NCBI RefSeq assembly: GCF_003432035.1
Contig: NZ_QOHO01000026.1
Location: forward strand, 1 to 64,000
Length of the DNA: 64,000 nucleotides
Direction of reading: 5' to 3'
Source of the DNA: Lacrimispora amygdalina
GTDB lineage: Bacteria > Bacillota > Clostridia > Lachnospirales > Lachnospiraceae
Shown piece by piece: positions 1 to 64,000 of this stretch. The first letter of the stretch is position 1; each line of letters begins with the position of its first letter. The notes beneath the pieces are model-generated. The model searched no databases and had not been told where the DNA came from. It saw only the letters and a program-made list of their open reading frames with translations. The position numbers and the translations under genes are program-made.

Positions 1-22
1 AATTATTTCTCTACTCTATTAA

Positions 23-1051
23 TCAGCAGTTCTCAGCGATCTCATAAAGCAGACGCTCGGATTCCTCCCACCCAAGGCATGGATCTGTGATGGATTTTCC
101 ATAGCATCCATCTCCAACCTTCTGGCATCCCGGCTCAATATAGCTTTCAATCATCAATCCCTTAACAAGGCTGCGGATCTCCGGTGCATGCTTTCTGCTG
201 TGAAGGACTTCTTTGGAGATACGGATCTGTTCCCTGTATTTTTTGTTGGAGTTTGAATGGTTTGCATCGACGATACAGGCAGGATTTTTCAGGCTGCGTC
301 TGCTGTACATCTCATGAAGAAGAAATAAATCTTCAAAATGATAATTGGGGATACACTGGCCGTGCTTGTTGACCGCACCGCGCAGGATGGTATGGGCAAG
401 GGGATTGCCGGAACTTTTTACTTCCCAGCCGCGATAGGTGAAGTCATGGGCCTGCTGGGCGGCAACTACGGAATTAAGCATAACCGACATATCACCGCTG
501 GTGGGGTTCTTCATTCCAACGGCCACTTCGCAGCCGCTGGAAGTTAAACGGTGTTGCTGGTTTTCCACGGAACGCGCCCCAATGGCGATGTAGGACATGA
601 TATCGTCAAGGTAGGTTAAATTCTCCGGATAAAGCATCTCGTCTGCTGTGGATAAACCGGTTTCTTCAAATACTTTCATGTGCATATGGCGGATGGCGAT
701 AAGACCTTCATGCATGTCCGGCTTTTTCTCCGGGTCAGGCTGGTGAAGCATTCCTTTATATCCTTCGCCTGTGGTTCTTGGCTTATTGGTGTAAATTCTG
801 GGGACCAGGATCAGACGGTCTTTTGTTTTTTCCTGAATCTTTACCAGACGATTTACATAATCACAGACAGAATCTTCGTTATCAGCAGAACAGGGACCAA
901 TAATAACCAGAAATTTGTCGCTGTTTCCTGTAAGTACGTCACTGATGGCCTGGTCTCTTTCTATCTTAAGGGCTTTTAAAGCGGCCGGAAGGGGAAAACG
1001 ATCTTTGATTTCTTCCGGGCTGGGCAGATTACTGACATATTGAAATCCCAT
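23..1051 (-). CDS. aroF: 3-deoxy-7-phosphoheptulonate (DAHP) synthase, class I
   Basis: A 342-aa enzyme of the AroF/G/H family. It condenses phosphoenolpyruvate and erythrose 4-phosphate, the first step of the shikimate pathway in the cytosol. Visible family signatures are IIGPCS near residues 50-55, the PRTTGEGYKG substrate loop, GARSVENQ and the late DANHSNSNKK segment. The start is set at 1051 because AGGAGG lies just upstream of that ATG; an in-frame upstream extension of 20 residues has no ribosome binding site and is not family-like. It stands alone on the minus strand; aroD lies about 18 kb away, so the pathway is not clustered. Which aromatic amino acid inhibits it cannot be read here, so the symbol denotes only the family. 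Confidence 0.93.
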   Translation of the reverse strand: MGFQYVSNLPSPEEIKDRFPLPAALKALKIERDQAISDVLTGNSDKFLVIIGPCSADNEDSVCDYVNRLVKIQEKTKDRLILVPRIYTNKPRTTGEGYKGMLHQPDPEKKPDMHEGLIAIRHMHMKVFEETGLSTADEMLYPENLTYLDDIMSYIAIGARSVENQQHRLTSSGCEVAVGMKNPTSGDMSVMLNSVVAAQQAHDFTYRGWEVKSSGNPLAHTILRGAVNKHGQCIPNYHFEDLFLLHEMYSRRSLKNPACIVDANHSNSNKKYREQIRISKEVLHSRKHAPEIRSLVKGLMIESYIEPGCQKVGDGCYGKSITDPCLGWEESERLLYEIAENC

Positions 1052-1094
1052 AATATCCTCCTGTGTATGTGCTGGTTTTTTGTTTTTGCTGTTG

Positions 1095-1100
1095 ATTATA
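1095..1100 (-). promoter_or_regulatory. Candidate -10 box of the DAHP synthase gene
   Basis: On the minus strand TATAAT lies about 45 bases upstream of the aroF start codon. A matching -35 is weak (TGGATT at 17-base spacing), so only the -10 is proposed. Confidence 0.35.
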
Positions 1101-1137
1101 TAACAGAACACGGGAAAAATCCAGTGTTCCTTGAAAT

Positions 1138-1155
1138 TTGGTCAAGTTTGACTAA
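1138..1155. promoter_or_regulatory. Near-perfect inverted repeat, possible operator
   Basis: TTGGTCAAGTTTGACTAA has 8-base arms with one mismatch and a 2-base centre. It lies between two divergent genes (DAHP synthase and the beta-flower protein), where a repressor site would be expected. No binding protein is identified. Confidence 0.3.
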
Positions 1156-1235
1156 GTGTCTCGTCTTAAGTGTTCCATTTTTTCTGAAAATGTTGTATGA
1201 TGTTTACGAATGAAAATTGGAAAGGTGTTAAAAAT

Positions 1236-1526
1236 ATGGAAAAATATTGGAACTGGGGAGGTAGCTATATCGGGGTAAAGCAACGGGATTATTTAGTTGC
1301 GTGTGACGGAACGGTTCTTGGAAAATTTTACGGCAGAGAGCTGTATGACAGGAGCGGAAATTACATAGGAGAATTGGGAAGAAACGACAGACTGATTAAA
1401 AATAAAACAAAAGAACCATTCCGCCGCCCGGCATTCAGCTCTTATGTCAAGGGTACGATAACCGGTCCGGTAAAAAGCCTTGCGCCATATCCCATGATTT
1501 CCGGGTTTGAAGATTTTACTGTCTGA
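1236..1526 (+). CDS. Small 4-fold beta-flower-type protein
   Basis: A 96-aa soluble protein. The pattern of short repeated beta motifs (WGGSYIGVKQRDYLVACDG, LGKFYGRELYD, GNYIGELG) matches what I recall of the 4-fold beta flower family, in which Gly- and Tyr-containing strands form a small propeller-like fold; the function of that family is unknown to me. The ATG at 1236 is chosen because AAAGGTG precedes it by 7 bases; an in-frame ATG at 1197 has no site. It is monocistronic, between divergent aroF and the MATE gene. No catalytic residues are evident. Confidence 0.6.
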   Translation: MEKYWNWGGSYIGVKQRDYLVACDGTVLGKFYGRELYDRSGNYIGELGRNDRLIKNKTKEPFRRPAFSSYVKGTITGPVKSLAPYPMISGFEDFTV

Positions 1527-1571
1527 AGGTATTTGATTGAGGGGGAATAATGAGGTTACAAAGGAGAAAGA

Positions 1572-2879
1572 ATGAGGGATTTAACAAAAGGCAGCCCTGG
1601 GAAAATCATGCTCCAGTTTGCGCTTCCTGTTGCAGCTGGTAATCTGTTTCAGCTATTTTACAGCCTTGCAGATACCCGGGTAGTGGGAAGCACCCTGGGA
1701 GAAAGTGCGCTGGCAGCTGTGGGGGCAACCACTTCCATCAGCACTCTGTTTATTGGCTTTTTATCCGGACTGACCGGCGGATTTGCCCTGCTTACAGCAA
1801 GAAGTTACGGGGCAGGGGTGGAAGAGCGGGTCAGGAGGTATTCGGCAGGATGCCTGCTTCTTGGTACCCTGACCTCTGTTCTGCTCACACTGCTGTGTGT
1901 GGGAGGACTGCCATTCTTTTTAAGGGCGCTTCATGTACCGGAATCTCTAATGCCTGCTGCGAAAGGCTATATCCGGATCATTCTGCTTGGAATGGTCATG
2001 ACCATGCTTTATAACGCCTGTGCTTCCATTTTAAGAGCGGTGGGGGATACGGCAGCTCCATTGGTGTTTCTAATATTGTCCAGTATTCTTAATGTGTTTC
2101 TGGACCTTTTCTTCATACTTGTCCTTCATCAGGGGGTGGAGGGAGCAGCTATTGCAACTGTATTGTCCCAGTCCCTCTCAGCAGTCTTAAGCCTGGTTTA
2201 TATGATAAAGCGGTATCCGGTTTTTCGTTTTCATATCCGGGATTTTTGGATTACAGGGGGAGAGGTCCGGCAGCTTTATACATATGGAATATCCATGGCA
2301 CTTATGATGTCACTGGTATTTTTCGGAACCCTTTCCCTGCAGAGCGCAATCAATCTTCTGGGGACAGATATCATCGTTGCCCACACTGCTGCACGTAAGA
2401 TCACGGAGTTTTTCATGCTTCCGTTTTCGGTCATGGGCGTTACCATGGCGAATTTCTGCGGTCAGAATATGGGAGCGGGTAAGATATCCCGGATTCATAA
2501 GGGGATTTCGCAGGCACTTATCATTACGTCCGTCTGGTCGGTGGCAATGATTCTTTTAAGCTACACTGTGGCGCCTTATCTGGTATATCTGGTGACAGGC
2601 TCTTTGAATCGCCGGATAGCCGGAACTGCAGCCCTTTATTTAAGGATCAATACCCTTTTCTATTTTGTGCCTGCCGCAATTTCCATATTCAGAAATGCAC
2701 TTCAGGGGTGTGGGGATCATAAAACACCGGTTGTGTCCAGCTTTATTGAACTGGCTGGGAAAGTTGCCATTGCAGCATTTCTGGCACCGGTTCTTAAATA
2801 TATGGGAATTATCATAGCAGAACCAATCGTCTGGATTCTTATGGTAATTCCTTTGACAATGAAGATCAGAAAACTATAA
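1572..2879 (+). CDS. MATE family multidrug/organic cation efflux transporter
   Basis: A 435-aa membrane protein with about 12 hydrophobic segments arranged as two MatE repeats. The N-terminal TKGSPGKIMLQFALPVAAGNLFQLFYSLADTRVVG-type opening (here split by context) is diagnostic of the MATE/DinF family. It probably uses a Na+ or H+ gradient to export cationic or drug-like compounds; the substrate cannot be predicted. AAAGGAG lies 6 bases before the ATG. It ends 27 bases before citX and could be co-transcribed with it, but a link to citrate metabolism is not otherwise supported. Confidence 0.9.
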   Translation: MRDLTKGSPGKIMLQFALPVAAGNLFQLFYSLADTRVVGSTLGESALAAVGATTSISTLFIGFLSGLTGGFALLTARSYGAGVEERVRRYSAGCLLLGTLTSVLLTLLCVGGLPFFLRALHVPESLMPAAKGYIRIILLGMVMTMLYNACASILRAVGDTAAPLVFLILSSILNVFLDLFFILVLHQGVEGAAIATVLSQSLSAVLSLVYMIKRYPVFRFHIRDFWITGGEVRQLYTYGISMALMMSLVFFGTLSLQSAINLLGTDIIVAHTAARKITEFFMLPFSVMGVTMANFCGQNMGAGKISRIHKGISQALIITSVWSVAMILLSYTVAPYLVYLVTGSLNRRIAGTAALYLRINTLFYFVPAAISIFRNALQGCGDHKTPVVSSFIELAGKVAIAAFLAPVLKYMGIIIAEPIVWILMVIPLTMKIRKL

Positions 2880-2906
2880 GTATTAAAGCAGGTTAAGAGG
2901 TAAAAT

Positions 2907-3443
2907 ATGGAGAGATATGTAGATCTTGAGGAAATGCTTTCGTTTCGGGAGAAGAAAGTCAGAATCCAGGAGGAACTGAGAAAAAAACATAAGGGGATGG
3001 TGACGATGGCACTGGCAATGAACATCCCGGGACCGGTAAAGACTTCCCCCGACATTCTGCTTGCTTTTGAGGAGGGAACGAAAATGTTGGAACAGGCAGT
3101 TTCGGATGCGGGTGTGAGAATGAAAGAGATGAATGTGGTGTCGGAGAATGCAGGTTATATAAAATTTTATGCTTTAGACTGTACTGATGCTGCCGCAGTA
3201 AAAGGTCTGGCAGTCAGACTGGAAGAAAACCATCCATTAGGACGGCTGTGGGATATTGACGTTTATGATAAAGAAGGTTTCAGTATAAGCAGGGAATCTC
3301 TTTTATCACCTGTCCGCAAATGTTTAATCTGCGGGCAGGATGCGAAAGGATGTGCCAGAAACAGAAGCCATTCGGTTGAGGAACTTTATCGTGAAGTGGA
3401 GCGTTTAATTCATGTCTGGAAAAGTGAAAAAAAATCAGATTAA
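2907..3443 (+). CDS. citX: Citrate lyase holo-[ACP] synthase (apo-citrate lyase phosphoribosyl-dephospho-CoA transferase)
   Basis: A 178-aa protein that transfers the 2'-(5''-triphosphoribosyl)-3'-dephospho-CoA prosthetic group made by CitG onto a serine of CitD, activating citrate lyase. The family motif HPLGRLWDIDVY is near residues 110-121, followed by the C-terminal CLICGQDAKGCARNRSHS segment typical of CitX. It heads the cit cluster but is separated from citD by a hairpin at 3447-3477, so it may be transcribed partly separately. AAGAGGTAAAAT precedes the ATG. Confidence 0.93.
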   Translation: MERYVDLEEMLSFREKKVRIQEELRKKHKGMVTMALAMNIPGPVKTSPDILLAFEEGTKMLEQAVSDAGVRMKEMNVVSENAGYIKFYALDCTDAAAVKGLAVRLEENHPLGRLWDIDVYDKEGFSISRESLLSPVRKCLICGQDAKGCARNRSHSVEELYREVERLIHVWKSEKKSD

Positions 3444-3446
3444 GAG

Positions 3447-3490
3447 AGGGAGTCCTGTATTTGACTGCAGGCTCCCTTTCTTAATATTTT
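3447..3490 (+). terminator. Hairpin terminator between citX and citD
   Basis: Stem AGGGAG-CCTG pairs with CAGG-CTCCCT around a short loop, followed by TTTCTTAATATTTTTT. It would stop or attenuate transcription from the MATE/citX side before citD. Confidence 0.65.
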
Positions 3491-3569
3491 TTAAGGTACA
3501 TTTTTTCCAGAGTTAAGATTCCCCGTGTAAACTGAAACCATAGAAAATAAAAGGGAGGCTTTAAACAAA

Positions 3570-3869
3570 ATGGAGATAGAAAGACCGGCTATGGCCGGAA
3601 CGCTGGAATCCAGTGACTGTCAGGTGACTGTGGAGCCAGGAGACGGCAGGATCGATTTTACACTGGAGAGTGCAGTGATCAATCAGTATGGCAACCAGAT
3701 CAGAAACGTGGTTTTTGAAACTCTGAATCATTTGGGAGTGGATAATATTAAAATTTCCATAGTAGACAAAGGAGCTCTTGACTGTACCATTAAAGCCAGG
3801 GTAGAAGGAGCAGTATCCCGCTCCATGGACCACTTTGTCAATATTCATTGGGGAGGTGCCAGAGAATGA
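3570..3869 (+). CDS. citD: Citrate lyase gamma subunit (acyl carrier protein)
   Basis: A 99-aa acyl carrier protein of the citrate lyase complex. Ser14 in AGTLESSDC is at the position that carries the phosphoribosyl-dephospho-CoA group in characterised CitD. It shuttles the acetyl/citryl thioester between CitF and CitE. Its TGA stop overlaps the citE start (ATGA), indicating translational coupling. A GGGAGG site lies 11 bases before the ATG. Confidence 0.95.
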   Translation: MEIERPAMAGTLESSDCQVTVEPGDGRIDFTLESAVINQYGNQIRNVVFETLNHLGVDNIKISIVDKGALDCTIKARVEGAVSRSMDHFVNIHWGGARE

Positions 3870-4768
3870 TCAATTTAGTGAAAAAGCGGCTCAGAAGAAC
3901 CATGATGTTTTTAAATGCCCAGAAACCGGGACTTATTAAGGATCCCTATATTTATAGACCGGACAGCATCATGCTGGATTTAGAGGATGCGGTTGCAGAA
4001 AACCAGAAGGATGCTGCCAGGTTTTCCCTGTACCACGCTCTGAAAGAGATTGATTACAGAGGGTGTGAACGGGTGGTTCGTATTAACGGACTGGATACGC
4101 CATACTGGCAGGAAGATATCCGCTGTGCAGTAGCCGGCGGTTGTGATGCCATTCGTATTCCAAAAACGGAATGTCCAAATGACATTCACAGGGTGGAAGA
4201 AGAAATTATAAAGGCAGAAAAGGATTTTGGGATGCCGGAAGGCAGAACCCTTATTATGGCAGCCATCGAATCAGCAAGAGGTGTCATGAAGGCTCTGGAT
4301 ATCTGCGAAGCATCGGAACGTCTCTTTGGAATCGCTTTGTCAGGAGGAGATTATACCAAAGACCTGCAGACCCGTATTACTGGAACCGGAATTGAGCTGA
4401 TGGGAGCCAGACAGAATTTAATAATTGCAGCAAGGGCGGCAAAGGTACAGTGCTTTGACACGGTATATACCGACCTTGATGATATGGAAGGCTTCCGAAA
4501 GGATGTGGAAACAATTCATCTCATGGGCTTTGACGGCAAGTCGATCATCAATCCGCGCCAGATTCCTGTTGTTCATGAAATCTTTACTCCTTCCGGAAAG
4601 GATATTATCTTTGCGGAAAAAGTGGTGAAAGAGATTGAAGAGAAGAAGAAAATGGGTATCGGTGTATTTACAGTGGATGGTAAGATGATTGATATTGCAT
4701 TCTATGACGGAGCAAGGAGAACCATTGAACTGGCTAAGGCTTCCGGCGTATATAAAGGAGATTTATAA
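3866..4768 (+). CDS. citE: Citrate lyase beta subunit (citryl-ACP lyase)
   Basis: A 300-aa HpcH/HpaI-type TIM-barrel enzyme that cleaves citryl-ACP to oxaloacetate and acetyl-ACP. Family marks are the RRTMMFLNAQKPG opening, the acidic SIMLDLEDAV strand that binds Mg2+, and the VVRINGLDTPYW and MAAIESARGV segments. The start is the ATG overlapping the citD stop codon; GGAGGTG lies just upstream. The next gene, citF, begins one base after the stop, so citDEF form one translationally coupled unit. Confidence 0.95.
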   Translation: MINLVKKRLRRTMMFLNAQKPGLIKDPYIYRPDSIMLDLEDAVAENQKDAARFSLYHALKEIDYRGCERVVRINGLDTPYWQEDIRCAVAGGCDAIRIPKTECPNDIHRVEEEIIKAEKDFGMPEGRTLIMAAIESARGVMKALDICEASERLFGIALSGGDYTKDLQTRITGTGIELMGARQNLIIAARAAKVQCFDTVYTDLDDMEGFRKDVETIHLMGFDGKSIINPRQIPVVHEIFTPSGKDIIFAEKVVKEIEEKKKMGIGVFTVDGKMIDIAFYDGARRTIELAKASGVYKGDL

Positions 4769-4769
4769 G

Positions 4770-6332
4770 ATGATCAATGCAGTAGGAAGAGAGATTCCAG
4801 AAGAAATCTTAAAAATAACAGGAAAAGAACCATTTAAGGGAAATCATTATTTTGACGGCTATGAATATAAGAAGGATGGTCCGTCTACCAGATGTGTCAT
4901 CAATTCAGAAGGAAGCAAACTTGTGGAGAACATTCATGAGGTGCTGGTAAAATGCGGCATTCAGGATGGAATGACACTGGGCTTTCACCACCATTTCCGT
5001 GATGGGGATTATGTAGTTAACATGGTGATGGAAGAGATTCACAACATGGGGATTAAGGATATTACCATCTGTGCCAGTTCTCTGGGAAAAGCCCATGATA
5101 AGCTGGTGGAATATATAGAAGACGGAACAATTACAAACATTCAGTCTTCCGGCGTGAGAGGAAAAATCGGACGTGCCATTTCAGAAGGAAAACTGAAAGG
5201 ACTGGCTGTCATGCGTTCCCACGGCGGAAGAGTCCGTGCCATAGAGACTGGGGAAGTGAGAATCGATATTGCATTTATCGGAGCGCCTACCTGCGATGAT
5301 TACGGAAACTGCCGTGGAATTGGCGGAAAGTCTGACTGCGGCGTGCTTTCCTACTCCATGGTTGATGCGGATTATGCGGATAAGGTGGTTGCAATCACGG
5401 ACTGTCTGGTTCCATTTCCAAACTTTCCTGCCCATATTTCCATGACAAAAGTGGATTATGTGGTTGTGGTTGACCAGATCGGAAACCCGGATAAAATCGC
5501 CACAGGAGCTGCAAAACCCACCACAGATATGAGAAAGCTGATGATGGCGGATTATTGCACCCAGTTTGTGGTAAACACCCCTTATTTCAAAGACGGATTT
5601 TCTTATCAGACGGGTGTTGGCGGCGCTTCCATCGCTTCTACCATATCTCTTTCCAAAATCATGAAGGAGAGAAATATACGAATGAAGTTCGGTGTGGGTG
5701 GCTTAACAAAACCCATGTGTGATCTATTGGAGAATAACCAGGTAGACGCATTGTTAGATACCCAGGACTTTGATTTAAATGCAGTGGAGTCCGTAATCAA
5801 TCCCAGACATTTCCGAATCAGCGCCGGTGAATATGCGGACCCATTTAACAAAGGAGCAGTCGTCAATAAGCTGGATTTTGTAATACTGGCGGCATTGGAA
5901 GTAGACGTGAATTTTAACTGTAACGTTGTGGTTGGATCCGACGGCATCATTACCGGTGCCCAGGGAGGCCATCCGGATACAGCGGCCGGTGCAAAATGTA
6001 CCATCGTGATTGCACCTCTTCTTCAGGGAAGAATTCCGGCTATCTGTACCGATGTAACGACGGTCACCACTCCGGGAGAATCCATTGACGTGGTAATTAC
6101 TGATTACGGTATTGCAATTAATCCCAGAAGACAGGATTTAATTGACTGCATGAAGAATGTGGATCTTCCGTTTAAAACCATTGAAGAACTGCGGGATATC
6201 GCATATTCCATCGTAGGGGAGCCGGAACGGGTGCAGTTTGATGATAAAGTAGTGGGAATCATTGAAAGCCGTGATGGCACAGTAATGGATGTTGTCCGTA
6301 AGATTAAAAAATTTGAATTTTCAGGAGAATAG
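4770..6332 (+). CDS. citF: Citrate lyase alpha subunit (citrate:acetyl-ACP transferase)
   Basis: A 520-aa CoA-transferase-like subunit that exchanges acetyl for citryl on CitD, the first half-reaction of citrate lyase. The length and the opening MINAVGREIPEEILKITGK agree with CitF. The glycine-rich GVGGASIASTISLSK and GAQGGHPDTAAGAKC stretches are typical of the family. The ATG at 4770 follows AAAGGAGATTTATAAG; a longer in-frame upstream extension overlaps citE and is rejected. citG starts 3 bases after the stop. Confidence 0.95.
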   Translation: MINAVGREIPEEILKITGKEPFKGNHYFDGYEYKKDGPSTRCVINSEGSKLVENIHEVLVKCGIQDGMTLGFHHHFRDGDYVVNMVMEEIHNMGIKDITICASSLGKAHDKLVEYIEDGTITNIQSSGVRGKIGRAISEGKLKGLAVMRSHGGRVRAIETGEVRIDIAFIGAPTCDDYGNCRGIGGKSDCGVLSYSMVDADYADKVVAITDCLVPFPNFPAHISMTKVDYVVVVDQIGNPDKIATGAAKPTTDMRKLMMADYCTQFVVNTPYFKDGFSYQTGVGGASIASTISLSKIMKERNIRMKFGVGGLTKPMCDLLENNQVDALLDTQDFDLNAVESVINPRHFRISAGEYADPFNKGAVVNKLDFVILAALEVDVNFNCNVVVGSDGIITGAQGGHPDTAAGAKCTIVIAPLLQGRIPAICTDVTTVTTPGESIDVVITDYGIAINPRRQDLIDCMKNVDLPFKTIEELRDIAYSIVGEPERVQFDDKVVGIIESRDGTVMDVVRKIKKFEFSGE

Positions 6333-6335
6333 ACA

Positions 6336-7304
6336 ATGCAAAGCAGGTCTTGTGTGAACGTACCGTCCAGAGAGGAAGAAGCTGCATATCGTATTGGAAA
6401 TATGGCGTATCGTGCGCTGCTTGAGGAGGTCTATACTCTTCCCAAGCCGGGTCTGGTAGATCCTTATTCCAACGGGGCCCATACTGATATGAATGTGGTC
6501 TCCTTTGAGCGGAGCGCCAAGGCCCTGAAGCCTTATTTTGTCACAATGGCTCTGGAGGGGGAGAGGTTGTGGGAAGCGCCTCCTGTGTTATTTGAAACCA
6601 TTCGCAGAATCGGAATTCTGGCGGAACGTGCCATGTATCAGGCGACTGGAGGAGTGAATACACACAAGGGGCTGGTCTTTCATCTGGGAATTTTATGCGG
6701 GGCAGCAGGAGCCTGCCACCGCTCTTTCGGAAGGGTTGCCTTAAAACAGCTCATGGAGATGGAACAGGCAATGGTCAGAAATGTGCTGGTGAAAGAAGTA
6801 CAGAACATGGAAACCTTTGTTTCAAAAGGTGAAAAAAACCTTCAAAAGTACGGGCTGACCGGTGCAAGAGGAGAGGCCATCAGCGGATATTTCTCTGTAT
6901 TTAAAATTTCACTGCCGGTGATGTCCATGGGTCTTTATAACGGTCAGGAGTGGAACCGGGTGAAGCTGGAAACCTTGTTCCACCTTATGAGCCAGGTGGA
7001 TGATTCCAACATTCTTTCCAGGCATAATCCCAAGGTGTTAAACCAGGTGAAGAAAATCGCCGCAGAGTTTTTAAAAGCCGGAGGTGCCTACAGGAAAGAA
7101 AGTATTGATTTACTAAAAGAACTGGACAAATGGTTTGTGAAAAAGAATATCAGTGCAGGAGGAAGTGCGGATCTTCTTGCTGTCACCATATTTCTCACGC
7201 TGTTAACAGGAGAGTGGGGAGGACTTTATGGAATTCATGAGACTGGAAGGCAGACCCTTTCGGGGGAAAGAGCTGGAGCGTTTGAAGGAGTTTCTTGCCT
7301 GTAA
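6336..7304 (+). CDS. citG: Triphosphoribosyl-dephospho-CoA synthase
   Basis: A 322-aa enzyme that makes the citrate lyase prosthetic-group precursor from ATP and dephospho-CoA. Visible family marks are LLEEVYTLPKPGLVDPYSNGAH near residues 30-50, ATGGVNTHKGLVF near 105-118 and the C-terminal GGSADLLAVTIFL. The family usually ends soon after that last motif. Here about 25 extra residues run across the start of citC in another frame, giving a 77-base overlap. CAGGAG lies 6 bases before the ATG. It works with CitX and CitD in the same operon. Confidence 0.93.
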   Translation: MQSRSCVNVPSREEEAAYRIGNMAYRALLEEVYTLPKPGLVDPYSNGAHTDMNVVSFERSAKALKPYFVTMALEGERLWEAPPVLFETIRRIGILAERAMYQATGGVNTHKGLVFHLGILCGAAGACHRSFGRVALKQLMEMEQAMVRNVLVKEVQNMETFVSKGEKNLQKYGLTGARGEAISGYFSVFKISLPVMSMGLYNGQEWNRVKLETLFHLMSQVDDSNILSRHNPKVLNQVKKIAAEFLKAGGAYRKESIDLLKELDKWFVKKNISAGGSADLLAVTIFLTLLTGEWGGLYGIHETGRQTLSGERAGAFEGVSCL

Positions 7305-8253
7305 TCATCTGGATTACGATCACGAAATCGAGTATACCATATGCCTTTTGGATGAAAACTGCCAGATTGTGGCAACAGGCTCTGCTCATGACAATGTGTT
7401 AAAATGCATTGCTGTGGATCAGGCTGCAAGAGGGTTCGGACTGGCGGCAACCATTGTTTCCGCACTGGTTCAGTATGAATTTGAAAAGGGAAGGTCCCAT
7501 ATACTCCTTTATACCAAGCCGGAGAATCAGGAAATGTTTGAAAATCTGGGATTTTATGGCGTTTTAAAGACCGGGGAAATTCTTTTTATGGAGAACCGGA
7601 AAGAAGGCTTTGATCAGTTTATCCGCCGTTTGAAAGAGGAGTCACCGAAAGAAGCACTGCTTACCGGCCAGGTAATCGGCTGTATGGTAGTAAACTGCAA
7701 TCCTTTTACCAATGGACACCGGTATCTGGTGGAGCAGGCACTGAACCACTGTGATTATCTTCATGTGCTTGTCTTATCCGATGACAGGAGCTTTTTTAAC
7801 GCGGAGGACCGTTATCAGCTGGTAAAAGAAGGCGTTCATGATTTATCCCGGGTTATCGTTCACCGGTCATCAGATTTTGTTATCTCCGCTGCTACGTTTC
7901 CCACCTATTTTATTAAGGAGAAAGCCCAGGCTCAAAAGGCCAACTGCCTTCTGGATCTGACTTTATTTGCACGCCGCATAGCTCCGGAACTGGGAATTAC
8001 AAAGCGTTTTGTGGGGACCGAGCCAAACTGTGCCATAACAGGACAGTACAATGAAGAAATGAAACAGATTCTGCCCCAATATGGAATTCAGGTTATGGAA
8101 TTTGAAAGAAAAGAGATCAAAGGAACTGCAGTCAGTGCCTCTTTGGTGAGAGCCTGGTATGAAAAGGGTGATTTTAAACATATTAAGGATGTGGTGCCTG
8201 AAACCACGCTTCAATATCTGATCAATAAAAAAAGCCAGAGGCCTAAGGGATAA
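7228..8253 (+). CDS. citC: [Citrate (pro-3S)-lyase] ligase (acetate:SH-citrate lyase ligase)
   Basis: A 341-aa enzyme that acetylates the CitD thiol with acetate and ATP, switching citrate lyase on. It has an N-terminal GNAT-like domain (about residues 1-130) and a nucleotidylyltransferase domain with the HxGH-like NPFTNGH motif ending near residue 164. The ATG at 7228 has GGGGAGG five bases upstream and the encoded start is family-like, so the overlap with citG appears real. The 3' end overlaps the convergent response regulator gene by 11 bases. Confidence 0.93.
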   Translation: MEFMRLEGRPFRGKELERLKEFLACNHLDYDHEIEYTICLLDENCQIVATGSAHDNVLKCIAVDQAARGFGLAATIVSALVQYEFEKGRSHILLYTKPENQEMFENLGFYGVLKTGEILFMENRKEGFDQFIRRLKEESPKEALLTGQVIGCMVVNCNPFTNGHRYLVEQALNHCDYLHVLVLSDDRSFFNAEDRYQLVKEGVHDLSRVIVHRSSDFVISAATFPTYFIKEKAQAQKANCLLDLTLFARRIAPELGITKRFVGTEPNCAITGQYNEEMKQILPQYGIQVMEFERKEIKGTAVSASLVRAWYEKGDFKHIKDVVPETTLQYLINKKSQRPKG

Positions 8254-8929
8254 ACCGGTATCCCAGACCTCTGACAGTTACAATATGGGCCGGCTTTTGC
8301 CGGTCTTCTTCGATTTTACTCCGGAGACGATTGATATAAACCATAATGGCATTATCGTCAACTGCAACACTGTTGCCCCATACGTGCTCATAGATCATCT
8401 CTTTTGTATAAACCTGCCCTGGATGCTTTAAAAACAGCAGCATAAGACTGCTTTCCTTTGAAGAGAGAATGATCTCTTCCCCTTTGTTATAAAAGCGCAT
8501 GGTGGAAGTGTTATAGGAAAAGGGACCGCATTCCAGAATATCGGAACTGTCCAGTACCTGATTCTTGTAGCGCCTTATGAGCGCCTTTACCTTGGCGCCT
8601 AATACAAGTGGGCGGAAAGGCTTGGTGATATAATCATCGGCCCCCAGAGAAAGACCATATAAGGAATCGTAGTCCTCGTTCCGACCGCTGACAATCATAA
8701 CCGGCGTCTGTATTCCCTGGCTCCGAAGCTTCTTAATGACTTCAAAGCCTTCCATATCTCCCAGCATGACATCCATAAGGATCATATCATAGGTATGATT
8801 TTTTATACAGTTAAGAGCAGCAAGACCGCTGTCTGCCAGAGTGGTTTCTAAATCATTGCTGTGCATGACTTTTTCCAGCAGCTTTAAAACAGATGGATCA
8901 TCATCTACGATTAATACTTTATCAGACAT
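8243..8929 (-). CDS. OmpR/PhoB-family response regulator
   Basis: A 228-aa two-domain regulator. The receiver domain has the acidic pocket VDDD near residue 9-11, phospho-acceptor Asp53 in MILMDVMLG and Lys103 in ITKPF. The C-terminal winged helix ends with the usual VRGLGYRF. The ATG at 8929 is preferred because GGGGGA lies 4-5 bases upstream; a TTG four codons earlier is less likely. It is convergent with citC and divergent from the hybrid sensor kinase at 9043, its likely partner. Context suggests control of citrate lyase and the CitMHS transporter. That differs from the usual CitA/CitB pair, whose regulator is not of the OmpR type. Confidence 0.92.
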   Translation of the reverse strand: MSDKVLIVDDDPSVLKLLEKVMHSNDLETTLADSGLAALNCIKNHTYDMILMDVMLGDMEGFEVIKKLRSQGIQTPVMIVSGRNEDYDSLYGLSLGADDYITKPFRPLVLGAKVKALIRRYKNQVLDSSDILECGPFSYNTSTMRFYNKGEEIILSSKESSLMLLFLKHPGQVYTKEMIYEHVWGNSVAVDDNAIMVYINRLRSKIEEDRQKPAHIVTVRGLGYRFIP

Positions 8930-9042
8930 AGCTTCCCCCAAATGAAAATCATGTAGAATTTTATCGAAATATGTTATAATTTATTATAATATTAATAACA
9001 GAACAAGTCAATGAGGAAGAAGAAAACGAGGAGCTTTAAATC

Positions 9043-11217
9043 ATGAAGAAAATAAAGGAAAATAGAAATTATGCCGGAATATTTATCTGCTGCGCGATGG
9101 CAGCAGTTCTGATTATTTTCTGCTTACTTGTTTTTGGAATCTGGAAGGAATATAAGGATGCCATTATTAATAACCAGAAGAAGCAGATGCTGTTGACAAC
9201 CCAGAGCATGGGAGAGAATCTAAAAGTCTTTATTGAAGGATATCAGTCAGATTTAAGTACGATTTATGATATTATGGAGGAAAATTATAAAAAAACAGGA
9301 ACCAGGGACTGGAGTGTTATCAGTGAATATGTTTCCAATCATAAACGGTTTGTCTATGATGTGATTGTGGAAGATACTTCGGGAAATTTAATAAAGAGCA
9401 TGAAAGGCTATGGTGTTGAGAAAACCTACTCGGTCACTGCAATTAGCAAGTCGGAGCAGTTTCTTCAGTGCAAACTGGAAAACGGTGATCTTTATCTGGT
9501 GTTAAAGCGCAATTTACCTGACATCGGATCCATTTCCATAGTTATTAATGAAAGAAGCTATTATAAGTCACTGGTTTCCAATATCCGCCTTGGAACCAAC
9601 GGATATGTTGTCATAAAGGATTCTAAAGGCATCATTCTGGCCCATCCCCAGGAGAAGCAGTGGGGAATTAATGTAATCTCCGGCAGGAAAGAGATGTTTC
9701 CGGGCGTGAATTTAAACAGCCTGGAGCAGATGATAGACAAACAGAACCGTGGGGAAGAAGGGGTTTCTGAGTATTATTCTTATTGGTGGGTGGATCCGGG
9801 GGTCCCGGAAGTAAAAAAAATCAGTGCCTATTCACCGGCACATATCGGGGACGGATTCCTGGTTGTCAGTGCAGTGATTGATTACAATGATATTTATATA
9901 CCAGTTGCAACCGGATTTTTTAAACTTGGACTTGTTTTTTTCTGTGCCATGGCAATTGTTCTGGGTCTGGTAATTTATATTGGAGATTTAAGGGTCCAGA
10001 AACGAAAGGATACAGAGGAAATAGCATATTTGCTGGAACTGAATAAGATACTGGAAGAGATTCACCAAAGTGAGGAAACCATTGCCCATCAGCAGAGGCT
10101 GCAGATTATGGGAACCATGACAGGGGGCATCGCTCATGAATTTAACAATCTACTGACTCCCATTATGGGGTATGCAGAACTTTTGATGATGGATCTGCCT
10201 GAGCGGTCAGAGAACTATGACAACGCCTCCGAAATTTATGAGGCATCGGCAAAAGCGAAGGAAATTATCCAGCAGATTTCATCATTAAGCAGAAAAAATA
10301 TGGAAACTGCCTTTAAAAATCTTCATGGGGAAAAAGTGTTAAAACGGGCGATTAAGATGGTTAGTTCTGTCTGCCCTACCAATATACATTTAAAGGAAAT
10401 GATTACTCTTCAGGAAGAGTGTTTTCTGGGCAATGAAACCCAGTTAAATCAGGTAATACTGAATATCTGTGTCAATGCCATTCATGCAATAGGACATAAA
10501 GAAGGAGCCATATCCATATCCTGTCAGACAGTGGACCGGGAGGAACTGGCCCAGTATAAGCTTTCCACGCTGCCGGAGGGCTGGGATCATTATATCCGGA
10601 TTGATGTGGAAGATGATGGAGGGGGAATGAGCGATGAAGTGCTCAAACAGATCTTTGATCCGTTTTTCACCACTAAGAAAAACGGAAAAGGTACAGGGCT
10701 TGGTCTGTCCCTGGTGGAGCAGATTATTCACTCCCATAAAGGATATGTGTTCGCAGAAAGTACCCTGGGAAAAGGCAGTATCTTTCATCTGTATCTTCCT
10801 GTTAATGAGCAGAAGGAACGGGAGGATCAGATCCAGCTGGAGGCCGGCGGACCGGTTCTTCGCATTATGATTGTGGATGATAATCCCAAAGTTTTGCGCC
10901 TTCTGGAGAAAAACTTCAGCCGGCTGAATGTTCCTCTAATCTCCTGTATGGATTTTGAGGAGGCAAGAAGAGTTTTAAAAGAGCAGGGAGTGGATGCGGT
11001 TGTAACAGAGCAGTATGTCAGGGGGAAAAGTGGGGTGGATTTCTGTATGTCATTGCAGGGACCATATCCGGGGGTGATCCGCATTCTTATGGCTGACCGG
11101 GTGACAAAAGAGCTTGTAGAGGCAAAGAAGCGGAGAATGATAGACGAATACATTGATAAGCCGGTTTCGGATTCCTCTATTTTAAAAGCAGTAAAGAATT
11201 TCAAGGATTTATATTAA
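9043..11217 (+). CDS. Hybrid sensor histidine kinase with extracellular Cache-like sensor
   Basis: A 724-aa membrane kinase. A first membrane helix (about 10-33) and a second (about 293-318) flank an extracytoplasmic domain of roughly 260 residues that looks like a dCache small-molecule sensor. His365 in IAHEFNNLL is the phospho-site. An N-box (NQVILNICVNAIHA) and the ATPase glycine boxes DDGGGM and GKGTGLGLS follow. The C-terminal receiver-like domain (about 605-724) has an intact VDD pocket and the DKP lysine, but Glu656 replaces the phospho-acceptor Asp. It lies between the response regulator and the citrate transporter, so citrate or a related carboxylate is the natural ligand guess. Confidence 0.9.
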   Translation: MKKIKENRNYAGIFICCAMAAVLIIFCLLVFGIWKEYKDAIINNQKKQMLLTTQSMGENLKVFIEGYQSDLSTIYDIMEENYKKTGTRDWSVISEYVSNHKRFVYDVIVEDTSGNLIKSMKGYGVEKTYSVTAISKSEQFLQCKLENGDLYLVLKRNLPDIGSISIVINERSYYKSLVSNIRLGTNGYVVIKDSKGIILAHPQEKQWGINVISGRKEMFPGVNLNSLEQMIDKQNRGEEGVSEYYSYWWVDPGVPEVKKISAYSPAHIGDGFLVVSAVIDYNDIYIPVATGFFKLGLVFFCAMAIVLGLVIYIGDLRVQKRKDTEEIAYLLELNKILEEIHQSEETIAHQQRLQIMGTMTGGIAHEFNNLLTPIMGYAELLMMDLPERSENYDNASEIYEASAKAKEIIQQISSLSRKNMETAFKNLHGEKVLKRAIKMVSSVCPTNIHLKEMITLQEECFLGNETQLNQVILNICVNAIHAIGHKEGAISISCQTVDREELAQYKLSTLPEGWDHYIRIDVEDDGGGMSDEVLKQIFDPFFTTKKNGKGTGLGLSLVEQIIHSHKGYVFAESTLGKGSIFHLYLPVNEQKEREDQIQLEAGGPVLRIMIVDDNPKVLRLLEKNFSRLNVPLISCMDFEEARRVLKEQGVDAVVTEQYVRGKSGVDFCMSLQGPYPGVIRILMADRVTKELVEAKKRRMIDEYIDKPVSDSSILKAVKNFKDLY

Positions 11218-11343
11218 ATCAAAAGTCTAATCTTAACAACTTTTAATTTTTCTCTTAAAGAAATGAAAGGGAGAAGATGTGAGGCTGTAAGGTTGGACTT
11301 TTATACTTTCCTCATAAACAAAATATAGAGGAGGAAGAAAAAC

Positions 11344-12681
11344 ATGAATGAGACAATGCTTGCATTATTAGGATTTGCAACCATTATCATGATCATTGTT
11401 TTACTGCTGAGAAATGTTACTGTTCCGGCTCTGGCATTCATCGGAGTATCCTGTGTCAGTGCGCTGATTCTGGTATTAACAGGAACCTTTACAGTCAAAG
11501 AAGTTGGGGATTTTATTAAGGCGGGGGTTGCTGATGTGCATTCCACTGCTGCACTGTTCATATTTTCCGTATTATTTTTCGGAATTATGACGGATGCGGG
11601 TATGTTTGACAGCATCATCAATGCTTTAATGAAAAAAGTGGGGCACAATGTAGTTGGTGTTGCATTTATGACCTGTATTATTGCAATGATTGGTCACCTG
11701 GACGGAGGCGGAGCTTCTACGTTCCTGATCACCATACCGGCTATGCTTCCGATTTACAAAAAGCTGAAAATGCGTTCTACCACGCTGCTTTTAATCTGCG
11801 TAACAGCAATGGGCGTTATGAATTTACTTCCATGGGGCGGACCTACCATGCGTGCTGCTTCTGTTCTTGGGATTGAAGCCAATGTGCTTTGGATGAGAAT
11901 TCTTCCGATGCAGGCAGTTGGTATTGTAATTGCGTTATTTACCGCATTCTTCTGGGGTGTTGTGGAGAAGAAGCGTGGTGCAGGAATTGACAGCACACTG
12001 GAAATGGAAGATTCCGATTTGCTGGAAGAAAGTGCTTCTACCAGTGAACTGGGTGATCTTGCAAGACCAAAGCTTTTATTCTTTAACATAGCTCTTACTC
12101 TGCTTGTTATTTATTGTCTTGTATTTTTAAAGGTTCCATCTTACTTAACTTTCATGGTGGGCTGTGTAATTGCACTTCTGGTTAACTATCCGGGAGCTAA
12201 ACTGCAGAATAAGATTATTAAATCTCATTCCGGCCCTGCTCTTATGATGGCTTCTACCATTCTTGCAGCCGGTGTATTTTTAGGCGTGCTGGAGCAGAGT
12301 GAAATCATGAACCATATGGCTAATATTCTTGCTTCATTCATTCCACAGTCTATGGGCCATTTTATGCCTCTGATTATCGGCATTTTATCTGTACCGCTGA
12401 CAATGCTGTTCTGTACGGATTCTTATTTCTACGGACTGCTTCCGGTTCTTATCAGTGTAGGAAACAGCTTTGGAGTAGATCCTGTTCATACGGCAATTGC
12501 CATGGTAGTATGCCGCAACTGTGCAACCTTTATCAGCCCGGTAGTTCCGGCCACGTTCCTCGGTGTCGGTCTTGCTGGTGTTGAGATCAAAGACCATATA
12601 AAGAATTCGTTTCTTTGGATTTGGGGCGTCAGCCTTGTATGTCTGGTTGCCGGTGTTGTGCTTGGTGTCATTACATTTTAA
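11344..12681 (+). CDS. CitMHS family citrate transporter
   Basis: A 445-aa membrane protein with about 12 hydrophobic segments. The family-typical stretches IGHLDGGGASTFLITIPAMLP and LLPWGGPTMRAAS are present (residues about 115-170). CitMHS proteins import citrate complexed to a divalent metal with protons. A strong GAGGAGG site precedes the ATG. The gene follows the sensor kinase by 126 bases and ends at a strong hairpin, so it may be read from the kinase promoter or its own. It supplies substrate to the CitDEF lyase upstream. Metal preference (Mg or Ca type) cannot be told. Confidence 0.92.
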   Translation: MNETMLALLGFATIIMIIVLLLRNVTVPALAFIGVSCVSALILVLTGTFTVKEVGDFIKAGVADVHSTAALFIFSVLFFGIMTDAGMFDSIINALMKKVGHNVVGVAFMTCIIAMIGHLDGGGASTFLITIPAMLPIYKKLKMRSTTLLLICVTAMGVMNLLPWGGPTMRAASVLGIEANVLWMRILPMQAVGIVIALFTAFFWGVVEKKRGAGIDSTLEMEDSDLLEESASTSELGDLARPKLLFFNIALTLLVIYCLVFLKVPSYLTFMVGCVIALLVNYPGAKLQNKIIKSHSGPALMMASTILAAGVFLGVLEQSEIMNHMANILASFIPQSMGHFMPLIIGILSVPLTMLFCTDSYFYGLLPVLISVGNSFGVDPVHTAIAMVVCRNCATFISPVVPATFLGVGLAGVEIKDHIKNSFLWIWGVSLVCLVAGVVLGVITF

Positions 12682-12697
12682 ATATCTCCTAAGAATA

Positions 12698-12730
12698 ACG
12701 GGGCTGCATTTGCAGTCCCGTCTTTCTTTC
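12698..12730 (+). terminator. Rho-independent terminator after the citrate transporter
   Basis: ACGGGGCTGCA pairs with TGCAGTCCCGT around a 2-base loop, followed by CTTTCTTTC. Confidence 0.85.
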
Positions 12731-12733
12731 TGT

Positions 12734-12781
12734 AAAAAAATTGCGTTCTGAGATGCCGTGTTCAGGCAGTCAGAACGCAAT
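12734..12781 (-). terminator. Rho-independent terminator of the carbonic anhydrase gene
   Basis: Perfect 12-base arms ATTGCGTTCTGA / TCAGAACGCAAT (12740-12751 and 12770-12781). Read on the minus strand the hairpin is followed by seven T residues, directly after the anhydrase stop codon. Confidence 0.9.
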
Positions 12782-12787
12782 TCTATT

Positions 12788-13336
12788 TTATGAAACGCTG
12801 ACAGGATCCAGCCTGCCGCAGGAAATATCCATAACAAAGCCTTTTATGGTAACACCGGAAGGCATGAGCGGGTGCTCTTTTAACAGGGTAACAGAGCGTT
12901 TGACAGAAGCTTTTGAATCATCAAACCCCTGAAACAGGTTGTCAAAATCAAATCCCATCTCTCTCTGATTCTGTATGGTCTCTCTTGTTATACCGCGCTG
13001 TACCAAACGGGTAATAATGGATTCCGCACTGACGGATGCGGCACCGCAGTCAGTATGACCGATTACCATAATCTCCTCAACATCAAAATCCAGTATGGCA
13101 ATCAGCAGGCTTCGAATGGTACTGTCGCATGGGTCCAGGATCAGACCACCGGCATTTTTAATTAATTTAACGTCTCCATTGTGTATACCGAGAGCTGCAG
13201 GAAGAAGCTCTACCAGCCGGGTGTCCATACAGGTCAGTATGGCAAGCCTTTTTCGGGGATATTTGTTGGTATTAAAGCGTTTATAAAAACCGCTGTTTAC
13301 AAAGATATCATTGTATTTTAGAATTTCCTCAATCAT
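12788..13336 (-). CDS. Beta-class carbonic anhydrase
   Basis: A 182-aa cytosolic zinc enzyme that interconverts CO2 and bicarbonate. The zinc ligands and catalytic dyad are visible: Cys and Asp-Arg in LTCMDTRL near residues 35-41, and His/Cys in VIGHTDCGA near 96-104. The length fits the short, clade-D-like bacterial forms. It is a single-gene unit with its own terminator. Bicarbonate supply could serve carboxylations in citrate or amino acid metabolism, but no operon link shows this. Confidence 0.93.
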   Translation of the reverse strand: MIEEILKYNDIFVNSGFYKRFNTNKYPRKRLAILTCMDTRLVELLPAALGIHNGDVKLIKNAGGLILDPCDSTIRSLLIAILDFDVEEIMVIGHTDCGAASVSAESIITRLVQRGITRETIQNQREMGFDFDNLFQGFDDSKASVKRSVTLLKEHPLMPSGVTIKGFVMDISCGRLDPVSVS

Positions 13337-13647
13337 AATCTGCCTCCTTTTTGATGGTGTCAGATTTATGATAAAGGTTTAATCTTAACCGTTACTTACG
13401 TTTCTCCTTAAAGATTATTTAGCTTGGCATGGAATTGAGCTTGAAAAATACCCAGAACGCCATGGGGGCGCTATTGCAGCCGGGAGATGTTACCGTTTTT
13501 GCAGCACGATCTTTGTCGAAAATTGTAGAAAATGGCAGAAAATGAAATTGTGAAAACAGCCGTTAGATGATAATATAGAACTATAATAAATGTTTGTTTG
13601 TCCAGCTTTAAAAATGATCGACATCTTATGATCGGGAGGAAGTCATT
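13337..13647. other. 311-base intergenic region between carbonic anhydrase and diguanylate cyclase
   Basis: Holds the divergent promoter area of both genes. I see AT-rich stretches near 13575-13600 that could be promoter boxes, and a small GATC...GATC repeat just before the cyclase ribosome site. It was compared by eye with c-di-GMP riboswitch consensus and did not match. No gene was found. Confidence 0.5.
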
Positions 13648-14745
13648 ATGTTACGTGAGGCAATGAAGTCCTATTACGCTCCTCTTTTAATCCTGTTGTT
13701 TTTCGGAGTCATGGTTTTTGTGGACAAGCTTTTTTCACAGAAGATTAAACGCCTGTTTCTGTTGGAGATTTGTCTGCAGCTTTTTTTAATGGCTGTCACC
13801 TGGCTGGATCAGTATTTTGCATTCATGGGAGATAATGGGCTTGTGTGGAGGCTGAGAAACATCACTACCTGCCTGAATTTTGCAATAGGTCCGTGTTCTC
13901 CCATGATTCTGGTGCTGATTTATGATACGGGTATTTCAGGAAAGATACCAAAAATATTTTACGTTCCCCAGATTATAAATTTTACCACCAGCGTCCTAAG
14001 CATATGGAGCGGATGGATTTTTTCAGTGAGCATCAGCAATGTATACAGAAGAGGACCGCTGTTTCCCATGCCTTTAACGGTTGGTTTTTTTTATCTGCTC
14101 ACACTGATAGTATTTTCTGCCAGACAGCAGAATAAGCCAAACCGGCGGGCGGAGACAACATTTCTTATAGCTGCTTTTTTAGGAATTGGCTCAGCTGCTT
14201 GTCTGGAGGTGTTTTTTGGACTGAGTTTCATGATATGGAATGTTTCTTCCGTATGTGTTATTTTATATTTTCTCCTTCTTACCACACAGAAAATATTGTA
14301 CGATTCGATGACTGGTACATATAGCCGTACTGCCTATGAAAGACGGATGGAGAAACTGAACTTTAAGCTCCCGTGTACGGTTGCCATGATCGATTTAAAC
14401 AATTTAAAGCAGCTAAATGACCAATATGGACATTCTTCAGGAGATGAGGCAATCTGCAGTGTTACGGCCGCAATTTTAAAGCAGAAGTCCAGACATATGA
14501 AGCTGTACCGCTATGGAGGAGACGAATTCGTACTTGTCAGCAGCCGGATGTGTGAAGAGGAGATGGACCGTGTCCTTAAAACAGCACAGGAACAATGCAG
14601 CGGGGGTTTTGATCTGCCGGTTTCTTTTTCCTACGGTACTGCTGTTCATCAGCCTGGAGATGATATACACAAAGCAATCCTACTCGCAGATGAGGCGATG
14701 TATCAGAATAAGGCGAAAATGAGAGAGGGGAAGGCAGCGGAATGA
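13648..14745 (+). CDS. Membrane-anchored GGDEF diguanylate cyclase
   Basis: A 365-aa protein. About residues 10-215 contain six to seven hydrophobic helices, and a GGDEF domain follows (about 220-360). The active-site loop is intact (YGGDEF, residues 289-294), so it can be expected to make cyclic di-GMP from two GTP. The usual inhibitory RxxD site five residues before GGDEF is absent, so product feedback is probably weak. GGGAGGAA precedes the ATG. It is monocistronic and ends at a hairpin. The signal sensed by the membrane part is unknown. Confidence 0.9.
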   Translation: MLREAMKSYYAPLLILLFFGVMVFVDKLFSQKIKRLFLLEICLQLFLMAVTWLDQYFAFMGDNGLVWRLRNITTCLNFAIGPCSPMILVLIYDTGISGKIPKIFYVPQIINFTTSVLSIWSGWIFSVSISNVYRRGPLFPMPLTVGFFYLLTLIVFSARQQNKPNRRAETTFLIAAFLGIGSAACLEVFFGLSFMIWNVSSVCVILYFLLLTTQKILYDSMTGTYSRTAYERRMEKLNFKLPCTVAMIDLNNLKQLNDQYGHSSGDEAICSVTAAILKQKSRHMKLYRYGGDEFVLVSSRMCEEEMDRVLKTAQEQCSGGFDLPVSFSYGTAVHQPGDDIHKAILLADEAMYQNKAKMREGKAAE

Positions 14746-14796
14746 GGCTGTTGTAAAATAAGTCAGTTATGATGAGATACTAATAAGTTCGGCATT

Positions 14797-14833
14797 ATAG
14801 CGAAGTGGTTTAAGACTGCTTCGCTATTTTTTA
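14797..14833 (+). terminator. Terminator after the diguanylate cyclase gene
   Basis: ATAGCGAAG (14797-14805) pairs with CTTCGCTAT (14819-14827), followed by TTTTTTAT. Confidence 0.85.
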
Positions 14834-14960
14834 TGCTGTCAGGAGATAATGGTCAAATCATTACTTTTATCTTTAACTGTCAACCTTTTTCGAACATAAG
14901 TTGATAATACTATTATTGATGAGAAGATAACTCAGTTAAATAGCAATTTAATTTTATTAT

Positions 14961-14990
14961 AAAAAGGAGTCGGAATTTTACCGACCCCCC
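14961..14990 (-). terminator. Terminator downstream of the secreted-protein gene
   Basis: On the minus strand GGTCGG-loop-CCGAC(T)CC is followed by a run of five T residues. It lies about 130 bases past the stop of the gene at 15121-15585. Confidence 0.6.
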
Positions 14991-15120
14991 AAGGTATATG
15001 TGTTCTATATGTCGATGAAACCTTTTACTTGTTAAACTAGTAAGAGGAGAATTTTTTAACTTTGCCCCTCTTAACACTAAATCCAAAGTGCTAATATATC
15101 TAATAAAATCTTTCAGCCTA

Positions 15121-15585
15121 TTACTTATTAGCGTGCGTTACTCTTATTATTTTACTGTAATAAAGCATCAAATCACCGTGATATCCATAAGCTAACCTAT
15201 AATCTCCATCATTTATATGGTAGTAATTGAGTAAATCTTCTCCAGATATAGTATAATAGTACCAATCATTAGCTTCATGCTGTTTTCTCTGCCACATAAC
15301 TTTATTATCTGATATTCGCACGAAGCTCAAAAATCCACCGTTTGACCATTTACTATACCTTTTTATAATTGAGAACTCGTAGTTATCATTATCATTCAGA
15401 ACTAAGTTAACCACATCTTCTGAATTACCCCATGCACCACTATTCCATTCTGTTTTGGTTAAACAATAATCGTTATAAACATCATGAGTATTAGATGCTG
15501 CTAATGCCGCAATACTAAGTGAAGCACTCATTGCTACTGCTATTACTATGGTAAATATTTTTTTTAAGTTCTTACCAATTTTCAT
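15121..15585 (-). CDS. Secreted protein of unknown function
   Basis: A 154-aa protein with a clear signal peptide: basic MKIGKNLKK, a hydrophobic core, and a likely cleavage after ALA-A near residue 29. The mature part of about 125 residues is rich in Asn, Asp, Tyr and Trp, with no motif I recognise. AGGGGAT precedes the ATG. The gene is AT-rich compared with its neighbours, uses many A/T-ending codons, stands alone and sits beside decayed phage sequence, which suggests lateral acquisition. It could be a small exported binding or bacteriocin-like immunity protein, but nothing in the sequence decides this. Confidence 0.7.
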   Translation of the reverse strand: MKIGKNLKKIFTIVIAVAMSASLSIAALAASNTHDVYNDYCLTKTEWNSGAWGNSEDVVNLVLNDNDNYEFSIIKRYSKWSNGGFLSFVRISDNKVMWQRKQHEANDWYYYTISGEDLLNYYHINDGDYRLAYGYHGDLMLYYSKIIRVTHANK

Positions 15586-15819
15586 ATTTTACATCCCCTT
15601 TTTTATTTTTTTAAAACAAATATCTTATAGTTGTTATAAACAAACCAATTGATTATAACAGACATCTCCCCCCTAATGAAGATATCCTTAGTAATTATTA
15701 TAGGGATCTAATTACAAAATAATTATCCCACTTTTCGCAGATATGGTCAATATATCTTCTGTTTTTGTACATTTTATTCGTCGCATTATTTGACACTCTT
15801 TGGCTGGTCTAATATTTAA
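15586..15819. other. AT-rich spacer upstream of the secreted-protein gene
   Basis: Contains the promoter region of the minus-strand gene and otherwise very AT-rich sequence in which I see no gene. Confidence 0.4.
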
Positions 15820-16166
15820 ATTAGTCAGCTTTATGAAAATAGCAATTTAACTGTTGTAACGGGAACAGCGGTCAAATGGACTGCTGATATTACAATTAAT
15901 GACTGTAAAAAGGTTGGTAAGCTTTGCTTTTGCAATGTTTATGCGAGCAAAGCCAGCGGGACAATAACTGCCGATGAGGCATTATTCAGTCTTCCATGAA
16001 AACCCACTAATGCACATATTTTACAGTTATAGGACGAAACACAACAACCGGAGCGACTGAGACAGTCCCGATATACATTGAGACAGAATATGGCACGATA
16101 CGGGCAACATCGGCACACAGCGGATCTAACGAAGTAAGATGCTATTTTGCGTATATTACAACATAA
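15820..16166 (+). pseudogene. Decayed fragment of a phage tail/structural protein
   Basis: Two frames read as one protein broken by a frameshift. The first (15820 to about 16000) encodes TVVTGTAVKWTADITINDC followed by a KVGKLCFCNVYASKASG segment and stops at TGA. A shifted frame then continues with TVIGRNTTTGATETVPIYIE and GTIRATSAHSGSNEVRCYF to a TAA at 16164-16166. The pattern (TVQWTA-type beta strand, KVG-NVYASKASG, GTIRATS) resembles C-terminal beta-rich domains of phage minor structural proteins. There is no start codon or ribosome site, so this is a relic and not a gene. Confidence 0.65.
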
Positions 16167-16213
16167 TCAAACTGATTATTTAATCAACAAAATAATACAT
16201 ATCAATAAAATAA

Positions 16214-16474
16214 TATCCTGCCTCTGCTACCGTTGCGAATAAATTTGTATCTGATAATCCAATATTTAGCGATACAAATTTAAGAATATATTCCAGTATT
16301 TCAGGGAAATTATGGTTTCAGTCAACCAGGCAGTTAAGTCAGAATGAGTGCTTTAGAGGAATCCAGAGATATAGGCTTTCATTGCGGGTGCAACCCCTGT
16401 TACCCCTCGATTCTAGAAACAACTATGGTATCGAAATTAAAGAATGGATTACCCAATCATCCGATATTTTATGA
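16214..16474 (+). pseudogene. Open frame without start codon, possible second phage relic
   Basis: An 86-codon stop-free frame encodes SATVANKFVSDNPIFSDTNL followed by a RIYSSISGKLWFQSTRQLSQ segment and ends at TGA. There is no plausible start or ribosome binding site. Its position after the tail-protein fragment suggests another decayed piece of the same insertion, but the similarity is not decisive. Confidence 0.3.
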
Positions 16475-16493
16475 TTATTACATCAGTGTAAAG

Positions 16494-16520
16494 AGAGTTC
16501 CTTTTCGGGGACTTTTTTTA
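16494..16520 (+). terminator. Hairpin with T-run in the AT-rich island
   Basis: AGTTCC pairs with GGGACT (one G-U pair) followed by seven T residues. It could insulate the flavoprotein gene from the upstream relic. Confidence 0.5.
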
Positions 16521-16652
16521 CTTACAAAAGGTCTTTTTTATATTCCAAAACTTTTTAATCTGATCTATATATGATAAATTATTATCAAAGTTATCATGCG
16601 ATAATATCAACTTAAAAACTGTTATTAACAGCAAAAAAGTGAGGAGAATGTT

Positions 16653-18488
16653 ATGAAAAAAGGAAAATTCGCGGGGCTTGCCGTGATGGCGGCCGCTGCT
16701 GCAGCTGTAATTGCATTGTCTGGTCCTATTTATACCAGTCTGGATAAATCCGGGAAAAAGAATGTTCAGGAAGCAGCGGCAGAAGGCAGGAATGAAAACG
16801 AAAAAGAAAAGCAGGCGGACATTGTTATTATCGGCGCAGGGGGAGCCGGTATGACAGCAGCTGTTGAAGCAGTCCAAAAAGGAGCCACTAATCTTGTTGT
16901 ATTGGAAAAAATGCCGATTACAGGAGGAAATACTGTCCGCGCCACCGGCGGTTTGAATGCGGCTGAAACACCGTATCAGGAAGCAGAAGGAATTGAGGAT
17001 TCCGTTGAACTGTTTGTGGAAGACACCATGAAAGGCGGCAAAGATTTAAATGATCCAAAGCTTGTTCAGGTGATGGCGGAGCAGTCTGCAGATGCGGTTA
17101 CATGGGTCAATGAAATAGGCGGAGATTTATCCGTAGTAGGGCAGTTCGGCGGAGCCAGCGTTAAGAGAATCCACCGTCCGTCCGATACTTCCGCAGTGGG
17201 TCCCATGCTTGTAAATGCTCTTAATGCAAAGCTGAAGGAACTGGATGTACCTGTATTTTTAGAGACGGAAGCAGTACATATTTTACTGAGCGAAGAGGGC
17301 GCTGTGCAGGGAGTACAGGCAGTAACAAAGGGCGGCGAGCCTTATACGATCTCCTGCAAGGCTGTGATTTTAGCAACAGGAGGATTTGGAGCCAATTCTG
17401 AGATGGTGGTGAAATATAAAAAAGACTTAGACGGCTTTTGCACCACCAACCACTCCGGTGCTACCGGTGATGGAATTGTCATGGCAGAGGAGCTGAAGGC
17501 AGGACTTGTGGATATTGACCAGATCCAGACACATCCAACCGTTAATCCGGATACAACTACCATGTACACAGAAGGTGTCCGTGGAAACGGAGCAATTTTG
17601 GTAAACCGGTCCGGTAAACGTTTTGTCAATGAGCTGGAAACAAGAGACGTGGTTTCAGAGGCCATTTTAAATCAGGAGGGAAAAACCTGTTTCATGGTAT
17701 TTGACCAGTCTGTAAGAGATAGCTTATCCGCAATTGAGAAATATATCGGTCAGGGCATTATTACCCAGGCGGATACACCGGAGGAACTGGCAGAAGCCCT
17801 CGGTGTTGATAAGGATCAGCTGAAAGCAACTCTGGAACAGTATGCAAAGTACCAGGCAGAGGGTAAGGATACAGAATTCGGAAGAGAAAGTATGGAAGTT
17901 CCGTTAAGTATGCCGCCTTACTATGCGGGACTGTGTGCGCCTGCTGTTCATCATACCATGGGCGGAGTGAAGATTGATACCACCACCCAGGTGTTAAAAG
18001 AGGATGGCAGTGCAATACCGGGACTTTTTGCAGCCGGAGAGGTAGTTGGCGGAGTTCACGGAGCAAACCGGCTGGGCGGAAACGCAGTGACTGATATTGT
18101 GGTTTTCGGAAGACTGGCAGGAAGTGCGGCTTATGACTATGTTGCTGCAAATGGCGGTTTCACTGAGAAAACCATGAAGTTAGCAGAAGAAGGAGATGCA
18201 GCACAGCCGGAAGTAAAGGGAAACTATAAGGATGGAACCTATACCGGAACCGGTAAAGGAAATAACGGAGAGATAACTGTAGAGGTTGTGGTGAAAGACG
18301 GAAGTGTGACTGCCATCGAACTGACCGATCATCATGAGACTCCGGGAATCTATGAGGCAGCAGAGAAAACGGTCACTTCATCCATTATAAGAACACAAAG
18401 TACTTCTGTAGACGGGGTGTCAGGTGCGACCAACTCTTCTAAGGGAATCAAAGAGGCGGTTGCGGCTGCTCTTGAAAAGGCAAAATAA
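16653..18488 (+). CDS. Exported flavocytochrome c-type FAD/FMN reductase (fumarate reductase-like)
   Basis: A 611-aa protein. It has an N-terminal hydrophobic export or anchor segment (about 5-25), a charged linker, then an FAD-binding fold with IIGAGGAGMTA at 59-69. A fumarate reductase-type catalytic region follows (GVRGNGAILVNRSGKRFVNE, HHTMGGVKID, GEVVGGVHGANRLGGNA). The C-terminal FMN-binding domain (about 525-611) carries the SGAT-S motif; Thr593 is the expected covalent FMN site. Such proteins reduce external fumarate, urocanate, acrylates or similar acceptors, receiving electrons through FMN from the membrane. The substrate is not predictable. GAGGAG precedes the ATG, and a perfect terminator follows. 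Confidence 0.9.
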   Translation: MKKGKFAGLAVMAAAAAAVIALSGPIYTSLDKSGKKNVQEAAAEGRNENEKEKQADIVIIGAGGAGMTAAVEAVQKGATNLVVLEKMPITGGNTVRATGGLNAAETPYQEAEGIEDSVELFVEDTMKGGKDLNDPKLVQVMAEQSADAVTWVNEIGGDLSVVGQFGGASVKRIHRPSDTSAVGPMLVNALNAKLKELDVPVFLETEAVHILLSEEGAVQGVQAVTKGGEPYTISCKAVILATGGFGANSEMVVKYKKDLDGFCTTNHSGATGDGIVMAEELKAGLVDIDQIQTHPTVNPDTTTMYTEGVRGNGAILVNRSGKRFVNELETRDVVSEAILNQEGKTCFMVFDQSVRDSLSAIEKYIGQGIITQADTPEELAEALGVDKDQLKATLEQYAKYQAEGKDTEFGRESMEVPLSMPPYYAGLCAPAVHHTMGGVKIDTTTQVLKEDGSAIPGLFAAGEVVGGVHGANRLGGNAVTDIVVFGRLAGSAAYDYVAANGGFTEKTMKLAEEGDAAQPEVKGNYKDGTYTGTGKGNNGEITVEVVVKDGSVTAIELTDHHETPGIYEAAEKTVTSSIIRTQSTSVDGVSGATNSSKGIKEAVAAALEKAK

Positions 18489-18511
18489 ACCTGAATTATG
18501 ATAGCAGTCAA

Positions 18512-18545
18512 AATAGCGCCGGAACTTATCCGGCGCTATTTTTTA
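18512..18545 (+). terminator. Terminator after the flavoprotein gene
   Basis: Perfect 12-base arms AATAGCGCCGGA / TCCGGCGCTATT with a 5-base loop and a T-run. Confidence 0.92.
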
Positions 18546-18597
18546 AGTGTATTTTTCTGACAGTATTTACATTTTACAAATCGAATAAAAATTGTAT

Positions 18598-18626
18598 TTG
18601 AACTATTTACTCTTCAACGTTATAAT
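18598..18626 (+). promoter_or_regulatory. Sigma-A-type promoter of aroD
   Basis: TTGAAC (-35) and TATAAT (-10) with exactly 17 bases between them, 50 bases upstream of the aroD start codon. Confidence 0.75.
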
Positions 18627-18675
18627 AGAAAAATATAATTTACGGATGCTATATGGGCATAAGGAAGGGATTAGA

Positions 18676-19440
18676 ATGAAAACGGTCAGAGTGAGAGATG
18701 TGGTCATAGGAGAAGGTGTGCCAAAGGTATGCGTGCCTATCGTGGAAACAAAAGTGAAAGATGCAGTATTGTCTGCCGGAAACTTAAAAGCCGGCGGTGC
18801 CGATGTGGCGGAATGGCGGATTGACTGGCTTGATGATGCACATGATATCAGTAAAGTTGTGGAAGCGGCAGGCTGCATCCGAAAAGCCCTTAAGGAGGTT
18901 CCTCTTCTTGCAACCTTCCGGACTGCAGGGGAAGGGGGAGAAAAGGAAATCAGTGTGCAGCAGTATATTGATTTATATCTCGCTCTGATACGTTCCGGTT
19001 ATGTAGACCTGATTGATGTGGAACTGTTTTTTGATGATGAAGCCGGTAAGATAATTGTGGGAGAAGCTCACAAAGAGGGCGTCTGTGTTATCGCTTCCAA
19101 TCATGATTTTCAGAAAACACCGGAGAAAGAGGAGCTGTTTCGCCGCGTGAAGCTGATGATTGAGCTGGGCGCAGACATTCCTAAAATTGCAGTCATGCCG
19201 CGAAGCATGGAGGACGTTATGATGCTTTTGACGGCAACTTATGAGATGTCACACGATATTTCTGACCGCCCCATTATTACCATGTCCATGTCAAAAGAGG
19301 GTGTGATCAGCCGGTTCTCCGGTGAGTTTTTTGGATCTGCCCTGACCTTTGCTGCAATTGGAAAAGAATCGGCACCGGGGCAGATTGAAGCTGGAAGTTT
19401 AAAGAAGATACTCAGCCAGATCCACGATATTATTTCATAA
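18676..19440 (+). CDS. aroD: 3-dehydroquinate dehydratase, type I
   Basis: A 254-aa TIM-barrel enzyme of the shikimate pathway that dehydrates 3-dehydroquinate through a Schiff base. His143 (SNHDFQKTP) and Lys170 (DIPKIAVMP) fall at the same residue numbers as the catalytic pair of the E. coli enzyme. GGAAGGGATTAGA precedes the ATG at 18676; upstream in-frame codons overlap the promoter and are rejected. It is a single-gene unit, away from the DAHP synthase gene at the start of the window. Confidence 0.95.
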   Translation: MKTVRVRDVVIGEGVPKVCVPIVETKVKDAVLSAGNLKAGGADVAEWRIDWLDDAHDISKVVEAAGCIRKALKEVPLLATFRTAGEGGEKEISVQQYIDLYLALIRSGYVDLIDVELFFDDEAGKIIVGEAHKEGVCVIASNHDFQKTPEKEELFRRVKLMIELGADIPKIAVMPRSMEDVMMLLTATYEMSHDISDRPIITMSMSKEGVISRFSGEFFGSALTFAAIGKESAPGQIEAGSLKKILSQIHDIIS

Positions 19441-19483
19441 TTTTGCATTATTCTGTCTGATTCGCTTTGATAAAAAAAGGATC

Positions 19484-19512
19484 TTGACAAATAAAAAGAA
19501 ACCTCATATACT
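19484..19512 (+). promoter_or_regulatory. Sigma-A-type promoter of the tyrS T-box transcript
   Basis: Consensus TTGACA and TATACT separated by 17 bases, just upstream of the T-box leader. Confidence 0.85.
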
Positions 19513-19534
19513 AAAAACTAACTTCATATATAAG

Positions 19535-19812
19535 AAAAAGCATTGATAAGAACAAGTAGCAGTTCGGGATACCAGACAGAAAGCAGCCGGTTGATGAGAG
19601 GCGCATGGAAAACGGGCTGTGAATACATCTTTGAGCTTCGCTCCCAAAGGTTTTAAGGCCCGGTAGGCGGCGACGGATTCCTGCACCCGTTATTGTGCTA
19701 GAGTATCAGAACAGTACTCGAAGAGATAAGCAGCGTGAGCTGTTTATAAAAAAAGGTGGTAACGCGAGATTTTAACCTCGTCCTTTTAACAGGACGGGGT
19801 TTATTTTTTTAT
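19535..19812 (+). ncRNA. Tyrosine-specific T-box riboswitch
   Basis: A leader of about 275 bases. The conserved T-box AGGTGGTAACGCG is at 19754-19766. The intrinsic terminator AACCTCGTCCT / AGGACGGGGTT (19774-19802) with a T-run follows. The specifier TAC (Tyr) is readable at 19624-19626 within GAATACATC on the 3' side of stem I. Uncharged tRNA-Tyr should stabilise the antiterminator and switch on tyrS. Confidence 0.92.
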
Positions 19813-19828
19813 GTAAAGGAGAATTGGA

Positions 19829-21049
19829 ATGACAATCTACGAAGAACTGAAGGCCAGAGGGCTGATTGCCCAGGTGACCAATGAAGAAGAGATCAGCAAA
19901 ATGGTCAATGAAGGAAAGGCTGTATTCTATATTGGATTCGACCCGACAGCAGACAGTCTGCATGTGGGACATTTTATGGCTCTGTGTTTAATGAAACGCC
20001 TGCAGGCGGCTGGTAATAAACCAATCGCCTTGATCGGCGGAGGAACCGCTATGATTGGCGATCCGTCCGGAAGAAGCGACATGCGCCAGATGATGACAGT
20101 GGAAACCATCGCTCATAACTGTGACTGCTTTAAAAAGCAGATGAGCCGTTTTATTGACTTCTCCGAAGGAAAAGCCATGATGGTGAACAATGCTGACTGG
20201 CTGATGGATTTAAACTACGTTGATTTTCTCCGGGAAATCGGTCCCCATTTCTCCGTAAACCGCATGCTCAGTGCAGAGTGCTACAAACAGCGTATGGAAA
20301 AAGGATTAAGCTTCCTGGAGTTTAACTACATGATCATGCAGAGCTACGATTTTTATGAGCTGTTCCAGCGCTATGGCTGCAACATGCAGTTCGGCGGAGA
20401 TGACCAGTGGAGCAATATGCTTGGCGGAACCGAGCTGATCCGAAGAAAGCTTGGTAAGGATGCCCATGCCATGACTATCACCCTGCTGCTGAATTCCGAA
20501 GGCAAGAAGATGGGAAAAACCCAGTCGGGTGCTGTGTGGCTTGATCCGGAGAAGACTTCTCCTTTCGATTTCTTCCAGTACTGGAGAAATATTGCCGATG
20601 CTGATGTATTAAAGTGTCTGCGTATGCTCACCTTCCTTCCATTAAGCCAGATTGATGAGATGGACAGCTGGGAAGGCAGCCAGTTAAACGAGGCAAAGGA
20701 AATCCTGGCTTACGAACTGACCAAGCTGGTACATGGGGAAGAAGAGGCAGAGAAGGCGAAAAAGAGCGCAAGAGAGCTGTTTACAGGCGGCAATGCAGAA
20801 AACATGCCTGTATGTGAGCTGAGAGAAGCTGATTTTACAGATGGAAGTGTTGACATCTTAACCATTCTCCAGAAATCAGGTCTGGCACCATCCCGTTCAG
20901 AAGCCAGACGGAATGTGGAACAGGGCGGAGTTACCGTAGATGGAGATTCCGTGAATGATGTAAAAGCTTTTTATACCAGGGAACAGCTGGCTGATGGTGC
21001 GGTTGTGAGACGTGGAAAGAAGAAATTCGTGAAGGTTATTGCAAAATAA
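19829..21049 (+). CDS. tyrS: Tyrosyl-tRNA synthetase
   Basis: A 406-aa class I synthetase charging tRNA-Tyr. The HIGH-equivalent LHVGHFMA is near residues 46-53. The KMSKS-equivalent KKMGKT lies in the middle. A C-terminal S4-like RNA-binding domain contains [26 protein letters not shown] precedes the ATG. Expression is governed by the upstream T-box, and a hairpin ends the transcript. Confidence 0.96.
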
Positions 21050-21081
21050 AAAGGTTATGCTATCTTAGAGTTAATATGGAT

Positions 21082-21125
21082 CAAAAAATGGACGCTTATT
21101 GCAGCCATTTTTTGGTCTTTTTTTG
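21082..21125 (+). terminator. Terminator after tyrS
   Basis: CAAAAAATGG (21082-21091) pairs with CCATTTTTTG (21105-21114), followed by a T-rich run. Confidence 0.8.
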
Positions 21126-21127
21126 TA

Positions 21128-21157
21128 TGAAACAGTTGATGGATTCAAAATGTTTCA
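21128..21157. promoter_or_regulatory. Inverted repeat upstream of the PTS operon
   Basis: TGAAACA and TGTTTCA arms separated by 16 bases, about 220 bases before the IIA gene. A possible operator for the PRD regulator encoded in the operon. The rest of the 265-base gap shows no gene. Confidence 0.3.
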
Positions 21158-21379
21158 ACTTATACGATAATAGCCGGTTGGATTTTGGTAAAAAGTATCT
21201 GTTATTCCAGGAGTGATTGATTTTCGCCGGATCTCTGCTTATTATGAATCTTACAGTTAGGGATCCGGATATTAGGGGCGATGAACAATAATTATCATAT
21301 TAAAAAAGGAAAATCATGTGGTGGAGTTTAGATTTAATCAAAAGTATAATGAATCCATACAAATATGGAGGTGATGTGA

Positions 21380-21709
21380 GTGATAAATAATCTTGAGCAA
21401 ATTGTCATGGAACTGGTGGTGAATGGGGGGAATGCCAGGAGTATGGCGATGAAGGCGATCACCGCTGCGCAGAGTAAAGACTATGATCTTGCTGCAGAAA
21501 ATATCGAGCAATGCAACGTAGCTCTCAACAGAGCCCATGAGTTTCAAACGGGGATACTTCAGGCTGAGGCCGGAGAAAGCGGCCAGACTCCCGTCAGTTT
21601 AATTATGGTCCACGGTCAGGATCATTTAATGAATGCAATAACAATAAGAGACCTGGCAATTCAAATGATTGAAATGTACAAAGTAATTTACAAAGAAAAG
21701 GAGGACTAA
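21380..21709 (+). CDS. PTS system lactose/cellobiose-family IIA component
   Basis: A 109-aa helical phosphocarrier. His78 in MVHGQDHLM is at the phosphorylated position of the IIA-Lac family, and Asp81 is the metal-binding neighbour. It relays phosphate from HPr to the IIB encoded two bases downstream. The start is GTG; GGAGGTGATGTGA immediately before it supports this choice. It is the first gene of a IIA-IIB-regulator-IIC-lyase operon. Confidence 0.93.
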   Translation: MINNLEQIVMELVVNGGNARSMAMKAITAAQSKDYDLAAENIEQCNVALNRAHEFQTGILQAEAGESGQTPVSLIMVHGQDHLMNAITIRDLAIQMIEMYKVIYKEKED

Positions 21710-21711
21710 TT

Positions 21712-22017
21712 ATGATTTATATTACTCTCGTGTGCAATATGGGTATGTCAACCAGTATGTTAATGAACAAAATGCGTAAAAGCGCAATAGACCGGTCTTT
21801 GGAGGTGGATATTGTGGCAATGGCGGACAGCAATCTTCCAAGTTCTGACCGTCATACCGATATACTTCTTTTAGGTCCTCAGCTGTCATTTATGCTGGAA
21901 GGATTCAAAGAAAGGTATAAAGATAAGATTCCTTATATAACAGTTGTGAATCAAATGGATTATGGAATGATGAATGGAGAAAAGGTTCTGGATGATGCTC
22001 TTGCTATGCTGAGCTGA
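21712..22017 (+). CDS. PTS system cellobiose-family IIB component
   Basis: A 101-aa IIB protein. Cys8 in LVCNMGMSTSML is the phosphocysteine of the P-loop. It passes phosphate to the sugar carried by the IIC component at 24056. AAAGGAGG precedes the ATG. It is closely spaced with IIA and probably translationally linked. Confidence 0.93.
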   Translation: MIYITLVCNMGMSTSMLMNKMRKSAIDRSLEVDIVAMADSNLPSSDRHTDILLLGPQLSFMLEGFKERYKDKIPYITVVNQMDYGMMNGEKVLDDALAMLS

Positions 22018-22058
22018 TCCATAAGGAGAGGCGTTCAGAGTGAAAAAGGGAGGAGCTT

Positions 22059-23984
22059 ATGAATCGTGAGATTACAGAAATCCTGAGTCTGCTTACTGAG
22101 AATACTTACAAGACTGCGGCTCAGTTGGCTGATTCCGTTTTAGCACATGAAAAAACTGTACGTACTCGAATCAAAGAACTTAATAGAATTCTGGAATCCA
22201 ATGGAGCTTCCATTGTATCAAAGCAAAAATATGGTTATCGTCTGTTGGTTCACGATTTAGAGTTATATACATCATTCTGTTCTTCCTTAGGGGAGAGCGG
22301 ATATCAGATGCTCCCATCGAATTCTGAGGAGCGTGTCAATTACATGCTGGAATATCTTTTAAATCATTCTAACTATGTAAAGCTGGAATACTTTGTTGAT
22401 ATTTTATATGTATCACGCAATACAATAACCGCTGATATCAAGAAGGTTGAGTATATTTTTCACTTTTACCATATAGAGCTTGTCAGAAGGCCTAATTATG
22501 GGGTTAAGGCGGTTGGGAGTGAATTTGACAAACGTATTTGCATGGCGAATCATTTTTTAAAAGCAAACCTTTCTTTTAAGAATGATAAAATGAAGCACGA
22601 CGAGCAGCAGACCGTGTCGCTGATTTTGCAGAGCGTTCTTTGTAAGAATTCACTGCGTATTTCGGAAATCGCTTTTCAGGCATTGACAATGTGCCTGTAT
22701 TTTGGGGTTAAGAGAATCCAGATGGGAAATCACATAGAAGCGGATGGCATTGCCAGTAAGGTGGATCGTGTAAACGGCAGGGTGGATATCGATGTCAGGA
22801 TAATGGAGGTGGCTGCTTTTGTAGCAGTTGAAGTCGAAACCCAATTTTCTGTTACATTACCGGAGGAAGAGGTTGGGTATATCGCAGTTCTTCTGGCGGG
22901 TACTGTATTATCAGATATTGACTTGCCCATTAATAAAAACCTGCAAATTACTCATTTCATAGATGATCTGTCAATGCAGATGATATTGCGAGTGCGCGAG
23001 GGCTTTAAACTGGATTTTTTAGATAATTTTGACTTGCGTATGTGTTTGAACAAGCACATGGTTCCTTTCAATATTCGTATGCTGTATGGTATTCCTCTGA
23101 AGAATCCAATTTTGGATAATGTAAAAAAGGAATACCCGTATGCGTATAATCTGGCAGCCCATGCATGTACTGTTTTAAATGAACATTACGGTATGAGTAT
23201 ACCGGAAGAGGAAATTGGTTATTTTGCTCTTTTGTTTCAATTCGCTCTTGAGAAGCAGGAGAAGAAGATACAGAAAAAAAACATTCTTATTGTTTGTTCA
23301 TCGGGAGTGGGAAGTTCGCAGTTATTTATCCACCGGTACAGACAGATGTTTGGAAAGTATGTGGATCAAATTCGGGAATGTACCGTACTGGAAGTAGCCG
23401 CATATGATTATTCCGATATTGATTATTTATTCACTACGGTACCGCTTGATGTGCCGGTACCGGTACCTGTTTTTGTTGTGAGCCTGTTTTGGGACAGGGA
23501 TGACTTCACCAATGTTCATAAATTATTTGAACAGGATGATACAAAGGTGATTCAGCAGTTTTTTGTTCCTGAACATTTTTACAATAATATACAATTGCAG
23601 AGCAGGGAGGAAGTGATACGTTTCCTGTGTGATGCTGCAAATCAGCATTTTACATTACCAGAAGATTTTTATGAATCAGTTATGAAGCGCGAATTTCTCG
23701 GACAGACGGATTTTGGCAATCTTGCCGCCATTCCACACCCATTCACTATCATGACGGATAAAAGCTTCGTTATAGTTGGTATATTAAAAGAACCGATTCG
23801 GTGGGGACACAATGATGTGCAGATCGTATTCTTAGTATCTATCTCTAAAGCAGGTGACAAGAATATTGAAGATTTTTATCAGCTGATAACAAACCTGTTA
23901 TTCAATACGGAGAAGATAAAACAGTTAATAGATGAGCCAGATTTCGATCACCTGGTAAAATTGCTGAAAGATTCTGCTGAATAA
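22059..23984 (+). CDS. PRD-containing PTS-controlled transcription regulator (BglG/LicR-like)
   Basis: A 641-aa multidomain regulator. N-terminal helix-turn-helix domains (about 1-110) are followed by two PTS regulation domains (about 170-400), a IIB-like domain with Cys413 in NILIVCSSGVGSSQ, and a C-terminal IIA-like domain with His560 in IPHPF. Such proteins act as activators whose activity is set by phosphorylation from HPr and the cognate PTS enzymes. Lying between IIB and IIC, it should control this operon. GGGAGGAG precedes the ATG. Confidence 0.9.
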   Translation: MNREITEILSLLTENTYKTAAQLADSVLAHEKTVRTRIKELNRILESNGASIVSKQKYGYRLLVHDLELYTSFCSSLGESGYQMLPSNSEERVNYMLEYLLNHSNYVKLEYFVDILYVSRNTITADIKKVEYIFHFYHIELVRRPNYGVKAVGSEFDKRICMANHFLKANLSFKNDKMKHDEQQTVSLILQSVLCKNSLRISEIAFQALTMCLYFGVKRIQMGNHIEADGIASKVDRVNGRVDIDVRIMEVAAFVAVEVETQFSVTLPEEEVGYIAVLLAGTVLSDIDLPINKNLQITHFIDDLSMQMILRVREGFKLDFLDNFDLRMCLNKHMVPFNIRMLYGIPLKNPILDNVKKEYPYAYNLAAHACTVLNEHYGMSIPEEEIGYFALLFQFALEKQEKKIQKKNILIVCSSGVGSSQLFIHRYRQMFGKYVDQIRECTVLEVAAYDYSDIDYLFTTVPLDVPVPVPVFVVSLFWDRDDFTNVHKLFEQDDTKVIQQFFVPEHFYNNIQLQSREEVIRFLCDAANQHFTLPEDFYESVMKREFLGQTDFGNLAAIPHPFTIMTDKSFVIVGILKEPIRWGHNDVQIVFLVSISKAGDKNIEDFYQLITNLLFNTEKIKQLIDEPDFDHLVKLLKDSAE

Positions 23985-24055
23985 TCTGGTACTGTGATAA
24001 TTGCTTTAAGTTACTATTGTTCTGGCAAAAGAAAAATATTTTGTGAGGTGGGAAA

Positions 24056-25360
24056 ATGGATAAGTTGACAAACTGGGTGCAACAGGTATTGGTCGGTAAA
24101 ATGAATAAAATTACTAATTCTCGCTATTTTCAGGCAATAAAATATGGTTTTCTGGCAATTATGCCCCTGACTATCATAGGTTCTATTTTTATGCTCATTA
24201 CTGATTTTCCAATTCCTGGCTATGCCGAATGGATGTCCGGTATATTTGGTGAAAACTGGATGGATTATATTTCTCCGGCTTATCGGGCTACTTTTAATAT
24301 CATGGGACTTGTATTTTCCGGTACCATGTCTTATAAACTGGCGGAACGATACGGGATGGATAAACTAACATCTCTGGTATTAGGGATTGTTGCTTACGTT
24401 GTGGTGATTCCCAAAACGGTTGTTTCTGAATCAGGTGAAATTATCAGCAGAGTGATGCCATTTGAATGGACAGGAACAAAAGGAGTGATTGCTGCGTTAA
24501 TCATGTCTATTATTTCAGTGGAGATCACCAGGTTTTGTATTCGTAAAAAAATTATTATTAAAATGCCTGACAGTGTTCCTCCTATGATAAGTAATGCTTT
24601 CAGTGCTTTGATTCCTGGATTTTTAATTGTATTAACAGCTTTAATTTTTAATGGAATCGGAGTCAGAATATCAGGTTCATTCCCTCAGCTTCTTTATTCG
24701 ATTATTCAGGTTCCATTACAGGGAATTATTGGTTCTCCAATCGCCATTATAATAGTAGCCGGCCTAAATGGCCTGTCCTGGTGGTTTGGTATTCATCCGA
24801 CTGTTGTCAACTCCATGCTTTATCCTATTTTGTATGCAAATGCAGATGCAAATCAGGCATTGGCAGAAGCTGGTAATCTGACTCTGCAGACAGGTCATAT
24901 CGGCACGGTACAGATGTTAGATCAGATTGGCACAATCGGGGGAGCTGGCTTAACCATAGGATTTGTACTGAGTATGTTTCTGGTCAGGCGTTCTTCCCGA
25001 ATGAAGGCAATGTTAAATGTATCTCTGATTCCTTCATTTTTTAATATTAATGAGCCGATTATATTTGGCGTTCCGGTAATTTTCAATCCGTTGTTTTTAA
25101 TACCGATAACGCTGGCTCCCATTGTTTCAGTAATTATTGCTTACGTTTCAATTGCAATTGGATTCATGCCGATGTTTGCTGCCAGACAGGCTCCATGGGC
25201 TATGCCGATTATCTTTTCAGGATTTGCTGTTTCCGGCTGGCAATGTGCTGTGACTCAAGTTGTGGCGGTTCTGGCATCTACGCTTATTTACTATCCTTTT
25301 GTTAAAGTGTTAGACCAGCAGTATTGCAAGGAGGAGAATCAGGGAAATCTTAGTGCTTAG
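24056..25360 (+). CDS. PTS system cellobiose-family IIC component (permease)
   Basis: A 434-aa membrane permease of the lactose/cellobiose IIC family with about ten hydrophobic helices. The loop GLSWWFGIHPTVVNSML and the conserved FNINEPIIFGVPVIFNP near residues 325-341 are family signatures. It translocates and phosphorylates a beta-glycoside-like sugar with IIA and IIB encoded upstream. The exact sugar is unknown. There is no 6-phospho-glycosidase gene beside it; a C-S lyase-like gene follows instead. Confidence 0.93.
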   Translation: MDKLTNWVQQVLVGKMNKITNSRYFQAIKYGFLAIMPLTIIGSIFMLITDFPIPGYAEWMSGIFGENWMDYISPAYRATFNIMGLVFSGTMSYKLAERYGMDKLTSLVLGIVAYVVVIPKTVVSESGEIISRVMPFEWTGTKGVIAALIMSIISVEITRFCIRKKIIIKMPDSVPPMISNAFSALIPGFLIVLTALIFNGIGVRISGSFPQLLYSIIQVPLQGIIGSPIAIIIVAGLNGLSWWFGIHPTVVNSMLYPILYANADANQALAEAGNLTLQTGHIGTVQMLDQIGTIGGAGLTIGFVLSMFLVRRSSRMKAMLNVSLIPSFFNINEPIIFGVPVIFNPLFLIPITLAPIVSVIIAYVSIAIGFMPMFAARQAPWAMPIIFSGFAVSGWQCAVTQVVAVLASTLIYYPFVKVLDQQYCKEENQGNLSA

Positions 25361-25388
25361 CCATAGGAATGGGAATTGGAGTGTGTAA

Positions 25389-26576
25389 ATGATGTTGAAG
25401 AGAAAGTATGATTTTGATGAGGTTATCAATCGTAAAAATACGGACAGCCTAAAATATGACTTTGTTATTGAAAGAGGAAAACCAGAGGACATTCTTCCTC
25501 TATGGATAGCTGATATGGATTTTAAGATACCTGATGAAATTGTGGCTGCCCTTCACCAACGGGTGGATCAAGGCATTTTCGGTTACACTGAGACGAGAGA
25601 CAGGTACTTTGAGGCAGTCCGTTATTGGCTGGAGAAGAGGCATGGTTGGATTGTGGAAAAAGAATGGCTGGTTAAGTGCCCTGGAGTTGTATTTGCTCTG
25701 GCAATGGGAGTAAGAGCTTATACTGAACCTGGAGACGGCGTATTGATTCAGCAACCGGTATACCAGGTCTTTGACAAAGTCATAAGGGAGAATGACAGAG
25801 TCGTTATTGATAATACACTTGTTCTCGGAGAAGACGGGATATACCATATGGATCTTGAAGACTTTGAAAGAAAAGCAGTACAGCATCATGTTAAATTGTT
25901 TTTATTATGCAATCCTCATAATCCGGGCGGGGTAGTATGGAGCCAGGAAGAACTCAAGGAGCTGGGTGATATTTGCATCAGGAGAGACATGATTATAATC
26001 AGTGATGAAATACATCAGGATTTTGTATACAAGGGAAGACATCAGGTATTTGCAAATATAAATGAAGGATTGAAAGAAAGAACCATAACATGCACCGCTC
26101 CAAGCAAGACTTTTAATCTGGCGGGATTGCAGACTGCAAATATTTTTATTCCAAATGAAAGTCTGAGAGAAAAGTTCTTAAGGCAGATGAGAGCAGCAGG
26201 ATATGACCATCTTAATACGCTGGGGCTTGTTGCATGTGAGGCAGGATACCGTTATGGGGAAGACTGGCTGGAGCAGCTATTAGAATATTTAAAAGGAAAT
26301 ATCTCATATGTAAGGGAGTATCTGGAGAAAAAAATAAGCAGAATCAAATTGATTGAGCCGGATGCAACCTACCTTCTGTGGCTGGATTTCAGGGAATTGG
26401 GCTTATCCGAAGAAGAGCGTATGGATCTGCTCGAAAATAAGGCTGGTATCTGGCTGAACAGCGGCCTTAAGTTTGGTAAATCAGGGGAAGGTTTTGAACG
26501 AATCAATATAGCCTGTCCCCGGTCAGTACTGGGGGAGGCTTTAAGGAGACTGGAGCGGGCTGTAAATACATTGTAA
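25389..26576 (+). CDS. MalY/PatB-family pyridoxal-phosphate C-S lyase / aminotransferase
   Basis: A 395-aa fold-type I PLP enzyme. The opening YDFDEVINRKNTDSLKYDF, the DMDFKIP segment, the CNPHNPGG substrate loop and Lys240 in APSKTFNLAG (Schiff-base lysine) place it in the MalY/PatB group. That group cleaves cystathionine or other S-conjugates and may also regulate. It lies 28 bases after the PTS IIC gene in the same operon. E. coli has a similar neighbour pair (malX PTS permease and malY). The first of two adjacent ATGs is listed; the second, at 25392, is equally possible. Confidence 0.87.
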   Translation: MMLKRKYDFDEVINRKNTDSLKYDFVIERGKPEDILPLWIADMDFKIPDEIVAALHQRVDQGIFGYTETRDRYFEAVRYWLEKRHGWIVEKEWLVKCPGVVFALAMGVRAYTEPGDGVLIQQPVYQVFDKVIRENDRVVIDNTLVLGEDGIYHMDLEDFERKAVQHHVKLFLLCNPHNPGGVVWSQEELKELGDICIRRDMIIISDEIHQDFVYKGRHQVFANINEGLKERTITCTAPSKTFNLAGLQTANIFIPNESLREKFLRQMRAAGYDHLNTLGLVACEAGYRYGEDWLEQLLEYLKGNISYVREYLEKKISRIKLIEPDATYLLWLDFRELGLSEEERMDLLENKAGIWLNSGLKFGKSGEGFERINIACPRSVLGEALRRLERAVNTL

Positions 26577-26624
26577 GTATCATTATTGTAGTACTCGTTG
26601 TTGTTGCAATTTCAGTAAGTATGC

Positions 26625-26673
26625 AAAAAAACAGGGCTTGAATTCTATTTTAATTCAACCCCTGTTTTTTTCG
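26625..26673 (+). terminator. Terminator after the PTS/MalY operon
   Basis: AAAAAACAGGG-TTGAATT pairs with AATTCAA-CCCTGTTTTTTT around a short loop. A strong hairpin with T-run. Confidence 0.9.
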
Positions 26674-26783
26674 TGTGGAAATCCAAAAGATATAAGACGA
26701 ATAATTATTAATAATAGAGTGATAATAAAGCAAACAGTAGATTTATTTAAATACAACATTAATAAAAAGAAAGAAGAAATAAA

Positions 26784-28055
26784 ATGGAAGTTAAAGAGAG
26801 AATTGTGCAGGATAAAGGGCTGGATCACACACTTAAGCTATTGGAAGAAGGGTATCTTTTTATAAAAAACAGAACTGACCGGTACCACTGCAATATGTTT
26901 GAAACTCATATTATGGGAGAAAAAGCGATCTGTTTAAGTGGAGAGGAAGCATGTAAGATTTTTTATGATGAAGAGTTATTTCAGCGTAAAGGTGCAATGC
27001 CAATGAGGATTCAAAAAACTCTGTTTGGAGTTAATGCAATTCAGGGAATGGATAATGAAGCGCACACACAGCGAAAGTTATTCTTTATGTCGTTAATGAC
27101 TGATGTTCATCAGAAAGAACTGTCAAAACTGTTTGAGAAAGAAATGGAGGCAGCTGCTGAAAGATGGGTAAGTCAAGATCAAATCGAGCTTTTTCGTGAA
27201 GCCAAAAATATAATATGCAAGGTATCATGTCTATGGACTGCAGTTCCTTTTCAGGAATCTGAAGTAGAAGACAGGGCAGACGATTTTTGTTCAATGATAG
27301 ATGGGATAGGAGGAGTTGGTCCCAGGTACTGGAAAGGAAAAACTGCACGTAATCGAACAGAGGAGTGGATTAGTGGAATCATAGAAGAGGTAAGGCAGGG
27401 GAAGCTGAGTGTGAAAGAAGATTCAGCTCTTAATTTGATTGCTTTTCATAGGGAGCCAGATGGTAATCTGATGGAGCTTCAAATGGCTGCAAAAGAACTG
27501 ATAAACATAATCAGACCAATTGTGGCTATTTCAACATATATCACATTTACAGCTTTAGCCATATATGAACATCCGCAATGCAGGGAAGATCTGCTTCATA
27601 ATGATGATAATTATTATGAAATGTTTGTACAGGAAGTACGCCGGTACTATCCATTTACTCCATTTGTAGGAGCAAGAGTTCACAAAGACTTTGTCTGGGA
27701 TCAGTACGAATTCAAAAAAGGAGTACTGGTATTACTTGATGTATACGGAATGAACCATGATCCTGTTATATGGGGGGATCCTGACAGATTTCGTCCGGAG
27801 CGCTTTCAGGAACAAAAAGACAGGACATATAGTTTTATTCCTCAAGGCGGCGGGGATCCGGCAAAAGGGCATCGCTGTCCTGGTGAAGGTATTACGATTG
27901 AAATTATGAAAGCCGGTTTGAATTTCCTGGTGAACAAAATTGATTTTGTAGTGCCGGAGCAGGACTTAAGCTATAGTCTCTCAAGGATTCCTACTTTGCC
28001 TAAAAGTGGATTTATTATGAAACAAATTAAAAAAACAGGATTAAAATCCACATGA
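26784..28055 (+). CDS. CYP152-type cytochrome P450 (fatty-acid peroxygenase family)
   Basis: A 423-aa cytosolic P450. The heme-ligand loop FIPQGGGDPAKGHRCPGEG has Cys365. In the I helix Arg244-Pro245 (NIIRPIVAIS) replace the usual acid-alcohol pair. Arg-Pro there is the hallmark of CYP152 peroxygenases (B. subtilis BS-beta type), where Arg binds the fatty-acid carboxylate and H2O2 is used directly. Hydroxylation or decarboxylation of fatty acids with H2O2, without a redox partner, is therefore expected. No ferredoxin gene is nearby. The ribosome site is weak (AAGAAAGAAG). A terminator overlaps the 3' end. Confidence 0.9.
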   Translation: MEVKERIVQDKGLDHTLKLLEEGYLFIKNRTDRYHCNMFETHIMGEKAICLSGEEACKIFYDEELFQRKGAMPMRIQKTLFGVNAIQGMDNEAHTQRKLFFMSLMTDVHQKELSKLFEKEMEAAAERWVSQDQIELFREAKNIICKVSCLWTAVPFQESEVEDRADDFCSMIDGIGGVGPRYWKGKTARNRTEEWISGIIEEVRQGKLSVKEDSALNLIAFHREPDGNLMELQMAAKELINIIRPIVAISTYITFTALAIYEHPQCREDLLHNDDNYYEMFVQEVRRYYPFTPFVGARVHKDFVWDQYEFKKGVLVLLDVYGMNHDPVIWGDPDRFRPERFQEQKDRTYSFIPQGGGDPAKGHRCPGEGITIEIMKAGLNFLVNKIDFVVPEQDLSYSLSRIPTLPKSGFIMKQIKKTGLKST

Positions 28056-28075
28056 GATTTTGATCCTGTTTTTAC
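28031..28075 (+). terminator. Terminator overlapping the P450 3' end
   Basis: AAAAACAGGAT-AAAATC pairs with GATTTT-ATCCTGTTTTT. The hairpin begins inside the last codons of the P450 gene and may also serve the convergent HD gene. Confidence 0.85.
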
Positions 28076-28091
28076 GACACACCTTTTTGAT

Positions 28092-29423
28092 TTAAGGCCA
28101 TAAGGAAGCTTTTTCCGGCTGCTTTATGGAAAGGGCAAAACGAAGTTTTTCCTCATCGGAAGGAAGCTCTAAAAGATGCAGGTATTCCTTATTCAGCCGT
28201 TCATAGATATGAAGGATGGGTCTGCAGCGGACAGCAGTAGTATCAAGGATGCAGTCAAGATGCGTCATGGCGATGCTCACAATATCGGGATCCACAAGCT
28301 GATCGTTTTTCATTCCTTCCAATATCGTCTTTATCTTTTCCGTCGGATAAGTATCCTTATAGCTTCTTGTTCCGGTAAGTGCACTGATAATATCCGCAAT
28401 TGCCACCAGACGTTCCTCTTTTGATAAGTCTTTTGCAGACAGACCCTTTGGATATCCGGTACCGTTCAGCTTTTCGTGATGGCGCAGAGCAATTCGGGCA
28501 ACCGCCTCGTCAATGCTCCCCCCAAAAATCTCTTCCGTGTAATCCACATGAGTTCTCATGATATTCATTGCCTGGCGGCTTAACTTTCCCGGATATTCTA
28601 GTATCTCCACAGGAACTGCTATTTTTCCAAGATCATGAAGAAGAGCACCGCAGAGAATCACATTTAGACGGTCCTCCGGATAGGAAAGAAGCTTTCCAAG
28701 CTCGTAGCTGATGCTTGTTGTGGTAATGGTATGGGTGACTGTGTGGTGGCTTCTGAAATCAATGATAAAAACCAGCATTTTTAAATAATCCGTGATATCT
28801 TCCCCGGAGAGAGGAATTCCGGTCAGGAAATCATTGAACTGGCTGTCCAATTTCCATTCTTCTTCAATGGACTTTTTAAAAGAGAGTTTTTCTGCCTGCT
28901 TTACGATGTGAGGGGCGTAAACGGTTCCCTGATCCTTTTTTAAGAAAGAAAGCGTTTCTTCCCAGGAACATTTCTGCAGAGACATTAAGACATCAATCCT
29001 GTCTGCAATATGGATCAGCTGTCCTAAATCCTTCATTACAGGATTAAGACCGCTCTCATTTTCCAGAAAATCCCAGTTAATATGGTGCAGGAGTACTGCA
29101 GATGCTAAATCCTTAAGGGGGGAAAAATAACGGATAAAAAGATATCCATAGAAAGAATGATCCCAGACATCTTTTGTTTCAAACTGAAGCATTCGGGAGA
29201 TTTCTTCTGTCTTATAAGCTCCTACATCATGAAGCTGTGCCACAAAACAGATGTTTCTCAACTCTTCTTTGGAAAATTCACCACTATCCTTAAGCATACG
29301 GAAAACGATGTAAGATACATGGGAGCCGTGTTCGGTGAGGCGGGGATCTATATAATTGCAAAAACGGCGTATGATGTTAAGAATACTTTCGTTATTAATA
29401 GCTTTGGTATACTGCACTTGCAT
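28092..29423 (-). CDS. Tandem HD-domain protein, HD-GYP-like
   Basis: A 443-aa cytosolic protein with two HD phosphohydrolase domains. The first (about 1-190) has LHDVGAY and a degenerate core. The second (about 220-420) has LLHDLGKIAVP and HHEKLNGTGYPKGL, the variant of the HD-GYP motif, with Asn where Asp is commonest. Cyclic di-GMP phosphodiesterase activity is plausible and would oppose the GGDEF protein at 13648. The ATG at 29423 is chosen because AAAGGAGT lies 10 bases upstream; a GTG eight codons earlier lies before that site. No membrane or sensor domain is visible. Confidence 0.82.
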   Translation of the reverse strand: MQVQYTKAINNESILNIIRRFCNYIDPRLTEHGSHVSYIVFRMLKDSGEFSKEELRNICFVAQLHDVGAYKTEEISRMLQFETKDVWDHSFYGYLFIRYFSPLKDLASAVLLHHINWDFLENESGLNPVMKDLGQLIHIADRIDVLMSLQKCSWEETLSFLKKDQGTVYAPHIVKQAEKLSFKKSIEEEWKLDSQFNDFLTGIPLSGEDITDYLKMLVFIIDFRSHHTVTHTITTTSISYELGKLLSYPEDRLNVILCGALLHDLGKIAVPVEILEYPGKLSRQAMNIMRTHVDYTEEIFGGSIDEAVARIALRHHEKLNGTGYPKGLSAKDLSKEERLVAIADIISALTGTRSYKDTYPTEKIKTILEGMKNDQLVDPDIVSIAMTHLDCILDTTAVRCRPILHIYERLNKEYLHLLELPSDEEKLRFALSIKQPEKASLWP

Positions 29424-29619
29424 GCATGGAATACTCCTTTCGTACACAGTTCTGTAACATAGTTTACCATATCAGTTCAGATATGGAAAGAAGAGAATGT
29501 CAGCTTTTGAGGGTAAAATTTTAAACACAGCTCTGGAAAACGAGTTGAGAATAATGGAGTGCGGTTGTATAATAAACTGGTTATGTATGATGAGGAAAGG
29601 TGCTTATGGAGGGAATAGC

Positions 29620-30318
29620 ATGAAGAAAGAAACAACCGGTTACATTCAGCTGATTGAAGAAAAATTAATTTACGACAATCCCCTTTCCAGGCCGGAAGAT
29701 TTGGAGAACTTCGTGGTGGAAGGAAAGGCAACGATAAGCTTTGAAGAGGGAAGTATGCGTTTAAAAAACGGCCTGGATCAGGAACTGGGGCAAAAGGCCA
29801 ATTACGTTTTGTGGTGTCCGGAGGAATTTCCGGATAATGTAAAGATTACCTGGGAATTTAAGCCGGTTACTGACCAGGGGCTGTGCATTTTATTTTTTGC
29901 TGCTTCGGGACGGAACGGAGAAGACTTATTTGACTCTGCCCTGGCAGAACGGACTGGGGAATATCCCCAGTATCACAGCGGTGACATCAATGCCTTTCAT
30001 GTATCTTATTTCCGCAGGAAGGAGCCGGATGAGAGAGCTTTTCATACCTGTAATTTAAGAAAAAGCTACGGATTCCATCTGGTTGCACAGGGGGCTGATC
30101 CTTTGCCGGGAGCAGCGGATGCCAATGGTTTTTACCGGATATCCATTCGGAAATATCATAACGAGATCCGTTTTTCAGTCAATGATCTTCAGGTGTTTGA
30201 ATTTGAAGACGATGGACATACATTTGGAGAGGTTTTAAAGGGAGGCAAAATCGGATTCCGCCAGCTGGCGCCTCTTACTGCGGATTACAGGAATTTAAAG
30301 GTGTATGAATTGATCTAG
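29620..30318 (+). CDS. DUF1961 family protein (YesU-like)
   Basis: A 232-aa protein resembling B. subtilis YesU, which lies in the rhamnogalacturonan gene cluster of that species. Features include a beta-rich jelly-roll-like pattern, WEFKPVTDQGLCILFFAA near residues 80-100, QYHSGDINAFHVSYFRR near 125-140, and a C-terminal FEDDGHTFG-GKIGFRQL. The structure type is that of a carbohydrate-binding or lyase-like beta-sandwich, but no activity is established. GGAGGGAATAGC precedes the ATG at 29620. A terminator separates it from the GH2 gene, so it is a leading single-gene unit of the locus. Confidence 0.8.
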   Translation: MKKETTGYIQLIEEKLIYDNPLSRPEDLENFVVEGKATISFEEGSMRLKNGLDQELGQKANYVLWCPEEFPDNVKITWEFKPVTDQGLCILFFAASGRNGEDLFDSALAERTGEYPQYHSGDINAFHVSYFRRKEPDERAFHTCNLRKSYGFHLVAQGADPLPGAADANGFYRISIRKYHNEIRFSVNDLQVFEFEDDGHTFGEVLKGGKIGFRQLAPLTADYRNLKVYELI

Positions 30319-30572
30319 TATTCAACATTATTAAAAGGCATAAATTGATAACTACGGTTTAAAACTGGAAAATATTCATTGTCATTGAGATGCAGATCAG
30401 CAAGAAGTGGATAGAAAATGATTGTTTACAATTATCAGTGCCAGGGATATAATATGCCACAACGTGATAACACAGGACAACGGGGAGGACTGCAGAAGGT
30501 AATACTTCCCCATACGTTTAATGACAGTGATCTGTTCCGGAACAGGATGCCGGAAGCGGGCAGAAAAGGAAC
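30319..30572. other. Intergenic region after the DUF1961 gene
   Basis: A 45-codon ATG-started frame at 30454-30591 runs into the following terminator, but it has no ribosome binding site and no recognisable similarity, so it is not called. Nothing else is seen. Confidence 0.4.
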
Positions 30573-30617
30573 AAAAGCTGCGTTAGTATAAGAATACGCA
30601 GCTTTTGCTCTTTTTTT
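30573..30617 (+). terminator. Terminator before the GH2-like gene
   Basis: AAAAGCTGCGT pairs with ACGCAGCTTTT, followed by GCTCTTTTTTT. Confidence 0.88.
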
Positions 30618-30674
30618 ATGCCTGTATGCATGATAGAAGAAAAGCACAGATAAAATGAAAGGTAAGGTGAAAGT

Positions 30675-33600
30675 ATGTTAATGGATTTGGCGGGGAAATG
30701 GGAGATTTGGCTGGAAAATGCAGAGGAAAAAATACCGGAAAAGGAACGGCCGGATAGGAAGCCGGATGGATCGGTCAGACTTCCGGGGATTCTGCAGGCT
30801 CAGGGATATGGTAACCCGGTTACGGTGGATACGCCGTGGATCAGCGGGCTTCATGATCCGTTCTGGTATGAAAGGGAAGAATATTCGTACGGACAGGATG
30901 GGGGCTTAAGTATTCCGTTCCTGGCGCAGCCTCCACGTCATTACACAGGAAGAGCCTGGTATGAGAGAGAATTCACTGTTACAGAGGATACAGGAGATGA
31001 ATTCTGTCTCATTATTGAATTAACCAGATGGCGCTCTTTTGCATGGGTTGACAAAACGCCGCGGGGCGGGGACTGCTCGTTGTGTACTGCGCATCAGATC
31101 AGTCTGGGAAAGCTGAGTAAAGGAACCCATACATTGACGGTCTGTATCGATAACCGGTTCCAGTATCCTTACCGTCCCGATGGACATGAGGTATCGGATG
31201 CCCTGGGAGCAACATGGAATGGTATGGCTGGAGAAATAGCTGTAATTTCCGCCGGTGAAGCACAGAGGCGTCTGGAAGAAAAAAAACGATATGCAAAGGA
31301 ACAACCGAGATTTCTGGAAGTGAGAGAAGGCTTGTTCTACGTGGATGGCCGGCCGGAATATTTTCGCGGAACCCATTTTGGCGGGGATTATCCTTTGACC
31401 GGATATCCGGAGACGAACCCGGACTGGTGGGAAAAACGTATGGAAACCATAAAGGAATGGGGATTTAATTTTCTCAGGTGCCATTCGTACTGTCCTCCTG
31501 AGGCGGCATTTGCCGCAGCCGACCGTGCAGGAGTTTATATTCAGGCAGAATGTGGGATGTGGAATGTATTTGAGGAAGGGATCCCAATGCTTTCCGTGTT
31601 AAAAGATGAGACCAGGAGAATCTTAAGCCAGTTTGGTCATCACCCGTCCTTTGTACTGCTTTCTGCTTCCAATGAGCCATCCGGAAAATGGTACGGTCCG
31701 CTGAAACGCTGGGTGAAAGAAACCCGGGAATACGACTGCAGTCTGGGGTATGAAGGAAGACGGCTTTATACGGCCCAGTCAGGCTGGTTTTACGATACAC
31801 CTCCCGAAGAGATAACAGGAACCGATTATATTTATTTTCACCGCTCGGCTTTTGGACCGATTCTGGGAGGAAACATTCGTGGGTTTGAAGGCTGGCGGGG
31901 GAAGGATTACCGGGCTTCCTTAAAGGGGACGAGGCTTCCTGTTATTTGCCATGAGATGGGGCAATGGTGTTCTTATCCGGATTTTTCAGTCATGGAGAAA
32001 TTTACCGGATATTTAAAACCGGGTAATTATAACGTATTCCGGGAAAGTGCCAGAGCACACGGCGTGCTTCAAAAGTGCCGCGAATTTGCCTGGTGTTCTG
32101 GAAAAAATCAGGTGTTGATGTATAAGGAAGACATGGAAGCTAATTTTCGGACTCCTCATCTTTATGGATTTGAAATGCTGGACTTACATGATTATTTGGG
32201 ACAGGGAACTGCCCTTGTAGGTGTGCTGGATCCATTCTGGGAAAGTAAGGGCTATATAAAGCCGGAAGAATTCCGGGAATTTTGCGGAGAAACCGTACTT
32301 CTGGCCAGGATGCCATCCTATGTTTATCAGACAGAAGACCAGGTTATTATTCCGGTTGAAGTATGTCATTTTGGGAAAGAGCCCATAAAAAGCTGCGATG
32401 TCAAATGGAGCATTGAGACAGAAGAAAATGGCTTAAAAACTGTGATTTTTAAGGGGGTGTGGAAGAATTGTTTTATCCCCGCAGCAAAGAATACGCAGAT
32501 CGGAGAAATCGAACCTGATTTTGCTGTAATAAAAGAAAATAAAAAGCTCACTCTGACTGTGGAAATGGGAAAGGTAAGAAATCACTGGGATTTTTTTGTG
32601 TATGAGAAAAGCAGTGATTGTTTTGATATGGAGAAAAACAGTGAGGTTGTGTACACCAGAGACTGGCAGGAGGCGAAAAGAGAACTGGAGCGGGGAAAAC
32701 GGGTGGTTTATTCCCCCTGTCTGTCCGAGCTGGACTTTGACTGCCCTCCTCTTTCCATGAGGCCAGTATTTTGGAACAGCCAGATGGGACCGGGCTGGAC
32801 AAGAAGCCTTGGACTGGTGGTACAAAGTGATCATCCCCTGTTTTGTAATTTTCCAACTGAGGAATACGGAGGCTGGCAGTGGGAGGAGATTTTAGATCAG
32901 GCAAGAGGCTTTCTTCTTGATGAAATGCCAAAAGGACTGACTCCCATCGTTTCAGTGATCGATGATTGGAACAGGAATCTGCCTCTGGGACTGATTTTTG
33001 AAGGAAGAGTAAACGCAGGAAGGCTTCTTATTGTCCCGGCATGCCTGGAAGGGGAATTTAAAAAGCGGCCGGCAGCCTGGAGTTTAAAGAAGGCTCTTCT
33101 TACCTATGCATCTTCAGAATTATTCTGCCCGGAAACAGAGCTTAAGCCGGAATGGATTGAGAACCACCTTTTTCCAGATAACAGAATGAGGCTGTTGAAT
33201 GCCAGTTACAGGGCAGAACCAGAGGCAGCTGTAATAAATTTCACAGCTCTTGAAGATGAAAACCCAGACCATTCTGTGTGGATAGAAAAAGACAATTACC
33301 CGATTTCTGTGGAAATTTTTTTCCGTGAGAGGATTTTGGTATCGGGACTGATTGTTGTACCGGATCAAAAAGACCGGATGCATCAGGGCTGTATAAAAGA
33401 CTACGTGGTTCATGTGCGGCAGGGAGAAAACTGGGAGGAAACAGCCAGAGGACATTTTGCATCTTCCTTTTTGTCTCAGAAAGCCTGGTTTGATAAAGAA
33501 TATGATACAGAAGCGATAAAATTTACAGCGCTTTCCGGTTACGCTATGGGGGAACGGCCGGTATGGGAAGAGCGCTCTGATGGCTGGCATTGTATAAAAA

Positions 33601-33725
33601 AACAGGGCATACCTGCCATACAGACAGCCGGATTACATATTATCTGCGATAAAAAGGTAAAAGGAAATGACACGCTTTTCTGGAAACAGTTTCTAAAGAG
33701 CAAGACGAAAGAAATTGAGAATTAA
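30675..33725 (+). CDS. Glycoside hydrolase family 2-like enzyme, intracellular
   Basis: A 1016-aa protein with a GH2 layout. An N-terminal sugar-binding jelly roll (about 1-190) and a short linker are followed by a TIM barrel (about 210-520) with Glu334 in SASNEPSG as the acid/base. Glu427 in VICHEMGQW is the likely nucleophile. About 500 residues of C-terminal beta domains follow, the last (about 850-1000) discoidin-like. There is no signal peptide, so it acts in the cytosol on imported oligosaccharides. In this locus a beta-galactosidase or beta-glucuronidase-type role on RG-I side chains is plausible; the specificity is not readable. AAGGTGAAAGT precedes the ATG, and it probably starts an operon with the AraC regulator. 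Confidence 0.8.
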   Translation: MLMDLAGKWEIWLENAEEKIPEKERPDRKPDGSVRLPGILQAQGYGNPVTVDTPWISGLHDPFWYEREEYSYGQDGGLSIPFLAQPPRHYTGRAWYEREFTVTEDTGDEFCLIIELTRWRSFAWVDKTPRGGDCSLCTAHQISLGKLSKGTHTLTVCIDNRFQYPYRPDGHEVSDALGATWNGMAGEIAVISAGEAQRRLEEKKRYAKEQPRFLEVREGLFYVDGRPEYFRGTHFGGDYPLTGYPETNPDWWEKRMETIKEWGFNFLRCHSYCPPEAAFAAADRAGVYIQAECGMWNVFEEGIPMLSVLKDETRRILSQFGHHPSFVLLSASNEPSGKWYGPLKRWVKETREYDCSLGYEGRRLYTAQSGWFYDTPPEEITGTDYIYFHRSAFGPILGGNIRGFEGWRGKDYRASLKGTRLPVICHEMGQWCSYPDFSVMEKFTGYLKPGNYNVFRESARAHGVLQKCREFAWCSGKNQVLMYKEDMEANFRTPHLYGFEMLDLHDYLGQGTALVGVLDPFWESKGYIKPEEFREFCGETVLLARMPSYVYQTEDQVIIPVEVCHFGKEPIKSCDVKWSIETEENGLKTVIFKGVWKNCFIPAAKNTQIGEIEPDFAVIKENKKLTLTVEMGKVRNHWDFFVYEKSSDCFDMEKNSEVVYTRDWQEAKRELERGKRVVYSPCLSELDFDCPPLSMRPVFWNSQMGPGWTRSLGLVVQSDHPLFCNFPTEEYGGWQWEEILDQARGFLLDEMPKGLTPIVSVIDDWNRNLPLGLIFEGRVNAGRLLIVPACLEGEFKKRPAAWSLKKALLTYASSELFCPETELKPEWIENHLFPDNRMRLLNASYRAEPEAAVINFTALEDENPDHSVWIEKDNYPISVEIFFRERILVSGLIVVPDQKDRMHQGCIKDYVVHVRQGENWEETARGHFASSFLSQKAWFDKEYDTEAIKFTALSGYAMGERPVWEERSDGWHCIKKQGIPAIQTAGLHIICDKKVKGNDTLFWKQFLKSKTKEIEN

Positions 33726-33737
33726 GGAATGGGGAAT

Positions 33738-35921
33738 ATGCGGATTAAAAAAATTATTAGCTCATTAACTTATGAAAAGCAGATATTTGTGAAGCTGCTG
33801 GGGCTGGTGACGATACCGCTCATTGTTATGGGGATTATATCGTGCAATATCTATATTAAGGGAGAGAATTCAAAAAAACAGATGGCTTTAAACTCTTATA
33901 GTGATGAGGTTTCGCGGGAATACGAAAATATTTTGTCCACTTTAAAAGAATACTATATTGAAGCAGTCAGCAAAGATGACATCCACTGGCTGGAACGTCA
34001 GGAAGAGCCTCCGTTTTCCATGTACAGCAATTTAAAACAGGCCCAGAGGATTTTAGAAGGCAATTACTTTATGCGAAGATATATTGCTGACTATGAGTTC
34101 ATCAATGTAAAGTTTGGCTGGGTGTTTAATAAATATGGAATGTTTTCATTTGATAAAATGAAGAACCGGCAAGAGACAGAACAATTTTTAAAAGAACAGG
34201 AAAATATGCTGTTGTCGGTGTACTGGCTTAACCGTCCCGGAGCTCTTAGTCCTATGAACGGAAGTATGCGGATGACGGACACCGTGGATTCCTCCGGTCT
34301 TCGCCTTGTTATAAAAAAAGAACAGGGAATTGGCGGATTATCCTGGCTTCTTACCATTAAGATTGATAAAAACCAGCTGAATGAAATGGCTAAGTCCTAT
34401 AAAATGATGGGGTATGATGTTTCAATGATCGGAAGCGGGGAAGTGCTTCTGGAAACCAATCCCACAATGACGAATGTGTATCGAAACAGCGGGAGAGAAG
34501 GTTCCGGAGTCTATAAGAGTGTAAACGGTGATAAATATCATATAAATGTACGGACCGAAGAGATAAGCGGACTAAAATATCTGGTGGGTTATAATACAGC
34601 CAACGTAAAAAAGGATGCCTTCGTATTTATTTTTGCCTCTTTTGCTGTCTTGGCGGGCTTTGCTCTTATCCTGTTTTCCATTCAGCTGACTGCGGCTGCA
34701 TTTGCCAAGCCTCTTAGAAGGCTGGAAAAATATGTGGATGACCAGGATCGTCAGATTAAAAAGCTGTTGGTCTCCAATCTAATTGAGGGGGAACTGAATG
34801 AGAAAAATATAGAGGAAGCATTAAAAAAATCGGAAATCATTCCCTTATTTGCATACCGGATGATTGCCATGATCTGCAAAAGTGTTCCGTATGAAGAAGA
34901 AAAAATAAAAGAAAAATATATGGCAATTCTCTCTGCGCTTCCTAAGGCACTGGAAAACGATATTTTTATTGCTCCTGTATATTACCGGGATAAACTGATA
35001 TTCATAACCGGGGCACAAAATGATATGGATGTGGATGCGAAAACAGCTGTGCTTTATAAGGGGCTGAAAGATTATATTGCAGAATCTTATGGCCTTGTCA
35101 TTGCATCGGGCATCAGCCAGCCATTTCACAGACTCCATCATGTAAGGCGTGCATACAGTGAATGTGCAGAAGCGCTGTATAATAAATCAAATAAAGCGGA
35201 CATGAATAATTCCACTTTGGTCCTGTTTGATGATTATTTAATGAAGAGCCAGGTGGGAAATGTTTACGATATGATTATGGAAAATGAATTGATCCAGTCG
35301 ATTACAAGCGGCAAGGAAGAAGAAGCAGCATGCCTGCTGAATGTAATCATTGACCGGATGGAAATTAAAAATGTGGTTGGGATCGAACGTAATTTTTATT
35401 TGACAAGGTTATTGACTGCTATGCTGAATATACCGTCATCTGCCAATATTTCGTTATCTGATGTATTTGACAGTGAACAATATAATATACTCAATTCCAT
35501 CACTCAGATCTATGATAAGAAAAAGGTTATTTCAGCAGTGAATGATCAGATTATTAAGCCAATTATCGCCAGGCTGATAAAAAAGGGTCAGGAGGGAGAG
35601 GAGTCTGAAATTGTCCGGCATGCAGTTGCTCTGATTAAAGACAGCAAAGGGAATTTAAGCCTTAATGATTGTGCAGAAAAGCTGTCCTACCATCCCAATT
35701 ATTTAAGCAAGGTCATTAAGCGGGAGTTAGGAATTACGTTTACCGATATGGCAATGGAAGAGAAACTGAAGCAGGCAAAATATATGCTTTTGACAACAGA
35801 ATACTCCGTTGCTGAGATTTCTGAAAAACTGACCTATAATAATGTACAAAACTTTATCCGCTTTTTTAAAAATAATGTGGGATTTACCCCTGCGGCATTT
35901 CGCAGGGAACACCGTAAGTGA
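33738..35921 (+). CDS. Membrane-bound AraC-family transcription regulator (YesS-like)
   Basis: A 727-aa regulator. Transmembrane helices near residues 15-37 and 290-315 enclose an extracytoplasmic sensing domain. A cytosolic linker and a C-terminal double helix-turn-helix of AraC type (about 625-727, with NYLSKVIKRELGITFTD and YNNVQNFIRFFKNNVGFTPAAFR) follow. YesS of B. subtilis has the same layout and controls rhamnogalacturonan genes. It lies directly upstream of the ABC importer and probably senses a pectic oligosaccharide outside the cell. The ATG at 33738 is chosen because AAGGA lies 9 bases upstream; the ATG three codons earlier abuts it. Confidence 0.88.
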   Translation: MRIKKIISSLTYEKQIFVKLLGLVTIPLIVMGIISCNIYIKGENSKKQMALNSYSDEVSREYENILSTLKEYYIEAVSKDDIHWLERQEEPPFSMYSNLKQAQRILEGNYFMRRYIADYEFINVKFGWVFNKYGMFSFDKMKNRQETEQFLKEQENMLLSVYWLNRPGALSPMNGSMRMTDTVDSSGLRLVIKKEQGIGGLSWLLTIKIDKNQLNEMAKSYKMMGYDVSMIGSGEVLLETNPTMTNVYRNSGREGSGVYKSVNGDKYHINVRTEEISGLKYLVGYNTANVKKDAFVFIFASFAVLAGFALILFSIQLTAAAFAKPLRRLEKYVDDQDRQIKKLLVSNLIEGELNEKNIEEALKKSEIIPLFAYRMIAMICKSVPYEEEKIKEKYMAILSALPKALENDIFIAPVYYRDKLIFITGAQNDMDVDAKTAVLYKGLKDYIAESYGLVIASGISQPFHRLHHVRRAYSECAEALYNKSNKADMNNSTLVLFDDYLMKSQVGNVYDMIMENELIQSITSGKEEEAACLLNVIIDRMEIKNVVGIERNFYLTRLLTAMLNIPSSANISLSDVFDSEQYNILNSITQIYDKKKVISAVNDQIIKPIIARLIKKGQEGEESEIVRHAVALIKDSKGNLSLNDCAEKLSYHPNYLSKVIKRELGITFTDMAMEEKLKQAKYMLLTTEYSVAEISEKLTYNNVQNFIRFFKNNVGFTPAAFRREHRK

Positions 35922-35949
35922 TGGAAGAAATTGATAATTTCCCTTTATC

Positions 35950-35993
35950 AGCCTCATAAAACCGTTTCATAATGCGGGGTATGGGGCTTTTTT
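35950..35993 (+). terminator. Terminator after the AraC regulator gene
   Basis: AGCCTCATA pairs with TATGGGGCT (one G-U pair), followed by TTTTTT. Confidence 0.75.
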
Positions 35994-36022
35994 CCTGTTT
36001 TAAACCGGTTATAAAATGATTA

Positions 36023-36050
36023 TTTACAAATCCCGGTTACAGGATATAAA
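36023..36050 (+). promoter_or_regulatory. Promoter of the ABC importer operon
   Basis: TTTACA and TATAAA with 16-base spacing, about 95 bases before the first permease gene. An AACCGGTT palindrome just upstream (near 36003-36010) and the CGGTT inside the spacer may bind the AraC-type regulator. Confidence 0.6.
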
Positions 36051-36145
36051 ATGTGCACACACAGCGGTGCCGCAAACTACAAAAACCAGACATAATCACC
36101 AATCCAGGTAGATTTATGAAAAGGGTAAATTGAAAAGGAGAGCAT

Positions 36146-37108
36146 ATGGAAAAGATGCAAAGCAATGCAAGGCCCAGGGCGGGTACATGGAGACATGAAC
36201 TTTCCGTACATAAGTGGCTGTATATCATGATTGTACCAGGTGTGATTTATATGCTGGTATTCCGGTATCTTCCCATGGGCGGACTAATCATGGCATTTGA
36301 GGATTTCAGCCCTTATAACGGCGATTCCATGATTGGTGCGTTTATCCAGAGTCCGTTTGTTGGATTGGATATATTCAAAAAGTTTTTTACAGGCCCGGAT
36401 TTTTTGAGGGTTCTTAAAAATACGCTGTCTATTTCTTTTGCCAGTTTGATCTTTTACTTTCCAGCTCCGATTATACTGGCACTATTTTTAAACGAGATAA
36501 AGAATGTGGCTTTTAAGCGTATAACACAGACAATGGTGTACATTCCCCATTTTATTTCCATGGTAATTGTGGCAGCATTGACTGCTCAGCTTTTCAGTAC
36601 GACAGATGGTCTGGTTTACCATGTGCTGGTCCAGATGTTTGGAAGAGCCAATGCGCCGGATATTATGTCAAATCCCGGGCTGTTTGTCCATATGATTGTG
36701 GGGCAGAGCATGTGGAAGGAAACCGGATATGGCACCATTATTTTCCTGGCGGCACTTTCCGGTGTTGATGTCCAGCTTTATGAAGCAGCAGAGGTTGATG
36801 GTGCCAACCGATGGCAGAAAATGTGGCATATTACATTGCCTGCGATCCGGTCTACCATTGTTATTATGCTGATCTTAAAAATCGGTACAATTTTAAATAC
36901 CAGCTATGAACAGATCTTTCTGATGCAAAATTCCATGAACCGGTCCGTTTCCGATGTTTTTGATACCTACATCTATACAAAAGGGGTTGTAAACGGGAAT
37001 TATTCTATGGCAACGGCAGCAGGTATGTTTAAATCCATCGTCAGTATGATTATGGTTTTAGGAGCAAATAAGCTGGCGAAAGCGTTTGGAGAGTCCGGAT
37101 TCTATTAA
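36146..37108 (+). CDS. ABC sugar transporter permease, LplB/YesP-like
   Basis: A 320-aa inner-membrane permease of the binding-protein-dependent type (CUT1 LplB group). It has about six helices and the EAA loop EAAEVDGANRWQKMWHITLP near residues 213-232, which contacts the ATPase. GAAAAGGAGAG precedes the ATG. It forms the channel with the permease encoded 15 bases downstream. No ATPase gene is in the locus, so a shared MsmX-type ATPase elsewhere is expected. Confidence 0.93.
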   Translation: MEKMQSNARPRAGTWRHELSVHKWLYIMIVPGVIYMLVFRYLPMGGLIMAFEDFSPYNGDSMIGAFIQSPFVGLDIFKKFFTGPDFLRVLKNTLSISFASLIFYFPAPIILALFLNEIKNVAFKRITQTMVYIPHFISMVIVAALTAQLFSTTDGLVYHVLVQMFGRANAPDIMSNPGLFVHMIVGQSMWKETGYGTIIFLAALSGVDVQLYEAAEVDGANRWQKMWHITLPAIRSTIVIMLILKIGTILNTSYEQIFLMQNSMNRSVSDVFDTYIYTKGVVNGNYSMATAAGMFKSIVSMIMVLGANKLAKAFGESGFY

Positions 37109-37123
37109 AAAGGAGAATGAAAC

Positions 37124-38026
37124 ATGGCAAAAACAAAGCATTTGAAAGTGAAAAGAAGTCCGGGAGATGAACTGATTCAGGGTCTCATCTACCTTTTTAT
37201 AGGAATATTTGCATTAATTACGCTTCTTCCATTTGTTTATATTGTTGCAGGTTCGTTTGCAACAGAAAAGGAACTGACAGAGCGAGCCTTTTTTCTGTTC
37301 CCTCATACCATATCCTTTAATGCGTACCAGTATATATTTAAAACGGGTGATGTGGTAAAAGGATTGTCCAATTCTCTGTTTGTGACAATCCTTGGTGTTT
37401 TGATTAATATGTTTCTTTCCTGCACGCTGGCCTATCCTTTGTCCAGAACGTATTTTAAAGGACGGATTTTCTTTACCAATATGGTTATTATCACCATGCT
37501 GTTTTCGGGTGGTATGGTACCCACCTACATGCTGGTTTCCAATGTATTGCATTTAAAAAATACATATTGGTCATTATGGCTTCCGGGGGCAGTGAATGCA
37601 TTCAATATGATAATAATTAAAAATTATTTTCAGGGACTTCCCGCAGAATTAGAGGAAGCGGCCAGAATGGATGGAGGTAATGATGCACAGATATTTTTGA
37701 AAATTATACTTCCTCTTTCCAAACCGGTCATTGCAAGTGTATCCCTTTTCTATGCAGTCGCTCACTGGAACTCTTACTTTGATGCAATGATGTATATTTC
37801 TGATAAGAACAAAGAAGTAATTCAGATTGTATTAAGACGAATTATTTTTCTGACGTCTTCCGTTGCAACGGAAGGTGGATTTGACTGGGGGCTGTTTGGT
37901 ATGCCTCCGGAGAAGGCGGTTAAAATGGCCACAACTGTGGTTGCCACTGTTCCGATCTTAGTGGTATATCCATTTATACAGAAGTACTTTACCCAGGGGG
38001 TTATGGTAGGCTCAGTGAAAGGCTGA
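37124..38026 (+). CDS. ABC sugar transporter permease, YtcP/YesQ-like
   Basis: A 300-aa permease pairing with the one upstream. It has six predicted helices, the ELEEAARMDGGNDAQIFLKI coupling loop near residues 175-195, and the short PFIQKYFTQGVMVGSVKG tail usual for this MalG-like subfamily. AAAAAGGAG precedes the ATG. It works with the lipoprotein encoded next to import oligosaccharides. Confidence 0.93.
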   Translation: MAKTKHLKVKRSPGDELIQGLIYLFIGIFALITLLPFVYIVAGSFATEKELTERAFFLFPHTISFNAYQYIFKTGDVVKGLSNSLFVTILGVLINMFLSCTLAYPLSRTYFKGRIFFTNMVIITMLFSGGMVPTYMLVSNVLHLKNTYWSLWLPGAVNAFNMIIIKNYFQGLPAELEEAARMDGGNDAQIFLKIILPLSKPVIASVSLFYAVAHWNSYFDAMMYISDKNKEVIQIVLRRIIFLTSSVATEGGFDWGLFGMPPEKAVKMATTVVATVPILVVYPFIQKYFTQGVMVGSVKG

Positions 38027-38063
38027 GTGCAAAAATTATTATATTTAAAAGGAGAGGTTTAAG

Positions 38064-39626
38064 ATGAAAAAGACATGGAAACGAGCGTTATCGGTATCAT
38101 TAGCAGGTGCGGTGGCAATATCAGTATCTGCCTGCGGCGGTTTTGCGGCATCCTCCCAAAAGGAGGCTGCCAATACAACGGCAGATGGAAAACCAACCAT
38201 TACTTTCATGGCACCATCATTTTATGGTACCGATTTAAAGAATGATAAGTCTGATGAGGTTATTAAAAGATTTGAAGATTACACCGGCACCCATGTGAAC
38301 TGGCAATGGGAATCCAATGATACTTATAAAGAAAAGCTTGGACTTACATTAATGGATAAGGACAATATGCCCATGGTGGTGACTGCTTCCGGAGACTTAA
38401 CGGCTAATGTGGTGGATGCAGCAAGAAAGGGTGCATTCTGGGATCTGACACCATATTTGCAGGATAAGGAGAATTATAAAAACCTGTCACAGGCAAATCC
38501 GAAAGTGTTGAAGGCATTGACTGTAGATGGAAAAATCATAGGAATCTACCGGTCCAGGGTGATCGGCCGTTACGGATTTTCTTACCGTACAGACTGGGCA
38601 GAGGCGGTAGGTATTACCGAAGAGCCGAAAACGGTTGAAGATGTATATAATATGCTTTACAAATTTACGTATGACGATCCGGATGGCAATGGAATCAATG
38701 ATACCTATGGCCTTGAAATGACAAAATATACCGGGCCGCTTGATATTATCCAGACATGGTTTGGCTGTGGGAATGAATGGGTAGAAAAAGACGGAAAGCT
38801 GGTGCCGGTCCACCAGACAGAAGAATACAAAGAAGCTTTAAAGTGGATGAAAAAGATCTATGACGAAGGCCTGATCAGAAAAGACTGGGCTACGGTTGAC
38901 TCTGGAACCTTTCAGGATGGATGTAAGAAAGGGGAAGCAGGTGCGTTTCTTGATGTTATGGATGGTGCTAAGAGAATCTGGTCCTATTATAATATGAACA
39001 GTGTGAAATCAGTGACAGATCCCTCTAAGAATGCTTCCATGACATTGGTAGGACCAATCAATGACAGAACACTGGCAAACAGCGGCTTTAACGGTTACTA
39101 TCTGATTACCAGGGCAGGTGCAAAGACGGAGGAAGAGGTAAAGAACTGTCTGCATTTCCTGGATAAGATGTGTGATGATGAGATGCTTGTACTTGCTGAC
39201 TACGGTTTAGAAGGAGTTACTTACGATTTAAATGAAGCAGGGAAAGTTGTAATAAGACATGAAATGGAGGCACAATATACTCCGTCTGCAGGCTTAAACC
39301 AGAGTATTTGTTATATTCCAAACCGGGAACCGAAATCTCCGGCCCTGGAAAAGGATGAGCCGATGATCGCACAGGATCAGGCATATGAAAGAAATGAAAA
39401 GGTAGCCGTTTATAACCCGGCTCTTGGATACCTGGCCAATTCTGAGGTAAATGCAGAGGTGGGAACAGACATTGAGCAGATTATTGATGATGCCAGAACC
39501 CAGTATATCTGCGGACAGATTGATGATGAAGGTTTGGAGGCAGCAGCAAAACAGTGGCTGGACCGCGGCGGTGACAGGCTGATAGAGGAGATCAACCAGC
39601 TCTATCAGAACGATACGTCAAAATAA
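38064..39626 (+). CDS. Extracellular oligosaccharide-binding lipoprotein, LplA/YtcQ-like
   Basis: A 520-aa substrate-binding protein. The lipobox VSACGG places the lipidated cysteine at residue 24. The mature protein has the DPDGNGINDTYGLEM calcium-loop-like signature of this family near residues 210-225. It captures pectic (probably unsaturated rhamnogalacturonan) oligomers at the cell surface for the two permeases. AAAAGGAGAGG precedes the ATG. A hairpin after the gene probably stabilises or attenuates the transcript before the enzyme genes. Confidence 0.92.
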   Translation: MKKTWKRALSVSLAGAVAISVSACGGFAASSQKEAANTTADGKPTITFMAPSFYGTDLKNDKSDEVIKRFEDYTGTHVNWQWESNDTYKEKLGLTLMDKDNMPMVVTASGDLTANVVDAARKGAFWDLTPYLQDKENYKNLSQANPKVLKALTVDGKIIGIYRSRVIGRYGFSYRTDWAEAVGITEEPKTVEDVYNMLYKFTYDDPDGNGINDTYGLEMTKYTGPLDIIQTWFGCGNEWVEKDGKLVPVHQTEEYKEALKWMKKIYDEGLIRKDWATVDSGTFQDGCKKGEAGAFLDVMDGAKRIWSYYNMNSVKSVTDPSKNASMTLVGPINDRTLANSGFNGYYLITRAGAKTEEEVKNCLHFLDKMCDDEMLVLADYGLEGVTYDLNEAGKVVIRHEMEAQYTPSAGLNQSICYIPNREPKSPALEKDEPMIAQDQAYERNEKVAVYNPALGYLANSEVNAEVGTDIEQIIDDARTQYICGQIDDEGLEAAAKQWLDRGGDRLIEEINQLYQNDTSK

Positions 39627-39643
39627 TAAAACAGCAATGATAC

Positions 39644-39684
39644 AAAAGGCTTCAGGCGTGTGATAACGGTTGAAGCCTTTTATG
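39644..39684 (+). terminator. Hairpin between the binding protein and the catabolic genes
   Basis: AAAAGGCTTCA (39644-39654) pairs with TGAAGCCTTTT (39671-39681). It is a likely partial terminator that keeps binding-protein mRNA in excess over the enzyme genes. Confidence 0.75.
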
Positions 39685-39712
39685 CAGCAGGATTTTTAGG
39701 AGGCAGATTGAT

Positions 39713-42334
39713 ATGATATTACATAGCCTGGGAGACAGAAGGCTGACGGGATATACAACCTGGGGTTGTTTGTGGGAGAAAGGAAGCTGTACCAAAGAAA
39801 CGGAGTATCAGTTAAAAAACAGGCAGAAAGATAATCTTCCGATGCAGAGCCGGATTACAGCCTGGTGGCCCGATGGTTCCGTAAAATGGACCGCTCATAC
39901 GGCGGATGCCGCCCTTTTGGGAAAGGAGATTGAAGTCGTGCCCGGACCTCCTTCTCAAGTAAAGCAGAAGATCCAGGTTCTGAAAAAAGACGGTTTTATG
40001 GAGATTCTTGCCGGGAGCATGAAGGTGAAAATTGCCTGTGACGGCATGAAGCTGATCGATTCTATTTATTTTCATGAAAAAAAGCTTCTTATAAATGGCA
40101 GAACAGTATTGCTTTTGGAGGAACCTTCCGTCTGGAACGGCAATTCTGTCAAAATTAAAAAGGAATATGATTCCAGGATTACCCAACTGTCAGTGGAGGA
40201 GGAAGGGGCATTACAGGTTATTATAAAATATACCGGTTATCACGAATCAGCTGTCGGAGACCAAAAGATTCCGTTTGTCATCCGTATGAAAGTCGGTTTT
40301 GACAGCCCGCGTATTGATTTTATACATACATTTTTATATGACGGTGATGAAGAGAAAGATTTTTTGAAAGGAATCGGGATTCGCTTTCAATCTCCTTTAG
40401 AGGGGAAGATATATAACCGGCATGTAAAATTCATGGGAGACCATGGCGTGTTCCATGAAAGCATGGCCCAGCTTCTGTCATGGAGGCCGAAGGTTTCACA
40501 GGAAATTTATGAAAAGCAGATCAGGGGAGAAAGGCTGGAGCTTACCGGAAGTGATAAAGAGACAGTGGACACAGTACTCAAAGACATGCCGTTTTGGAGT
40601 GAATATGATTTATGCCAGGACAGTGCAAACCACTTCTGCATCAAAAAGAAAATAAAGGATGAAAACTGCTGCTATCTGGACTGTCTACACGGAAAAAGGA
40701 CAGAGGGAGCAGCCGCATTGGGATCAGAGCATGGCTCGGTATTGTTTTCAATCAGGGATTTTTGGGAAAAGTATCCGTCAGGTTATACGTTCCGGAATCT
40801 GGATGGGGATATGGCGGAGACTGTCATGTGGCTGTGGTCTCCCGGTGCGGAGGCCATGGACTTCCGCCACTATGCAAACCGGGGCTATAACCAGGTATAT
40901 TACGAGGGATATGATTATAAAGGCGCCACACCTTATGGAATCGCCTGTACCAGCGAATGCTCTGTCATGTTATCGGAGGAGATGATTCCAAAAGACCAGG
41001 AACTGGCGGAATTTGCTGAATCAGTGAAACGGCCTGTTCAGTATTTGGGAACCCCGGAATATTATCATGAGAGGAAGGCATTTGGATACTGGTCCCTGCC
41101 GCAGCAAAATACGCAGATGGAATGCTGGCTGGAGGATCAGCTTGATATGGCCGTTGATTTTTACCGGAATGAAGTGGATCAGAGAAACTGGTATGGGCTG
41201 TTTAATTATGGTGATTTCATGCATACCTATGACAGGGAGCGCCATCAGTGGCGGTATGATATGGGCGGATATGCCTGGGACAATACGGAACTGGTTCCCA
41301 CTCTCTGGTTATGGTATGCATTCATGAGAACAGGCCGGGAAGATATCTTTGTCCTGGCTGAGAAACTGTCAAGACATGCTTCCGAGGTAGATGTGTACCA
41401 TATGGGCAGATACAAGGGACTGGGTTCCCGCCATAATGTCAGGCACTGGGGCTGTCCCTGCAAGGAGGCACGGATTGCCATGGCGGCCCATCACCGGTTT
41501 TATTATTATCTGACCGGAGACCGGCGGATGGAAGATATATTTGAAGAATTAAAGGATAATGAAATAACTTTTTTAAATAAGGACCCCCTGGGTGATTTTT
41601 ATGACAAGGAGAAAATGGTTTATCCGGCTCATGCCAGAACCGGGCCGGACTGGTCTTCTCTGTGTGCAAACTGGCTGACTGAGTGGGAGCGGTTTGACAA
41701 TAAGAAATACAGAGATAAGATTCTGACGGGAATCCGGGATATTAAAAAGGCGCCGTTAAAGCTGATATCAGGTCCTGATTTTGAATTTAATCCGGCTGAT
41801 GCCCATCTGCGTTATATCGGAGAGAGGGCGTCAGGAGGAACCCACCTTCAAATCTGCATGGGAGCACCTGAGGTATGGATGGAATTATCCGACTTAATTG
41901 AGGATGAGGAATGGAAGCGGATGCTGGCGGATTACGGCAGGTTTTATTATCTGCCCCGGCAGCAGCAGATGGAAGAGTCAGACGGCATCATAGGCAGCAG
42001 GGAATTCAGTCTTCCTTTTATGGCGGCCGCTATGGGAGCCTATGGGGCCTGGTATCTGGAAGATCAGGTGCTGGCAGAAAGAACGTGGCGGTATCTCCTC
42101 CATGCTTCCATCAGCCAGGGAAACCATGACGGATTTAAAATTCTTACCGTTTCCAATCAGGGAAATCAAAAAAATCTGAAAGAGATTCCATGGATATCTA
42201 CGAATTTTACTGCACAGTGGTGCTTAAATGTGATTGTTGTTCTTGAATTTATCCGCAGTTATCTTCCAAAAACACTGAAGGAAGGGGATGAACTGGTAGA
42301 AACCATGCCGGAGGAAACGTTCCATAAGGCATAA
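39713..42334 (+). CDS. Exo-rhamnogalacturonan lyase-like protein (PL26 / YetA-like)
   Basis: An 873-aa protein matching the overall pattern of B. subtilis YetA and the PcRGLX exo-rhamnogalacturonan lyase family: an N-terminal beta domain (about 1-400), a helical barrel (about 430-760) with YGLFNYGDFMHTYD, GGYAWDNTELVPTLW and HNVRHWGCPCKEAR, and a short C-terminal region. It would release unsaturated disaccharides from the ends of the rhamnogalacturonan-I backbone by beta-elimination. There is no signal peptide, so the substrate must be imported. GGAGG precedes the ATG by 8 bases. Assignment is by pattern memory; the catalytic residues are not pinned down. Confidence 0.75.
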   Translation: MILHSLGDRRLTGYTTWGCLWEKGSCTKETEYQLKNRQKDNLPMQSRITAWWPDGSVKWTAHTADAALLGKEIEVVPGPPSQVKQKIQVLKKDGFMEILAGSMKVKIACDGMKLIDSIYFHEKKLLINGRTVLLLEEPSVWNGNSVKIKKEYDSRITQLSVEEEGALQVIIKYTGYHESAVGDQKIPFVIRMKVGFDSPRIDFIHTFLYDGDEEKDFLKGIGIRFQSPLEGKIYNRHVKFMGDHGVFHESMAQLLSWRPKVSQEIYEKQIRGERLELTGSDKETVDTVLKDMPFWSEYDLCQDSANHFCIKKKIKDENCCYLDCLHGKRTEGAAALGSEHGSVLFSIRDFWEKYPSGYTFRNLDGDMAETVMWLWSPGAEAMDFRHYANRGYNQVYYEGYDYKGATPYGIACTSECSVMLSEEMIPKDQELAEFAESVKRPVQYLGTPEYYHERKAFGYWSLPQQNTQMECWLEDQLDMAVDFYRNEVDQRNWYGLFNYGDFMHTYDRERHQWRYDMGGYAWDNTELVPTLWLWYAFMRTGREDIFVLAEKLSRHASEVDVYHMGRYKGLGSRHNVRHWGCPCKEARIAMAAHHRFYYYLTGDRRMEDIFEELKDNEITFLNKDPLGDFYDKEKMVYPAHARTGPDWSSLCANWLTEWERFDNKKYRDKILTGIRDIKKAPLKLISGPDFEFNPADAHLRYIGERASGGTHLQICMGAPEVWMELSDLIEDEEWKRMLADYGRFYYLPRQQQMEESDGIIGSREFSLPFMAAAMGAYGAWYLEDQVLAERTWRYLLHASISQGNHDGFKILTVSNQGNQKNLKEIPWISTNFTAQWCLNVIVVLEFIRSYLPKTLKEGDELVETMPEETFHKA

Positions 42335-42397
42335 TAAAAGATGATCCGTATCTGCTTATAAAAGAAGCTTTGTTTAGCCAGAAAAATGGAGGGAAAC

Positions 42398-45300
42398 ATG
42401 ATCAGGACAGAAGAGATATCGAACCAGGAGGTGACGGTTTCCTGGGACCGGCTGGAGGGAGCGGAAGTTTACCGTGTCTATTGGTCCGACCGGGATACAG
42501 AACTGGAGAATTACCGGTTTATGGAGGAGATATCCGCAGATAACACGCTGCGGTTTACCCTTTATAAATCTACCCATATTCCTCATTATATCAGAATCTG
42601 CGCAGTGAAATCGGACAGCACGATCTATGAGGAGGTGTATGTTACATCTGTTCACTATATAAAACGGGAACAGCTGGAGACACTTAACCGAGGGCTGACT
42701 GCTGTCAGGACAAAGAACGGAGTATTTTTAAGCTGGAGATTGTTTTTAACAGAAGTTACCGGTTACAAAAACGGTGGTTTGACCGGAGTTTATTTTCATC
42801 TCTATCGGAATGGAACGGAAATTGCAAAAGTGATAGACTGTACAAACTATCTGGATCCGGAGGGGGATGCACAATCAGAATATGGAGTGGCTCCTGCGAT
42901 AAACGGGATCGAATACGATGCCTGCCCGCCCGTAAAGGTGTGGGATAAGGAGTATCTGGACATCCCGCTTAAGAAGCCGGAGCCGGGCGTGACACCTTCC
43001 GGGGAAGCCTTTACCTATTCCGCTAACGATATGTCCGTTGCAGATGTGGATGGAGACGGGGAATATGAATATATCGTAAAATGGGATCCTTCCAATTCCC
43101 ATGATGTTTCCATAAAAGGCTATACAGGCCGCTGTTATATAGACTGCTATAAACTGGATGGAACCCTTTTATGGCGGCTCGATATGGGGCCCAACATTCG
43201 GGCAGGAGCGCATTATACTCAGTTTATGTGCTTCGACTTCAATGGAGACGGGAAGGCTGAAATGGCGGTGAAAACCGCACCGGGTACCAGAATGACGGTC
43301 TATGGGCCGGATGGGAAGCCTGCAGAGGAATTCTTTATCACCATGCCGGAGGAGGACTTAGAACAGGGATATAGCCATGAACATTCCTATGTGTGCAGCT
43401 TTAAGAGTTACCGGAAGCATTTAACGGAAGTGTTCCGTTCATGGAACGATCATCCGGAAGTGAAGGCAGGTCATTGGCCGGAAAGCCTGGAGCAGTGCTT
43501 TGGCATCCCCGGGAAGTATACTTACCCATTAAGCCAGGAAGATTCAGAATGTCTGACAGATTATTTCCTGGATATTTATGCACCATCCAGGAGCCCTAAA
43601 AATAATCTGCGGGAGTTCGAGGGCTTCATCTTTGAAGGGCCGGAGTACCTGACTATGTTCGGGGGAGACGGGAAAGAGCTTCAGACGATTCCATTTCCAT
43701 TTGAAAGGGTGGATGACGGTCTTCTCTGGGGCGATTATGCCATGAACCGGATCGAACCCTGCAACCGGGTGGACCGGTTTTTGTCTGCAGTGGCCTATCT
43801 GGACGGAAAGCGGCCTTATCTGGTGGTCTGCCGCGGTTATTATACCAGAGCTGCAATTGCTGCTTACGATTTTTTTGATAACTGCTTTCACGAGACCTGG
43901 TCCGTGGACAGCGGATTTGTGCCCATGAAGAATCCATTCTGCGACAATCCCCATGATTTATGCGGAACTGATCCGGTTTACGGAGAACTGGCAGGCCAGG
44001 GGAATCATTCCGTTTCCTCCGCCGATGTGGATGGGGATGGCTGTATGGAGATCCTATACGGGGCCGCCTGTATCGATCACGATGGAAGCCTGCTTTACAG
44101 CTCCAGGGATAAGCTTCCGGACGGCAGCACCGCAAAGCTGGGACACGGAGATGCCATGCACGTGGCGGATATCGATCCGGACCGGCCGGGCTATGAGATA
44201 TTTAACGTATTTGAAGGGGCAGACCATGCACCTTACGGTTATGCCCTCAGGGATGCGCAGTCAGGAAAAGTCCTGTTCGGAGAGTATGCTAACAAAGATT
44301 TAGGCCGGTGCATGATCGGCGATGTGGTTCCCGGTGTGCGGGGGCTGCAGTGCTGGGTCAACGGAGTGGGGACGTATGACTGCCATGGAAAGCTTCTTAA
44401 AAAAGAAACATTAGGCAGCAACATGTCCATTCGGTGGGCAGGCGATCTGACCACACAGATCACGGATGGGGCGGACTATTTAAGCCAGAAGCCAGCAGGA
44501 GTGATCAATGATTTTACTCATGGAATCATGCTGCGGCCGGAAAACACCCTGACCAACAACGGGACCAAAGGAAATCCCTGTCTGACAGCTGATATCTTCG
44601 GAGATTTCAGGGAAGAGATCCTTCTTCGGACGGAGGACAGCTCGGCAATCCGCATTTATACCAATACGGAGCCGACGGATCACAAGCTGTTTACCCTGAT
44701 GCATGATGTCCAGTACCGGTGCGGCGTAGCATGGCAGAACAACTGCTACAACCAGCCGTGCTATCCGGAATTTTACTATGCTTCCGACATGGAATTTAAC
44801 AGGGTCCTTCCTTATATGAACCGGAAACCTGTTATCTATCTGGCGGGTGATTCGATTACACAGACCGGAGGGGAAGAAGACAGACCCGGATACGGACTTG
44901 GAGAAATGCTTCTAAAGCATCTGGATGAAGGAAACTGCTATGAGGCTTATCACAGGGAGGACTGTCCCTTTAAACAGGAAATGCGGTATGAAAGCCGCCA
45001 TTTGATTGTGGATAACTGCGCCATGTCCGGCAGATCAACCAGGACTTTTCTGGAAGAAGGACGCCTGGAGGATATCCGGAGCCATATCAGGGAAGGAGAT
45101 TATCTTTTTATTCAGTTCGGCCACAACGATGCATCTGCCTCCAGGGCAGAACGATATGTTCCGGTTTCTGATTTTCCTTTGTATCTGAAGCATTTTACAG
45201 ATGCAGCCAGAAAAGGGGGCGCGGTTCCGGTTCTGATTTCTCCGGTCAGCTTATGTCCGTGCAAAGAGAACCAGAAAGGAGAGAAGGAGGAGATTGCCCG

Positions 45301-45526
45301 TCTTCTGCCAGGTTACTCCCGTCAGATGGAGGATTTTGCAAAGAAAGAGGGAATCCTTTATATAGATATGAACCGTCTGACGAAACAGCATTGTGAAACA
45401 GCAGGCGAAACGGATTCAAGAAGACTATACATTCCCGATCTGGTACATTTGAGCAGGGCAGGGGCAGATTGTTATGCCCGATTATTGGCAAATGAAGGGA
45501 AAACACTTATAATAGATAAAAAATAA
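42398..45526 (+). CDS. Rhamnogalacturonan lyase (PL11) fused to an SGNH acetylesterase
   Basis: A 1042-aa two-enzyme fusion. Residues about 1-90 form a fibronectin-like module. About 95-800 are a PL11 rhamnogalacturonan lyase (YesW/YesX-like) with repeated calcium-binding DVDGDGEYEY, DFNGDGKAEM and DVDGDGCMEI loops. About 810-1040 are an SGNH/GDSL hydrolase like rhamnogalacturonan acetylesterases, with Ser819 in GDSITQ, the AMSGRSTRTF and FGHND blocks, and Asp1014/His1017 in DLVHLS. It should both remove acetyl groups and cleave the RG-I backbone. There is no signal peptide. The ATG at 42398 has GGAGGG five bases upstream; the ATG four codons earlier overlaps that site. Confidence 0.88.
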   Translation: MIRTEEISNQEVTVSWDRLEGAEVYRVYWSDRDTELENYRFMEEISADNTLRFTLYKSTHIPHYIRICAVKSDSTIYEEVYVTSVHYIKREQLETLNRGLTAVRTKNGVFLSWRLFLTEVTGYKNGGLTGVYFHLYRNGTEIAKVIDCTNYLDPEGDAQSEYGVAPAINGIEYDACPPVKVWDKEYLDIPLKKPEPGVTPSGEAFTYSANDMSVADVDGDGEYEYIVKWDPSNSHDVSIKGYTGRCYIDCYKLDGTLLWRLDMGPNIRAGAHYTQFMCFDFNGDGKAEMAVKTAPGTRMTVYGPDGKPAEEFFITMPEEDLEQGYSHEHSYVCSFKSYRKHLTEVFRSWNDHPEVKAGHWPESLEQCFGIPGKYTYPLSQEDSECLTDYFLDIYAPSRSPKNNLREFEGFIFEGPEYLTMFGGDGKELQTIPFPFERVDDGLLWGDYAMNRIEPCNRVDRFLSAVAYLDGKRPYLVVCRGYYTRAAIAAYDFFDNCFHETWSVDSGFVPMKNPFCDNPHDLCGTDPVYGELAGQGNHSVSSADVDGDGCMEILYGAACIDHDGSLLYSSRDKLPDGSTAKLGHGDAMHVADIDPDRPGYEIFNVFEGADHAPYGYALRDAQSGKVLFGEYANKDLGRCMIGDVVPGVRGLQCWVNGVGTYDCHGKLLKKETLGSNMSIRWAGDLTTQITDGADYLSQKPAGVINDFTHGIMLRPENTLTNNGTKGNPCLTADIFGDFREEILLRTEDSSAIRIYTNTEPTDHKLFTLMHDVQYRCGVAWQNNCYNQPCYPEFYYASDMEFNRVLPYMNRKPVIYLAGDSITQTGGEEDRPGYGLGEMLLKHLDEGNCYEAYHREDCPFKQEMRYESRHLIVDNCAMSGRSTRTFLEEGRLEDIRSHIREGDYLFIQFGHNDASASRAERYVPVSDFPLYLKHFTDAARKGGAVPVLISPVSLCPCKENQKGEKEEIARLLPGYSRQMEDFAKKEGILYIDMNRLTKQHCETAGETDSRRLYIPDLVHLSRAGADCYARLLANEGKTLIIDKK

Positions 45527-45571
45527 ATCAAATTAACCGGCAGAAACCGGAGAAGGAAGGCGGATTGTAAG

Positions 45572-46621
45572 ATGGGTAGGATTCATTATGACAGGGACAG
45601 GGTGGAAGAAACCATGGACCGCATTGTGGAACGTACAAAACGGATGGATATGTCCTGGGACTGGCCCTGCGGCGTCGCATATTATGGACTTGCAGAAGCT
45701 TATGAGGTAACGAAAAAGGAAGGCTATCTGGAATTTTTAAAAGAACGGGTGGATGAACTGATTGAACTGGGACTTCCAGCCTGGACCGTGAATACCTGTG
45801 CCATGGGACATTGCCTTATAACATTATACCAGGCTACCGGGGAAGAACAATACATGGACATCATCCGCTCCAAGACGGAATATTTAAGGAAGGATGCCCT
45901 GCGTTTCGGCGACCATGTGCTGCAGCATACGGTTTCCGCCAACAACGATTTTCCGGAGCAGTGCTGGGCAGATACTCTGTTTATGGCAGCATTTTTTCTG
46001 TTACGGGTGGGTGTTATGACAAAGGACGAGGAATTGACAGGCGATGCTTTAAACCAGTATTACTGGCATATCCAGTATCTTCAGGATGAAAATACCGGAT
46101 TATGGTATCATGGCTACAACAATATTACAAAGGACCATATGTCGGGATTTTACTGGGGAAGGGCTAACTGCTGGGCAGCTTATACCATGAGCAAGGTAGG
46201 GCTGATTCTGCCGGAGTGCTACCTCTATCCCCAGTACCTGGAAATTGTGGGAAGCTTAAATGAACAGCTTTCCGCATTAAAGCTTCTGCAGACGGAGAAA
46301 GGCCTGTGGAGGACCATCTTAAATGATGGCGAATCCTATGAGGAGCTATCCGCTTCTGCCGGTATCGCTGCAGCCATGACCTTAAAAGGGAATCCGCTCC
46401 ATATCAAATACATAGAAAAATCCATTGAGGGTGTATTGGCCCATGTGGCTGCTGATGGCAGAGTTACGGAGGTTTCGGGCGGAACCGCAGTCATGAAGGA
46501 CCGTGACGGATACCGGAATATATCAAAAAAATGGATTCAGGGCTGGGGACAGGGCATGGCTCTTGCATTCCTTGCCGCAGTTCTGAATTATGATAACATT
46601 GCAGGGGATGGTGCATTATGA
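45572..46621 (+). CDS. Unsaturated rhamnogalacturonyl hydrolase, GH105 (YteR/YesR-like)
   Basis: A 349-aa (alpha/alpha)6-barrel enzyme that hydrates and splits the unsaturated galacturonic acid from the rhamnose left by the lyases. Asp134 in CWADTLFMA matches the catalytic Asp of YteR. MSWDWPCGVAYYGLAEAY near the start and FYWGRANCWAAY in the second half are family motifs. It is cytosolic. Its TGA overlaps the next start codon (ATGA), so the deacetylase is translationally coupled to it. Confidence 0.93.
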   Translation: MGRIHYDRDRVEETMDRIVERTKRMDMSWDWPCGVAYYGLAEAYEVTKKEGYLEFLKERVDELIELGLPAWTVNTCAMGHCLITLYQATGEEQYMDIIRSKTEYLRKDALRFGDHVLQHTVSANNDFPEQCWADTLFMAAFFLLRVGVMTKDEELTGDALNQYYWHIQYLQDENTGLWYHGYNNITKDHMSGFYWGRANCWAAYTMSKVGLILPECYLYPQYLEIVGSLNEQLSALKLLQTEKGLWRTILNDGESYEELSASAGIAAAMTLKGNPLHIKYIEKSIEGVLAHVAADGRVTEVSGGTAVMKDRDGYRNISKKWIQGWGQGMALAFLAAVLNYDNIAGDGAL

Positions 46622-47427
46622 TTAATCAATTGAAAAGAATTTATACCTGCTTTCCGGGAGGGAAGCATAAGGTTCTTACCATGAGTTATGACGATGGTAA
46701 GATTGAGGACCGGAAACTTATTAAAATTTTTAATCAATACGGCATAAAAGGAACTTTTCATTTAAATTCCGGACTTATTGAGGATGAAAACCGGATAAAA
46801 CCGGAGGAATGGAAAGAATTATACAGAGGACATGAGATCTCCTGTCATACGGTACTCCATCCTACGATTGCCAGGAGTCCCCTTCCTCAGGTGGCCCTTC
46901 AGGTGCTGGAGGACAGGAGGGCGTTAGAGAAGGCAGCAGGCTGCCCGGTACGGGGAATGTCTTATCCCAATGGTTCGTATACACAGGAAATTGTGGATAT
47001 GCTTCCAGGCCTGGGAATTGAATACTGCAGAGTGGTTGGAAGCACGGATGATTTTAACATGCCGGAAAACTATCTAACATGGAAATCCACCTGCCACCAT
47101 AACCACAATCTGCTGGAAAATGGAAAACGCTTCATTGCGCTTAATAAAACCCAATATCTTTATTTGATGTATGTATGGGGGCACAGCTATGAATTTCCCA
47201 GAGATGACAACTGGGGGCTTATGGAAGAATTCTGCCGTATGGCAGGGCAGCGCGAGGATACCTGGTATGCAACAAATATTGAGATTGTTGATTATATGAA
47301 TGCGGCAGCTGCCCTTAAGTATACCGTTGACGGAGACCTTGTGTACAATCCATCAGCAAAGGCTGTCTGGATCAGTGTGGATGGAACGATTGTGAAAGTG
47401 CCTGGCGGAGGCCAGATCATGATTTGA
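46618..47427 (+). CDS. Polysaccharide deacetylase family protein (NodB-like)
   Basis: A 269-aa protein with a NodB-type deacetylase fold. The metal site is visible as TMSYDDGK near residues 20-27 and SCHTVLHP near 78-85. SYPNGSY near residue 117 is the third family motif. It has no signal peptide or membrane anchor, unlike peptidoglycan deacetylases. With its ATGA overlap to the GH105 gene, it probably removes acetyl groups from imported pectic oligomers rather than from cell wall. It ends 13 bases from the convergent mntP gene. Confidence 0.87.
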   Translation: MINQLKRIYTCFPGGKHKVLTMSYDDGKIEDRKLIKIFNQYGIKGTFHLNSGLIEDENRIKPEEWKELYRGHEISCHTVLHPTIARSPLPQVALQVLEDRRALEKAAGCPVRGMSYPNGSYTQEIVDMLPGLGIEYCRVVGSTDDFNMPENYLTWKSTCHHNHNLLENGKRFIALNKTQYLYLMYVWGHSYEFPRDDNWGLMEEFCRMAGQREDTWYATNIEIVDYMNAAAALKYTVDGDLVYNPSAKAVWISVDGTIVKVPGGGQIMI

Positions 47428-47440
47428 TTTTTGGCTTTTG

Positions 47441-48004
47441 TTACATTCCAAAGAGATGCTGGAGCAGAATTTTGATTCCCATCAGTATGAGAATGACTCC
47501 GCCGGCGAATTCCGCTTTTGATTTAAAGCGTGTACCGAAAACATTTCCCACCTTTATTCCGGCAACAGAGAGAGTAAAGGTGGTCACTCCGATAAAGGAA
47601 ACCGCAGGAATGATCTGAACTTTTAAAAATGCAAAGGTTACGCCAACAGCCAGTGCGTCGATGCTGGTTGCAATGGCAAGCATAAACATATTTTTAGGTT
47701 CCAGAGAACAGTCCGTGCATTCCACTTCATCGTTGCTGAACGATTCCTTGATCATATTTATGCCTATAATTCCCAGAAGCAAAAAGGCAATCCAGTGATC
47801 GTAGGAGGTAATGGCTTCCTTGAACTGGGACCCCAGCAGGTAACCAATGACCGGCATTCCCGCCTGGAAACCTCCGAAGTATAACCCGGCGATAACTGCA
47901 TTTCGCCAGTTCATCCGGGGCATGCAAAGACCTTTGCAGATGGAAACGGCAAACGCATCCATGGACAGCCCCACCGCAATGATGAACAACTCTGGTAATG
48001 ACAT
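47441..48004 (-). CDS. mntP: Manganese efflux pump MntP
   Basis: A 187-aa membrane protein with six helices arranged as two related triplets ([14 protein letters not shown] near residues 12-25 and [15 protein letters not shown] near 112-126). The repeated Asp residues are the Mn2+ path. It exports excess Mn2+. AGGAGGAATATCAC precedes the ATG. The upstream yybP-ykoY riboswitch is independent evidence for the function and for induction by Mn2+. Confidence 0.95.
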
Positions 48005-48060
48005 GTGATATTCCTCCTGTGTATGTGCTTTATTACTATATGTTGAGAGGAAGCAGATAA

Positions 48061-48225
48061 TAAAAGAGACTTATCTGTGTGTACGAAAAAAACACACAGA
48101 TAAGTCTCATCTTTTTGCGTCGAAAGCAAATTAGCAAAGCCAGACAGAAAATTCTGTCAGTATGTTGACTTTGCAGGCACCTGATCTGACCCGGACAGGT
48201 GCTGACTACTCCCTCATCTTTTGCC
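48061..48225 (-). ncRNA. yybP-ykoY manganese riboswitch of mntP
   Basis: On the minus strand the leader shows the 5' block GATGAGGGAGTAG, the AAGTCAACATACTG arm, a CTGGCTTTGC block and the 3' block GATGAGACTTATC, the usual order of the yybP-ykoY class. The 3' block overlaps the 5' arm of a long terminator (GAGACTTATCTGTGTGT with its complement, 48066-48108, followed by TTTT). Mn2+ binding should hold GAGACTTATC in P1, prevent the terminator and allow mntP expression. Confidence 0.88.
48066..48108 (-). terminator. Regulated terminator of the mntP riboswitch
   Basis: Perfect 17-base arms (48066-48082 and 48092-48108) with a 9-base loop; the T-run follows on the minus strand. It is the off-state of the riboswitch. 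Confidence 0.88.
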
Positions 48226-48236
48226 TATTCTAACGG

Positions 48237-48389
48237 ATGCGAGTGATTCTGTCAAGAAGAAATCAGATTGATATCTTTACGTTCCTGGCATACGGCGTAT
48301 TTTACCGCTCATTTTTAAATCTGAATGAAGGAAAATACCTTTTATTCAAAGAAGAAGTGGAGCGGAGAGGGTTAATAATCCAGATTTAA
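48237..48389 (+). CDS. Possible 50-aa small ORF
   Basis: An ATG-started frame encodes MRVILSRRNQIDIFTFLAYG followed by a basic and acidic stretch ending KEEVERRGLIIQI. It is followed by a hairpin with T-run at 48418-48457, which otherwise has no plus-strand gene to terminate. Against it: no ribosome binding site before the ATG, and no family recognised. It could be the 3' remnant of a lost gene. Confidence 0.25.
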   Translation: MRVILSRRNQIDIFTFLAYGVFYRSFLNLNEGKYLLFKEEVERRGLIIQI

Positions 48390-48417
48390 AAGCTATTTGT
48401 AACATACATAAGAAGTT

Positions 48418-48457
48418 CTAAAAAAAGACTTGTATCGGCGATACCTGTCTTTTTTTG
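48418..48457 (+). terminator. Hairpin with T-run upstream of the marR gene
   Basis: AAAAAAGAC..GTATC pairs with GATAC..GTCTTTTTTT around GGC. It insulates the efflux operon from upstream transcription. Confidence 0.75.
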
Positions 48458-48464
48458 AAATTGA

Positions 48465-48496
48465 TAGTTGACTAATCAACTAAATCCTGATAATAT
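48465..48496 (+). promoter_or_regulatory. marR operon promoter with overlapping palindromic operator
   Basis: The palindrome TAGTTGACTAATCAACTA (48465-48482) covers the -35 TTGACT (48468-48473). A -10 TAATAT lies 17 bases further on (48491-48496). This is the arrangement expected for autorepression by the MarR protein encoded just downstream. Confidence 0.75.
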
Positions 48497-48526
48497 AAAA
48501 TTTTAAATTGGAAAGGTGGTAAGAGA

Positions 48527-48961
48527 ATGGGGAATGAACCAGTGAATCTGCTGATGATAAATAGTAAAATATATAGAAATACGCAGAGTTACTTAGACAA
48601 AGCATTGAAAATATATGATCTGAGCAGCGGGTCTTTTCGCTATTTATTTATACTGGAAAAAAATGAAGGGTTATGTCAGAGCCGGATCAGTGAACTGATT
48701 GGTCACGATAAGGCGATGTCTGCCAGAACGATCAACAGGCTGACAGAGCTTGGTTATGTAGTCAGAATAGAAGATCAGCTGGACAGCAGGGCATATAAGC
48801 TGTTTCTGACTGATAAAGCAAGGCTGATTCTTCCTGAAATCAAAGAGGAAATAAAAAATTTAACAGGACTTATTACGGAGGATCTGACGGAAGAGGAAAA
48901 AGAAATTACCTTATCTTCGCTGGTTAAAATTCTGAATAAAGCGCTTGAACTTAACACATAA
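48527..48961 (+). CDS. MarR-family transcriptional repressor
   Basis: A 144-aa winged-helix regulator. The central region GLCQSRISELIGHDKAMSAR and TINRLTELGYVVRIEDQLDSR (about 45-85) is the MarR DNA-binding domain and wing, and the C-terminal helices dimerise. GGAAAGGTGG precedes the ATG. It is followed 13 bases later by an MFS exporter gene and preceded by a palindrome over the -35 box, so it most probably represses this two-gene drug-efflux operon until a ligand binds. Confidence 0.92.
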   Translation: MGNEPVNLLMINSKIYRNTQSYLDKALKIYDLSSGSFRYLFILEKNEGLCQSRISELIGHDKAMSARTINRLTELGYVVRIEDQLDSRAYKLFLTDKARLILPEIKEEIKNLTGLITEDLTEEEKEITLSSLVKILNKALELNT

Positions 48962-48974
48962 GAAGGGATTTAAC

Positions 48975-50402
48975 ATGGAAAAAGTGAGGAAACATAATAA
49001 ATGGTCGGTATTAATTATTGTTGTATTATCGACCTTCATGTCAACGTTGGACAGCAGCATCGTCAATGTGGCTCTGCCGCGTATGGCAGATACTTTAGGA
49101 GTCACGACAGCAAGTATCCAGTTCGTCGCTACAAGCTATCTAATCGTGATATCGGGCACTGTTCTGATTTTTGGAAAGCTGGGAGATATGTTTGGCAAAA
49201 CCAGAATGTTCACACTGGGCATTATGGTGTTTACCATTGGTTCTCTGCTGTGCGGACTGTCACATTCCTATTGGTTTTTAATCGTGGCGCGAGCCGTTCA
49301 GGCAATCGGGGCAGCCGGCACCATGGCAAACAACCAGGGAATTATAACCGAAGTATTTCCCGTTCAGGAGAGAGGAAAAGCACTTGGACTTCTTGGAACG
49401 GCAGTCGCACTGGGTTCTCTGGTGGGTCCCGGACTTGGAGGTATGATTGTAGGAGTCTTAAGCTGGGAAACTATTTTTACCATTAATGTTCCAATAGGAA
49501 TTATTGCAGTTGCAGGAGCATTCTGCCTGCTGCCAAAAACAAAGGCAAAGGCCAATGGAAAAATGGATTTATACGGAGCTGTTTTATTCATTGTGACTAT
49601 TGTATCTTTATTTGGTGCACTGAGTGAAGGACTGAATCTTGGATTCGGACATCCCCTTATTTTAACAGGATTCTTGGTTGCAGCAGTTTGTTTTGCAGTA
49701 TTCCTGTTAGTAGAAAAGAAACGGAAAGATCCCATGATACAGCTGGATATTTTTAAAAACGGCCTGTTTTCCTTGAGCATTTTCTGCGGTTTTATCAGCT
49801 TTGTTGCCATGTTCTGCAACAATATCATACTACCTTTTTATTTACAGGATGTCATGAATTATCCGCCTCAGAAGGCAGGGTTTATTATGATGGCCTATCC
49901 GCTTATACTAATGGTTGCAGCACCTGTGAGCGGCCATCTTTCTGACAAAACAGGCTCTGAAGTTCTCACCTTTATAGGACTTGTTTTTACCAGCATCGGC
50001 CTGTTTTCCATGTCCTTTTTAAATGAGAATTCAGCTGTAATTACTATGGTCTCCTTTATCGGAATTATGTCAGTTGGAATGGGTCTGTTTCAGTCTCCCA
50101 ATAATTCCCTTATTATGTCTACCGTATCCCGTGATAAGCTTGGAGTGGCAGGAAGCATCAATGCACTTGTGAGAAATGTGGGTATGGTATGCGGAATTGC
50201 CCTTGCCACAACACTTCTCTATGGTATGATGAGCAGCCGGCTGGGAATCCGTGTAACGGACTATATTCCTGGGAGAAGTGATGCATTTTTATATGGCATG
50301 AATATTGTGTATATCACGGCATCTGTCATCTGTATAATTGGGGCTGTTTTAACATTTTTCAGATTAAAGAAAAAGAATTTAGCAGCCATGGCCGGGAAAT
50401 AA
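48975..50402 (+). CDS. MFS drug exporter, DHA2 (EmrB/QacA-like) family
   Basis: A 475-aa exporter with about 14 helices. Residues 20-40 carry FMSTLDSSIVNVALPRMA, the motif of 14-helix drug:H+ antiporters. GKLGDMFGKTR near residue 72 is MFS motif A, and GLLGTAVALGSLVGPGLGG is motif C of antiporters. GAAGGGATTTAAC precedes the ATG at 48975; an in-frame ATG ten codons earlier lies inside marR and lacks a site. It exports hydrophobic or cationic toxic compounds under MarR control; the substrate is unknown. Confidence 0.9.
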   Translation: MEKVRKHNKWSVLIIVVLSTFMSTLDSSIVNVALPRMADTLGVTTASIQFVATSYLIVISGTVLIFGKLGDMFGKTRMFTLGIMVFTIGSLLCGLSHSYWFLIVARAVQAIGAAGTMANNQGIITEVFPVQERGKALGLLGTAVALGSLVGPGLGGMIVGVLSWETIFTINVPIGIIAVAGAFCLLPKTKAKANGKMDLYGAVLFIVTIVSLFGALSEGLNLGFGHPLILTGFLVAAVCFAVFLLVEKKRKDPMIQLDIFKNGLFSLSIFCGFISFVAMFCNNIILPFYLQDVMNYPPQKAGFIMMAYPLILMVAAPVSGHLSDKTGSEVLTFIGLVFTSIGLFSMSFLNENSAVITMVSFIGIMSVGMGLFQSPNNSLIMSTVSRDKLGVAGSINALVRNVGMVCGIALATTLLYGMMSSRLGIRVTDYIPGRSDAFLYGMNIVYITASVICIIGAVLTFFRLKKKNLAAMAGK

Positions 50403-50416
50403 ATTATAAAAAAATA

Positions 50417-50445
50417 TTGCAACACGAAAAAGATTGTGATATTAT
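50417..50445 (+). promoter_or_regulatory. Promoter of the aspS-gatCAB T-box transcript
   Basis: TTGCAA and TATTAT separated by 17 bases, right after the MFS gene and before the T-box leader. Confidence 0.6.
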
Positions 50446-50499
50446 AAGTGAAATTCATTGTAGTGAAGTGTTGAACTGTTTAAAAAAGTTGAAAACAGG

Positions 50500-50825
50500 G
50501 CAGGATGAAGCTACAGAATGAAATCAATACTTAAAAAGGCAGAGAAGGAGACTCTGGCCTATGGATCCGGACAGGAAGATTGCGTCACCGACTGAGAGCG
50601 CTTTCACGAGAGACTTGGCTATGGGAACACTCCGGAGCCGATAGATCGAAGCGGCTGGTACTAACTGAGTTTTGTACCGGTGACATGAGTAGGTTTATCC
50701 GTATACATGCGTTAAATGTTTGAGTGGAGATATCTTATCTCAATGCGGGTGGTACCGCGGGAGCTTATGCCATAGTAATCCCGTCCCGGAATATGTAACT
50801 GTATTCCGGGACGGGATATTTTATT
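50500..50825 (+). ncRNA. T-box riboswitch with overlapping GAA/AAC specifier
   Basis: A leader of about 325 bases. The conserved T-box GGGTGGTACCGCG is at 50747-50759. A very stable terminator follows (16-base arms ATCCCGTCCCGGAATA and its complement, 50778-50817). In the specifier region GGGAACACTCC (50623-50633), GAA (Glu) at 50625-50627 overlaps AAC (Asn) at 50626-50628. The downstream genes make Asn-tRNA and Gln-tRNA indirectly, for which tRNA-Asn and Glu-type reading both make sense. A two-codon T-box of this kind has been described in Clostridium acetobutylicum (from memory). Confidence 0.88.
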
Positions 50826-50883
50826 GTCATAAAATATTTCTCCGGAATCAAAGCAATTCCATTCAGGTAAGGAGAAAACAGTC

Positions 50884-52215
50884 ATGGAATTTATCAGTGG
50901 TGTAAAACAGAAAGAAACAATGGGAATCCAGGAAATTATATCTGGTGATTATGCAGGAAAAACTGTCAGGATGGAAGGAAGTGTCCATACCATTCGTGAC
51001 ATGGGTGAAGTGGCTTTTATCATTTTGCGGAAAGCCGAAGGACTGGTGCAGTGCGTATTCGAAGAAGGAAAGACTGCTTTCGATTTAAGCCAGTTAAAGG
51101 AAGAGTCTGCAATCCGTGTTACCGGTTTGGTAAGCGGCGAGGAGCGGGCTCCTCATGGATTTGAAATCAGGCTTCAGGAAATAACCGTGCTGTCACAGCC
51201 GGCAGAAGTGCTTCCCATCGCCATCAGCAAATGGAAGTTAAAAACTTCTCTGGAGACGAAGCTGGGTCTGCGTCCGATCACCTTGCGCAATCCGATGGAA
51301 CGTGCAAAATTCCGCATTCAGGAAGGAATTGTAAGAGGCTTCCGGGATTTTCTTCATTCCCAGAATTTTACCGAAATCCGTACACCAAAGATTGTAGCCC
51401 GGGGCGCAGAAGGCGGATCCAACGTATTTAAACTGGATTATTTTAATAAAAAAGCAGAGCTGGGTCAGAGCCCGCAGTTCTATAAGCAGACCATGGTTGG
51501 CGTATATGACCGGGTATTTGAAGTCGCTCCGGTTTTCCGCGCAGAGAAACACAATACAACCAGACATTTGAATGAATATACCAGCATGGATTTTGAAATG
51601 GGATATATCGACAGCTTTGAGGAAATCATGGAAATGGAAACAGCCATGCTCCAGTATGTATTTGAGCTGCTTTGTGAAGAGTATGCACAGGAACTAGCCA
51701 TGTTAAAGATCAGCCTTCCTGATGTAACAAACATTCCTCAGGTCCGTTTTGACAAGGCCAAAGAGCTGGTATCTGAAAAATATAACAGAAAGATTAAAAA
51801 CCCCTATGATTTAGAACCGGAGGAGGAAGTTTTAATCGGCCGGTACTTTAAAGAAGAGTATGGCAGCGACTTCGTATTTGTCACTCATTATCCTTCCAAA
51901 AAGCGCCCGTTCTATGCCATGGATGATCCGGCAGATTCCAAATTCACCTTAAGCTTCGATTTACTCTTTAAGGGACTTGAGATCACAACCGGAGGACAGA
52001 GAATCCATGATTATGACACCATCATTAAAAAGATGGAGTCAAGAGGAATGAATCCGGAAGACATCTCTTCCTATTTAATGATATTTAAGTATGGAATGCC
52101 TCCTCACGGCGGTCTGGGAATCGGTCTGGAACGTCTGACCATGCGACTTCTTGACGAGTCAAACGTCAGAGAGACCACATTGTTCCCAAGAGATGTTACA
52201 AGGCTGGAACCGTAA
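50884..52215 (+). CDS. aspS: Aspartyl-tRNA synthetase, archaeal-type, non-discriminating (AspS2)
   Basis: A 443-aa class II synthetase. At this length, without the roughly 100-residue GAD insertion of bacterial AspRS, it is the archaeal-type enzyme, which usually charges both tRNA-Asp and tRNA-Asn with Asp. Class II motifs are visible: motif 2 FEVAPVFRAEKHNTTRHLNEY and motif 3 GLGIGLERLTMRLL at the end. It stands first in an operon with gatCAB, which converts Asp-tRNA-Asn to Asn-tRNA-Asn, and behind a T-box with an Asn codon. AAGGAG precedes the ATG. Confidence 0.93.
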   Translation: MEFISGVKQKETMGIQEIISGDYAGKTVRMEGSVHTIRDMGEVAFIILRKAEGLVQCVFEEGKTAFDLSQLKEESAIRVTGLVSGEERAPHGFEIRLQEITVLSQPAEVLPIAISKWKLKTSLETKLGLRPITLRNPMERAKFRIQEGIVRGFRDFLHSQNFTEIRTPKIVARGAEGGSNVFKLDYFNKKAELGQSPQFYKQTMVGVYDRVFEVAPVFRAEKHNTTRHLNEYTSMDFEMGYIDSFEEIMEMETAMLQYVFELLCEEYAQELAMLKISLPDVTNIPQVRFDKAKELVSEKYNRKIKNPYDLEPEEEVLIGRYFKEEYGSDFVFVTHYPSKKRPFYAMDDPADSKFTLSFDLLFKGLEITTGGQRIHDYDTIIKKMESRGMNPEDISSYLMIFKYGMPPHGGLGIGLERLTMRLLDESNVRETTLFPRDVTRLEP

Positions 52216-52242
52216 CAGAAAGCAGAAAGGAGACAAAAAGAA

Positions 52243-52536
52243 ATGGCACACATCATTGATGATGAAACAATTGAGTATGTAGGCATTCTTGCAAAGCTGG
52301 AACTTGATGATGCAGATAAGGAAGCGGCAAAAAAGGATATGGGCCGTATGCTTGATTATATTGATAAATTAAACGAACTTGACACAGATGGGGTGGAACC
52401 CATGTCACATGTATTTCCGGTATACAATGTATTCCGGGAAGATGTAGTGAAAAACGGAGACGACAGAGACCAGATCTTAAGGAATGCACCGGAAAGCAAA
52501 GATGGAGCGTTCAAAGTGCCGAAGACAGTGGAATAG
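52243..52536 (+). CDS. gatC: Aspartyl/glutamyl-tRNA amidotransferase subunit C
   Basis: A 97-aa small subunit that stabilises the GatA-GatB complex. [19 protein letters not shown] near the start and [18 protein letters not shown] in the middle are family marks. GAAAGGAGACAAAAAGAA precedes the ATG. It belongs to the aspS-gatCAB operon. Confidence 0.94.
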
Positions 52537-52547
52537 GGGGAATTGAA

Positions 52548-54044
52548 ATGACAGCAAGTGAAATATTGTCCCTCACAGCGGTACAGCTGGGGAAAAAAAT
52601 AAAAGACGGAGAGGTTACCTCCATGGAGGCTGTAAAAGCCGTTTTGGGCCAGATTAAGGCTATGGAACCGGAACTAAACAGCTATGTAACCATTGACGAG
52701 GAAGGTGCATTAAAACAGGCAGAGGAGATTCAAAAACGCATTGAATCCGGAGAACTGACGGGTCCTCTTGCCGGTGTTCCGGCAGCAGTAAAGGATAATA
52801 TCTGCATCGAGGGACTGAAAACCACCTGCAGCTCTAAAATACTTTCTGATTTTGTACCCACGTATACGGCAAAGGCTGTGGAGAACTTAAAACAGGCTGG
52901 AGCTGTGATCATCGGAAAGACCAACATGGATGAGTTTGCGATGGGAAGTACTACAGAAACCTCCGCATTTGGCGTTACCAGAAATCCCTGGAATCCGGAG
53001 CATGTTCCCGGCGGTTCTTCCGGCGGCTCCTGTGCCGCGGTTGCGGCTGCAGAGTGCTTTTTCGCTCTTGGCTCTGATACAGGCGGTTCCATCAGACAGC
53101 CGGCTTCCTTTTGCGGAGTTACGGGATTAAAGCCAACCTACGGCACCATATCCCGTTACGGTCTGATTGCTTACGGTTCCTCTCTGGATCAGATTGGACC
53201 GGTGGCGAAGGATGTGACAGACTGCGCGGCTATTCTTGAGGTTCTGGCTTCCCATGATGAAAAGGACAGCACTTCTGTGCAGCGGGAAGATCATGAGTTT
53301 ACGAAGTACTTAACCGGTGAGGTAAAAGGCTTGAAGGTTGGTATTCCTGCAGATTATATGGGAAAAGGTCTTGATCCGGAAGTAAAAGAGGCTGTTTTAA
53401 AGGCTGCGAAGGTTCTGGAAGAAAAGGGAGCCGTCGTGGAGACCTTTGGTCTTGGCATGGTGGAATACGCCATTCCAGCCTATTATGTCATTGCATCTGC
53501 AGAAGCAAGTTCCAACCTCTCCCGTTTTGACGGTGTGAAATACGGCTACCGGGCGAAGGAATATACAGGTCTTCACGGCATGTATAAAAAGAGCCGTTCG
53601 GAAGGCTTCGGTCCGGAAGTAAAACGGCGGATTATGCTAGGTTCCTTTGTGCTCAGTTCCGGTTATTATGATGCATATTATTTGAAGGCTTTAAAGACAA
53701 AAGCGCTGATTAAGAAAGCCTTTGATGAGGCATTTTCCAAATATGATGTGATTTTAGGTCCTGCGGCACCGACGACAGCCCCAAGACTGGGCGAGAGCTT
53801 AAGCGATCCCTTAAAGATGTATCTTGGAGATATCTATACAATTTCTGTGAATTTAGCCGGACTTCCAGGTCTTTGCGTTCCCTTTGGAACGGATCAGAAG
53901 GGACTTCCCATCGGTGTTCAGCTGATTGCTGACTGCTTCCAGGAAAAGAATATCTTACGGGCTGGTTTTGCTGTGGAGCAGAGCAGAGCCTTCGAGATGC
54001 CTTCTCTGGCAGCAGAGGCAATGAAAGAAAAGGAGGAGAAGTAA
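52548..54044 (+). CDS. gatA: Aspartyl/glutamyl-tRNA amidotransferase subunit A
   Basis: A 498-aa amidase-signature enzyme that releases ammonia from glutamine for the transamidation. The Ser-cisSer-Lys triad regions are present: the catalytic Lys in AAVKDNI near residue 83, and GGSSGGSCAAVAA with GSDTGGSIRQPASF around 155-190. GGGGGAATTGAA precedes the ATG. The gene ends immediately at the gatB start, so the two are made in equal amounts. Confidence 0.95.
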   Translation: MTASEILSLTAVQLGKKIKDGEVTSMEAVKAVLGQIKAMEPELNSYVTIDEEGALKQAEEIQKRIESGELTGPLAGVPAAVKDNICIEGLKTTCSSKILSDFVPTYTAKAVENLKQAGAVIIGKTNMDEFAMGSTTETSAFGVTRNPWNPEHVPGGSSGGSCAAVAAAECFFALGSDTGGSIRQPASFCGVTGLKPTYGTISRYGLIAYGSSLDQIGPVAKDVTDCAAILEVLASHDEKDSTSVQREDHEFTKYLTGEVKGLKVGIPADYMGKGLDPEVKEAVLKAAKVLEEKGAVVETFGLGMVEYAIPAYYVIASAEASSNLSRFDGVKYGYRAKEYTGLHGMYKKSRSEGFGPEVKRRIMLGSFVLSSGYYDAYYLKALKTKALIKKAFDEAFSKYDVILGPAAPTTAPRLGESLSDPLKMYLGDIYTISVNLAGLPGLCVPFGTDQKGLPIGVQLIADCFQEKNILRAGFAVEQSRAFEMPSLAAEAMKEKEEK

Positions 54045-55478
54045 ATGAGCAAACAGTACGAAACAGTGATCGGTCTGGAAGTTCATGTTGAGCTTGCTAC
54101 AAAAACAAAAATCTTCTGCTCCTGTTCCACGGAATTCGGCGGAGCGCCCAACACCCATACCTGTCCGGTCTGTACCGGTATGCCGGGTTCTCTTCCGGTT
54201 CTTAACAAACAGGTGGTGGAATACGCCCTTGCAGTCGGTCTTGCTGCTAACTGTCAGATCAACCAGAATTGCAAATTTGACCGGAAGAATTATTTTTATC
54301 CCGACAATCCCCAGAACTATCAGATTTCCCAGCTTTATCTGCCGATCTGCCACGACGGATATGTGGAGATTGATACAGCAGCAGGAAAGAAGAAGGTGGG
54401 AATTCACGAGATCCACATGGAAGAGGATGCAGGTAAGCTGATTCACGATGAATGGGAGGACTGCTCCTTAGTTGACTTTAACCGAAGCGGAGTTCCCCTG
54501 ATTGAGATCGTTTCCGAGCCGGATATGAGAAGTGCGGATGAGGTAATTGCTTATTTAGAGAAGCTGCGTTTAATGATTCAGTACTTAGGCGCCTCAGACT
54601 GCAAGCTGCAGGAGGGTTCCATGAGAGCTGATGTGAACTTATCGGTAAGAGAAGCAGGTGCCTCCCAGTTCGGAACCAGAACAGAGATGAAGAATTTAAA
54701 CTCCTTTAAAGCCATAGCCCGTGCGATTGAAGGCGAAAGAAAGCGCCAGATCGAGCTGATTGAAGAGGGGAAGGCAGTTGTTCAGGAAACAAGGCGATGG
54801 GATGACAACAAGGAATCCTCCCATGCCATGCGTTCCAAAGAGGATGCCAAGGATTACCGTTATTTTCCGGATCCCGATCTGCCGCCCATCTCTATCAGTG
54901 ATGAATGGATACAGAGTATAAGGGAGAAACAGCCGGAGCTGCGGACGGAAAAAATGGCAAGGTATCAGGAAGAATATAATCTTTCTGAATATGATGCAGA
55001 TATTATCACCGGATCCAAGCATATGGCAGATATATTTGAAGAGGTTACATCCATCTGCCAGAAGCCGAAAGAAGCTGCAAACTGGCTGATGGTAGAGGGG
55101 ATGAGACTGTTAAAAGAACATGAGATGGAAATGGAAAATATGACATTTTCTGCGGAAAATCTTGCAAAACTGATTATTTTAGTGGATAATGGAACCATTA
55201 ACCGCACGGTTGCCAAGGAAGTGTTTGAGAAGATTTTCCTAAAGGATATAGATCCGGAGCGTTATGTCGAAGAGAAGGGACTGAAAGTAGTGAGCGATGA
55301 AGGCGCTCTTAAGTCCGCCATTGAGGCGATTCTTGCTGCAAATCCCCAGTCTGTGGAGGATTACCGGAACGGAAAAGAGAAAGCCATGGGCTTTCTGGTT
55401 GGTCAGACCATGCGTTCCATGAAAGGAAAGGCTGATCCGGGAGCGGTCAACAAAATCCTGAAGGAACTGTTAGGTTAA
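54045..55478 (+). CDS. gatB: Aspartyl/glutamyl-tRNA amidotransferase subunit B
   Basis: A 477-aa subunit that binds the misacylated tRNA and performs the ATP-dependent amidation. YETVIGLEVHVELATKTKIF opens the protein. The zinc-type cysteines CSCSTEF and CPVCTGMPG are near residues 25-50. DFNRSGVPLIEIVSEPD near 145-160 is the kinase-like signature, and a YqeY-like helical tail ends it. AAAGGAGGAG lies within the end of gatA. Confidence 0.95.
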   Translation: MSKQYETVIGLEVHVELATKTKIFCSCSTEFGGAPNTHTCPVCTGMPGSLPVLNKQVVEYALAVGLAANCQINQNCKFDRKNYFYPDNPQNYQISQLYLPICHDGYVEIDTAAGKKKVGIHEIHMEEDAGKLIHDEWEDCSLVDFNRSGVPLIEIVSEPDMRSADEVIAYLEKLRLMIQYLGASDCKLQEGSMRADVNLSVREAGASQFGTRTEMKNLNSFKAIARAIEGERKRQIELIEEGKAVVQETRRWDDNKESSHAMRSKEDAKDYRYFPDPDLPPISISDEWIQSIREKQPELRTEKMARYQEEYNLSEYDADIITGSKHMADIFEEVTSICQKPKEAANWLMVEGMRLLKEHEMEMENMTFSAENLAKLIILVDNGTINRTVAKEVFEKIFLKDIDPERYVEEKGLKVVSDEGALKSAIEAILAANPQSVEDYRNGKEKAMGFLVGQTMRSMKGKADPGAVNKILKELLG

Positions 55479-55506
55479 AGGAATCTTTATGAGGAGGAAG
55501 AAATCT

Positions 55507-56796
55507 ATGAAGCCGTATGTTGAAATGACAAAGGAAGAGTTACAGGAGCTTAGAAAGGAACTTTCTGCACAGTATAAGGAGTTTCAGGGCAGAGACTTAA
55601 AGCTTGATATGTCCAGAGGAAAGCCAAGTGCCGAGCAGCTGGATATCTCCATGGGAATGATGGATGTGTTAAGCAGCAGCGATGATTTAACCTGTGATGA
55701 CGGTACGGACTGCCGCAATTACGGTGTGCTTGACGGAATCAAGGAGGCAAAGGAACTTCTTGCCGATATGATGGAGGTTGCACCGGATCATATTATTATT
55801 TATGGCAACTCCAGCTTAAATGTAATGTATGACACCGTTTCCCGTTCCATGACTCACGGTGTTATGGGTAGCACTCCCTGGTGCAAGCTGGATAAAGTAA
55901 AATTCCTTTGTCCTGTGCCCGGATATGACAGACATTTCTCCATAACAGAATACTTTGGAATCGAGATGGTGAACGTTCCAATGACTTCAACCGGCCCGGA
56001 TATGGATCTGGTAGAGCAGCTGGTGGCTTCAGACGATACCATCAAGGGTATCTGGTGTGTACCCAAGTACTCCAATCCTCAGGGTATTTCCTATTCTGAT
56101 GAAACAGTACGCCGTTTTGCACGTTTAAAGCCGGCTGCAAGCGACTTCCGCATCTACTGGGATAATGCTTATACCATTCACCATTTATACGACAATGACC
56201 AGGATCATTTAATTGAAATTCTGGCTGAGTGCAAGAGAGCCGGAAATCCGGATATGGTTTATAAATTTGCTTCCACTTCAAAGGTAAGCTTCCCAGGTTC
56301 CGGAATTGCAGCCATAGCTGCCAGCGAGAACAATTTAACGGATATCATGAAGCAGTTAAAGATTCAGACAATCGGTCACGATAAAGTAAATCAGCTTCGT
56401 CATGTACGTTTCTTCAAGGACATTCATGGTATGGTTGAACATATGAGAAAGCACGCAGACATCATGAGACCCAAATTTGAAGCGGTCATTGAAACTCTGG
56501 AAAAAGAGTTAGGAGGTCTGGAAGTGGGAGAATGGACCAGTCCAAAAGGCGGATATTTTATATCCTTCGACTCTTTGGACGGCTGTGCAAAAACCATTGT
56601 TGCAAAATGCAAAAAAGCAGGTCTGATCATGACTGGTGCAGGAGCAACTTATCCATATGGTAAGGACCCTCATGACAATAACATTCGGATTGCACCGTCT
56701 TATCCGACTCTGCCGGATTTAAAGCAGGCAATGGAATTATTTGCACTTTGTGTTAAGCTCGTAAGCATTGACCACATTCTGGCTGAAAAAGCATAA
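55507..56796 (+). CDS. Aspartate aminotransferase-like PLP enzyme (Asp_aminotransf family)
   Basis: A 429-aa fold-type I enzyme of the group that opens with LRKELSAQYKEFQGRDLKLD and MSRGKP. CVPKYSNPQG and DNAYTIHHL mark the substrate and PLP regions, and FASTSKVSFPGSG carries the Schiff-base lysine. It most probably interconverts aspartate/oxaloacetate with glutamate/2-oxoglutarate. It follows gatB by 28 bases without a terminator and ends at a strong hairpin, so it is in the T-box operon and may supply Asp and Glu for the transamidation route. The ATG at 55507 has GAGGAGG 9 bases upstream. Confidence 0.87.
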   Translation: MKPYVEMTKEELQELRKELSAQYKEFQGRDLKLDMSRGKPSAEQLDISMGMMDVLSSSDDLTCDDGTDCRNYGVLDGIKEAKELLADMMEVAPDHIIIYGNSSLNVMYDTVSRSMTHGVMGSTPWCKLDKVKFLCPVPGYDRHFSITEYFGIEMVNVPMTSTGPDMDLVEQLVASDDTIKGIWCVPKYSNPQGISYSDETVRRFARLKPAASDFRIYWDNAYTIHHLYDNDQDHLIEILAECKRAGNPDMVYKFASTSKVSFPGSGIAAIAASENNLTDIMKQLKIQTIGHDKVNQLRHVRFFKDIHGMVEHMRKHADIMRPKFEAVIETLEKELGGLEVGEWTSPKGGYFISFDSLDGCAKTIVAKCKKAGLIMTGAGATYPYGKDPHDNNIRIAPSYPTLPDLKQAMELFALCVKLVSIDHILAEKA

Positions 56797-56805
56797 AATA
56801 GAAAG

Positions 56806-56852
56806 CGCCGCACAAGTCCCCTCTTACGGGAGATGATGTGCGGCGTTTTTTT
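56806..56852 (+). terminator. Terminator of the aspS-gatCAB-aminotransferase operon
   Basis: CGCCGCACA (56806-56814) pairs with TGTGCGGCG (56837-56845), with a smaller inner CCC/GGG pairing, followed by seven T residues. Confidence 0.9.
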
Positions 56853-56866
56853 CAGTTGGATGAATA

Positions 56867-57745
56867 TTAATCAAATAAAACCAGATTAATAAAAGCCTGA
56901 AAGGATTCTGTCTGAAATTTGTCTTTATGGAAAACCACATGGTTCATGCAGCTGATCTCCATATCTTTTACCTCTATTTCGAAAATATCCCCTTTTTTAA
57001 TGGATTCATCGGCAAAGATTCTGGGAACAACGCCGATACCGATATTCTCTCTTGCTGCCTGCAGAATTACGTCGGAATTGGTACTGGTCCATAACGGTTC
57101 AGCAGATAAGTTATTCAGTGCCAGCGCACAGTCAAACGTATCCCTGATGGTACATCCGGTCTCTCTTAATAAAAGAGGTTCCTCAATCAGCCTGTCCAGT
57201 GATACGGGCTGGGCAGCCCGGTTTGCAAAGGGGTGGTTTGGAGAGCAGATTACTGCCATGGGATAGGAGGAGAATGGAATTTTCTCCAGCTGATCATCGG
57301 ATACGACACCCTCTACAAGAGCCAGGTCCAGCTCATTCCTTAACAGCTTATTGATGATTTCTCCGGAGTTATCCACTGTAACCTTCAGCTGTATGTCAGG
57401 ATTTGTCAGAGCGAAACGGGAAACAGCGTTTGGAAGTAAGTAGCTGGCCAGAGTCACACAGGAGCCCACCCGCAAAGGTGCCTGTAAGTGCAGGGAACCG
57501 GAATAGTTCTCCAGATCCTGATATAACTCCAGAAGAGGAATTACTTTGGATAAATAAAATTTTCCGTTTTCGTTAATCATCACTCTGCGGGATACACGGT
57601 CAAACAGGGGAGAACCAACGGATTCCTCCAGCTCGTTGATGGCATGAGAGATGGCGGGCTGAGTCATGGACAGCGCTTTTGCCGCTCCGGTGATGCTTCC
57701 TTCCTCACATACTGTTTTAAAGATTGTTAGATGTCGTAGATTCAT
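56867..57745 (-). CDS. LysR-family transcriptional regulator
   Basis: A 292-aa regulator. The N-terminal winged helix contains LRHLTIFKTVCEEGSITGAA and ALSMTQPAISHAINELEESVG (residues 3-45). A periplasmic-binding-like effector domain follows (about 90-292). It resembles the CysB/CysL-type subgroup only in general layout; ligand and targets are unknown. It is transcribed alone, convergent with the aminotransferase operon. The ATG at 57745 is preferred because GGAAGG precedes it by 10 bases; an ATG six codons earlier has none. Confidence 0.9.
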   Translation of the reverse strand: MNLRHLTIFKTVCEEGSITGAAKALSMTQPAISHAINELEESVGSPLFDRVSRRVMINENGKFYLSKVIPLLELYQDLENYSGSLHLQAPLRVGSCVTLASYLLPNAVSRFALTNPDIQLKVTVDNSGEIINKLLRNELDLALVEGVVSDDQLEKIPFSSYPMAVICSPNHPFANRAAQPVSLDRLIEEPLLLRETGCTIRDTFDCALALNNLSAEPLWTSTNSDVILQAARENIGIGVVPRIFADESIKKGDIFEIEVKDMEISCMNHVVFHKDKFQTESFQAFINLVLFD

Positions 57746-57964
57746 GTTTATAGGTCCTTCCATTACCAGTGATTCATATGATAACTTTCATTATATCATT
57801 TTGATAATGGGTTGAACAGAGATTCTGAAAAAAAAGTCGATATTTATATGAGTTGTGGTGATTCTTTGATTGCTTTACATAGTAATAATAAGTACTGCGT
57901 GGCATTTCTGCCAATTGTAGTAATGCTGTCAGTTTATATATCTGCCTTAATTCTGTTATGACAG

Positions 57965-58472
57965 CTACTTTGTCGGTCTCTCTGATTTTTCCCGCTTTTG
58001 AATTAAGGCATTTAATTTTTTTAGGTATTCGTTCTCCAACCGGAGCTTTTGGACTTCAGCTATCAGGTCTTTTTCTGTTTGCTTGTCCAGTATTTTCTTT
58101 TTCGAATCATCTGATTTCATTCCAGAGCCCTTGCCACGGTTCTCTCTATAGAGTCCCTGTACCCCTTCCTCGTAATAGACACGGCTCCCATTTATCAACG
58201 ACTCTGTGGCTTGGAATTAAAAACAATGAGGCAGCCTCAAGAGATGATATCTGATGTGTATGCATATATTCTACAACGTGTACCTTGAAATCACCAGTAT
58301 AATTTCGATTCTTTTTTGTAATTCCTTCCACTCCGTTTTTGCGATACATACGGCCCCATTCCTTAATACTACTTCAGCTAATTCCAAGAGCTCGTTCTGT
58401 TTCACGAAAGGAATGTCCAGCAAGATAGTAATTAATGGCTCTTAATTTATCCTGTTCCGAATATTTACTCAA
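57965..58472 (-). pseudogene. Broken IS3-family (IS150-like) transposase orfA
   Basis: The frame begins with TTG at 58472 after an AGGTGT site and reads SKYSEQDKLRAINYYLAGHS, then hits an in-frame TGA (58374-58376) within the first helix-turn-helix. It continues with a second HTH (YTGDFKVHVVEYMHTHQ) and loses frame near 58182, where one extra C after GAG appears inserted. The shifted frame ends with a coiled coil (KLRLENEYLKKLNALIQKRE). No orfB follows. The terminus TGAAGTGCACCCCAAATG (tip at 58527) is of the IS3 type; the other end is lost. It is a non-functional relic. Confidence 0.8.
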
Positions 58473-58502
58473 AAAAATACACCTCCAAATGTAAGATTTG
58501 TT

Positions 58503-58527
58503 TGTCTAACATTTGGGGTGCACTTCA
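58503..58527 (-). repeat. Remaining IS3-type inverted-repeat end
   Basis: On the minus strand TGAAGTGCACCCCAAATG followed by TTAGAC lies upstream of the orfA relic and resembles IS150-group ends. No matching right end is present in the window. Confidence 0.6.
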
Positions 58528-58640
58528 CGGTCTCGGGTGGATTTTCTATCTGATAAACGGCCAACCACCTTGTGGGCGGTTGTTCCTTATTTATAACTCA
58601 TTATACCACTCATTGAGTGGGGTGTAAAGATGGTAACAAA

Positions 58641-59837
58641 TTAAAGCCGCGTAGCAATCGCCTTAATAAACTCCTCACTGTTTAAAACAGTGGGGTTTTT
58701 AATTGTAGTGATAAGCGCAAGATCTTTTGTCATCTCCCCAGCCTCAATGGTATCGATGGTAGCCTGTTCCAGCTTATCAGCAAATGCAGCCAGTTCCTTA
58801 TTTCCGTCAAGCTCACCGCGCTTTCTTAAAGCTCCGGTCCAGGCAAAAATCGTAGCAACGGAGTTGGTAGAGGTCTCCTCTCCTTTTAAGTGCTTATAAT
58901 AATGTCTCTGTACAGTTCCGTGAGCTGCTTCATATTCAAAATCACCGTCAGGAGAAACCAGAACGGAAGTCATCATGGCAAGAGATCCGAAGGCGGAGGA
59001 AACCATATCGCTCATAACATCTCCGTCGTAATTCTTGCAGGCCCAGATATAACCGCCCTCTGACTTCATAACTCTCGCTACCGCATCATCGATCAAGGTA
59101 TAGAAATATTCAATACCGGATTCCTTAAAACGGTTCTCATACTCGGCATCAAAGATATCCTGGAAGATGTCCTTAAAGGTATGGTCGTACTTTTTGGAGA
59201 TAGTATCCTTGGTTGCAAACCATAAGTCCTGCTTCGTATCCAGTGCATAATTAAAGCAGCTTCTTGCAAAGCTTTCAATGGAGTTGTTAATATTATGCAT
59301 GCCCTGGACGATTCCGGCACTGTCAAAGTTATGAACCAGTTCCCGGACCTCTGTTCCGTCAGCTGCGGTATAGACCAGCTCCACTTTCCCAGCACCTGGA
59401 ATCTTCATCTCGGAGCCTTTATAGACATCACCGTAAGCATGTCTGGCGATGGTGATTGGTTTTTTCCAGTTTACAACACATGGTTCGATTCCCTTAACAA
59501 CTATAGGTGCCCGGAATACGGTTCCGTCGAGGATTGCACGGATGGTGCCGTTTGGGCTCTTCCACATCTCTTTTAAGCTGTATTCCTTTACACGGGCAGC
59601 ATTGGGAGTAATGGTGGCACATTTCACAGCTACTTTATACTTTTTTGTAGCCAAAGCAGAATCAGTGGTTACTTTATCATCTGTCTGATCCCGGTACTCC
59701 AGTCCCAGGTCATAATATTCTGTCTTTAAGTCAATATAGGGCAGCAGAAGGTTGTCCTTAATCATCTGCCAGAGAATACGGGTCATCTCGTCGCCATCCA
59801 TTTCGACTATGGGGGTTGTCATCTTTATCTTATCCAT
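58641..59837 (-). CDS. icd: NADP-dependent isocitrate dehydrogenase
   Basis: A 398-aa enzyme of the homodimeric type more common in eukaryotes and some bacteria. It opens with [20 protein letters not shown]. Further marks are [20 protein letters not shown] near 90-110, the metal-binding [15 protein letters not shown] near 250-265, and [11 protein letters not shown] near 308-318. It oxidises isocitrate to 2-oxoglutarate, giving NADPH and the carbon skeleton for glutamate. AGGAGGAGAAACAC precedes the ATG. It stands alone; no aconitase or citrate synthase gene is adjacent. Confidence 0.94.
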
Positions 59838-59909
59838 GTGTTTCTCCTCCTTAGAAATGTTCGTGTTATGCTATAGTATACGACGAATTGTCAAATCACA
59901 CAAGCATAT

Positions 59910-60329
59910 CTATGCAAATTTATCCAACCATTTTTGAATATTATACACTGTTTCCGGATCCATAAAATGCTCTACCTTTTCTACCTGTTCCAGATCATCG
60001 GATCTGTGGTTTACATAACAAAAGAAGCGGGTAAGGATCTGATGCCTGAAAAGAAGATATTCGCCTAATTCCAGCCCATCACTGGTCAGAGAAACGGTTC
60101 CGTATTTTTCAAACCCAACCAGTCCCTGTTTCCTTAAATTACCAGTCATTTTGGACGCAGAAGAGGGCTTGACATGAAGCTGCTCTGCCAGTTCCTTAAT
60201 GCGGACAGGCTGATTTTCGTGAGACAACCGATATATCATTTCCAGGTAATCTTCCATTGAGGAAGTGATCTTTGTATGCTCTAAAAGGGAATAGCCTTTT
60301 AATGTATAAAAATTATCGGTCTGCGGCAT
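59910..60329 (-). CDS. DtxR/MntR-family metal-dependent repressor
   Basis: A 139-aa regulator. It has a winged-helix domain (SMEDYLEMIYRLSHENQPVR, IKELAEQLHVKPSSASKMTG; about 25-75) and a metal-binding dimerisation domain (RHQILTRFF, EKVEHFMDPE). There is no SH3-like third domain, as in MntR. The ATG at 60329 is chosen because GGAGG lies 8 bases upstream; the ATG two codons earlier is too close. It is divergent from feoAB by about 160 bases, so it probably represses Fe2+ uptake (or Mn uptake) when metal is plentiful. Confidence 0.9.
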   Translation of the reverse strand: MPQTDNFYTLKGYSLLEHTKITSSMEDYLEMIYRLSHENQPVRIKELAEQLHVKPSSASKMTGNLRKQGLVGFEKYGTVSLTSDGLELGEYLLFRHQILTRFFCYVNHRSDDLEQVEKVEHFMDPETVYNIQKWLDKFA

Positions 60330-60488
60330 AGTCATTTCCTCCTGCTATACATGGATGTTATTTATATCTATTCACTACCGGCGGATTCTATGAATCATCA
60401 GGGGCAGGACTGGGCTAAGGTGAGAGTGGAACCTGTTTTTTATCAGCTGCATATGTTAGGATATGGAAACTTTTCGGAGGTTAAAGAA

Positions 60489-60803
60489 ATGCCGGGATGC
60501 TTTTGTTTAAATGACTTAAAAAGAGGTCAGAAAGGTGTCATTTCCAGACTGACCGTTTGTGATGATATGAGACGGCGATTACAGGATATGGGGCTGATTG
60601 AGGGCACCGTGGTGGAGTGTGTCGGTAAAAGTCCTCTTGGTGACCCAACTGCATTTTTAATCAGAGGTGCTGTAATAGCCCTGCGAAATGAAGATTCCGT
60701 CAGGGTTCTTATAAAAAATAAAGATCAGGAGTACTTTGAACCAAGTTATGGAGAAGGAATTGTGGCTGCCTGTGTCACAGCGGAGGAAAAAATATGGGAC
60801 TAA
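60489..60803 (+). CDS. feoA: Ferrous iron transport protein A
   Basis: A 104-aa protein with an SH3-like FeoA domain ([34 protein letters not shown]) and a C-terminal extension. It supports FeoB in Fe2+ uptake. The ATG at 60489 has GGAGG 8 bases upstream. An in-frame ATG 46 codons earlier would give an N-terminus unlike FeoA and overlaps the promoter area, so it is rejected. The gene overlaps the feoB start by 10 bases. Confidence 0.9.
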
Positions 60804-60958
60804 GCAGAGAATCCATGGGAATCAAATCGGTGGACTGCGGGTTGGAGATCAAAAAAAGGGCGGCAGGAGATTTGGTGATTGCTCTTGCCGGAAATCCCAA
60901 TGTTGGAAAAAGCACAGTATTTAACCAGCTGACCGGTATGAACCAGCACACCTGCTGA
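60794..60958 (+). pseudogene. feoB: feoB 5' fragment, interrupted by a recombinase element
   Basis: The start of the Fe2+ transporter GTPase. [20 protein letters not shown] is followed by the G1 loop [10 protein letters not shown] (residues 32-41) and QLTGMNQHT up to Thr53. After CACC (60949-60952) the sequence leaves FeoB and stops two codons later (TGC TGA). GGAGGAAAAAAT precedes the ATG, within feoA. Joining base 60952 to 63393 continues in frame as GNWPGKTVANAQGW, the normal FeoB switch region. As it stands the gene cannot make FeoB. Confidence 0.93.
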
Positions 60959-60977
60959 TGCGTTTAGAGGTAAAAAG
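60935..60977. other. Left attachment site of the feoB element
   Basis: The feoB half-site (ending GAACCAGCA) joins the core CACC at 60949-60952. The element arm starts at 60953 (TGCTGATGCGTTTAGAGG, TAAAAAG). The arm shares GCTGATG-G-TTA-GTAAAA with the reverse complement of the right arm. Confidence 0.75.
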
Positions 60978-60978
60978 T

Positions 60979-62376
60979 TTATAAAAAAATAATGGTGTAT
61001 TCCCGGTGGCTGTAGGAGCACCTTTTTAAGCGAATTTCCTTGATAACTGACCGCCAGAACAGACGCTTCTGCTGATTGTCAAGGTGCAGATACATGCTTT
61101 CAAAGCCGGTATTTTGCATACTGATTAAAGTACCGGGATTCCCAACCGGCGGTGTGATGTCAGGAAGCTGCTCCAGCTGTGCCTCTAACCCTGCCCTGTC
61201 ATTTTTATATTCTTCTAATGATATTGCTTCATTTAAATACAAATCCTTTAACCGGCTGATTTTCCTGCGAAGCTGATTCTTTTTCATACGATTATCAACT
61301 GCATCCCTGCTTTTGGTTTCGAAATCCGCGATGAAAGAATCAAACTGCATCCCAACATTTTTTAAAAGGTATTCTTCTATGCGGACTTCCCTGATTTTTC
61401 CCCGATTGCTGCATTTCCGGTAAGACCGGTGCTGCTTGCATTCGTAGGCTGGATATTTATACCGTAGTACAGTACCGTCTTTGCGTTTTGAAACTGCATT
61501 GATCTGGCACCCTCCCATTTTATGGCCGCACTCATCACACACCAGAAGACCTGTAAAAATGTAGGGGTACTTCTGGCTCGATTTTATGTTGCTGTTTTGA
61601 TCAAGGATGTGCTGAATATCAAGGAAGGCTTCATCGGAAATCATACGCGGGCAGTAAGATTCATTTCCTCTGTAATGCCCCGTGATTTTTTCGTTACGAA
61701 GAACAGACTGCTTAAAATTCTGCGGTGTCATGACGATTCCGTATGTTTCTTTTAGATACTGGACGGCCCCGTTCATTGACTGATGTTTCAAAAAATACAG
61801 AATGGTATCGCGGATGGCAGGGGCCTCTTCTGACAACACCAGATGTTTATCTATTATCTCATATCCCCGGGGGACTTTGCCCGTTATGACTTCCCCATGG
61901 GTCACCTTTGTCCGGAAGACGTCAGCAACACGGAGACCGCCATTTTGCGCTTCCAGCTCTGCCCAGGTCATGGACTGAGCAACAAATGCCCTGCCGTAAG
62001 GAGTGGAGGTGTCAAAGAACGGCTGGTCAATGGCTGTCCATGCAGCATTATATTTTTCAAGGATGGCCTGGGTATTTAAGTAATGGCGCAGGCTGCGGAA
62101 CCACCGGTCCAGCTTGGTAAATATAATCAGATCCACCAGTCCCTCTTTTACATGATTAATCAGACGGGTAAAATCGTCCCGGTCAAGTTTCTGTCCGGAA
62201 ACGCCATCATCCAGATAAACATCCTGCAGAATCATGTTTTTATGTTCTTCTATATATTTAATGCCCCGTTCCTTTTGATCCCGGATGGAATCTCCCCGCT
62301 CTGCCTGTTCATCGGAAGAGACACGGATGTAGACGGCTACACGCAGCAGCTTCTCTGATTCCTGAACACGCTTCAT
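60979..62376 (-). CDS. Large serine recombinase (site-specific integrase)
   Basis: A 465-aa recombinase. The resolvase-type catalytic domain (about 10-150) has Ser20 in YIRVSSDEQ and the arginines of DRWFRSLR. The recombinase domain (about 165-270) follows, then a zinc ribbon with CDECGHKMGGC and later cysteines near CKQHRSYRKC (about 285-335), and a coiled-coil tail. It is the expected agent of integration and excision of the element in feoB. AGGAGATG lies 8 bases before the ATG. The helix after the catalytic core (MTWAELEAQNGGLRVADVF) departs from the usual E-R-E pattern but keeps its length. The gene points outward to the left junction. Confidence 0.93.
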   Translation of the reverse strand: MKRVQESEKLLRVAVYIRVSSDEQAERGDSIRDQKERGIKYIEEHKNMILQDVYLDDGVSGQKLDRDDFTRLINHVKEGLVDLIIFTKLDRWFRSLRHYLNTQAILEKYNAAWTAIDQPFFDTSTPYGRAFVAQSMTWAELEAQNGGLRVADVFRTKVTHGEVITGKVPRGYEIIDKHLVLSEEAPAIRDTILYFLKHQSMNGAVQYLKETYGIVMTPQNFKQSVLRNEKITGHYRGNESYCPRMISDEAFLDIQHILDQNSNIKSSQKYPYIFTGLLVCDECGHKMGGCQINAVSKRKDGTVLRYKYPAYECKQHRSYRKCSNRGKIREVRIEEYLLKNVGMQFDSFIADFETKSRDAVDNRMKKNQLRRKISRLKDLYLNEAISLEEYKNDRAGLEAQLEQLPDITPPVGNPGTLISMQNTGFESMYLHLDNQQKRLFWRSVIKEIRLKRCSYSHREYTIIFL

Positions 62377-62505
62377 TCTATCATCTCCTGGTATAATCTA
62401 CTCGTTCCAACAGGAAATTAAAACCTGTTTCATTACATTGTTTTAATTAAGGGAAAGAAGTACAAACCGTGGCACATACATTTTACCAGAAAGGAGGCGG
62501 TAGCA

Positions 62506-62646
62506 GTGGCAGATACTGTCACCACAGTGAATCAGGCGGACCCAGTGAGGGCATTTGAGGCGTTGGCAAGAATTATAGGGGAAAAAGAGGGACTTGAGAT
62601 TACTTTAAAAAGTCTCCGGGAAAAGGAAGAAAAGGAAACAGAGTGA
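62506..62646 (+). CDS. 46-aa small protein in the feoB element
   Basis: A GTG-started ORF with a good AAAGGAGGCGG site. It encodes (M)ADTVTTVNQADPVRAFEAL and ends in a charged helix rich in Lys and Glu (LREKEEKETE). It is divergent from the recombinase gene by 129 bases and ends just before a hairpin. I do not recognise the family. Position and size would suit an accessory or excision-directing factor for the recombinase, but this is only inference. Confidence 0.55.
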   Translation: MADTVTTVNQADPVRAFEALARIIGEKEGLEITLKSLREKEEKETE

Positions 62647-62663
62647 ACTTATTTATTCTATAT

Positions 62664-62697
62664 AAAAGGCAGATCGGATAGACTGATCTGCCTTTTG
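62664..62697. terminator. Bidirectional terminator between the small ORF and the lipoprotein gene
   Basis: AAAAGGCAGATC (62664-62675) pairs with GATCTGCCTTTT (62685-62696). The A- and T-runs on both sides allow it to act on both strands. Confidence 0.88.
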
Positions 62698-62718
62698 GTG
62701 TGCTATGTACTGATCTTA

Positions 62719-63072
62719 CTAATTAGTTTTCTTTGTTTCGGTAACTGCTGACTTGCTGTCTTTAGCAGCTGGAGAGTCTGCCTTCGCTTTGCTGTCACCA
62801 GCCTTGGTCTCTGCTGCTGATGATTCCTCTTTTTTGGATTCGTCTTTTTTCGTTTCGTCTTTCTTAGTTTCGTCTTTTTTGGTTTCTGCTAAGGAACTGC
62901 TTTCTTTTACTTCTTTTTTCGTTTCTGCTGGTTTGGTAGCAGCTTCGGTTGTCACTTCTGCTTTTGTAGCGGCAGTTGTTTCAGAACTCTTGGTATTTCC
63001 ACATGCGGAGATAGCTGCCATTGTCAATACTGCAACACCTGTCAGTAACATTTTCTTTGTTGTTAACCTCAT
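62719..63072 (-). CDS. Low-complexity Lys/Glu/Ser-rich lipoprotein
   Basis: A 117-aa protein. The signal peptide ends in AISACGN, so Cys24 is the likely lipid anchor. The mature part is almost only Lys, Glu, Thr, Ser, Ala and Asp, with tandem KKDET units, and is expected to be disordered. AAGGAGG precedes the ATG. It lies inside the feoB element and is its only visible cargo besides the recombinase and the small ORF. No function is assigned; a surface spacer or adhesin-stalk role would be guesswork. Confidence 0.8.
   Translation of the reverse strand: MRLTTKKMLLTGVAVLTMAAISACGNTKSSETTAATKAEVTTEAATKPAETKKEVKESSSLAETKKDETKKDETKKDESKKEESSAAETKAGDSKAKADSPAAKDSKSAVTETKKTN
62836..62880 (-). repeat. 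Three tandem 15-bp repeats in the lipoprotein gene
   Basis: Units of the form GTTTCGTCTTTTTTC (plus strand) repeat three times with few changes and encode KKDET / KKDES. Such arrays can change copy number by slippage. Confidence 0.7.
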
Positions 63073-63363
63073 AATTATTTTCCTCCTTGAGACTGCATAG
63101 GTATTATGGTTGTATGGCTTCCGGTTGTCCTATGTCCCTGAAGTCAGAACTCAGTGTAGCACCGAATTTAAAGAAAATCAATGGCAAATTTGTTATTTAT
63201 TTCTTAAAAAAAATTAAGTTGTATAAATAAAATAGAAATCAGCTAAAATTAAGAATTAATTCACAAATTTTTCACAGTTTGATCAAACTTCCATCACAAA
63301 CCTGTAATTAAACCTTAAGATTTAAACCTGATACCTGTAAAAATGACAATTTTAACAATTTTC
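63073..63363. other. Non-coding right arm of the feoB element
   Basis: Very AT-rich. It holds the lipoprotein gene promoter region (minus strand), and I see no gene. The last 25 bases before the right junction form the P arm of the attachment site. Confidence 0.5.
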
Positions 63364-63405
63364 CATTTTACGGTTAACCACATCAGCCCACCGGAAACTG
63401 GCCAG
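63364..63405. other. Right attachment site of the feoB element
   Basis: The element arm (63364-63388, ending ACCACATCAGCC) joins the core CACC at 63389-63392 and then feoB GGAAACTGGCCAGG. The arm is an imperfect inverted copy of the left arm. Confidence 0.75.
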
Positions 63406-64000
63406 GTAAAACGGTTGCAAATGCCCAGGGCTGGTGCAGTGACGGGAATCAGGGGTATGTTATGGTGGATATACCAGGCTGTTATTCTCTTATGGCCCAC
63501 TCCACAGAGGAAGAGGTGGCAAGAGATTTCATCTGTTTTGAAAATCCAGATGCAGTGGTAACGGTCTGTGATGCCACCTGCCTGGAACGGAATTTAAACC
63601 TTGTGCTCCAGATCATGGAAGCAGCGGACTGTGTGGTAATCTGTGTAAATCTGATGGATGAGGCAAAGAAGAAACGGATTGTCCTGAATCTGGATGTACT
63701 GGAAGAGAGGCTTCATGCTCCTGTAGTGGGAACAACGGCAAGAAGTAAGAAGGGGCTGAATCAGATCTACCAGGGCTTAAGGCGCTGTATAAAAGAGAGA
63801 GAGGCTGAGTATGAAAGGCCAATCCTCATACGTTACCCGGAATATATTGAAGAGGCAATTGAGAAGCTGGCTCCGGCAGTAGAGGAAGCCTCAGAGGGCA
63901 GGGCAAAGGTACGCTGGCTCTGTGCAAGGTTGCTGGATGCCAATGAAAACCTGATGGGAGCGGTACGAAACTATTTAAAATCCATAGCAGATTCAGAGGA
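63393..64000 (+). pseudogene. feoB: feoB 3' portion, separated from its start (runs off the window)
   Basis: The continuation of FeoB: GNWPGKTVANAQGW (switch I/G2), VMVDIPGCYSLMAHS (G3, DxxG), CVNLMDEAKKK (G4 region) and GTTARSKKGLNQIY (G5), then the helical part before the membrane domain. There are no stop codons to the end of the window. It has no start of its own; expression as FeoB needs loss of the 2,440-bp element. The membrane domain must lie beyond the window. Confidence 0.93.

Follow-up and report, generated by a model that had tools for sequence, protein, structure and literature searches.

Skin-like recombinase elements in a probable mother-cell iron transporter gene of Lacrimispora

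The window analysed here, a 64,000-nucleotide stretch of Lacrimispora amygdalina DNA, contains a gene for the iron transporter FeoB that is split by an element bearing a large serine recombinase. Is such a gene a broken copy, the host of a parasite, a switch for iron uptake in growing cells, or a gene rejoined at one stage of development?

Results

Structure of the split gene

The feoB frame is left at position 60953 and resumes at 63393, CACC is common to both junctions (60949–60952 and 63389–63392), and deletion of 60953–63392 rejoins the frame between HT and GNWPG with residues neither gained nor lost, all as an earlier note on this DNA had described (Table 1). The note's further claim, that exact removal restores the gene, does not hold: the frame of the second piece ends in GKQALTM and a stop at ~64541 of the contig (C95), within 541 bases past the window end, because a second element is inserted there, and the final third of feoB begins only at contig position 69526, after element 2. 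The pieces match FeoB_N and FeoB_Cyto in profile searches, form one frame only once the elements are removed, and align along the intact 722-aa FeoB frame of a relative (G013). The window's own genome (G000) also encodes three other, intact FeoB proteins.

Table 1. Features of the feoAB locus (window positions unless stated otherwise).
Feature	Position	Strand	Details
DtxR/MntR-like metal-dependent regulator	59910..60335	-	PF01325, E 4.6e-19; divergent, adjoins feoA
Sigma-K-type promoter motif	60430..60458	+	AACC-N16-CATATGTTA; upstream of feoA
feoA	60489..60803	+	PF04023, E 1.6e-17; ATG behind GGAGG, start set by ribosome-binding site and homologues
feoB piece 1	60794..60952	+	PF02421, E 8.9e-9; 53 aa, P-loop, ends ...MNQHT
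attL of element 1	60944..60970	+	Exchanged AC at 60950-60951; attP dyad right arm ~60953-60970
Element 1	60953..63392	.	feoB-intervening, 2440 bp
rec1	60979..62376	-	Large serine recombinase, 465 aa (Resolvase, Recombinase, Zn ribbon)
46-aa ORF of element 1	62506..62646	+	
117-aa ORF of element 1	62719..63072	-	Lipoprotein-like by eye; cargo
attR of element 1	63372..63400	+	AC at 63390-63391; attP dyad left arm ~63372-63388
feoB piece 2	63393..64000, continues to ~64541	+	382 aa in total, opens GNWPGKTV
Element 2	contig 64539-69525, just past window end		Serine-recombinase element, ~5 kb; splits feoB between ALTM and CMGFGC

Attachment sites and contents of the elements

The exchanged dinucleotide can be placed more precisely than the whole of CACC; we judge it from the sequence to be AC, because in G001 different bases follow AC at the left and right ends and because of the reconstructed attP dyad. 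This AC core is kept in all 11 genomes in which both ends of site 1 were seen, and the inverted arms of the att sites are kept along with the cores. At site 2, a CATGTG core is present in 20/20 genomes with both ends seen. Chance identity of the ends was ruled out by these numbers of genomes (11 for site 1, 20 for site 2). Some relatives carry a third feoB element, with a recombinase-like ORF (assigned by eye) in the two copies listed. The joined frames are open at site 1 (11/11), site 2 (20/20) and site 3 (8/8), the site 3 join in G010 changing Pro to Ala.

Ser20 of rec1, presumably the catalytic position, is invariant in 11 aligned sequences. The best NCBIfam model for rec1 is XisF, the recombinase of the fdxN element; assignment as a true XisF (NF041201, an equivalog model) was rejected, since the score of 128 bits is far under the 375-bit cut-off. 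Frameshifts break the rec1 gene in G020 and G023, two of the 13 genomes that have it, and rec2, present in 19/19 copies of element 2 that lie on one contig, is frameshifted in G023; we take these breaks for draft errors, of which G023 has many.

Every genus copy of element 1 (13/13) has the 46-aa ORF, which also occurs, within the flanking sequence available, in 5 of the 15 IMG/VR relatives examined. Profile searches with it gave no match, and we regard it as a likely candidate for a recombination directionality factor. The 117-aa ORF has no match in element 1 of G001 and G007. We rejected the ideas that element 1 is a multi-copy element, only two partial matches (188 and 45 bases) being found elsewhere in the genome, and that it is a known phage, the annotated phage collection giving no match. 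Relatives of rec1 up to 74% identical, together with homologues of the 46-aa ORF, are found in feoB-targeting prophages (IMG/VR contigs; Hungatella hathewayi, ~45 kb); phage relatives of rec1 lie at the same feoB site or have an attP-like dyad with them. These prophages are far larger than element 1, which spans 2.4–5.1 kb in the 11 genomes with both ends measured and is probably a reduced relative of temperate phages that target feoB.

Spread, selection and descent

Among the 23 genus members with this feoB, element 2 occurs in 22 and element 1 in 13, a further, 14th case of element 1 being indicated by a contig end; element 1 is absent from nine. Where it is interrupted, the gene lies in two, three or four pieces, depending on the genus member. 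The element 1 split is not a chance event, because an orthologous rec1 sits at the same place in 12 further Lacrimispora genomes (left junction in 12/12, both junctions in 10/12). The earlier note had suggested sister strains as a place to look for an uninterrupted feoB, which we found in G013 only (1/23), and would have counted a shared split with decayed remains of the gene as evidence against its reading; the sisters do share the split, but with feoB undecayed.

Median dN/dS values of the three feoB pieces are 0.101, 0.056 and 0.074 (0.051 for an intact FeoB type), and those of rec1 and rec2 are 0.122 and 0.166, from which pieces and recombinases alike are judged to be under purifying selection. 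The middle-piece value omits G000, whose stretch was only partly covered in the analysis, and G007, G017 and G024, which have in-frame insertions; rec1 was calculated from 11 of 13 genomes, omitting the frameshifted G020 and G023, and rec2 from 18 genomes, omitting G023, with G016, G019 and G021 outside the set. A simple pseudogene was ruled out, as the compared pieces have no stops and low dN/dS. Of 14 splits, 12 are common to the rec2 tree and that of an unlinked gene, against at most two in shuffles (the trees cover 17 of 18 genomes that have the unlinked gene, the window's own being left out); as read from these trees, element 2 has descended vertically. The feoB branch of G007 in this set is overlong, an effect of trimming its sequence to a set length.

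Promoter motif upstream of feoA

The longest kept block upstream of feoA contains a motif that matches what we take to be the sigma-K promoter consensus. Its strict form occurs upstream of feoA in 23/23 genus members with this feoA and in 51 of 11500 Markov copies. In other genera the motif precedes 7 of 20 intact feoAB loci of the same subfamily, and another FeoB type lacks it in 18/18 copies. The positive controls failed: dpaA-like genes gave 0/24 (one locus was too short, and no match reaches the dpaA cut-off), and a search of 25 genomes for yabG found no copy. For rec1, rec2 and the 46-aa ORF we found no clearly assignable sporulation promoter. The consensus agrees with text in PMC517825 and PMC3789822. 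In PMC3789822, C. difficile feoA-feoB (CD1518-CD1517), possible counterparts of the genes studied here, are published as sigma-K dependent and appear among the sigma-K entries of the mother-cell table (ratio 0.05, sigma-K promoter). The motif of the operon points to the mother cell during sporulation.

Contig ends at recombination cores

The sigK gene of the genus lies in two halves (~142 and ~140 bits, both below the model cut-off) with a serine recombinase between them, and looks to be split by a skin element. In the draft assembly of G019, contigs C104, C120 and C128 end exactly at the sigK core, C6 ends at the last base common to attL1 and attB1, and C137 and C82 end at the 21-mers bounding attL2/attB2 and attR2/attB2, implying that excised and integrated forms occurred within one DNA sample. 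In that of L. aerotolerans DSM 5434 (G021), contig C37 spans element 1 from one core to the other, and C35 begins at core 2; such ends would be expected if the reads included attP, in a circle or tandem. A G021 contig passes through the sigK attL unbroken, and circles or tandems of the feoB elements would therefore have been present there without matching skin circles. Excision in culture is strongly implied by the contig ends of these two related draft assemblies.

Discussion

From these contig ends, together with the structure of the split gene, its att sites, the restored frames, the conservation and selection, the vertical descent of element 2 and the promoter motif, we consider it probable that the feoB elements are sporulation-linked, skin-like intervening elements in an iron transporter of the mother cell. 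Under this model, feoB would be a sigma-K-dependent mother-cell gene that holds two or three skin-like elements in most species, every element having a large serine recombinase and att sites of its own. The gene would remain in pieces during vegetative growth and in the germ line that passes through the forespore. As to timing and cell type, we infer that the sporulating mother cell cuts the elements out at about the stage when the sigK skin element leaves; precise joining would then yield a FeoB of ~716 aa, presumably an iron transporter, co-transcribed with feoA from the sigma-K promoter, with the 46-aa protein as the likely directionality factor. As the mother cell leaves no descendants, the elements would be inherited intact. 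Points against the model are that the assembly forks could in principle stem from mixed strains, that feoB circles or tandems in G021 are unmatched by skin circles, that some recombinase copies are frameshifted, that the recombinase genes and the 46-aa ORF lack a clearly assignable sporulation promoter, that the positive controls for the sigma-K motif failed and that the sigK halves score below their model's cut-off. A stronger version, in which feoB is a multi-lock gene whose two or three distinct elements would all have to leave the mother-cell DNA before the sigma-K-driven ferrous iron transporter could be made, is tentative and falls slightly short of an even chance. If true, late mother-cell iron import would be a conserved sporulation step excluded from the germ line, guarded across the genus by stacked, domesticated phage-like elements that arise repeatedly in the family.

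The earlier note's comparison with skin, as a precise serine-recombinase element whose excision would rejoin the gene, is supported. Skin in sigK of B. subtilis and C. difficile (CD1231/CD1234) is likewise a large serine recombinase element with exact rejoining, there in a mother-cell gene, as feoB probably is, and sigK of this genus looks split too. Unlike skin, which targets a sigma factor, the elements here lie in an iron transporter gene, two or three to the gene; rec1 is only distantly related (29%) to the recombinase of the sigK gap, and element 1 of the window has just 2.4 kb and three ORFs. The fdxN element of heterocyst-forming cyanobacteria provides a case of developmental excision from a metabolic gene, although host, gene and development are different. 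A small directionality factor is described for C. difficile skin in PMC5025042. Sections of PMC5595907 and PMC10747680 describe insertions in sporulation genes that are excised precisely, namely vfbin (spoVFB), gin (gerE), yin (yabG) and SPbeta (spsM), with integrated and excised forms of yin in one culture. As described in those sections, these have one element per interrupted gene, in contrast to the two or three sites stacked in feoB, one of whose elements is inherited through a genus.

The elements might instead be parasites that use a conserved feoB as attB in an unneeded copy, with excision serving the element and not the host. The three other FeoB proteins of the genome, the phage integrases related to rec1 at the same site and the nine genomes without element 1 would fit this. 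We think it unlikely, however, given the low dN/dS and lack of stops in the feoB pieces, the retention of the operon promoter motif in 23/23 genomes and the presence in 22/23 of an element 2 that follows an unlinked gene; a dispensable copy, as considered in the earlier note, or a decaying one is not what selection on the pieces indicates. That the forks in G019 and G021 are artefacts of assembly or strain mixture, the elements being immobile now, is more improbable still. The pattern does occur in only two draft genomes and rec1 is frameshifted in 2/13 assemblies, but the ends match cores to the base at three loci in G019 and two in G021, the recombinases are under purifying selection and the att arms are kept.

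We give equally little credence to the reading preferred in the earlier note, an iron- or stress-responsive switch by which low iron would trigger excision and turn FeoB on in growing cells. The DtxR/MntR-like regulator divergent from feoA speaks for it, and may form a second layer of control. Excision in growing cells would be inherited, yet element 2 is kept in 22/23 genomes, with G013 alone uninterrupted, and the block kept upstream of feoA carries the sigma-K-type motif, which points to the sporulating mother cell; a general iron-uptake switch is not supported.

Sporulation-linked excision would explain the apparently broken transporter gene in 22 of the 23 assembled genus genomes that have feoB, and the elements offer natural recombinase/att pairs. 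It would add a metal transporter to the targets of programmed DNA excision in spore formers, would provide a case of a single gene with a stack of such elements, one of which has been passed down through a genus, and would point to iron uptake as a task of the mother cell.

Two interruptions of feoB

As the earlier note described, the FeoB frame is left at 60952 and resumed at 63393, and either end of the insert (element 1) carries CACC. The Pfam domain FeoB_N was matched on both sides. Its further claim, that exact removal of element 1 restores the gene, did not hold: the resumed frame terminates at ...GKQALTM*, with the end of its stop codon 541 bases beyond the window, and the last third of FeoB lies behind a second interruption of approximately 5 kb (element 2). 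Excision of element 1 alone would thus leave feoB unrestored.

Coordinates and features of the feoB elements and related loci (G000 is the genome of the window; G005 and G007 are other genomes of the genus).
Feature	Position	Description
Element 1	60953-63392	Splits feoB at site 1, between HT and GNWPG
rec1	within element 1	465-aa serine recombinase; domains Resolvase, Recombinase and Zn-ribbon
46-aa ORF	within element 1	Candidate RDF
Small ORF	within element 1	Lipoprotein-like
Element 2	64539-69525	Splits feoB at site 2, between ALTM and CMGFGC
CcdA-TlpA-like protein	within element 2	Named by eye
VanW-like protein	within element 2	Named by eye
rec2	ends just ahead of feoB resumption	539-aa serine recombinase; PHROG 95, E 3.1e-96
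FeoB last third	from 69526	281 aa
Second FeoAB (L003)	G000:C144:109848-112263	Same subfamily, intact; sigma-K-like motif upstream
sigK region (L288)	G000:C140:60953-68648	569-aa serine recombinase frame between sigK halves
FeoB insertion (L136)	G007:C24:15169-16848	~170 codons inserted in frame within the cytosolic region (595-aa frame)
rec2 relative	G005:C192:3389-5016	Frameshifted (83% and 71%)

Phage profiles assigned rec1 as an integrase (PHROG 95, E 4.5e-93), and its best NCBIfam model was XisF of the fdxN element, at a score well under the model cut-off. The reconstructed attP dyad of site 1 has AC at its centre, and the two ends of element 1 in G001 differ in the base that follows AC, consistent with exchange at AC. 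The site 2 core, CATGTG, was present in 20 of 20 genomes, and the inverted arms CTGTCA/TGACAG and further GCATAGATTTC/GAAATCTATGC are repeated, with variants, across the genus. A block GTATATGGTACAA...GAATAAG ahead of rec2 (L085, ~3250-3900, and homologues) is common to several species; some species also have a short ORF (MDLSKE...) there, possibly the RDF gene of element 2.

Distribution within Lacrimispora

Named relatives include the Lacrimispora species L. xylanisolvens and L. algidixylanolytica, as well as [Clostridium] aerotolerans (here L. aerotolerans) and Hungatella hathewayi. Of the 25 genomes of the genus that we examined, 23 carry feoA of this type; the remaining two are 82% and 67% complete. 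The gene is split at site 2 in 22 of the 23 (both junctions in 20; G019 and G021 by element contigs), and only G013 has an uninterrupted 722-aa frame. rec1 was present in 13 of the 23 (frameshifted in the assemblies of G020 and G023), G019 additionally has a contig end at the site 1 junction, and the site 1 insert is absent from nine (eight plus the intact G013). A third site, between NGRF and P, is split in nine genomes (both junctions in eight, the right junction only in one), by elements of 10.7-30.7 kb (measured in the seven copies that each lie on a single contig). Joining restored the frame in 11/11 cases at site 1, 20/20 at site 2 and 8/8 at site 3, where the join in G010 changes Pro to Ala.

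Element 3 of G018 and G017 occupies the same place with different cargo, with ORFs that by eye resemble sugar ABC transport proteins, glycoside hydrolases and regulators. G017 and G024 carry shorter in-frame FeoB insertions than that of G007, and adjacent large serine recombinase genes are clustered in G019:C57, G021:C31 and G007:C34. In G001:C8 (L047, L092), feoA, feoB piece 1 (before site 1), the 46-aa ORF and the middle piece (between sites 1 and 2) occur in two copies, with N close to one, reflecting either tandem duplication or a scaffold error. G005 (82% complete) yielded no feoB pieces of this type.

Other genera and viral relatives

The last third of FeoB was matched at E ≤ 1e-60 in 65 of 348 family genomes, two of them Lacrimispora. 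Among 29 stretches (L142-L170), 25 are unsplit at both sites, three are split (one Lacrimispora) and one begins too late to be classed. Site 1 gaps are ~2.2 kb in G301 and G347 and, from coordinates, ~45 kb in Hungatella, all three with rec1 relatives (52-70%). Site 2 gaps in G102, G290, G253 and G249 measure 1.7-10.7 kb. Relatives of rec2 (48-62%) occupy site 2 of G102 and of G253 (fragmentary); in G358 and G143, whose stretches do not include the middle piece, they lie immediately ahead of the last third. The recombinases of G290 and G249 are different ones (26-28%).

Relatives of rec1 were found at 29 IMG/VR loci. Of 15 examined, two have feoB piece 1 beside the recombinase, and one (L296, IMGVR_UViG_3300013986_000001) has an attP-like dyad behind it instead. 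This 41-kb viral contig, with relatives of rec1 (71%) and the 46-aa ORF (65%), is likely the unintegrated form of a feoB-targeting phage.

Selection and descent

Pairwise dN/dS was calculated with our own NG86 script, keeping pairs with 0.05 < dS < 1.5. Values were 0.101 for the middle piece (53/120 pairs, 16 genomes), 0.056 for the last third (55/78, 13 genomes) and 0.074 behind site 3 (26/36, 9 genomes); the middle piece is somewhat less constrained than an intact FeoB of another type (0.051; 49/153, 18 genomes). The recombinases gave 0.122 (rec1; 15/55, 11 genomes) and 0.166 (rec2; 43/153, 18 genomes). Across 17 genomes other than G000, the rec2 tree agreed with that of an unlinked gene in 12 of 14 splits, compared with at most two in 1,000 label shuffles. 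Element 2 has thus been inherited within the genus, with feoB kept under selection in pieces.

A probable link to sporulation

The longest invariant block upstream of feoA is TGCATATGTTAGGATATGGAAAC, with AACC ahead (19 aligned genomes). A strict pattern, mACm-N15..17-CATAnnnTA, built on the sigma-K consensus, occurred in 23 of 23 regions upstream of feoA and in 51 of 11,500 Markov copies. In other genera, it preceded 7 of 20 intact feoAB belonging to this subfamily and four of seven interrupted cases (Hungatella, G102, G290 and G249). None of the 18 regions ahead of a FeoB of another type had it. Counting against the link, the positive control, a dpaA-like gene whose matches fall under the dpaA cut-off, gave 0/24; this gene may be internal to an operon. 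In the literature, sigma-K promoters have a two-block layout with defined spacing (PMC517825) and CATATAAT with AC (PMC3789822), and the sigma-K part of Table 2 of the latter lists Clostridioides difficile feoA-feoB (CD1518-CD1517) with a sigma-K promoter and the value 0.05, which we read as the sigK/wild-type ratio.

Lacrimispora sigK itself looks to be split by a skin element, judging from gene layout. Separate frames match parts of the sigK profile near 24-115 and 109-226 in at least 22 of 25 genomes, and the halves are ~7 kb apart in G000. None of the sigK matches reached the model cut-off; a full-length 253-aa match is presumably sigE.

Signs of excision in draft assemblies

In G019, contig C104 carries sigK half 1 up to ...GAGAATGA, C128 carries half 2 from AATGAGATCC onwards, and the 7842-bp contig C120 begins with AATGATATAC and closes with ...CAAATGA, that is, the sigK element cut at its 5-bp core. 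The simplest account of these ends is that attL, attR, attB and attP occur together. In the same assembly, feoB piece 1 ends (C6) at CACACCGGA, the last base that attL1 and attB1 have in common in close relatives (G004, for example), and the 5799-bp contig C137 consists of element 2 flanked by 15 bases on each side, both ends being the 21-mers that bound attB2 and the second identical to the start of C82. Neither element 1 nor the middle piece was found among the G019 contigs examined. In G021 (L. aerotolerans DSM 5434), C37 both starts and ends exactly at CACACGGGC and shares a 95-base overlap with C10, and C35 begins at CATGTGACAG; these ends fit attP in the reads, as circles or tandem copies. 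The contig across the G021 sigK attL is unbroken, which counts against this reading. From the contig ends, we infer that excision occurs in cultures.

A probable skin-like variant

The open-licence PMC literature yielded no paper linking feoB with such elements, although one may be in print elsewhere; the C. difficile skin element and its RDF are described in PMC5025042. Anatomy and strong indirect evidence place the feoB elements with skin-like intervening elements, and we infer the timing and cell type of their excision. The feoB interruptions probably represent a new variant among skin-like intervening elements.
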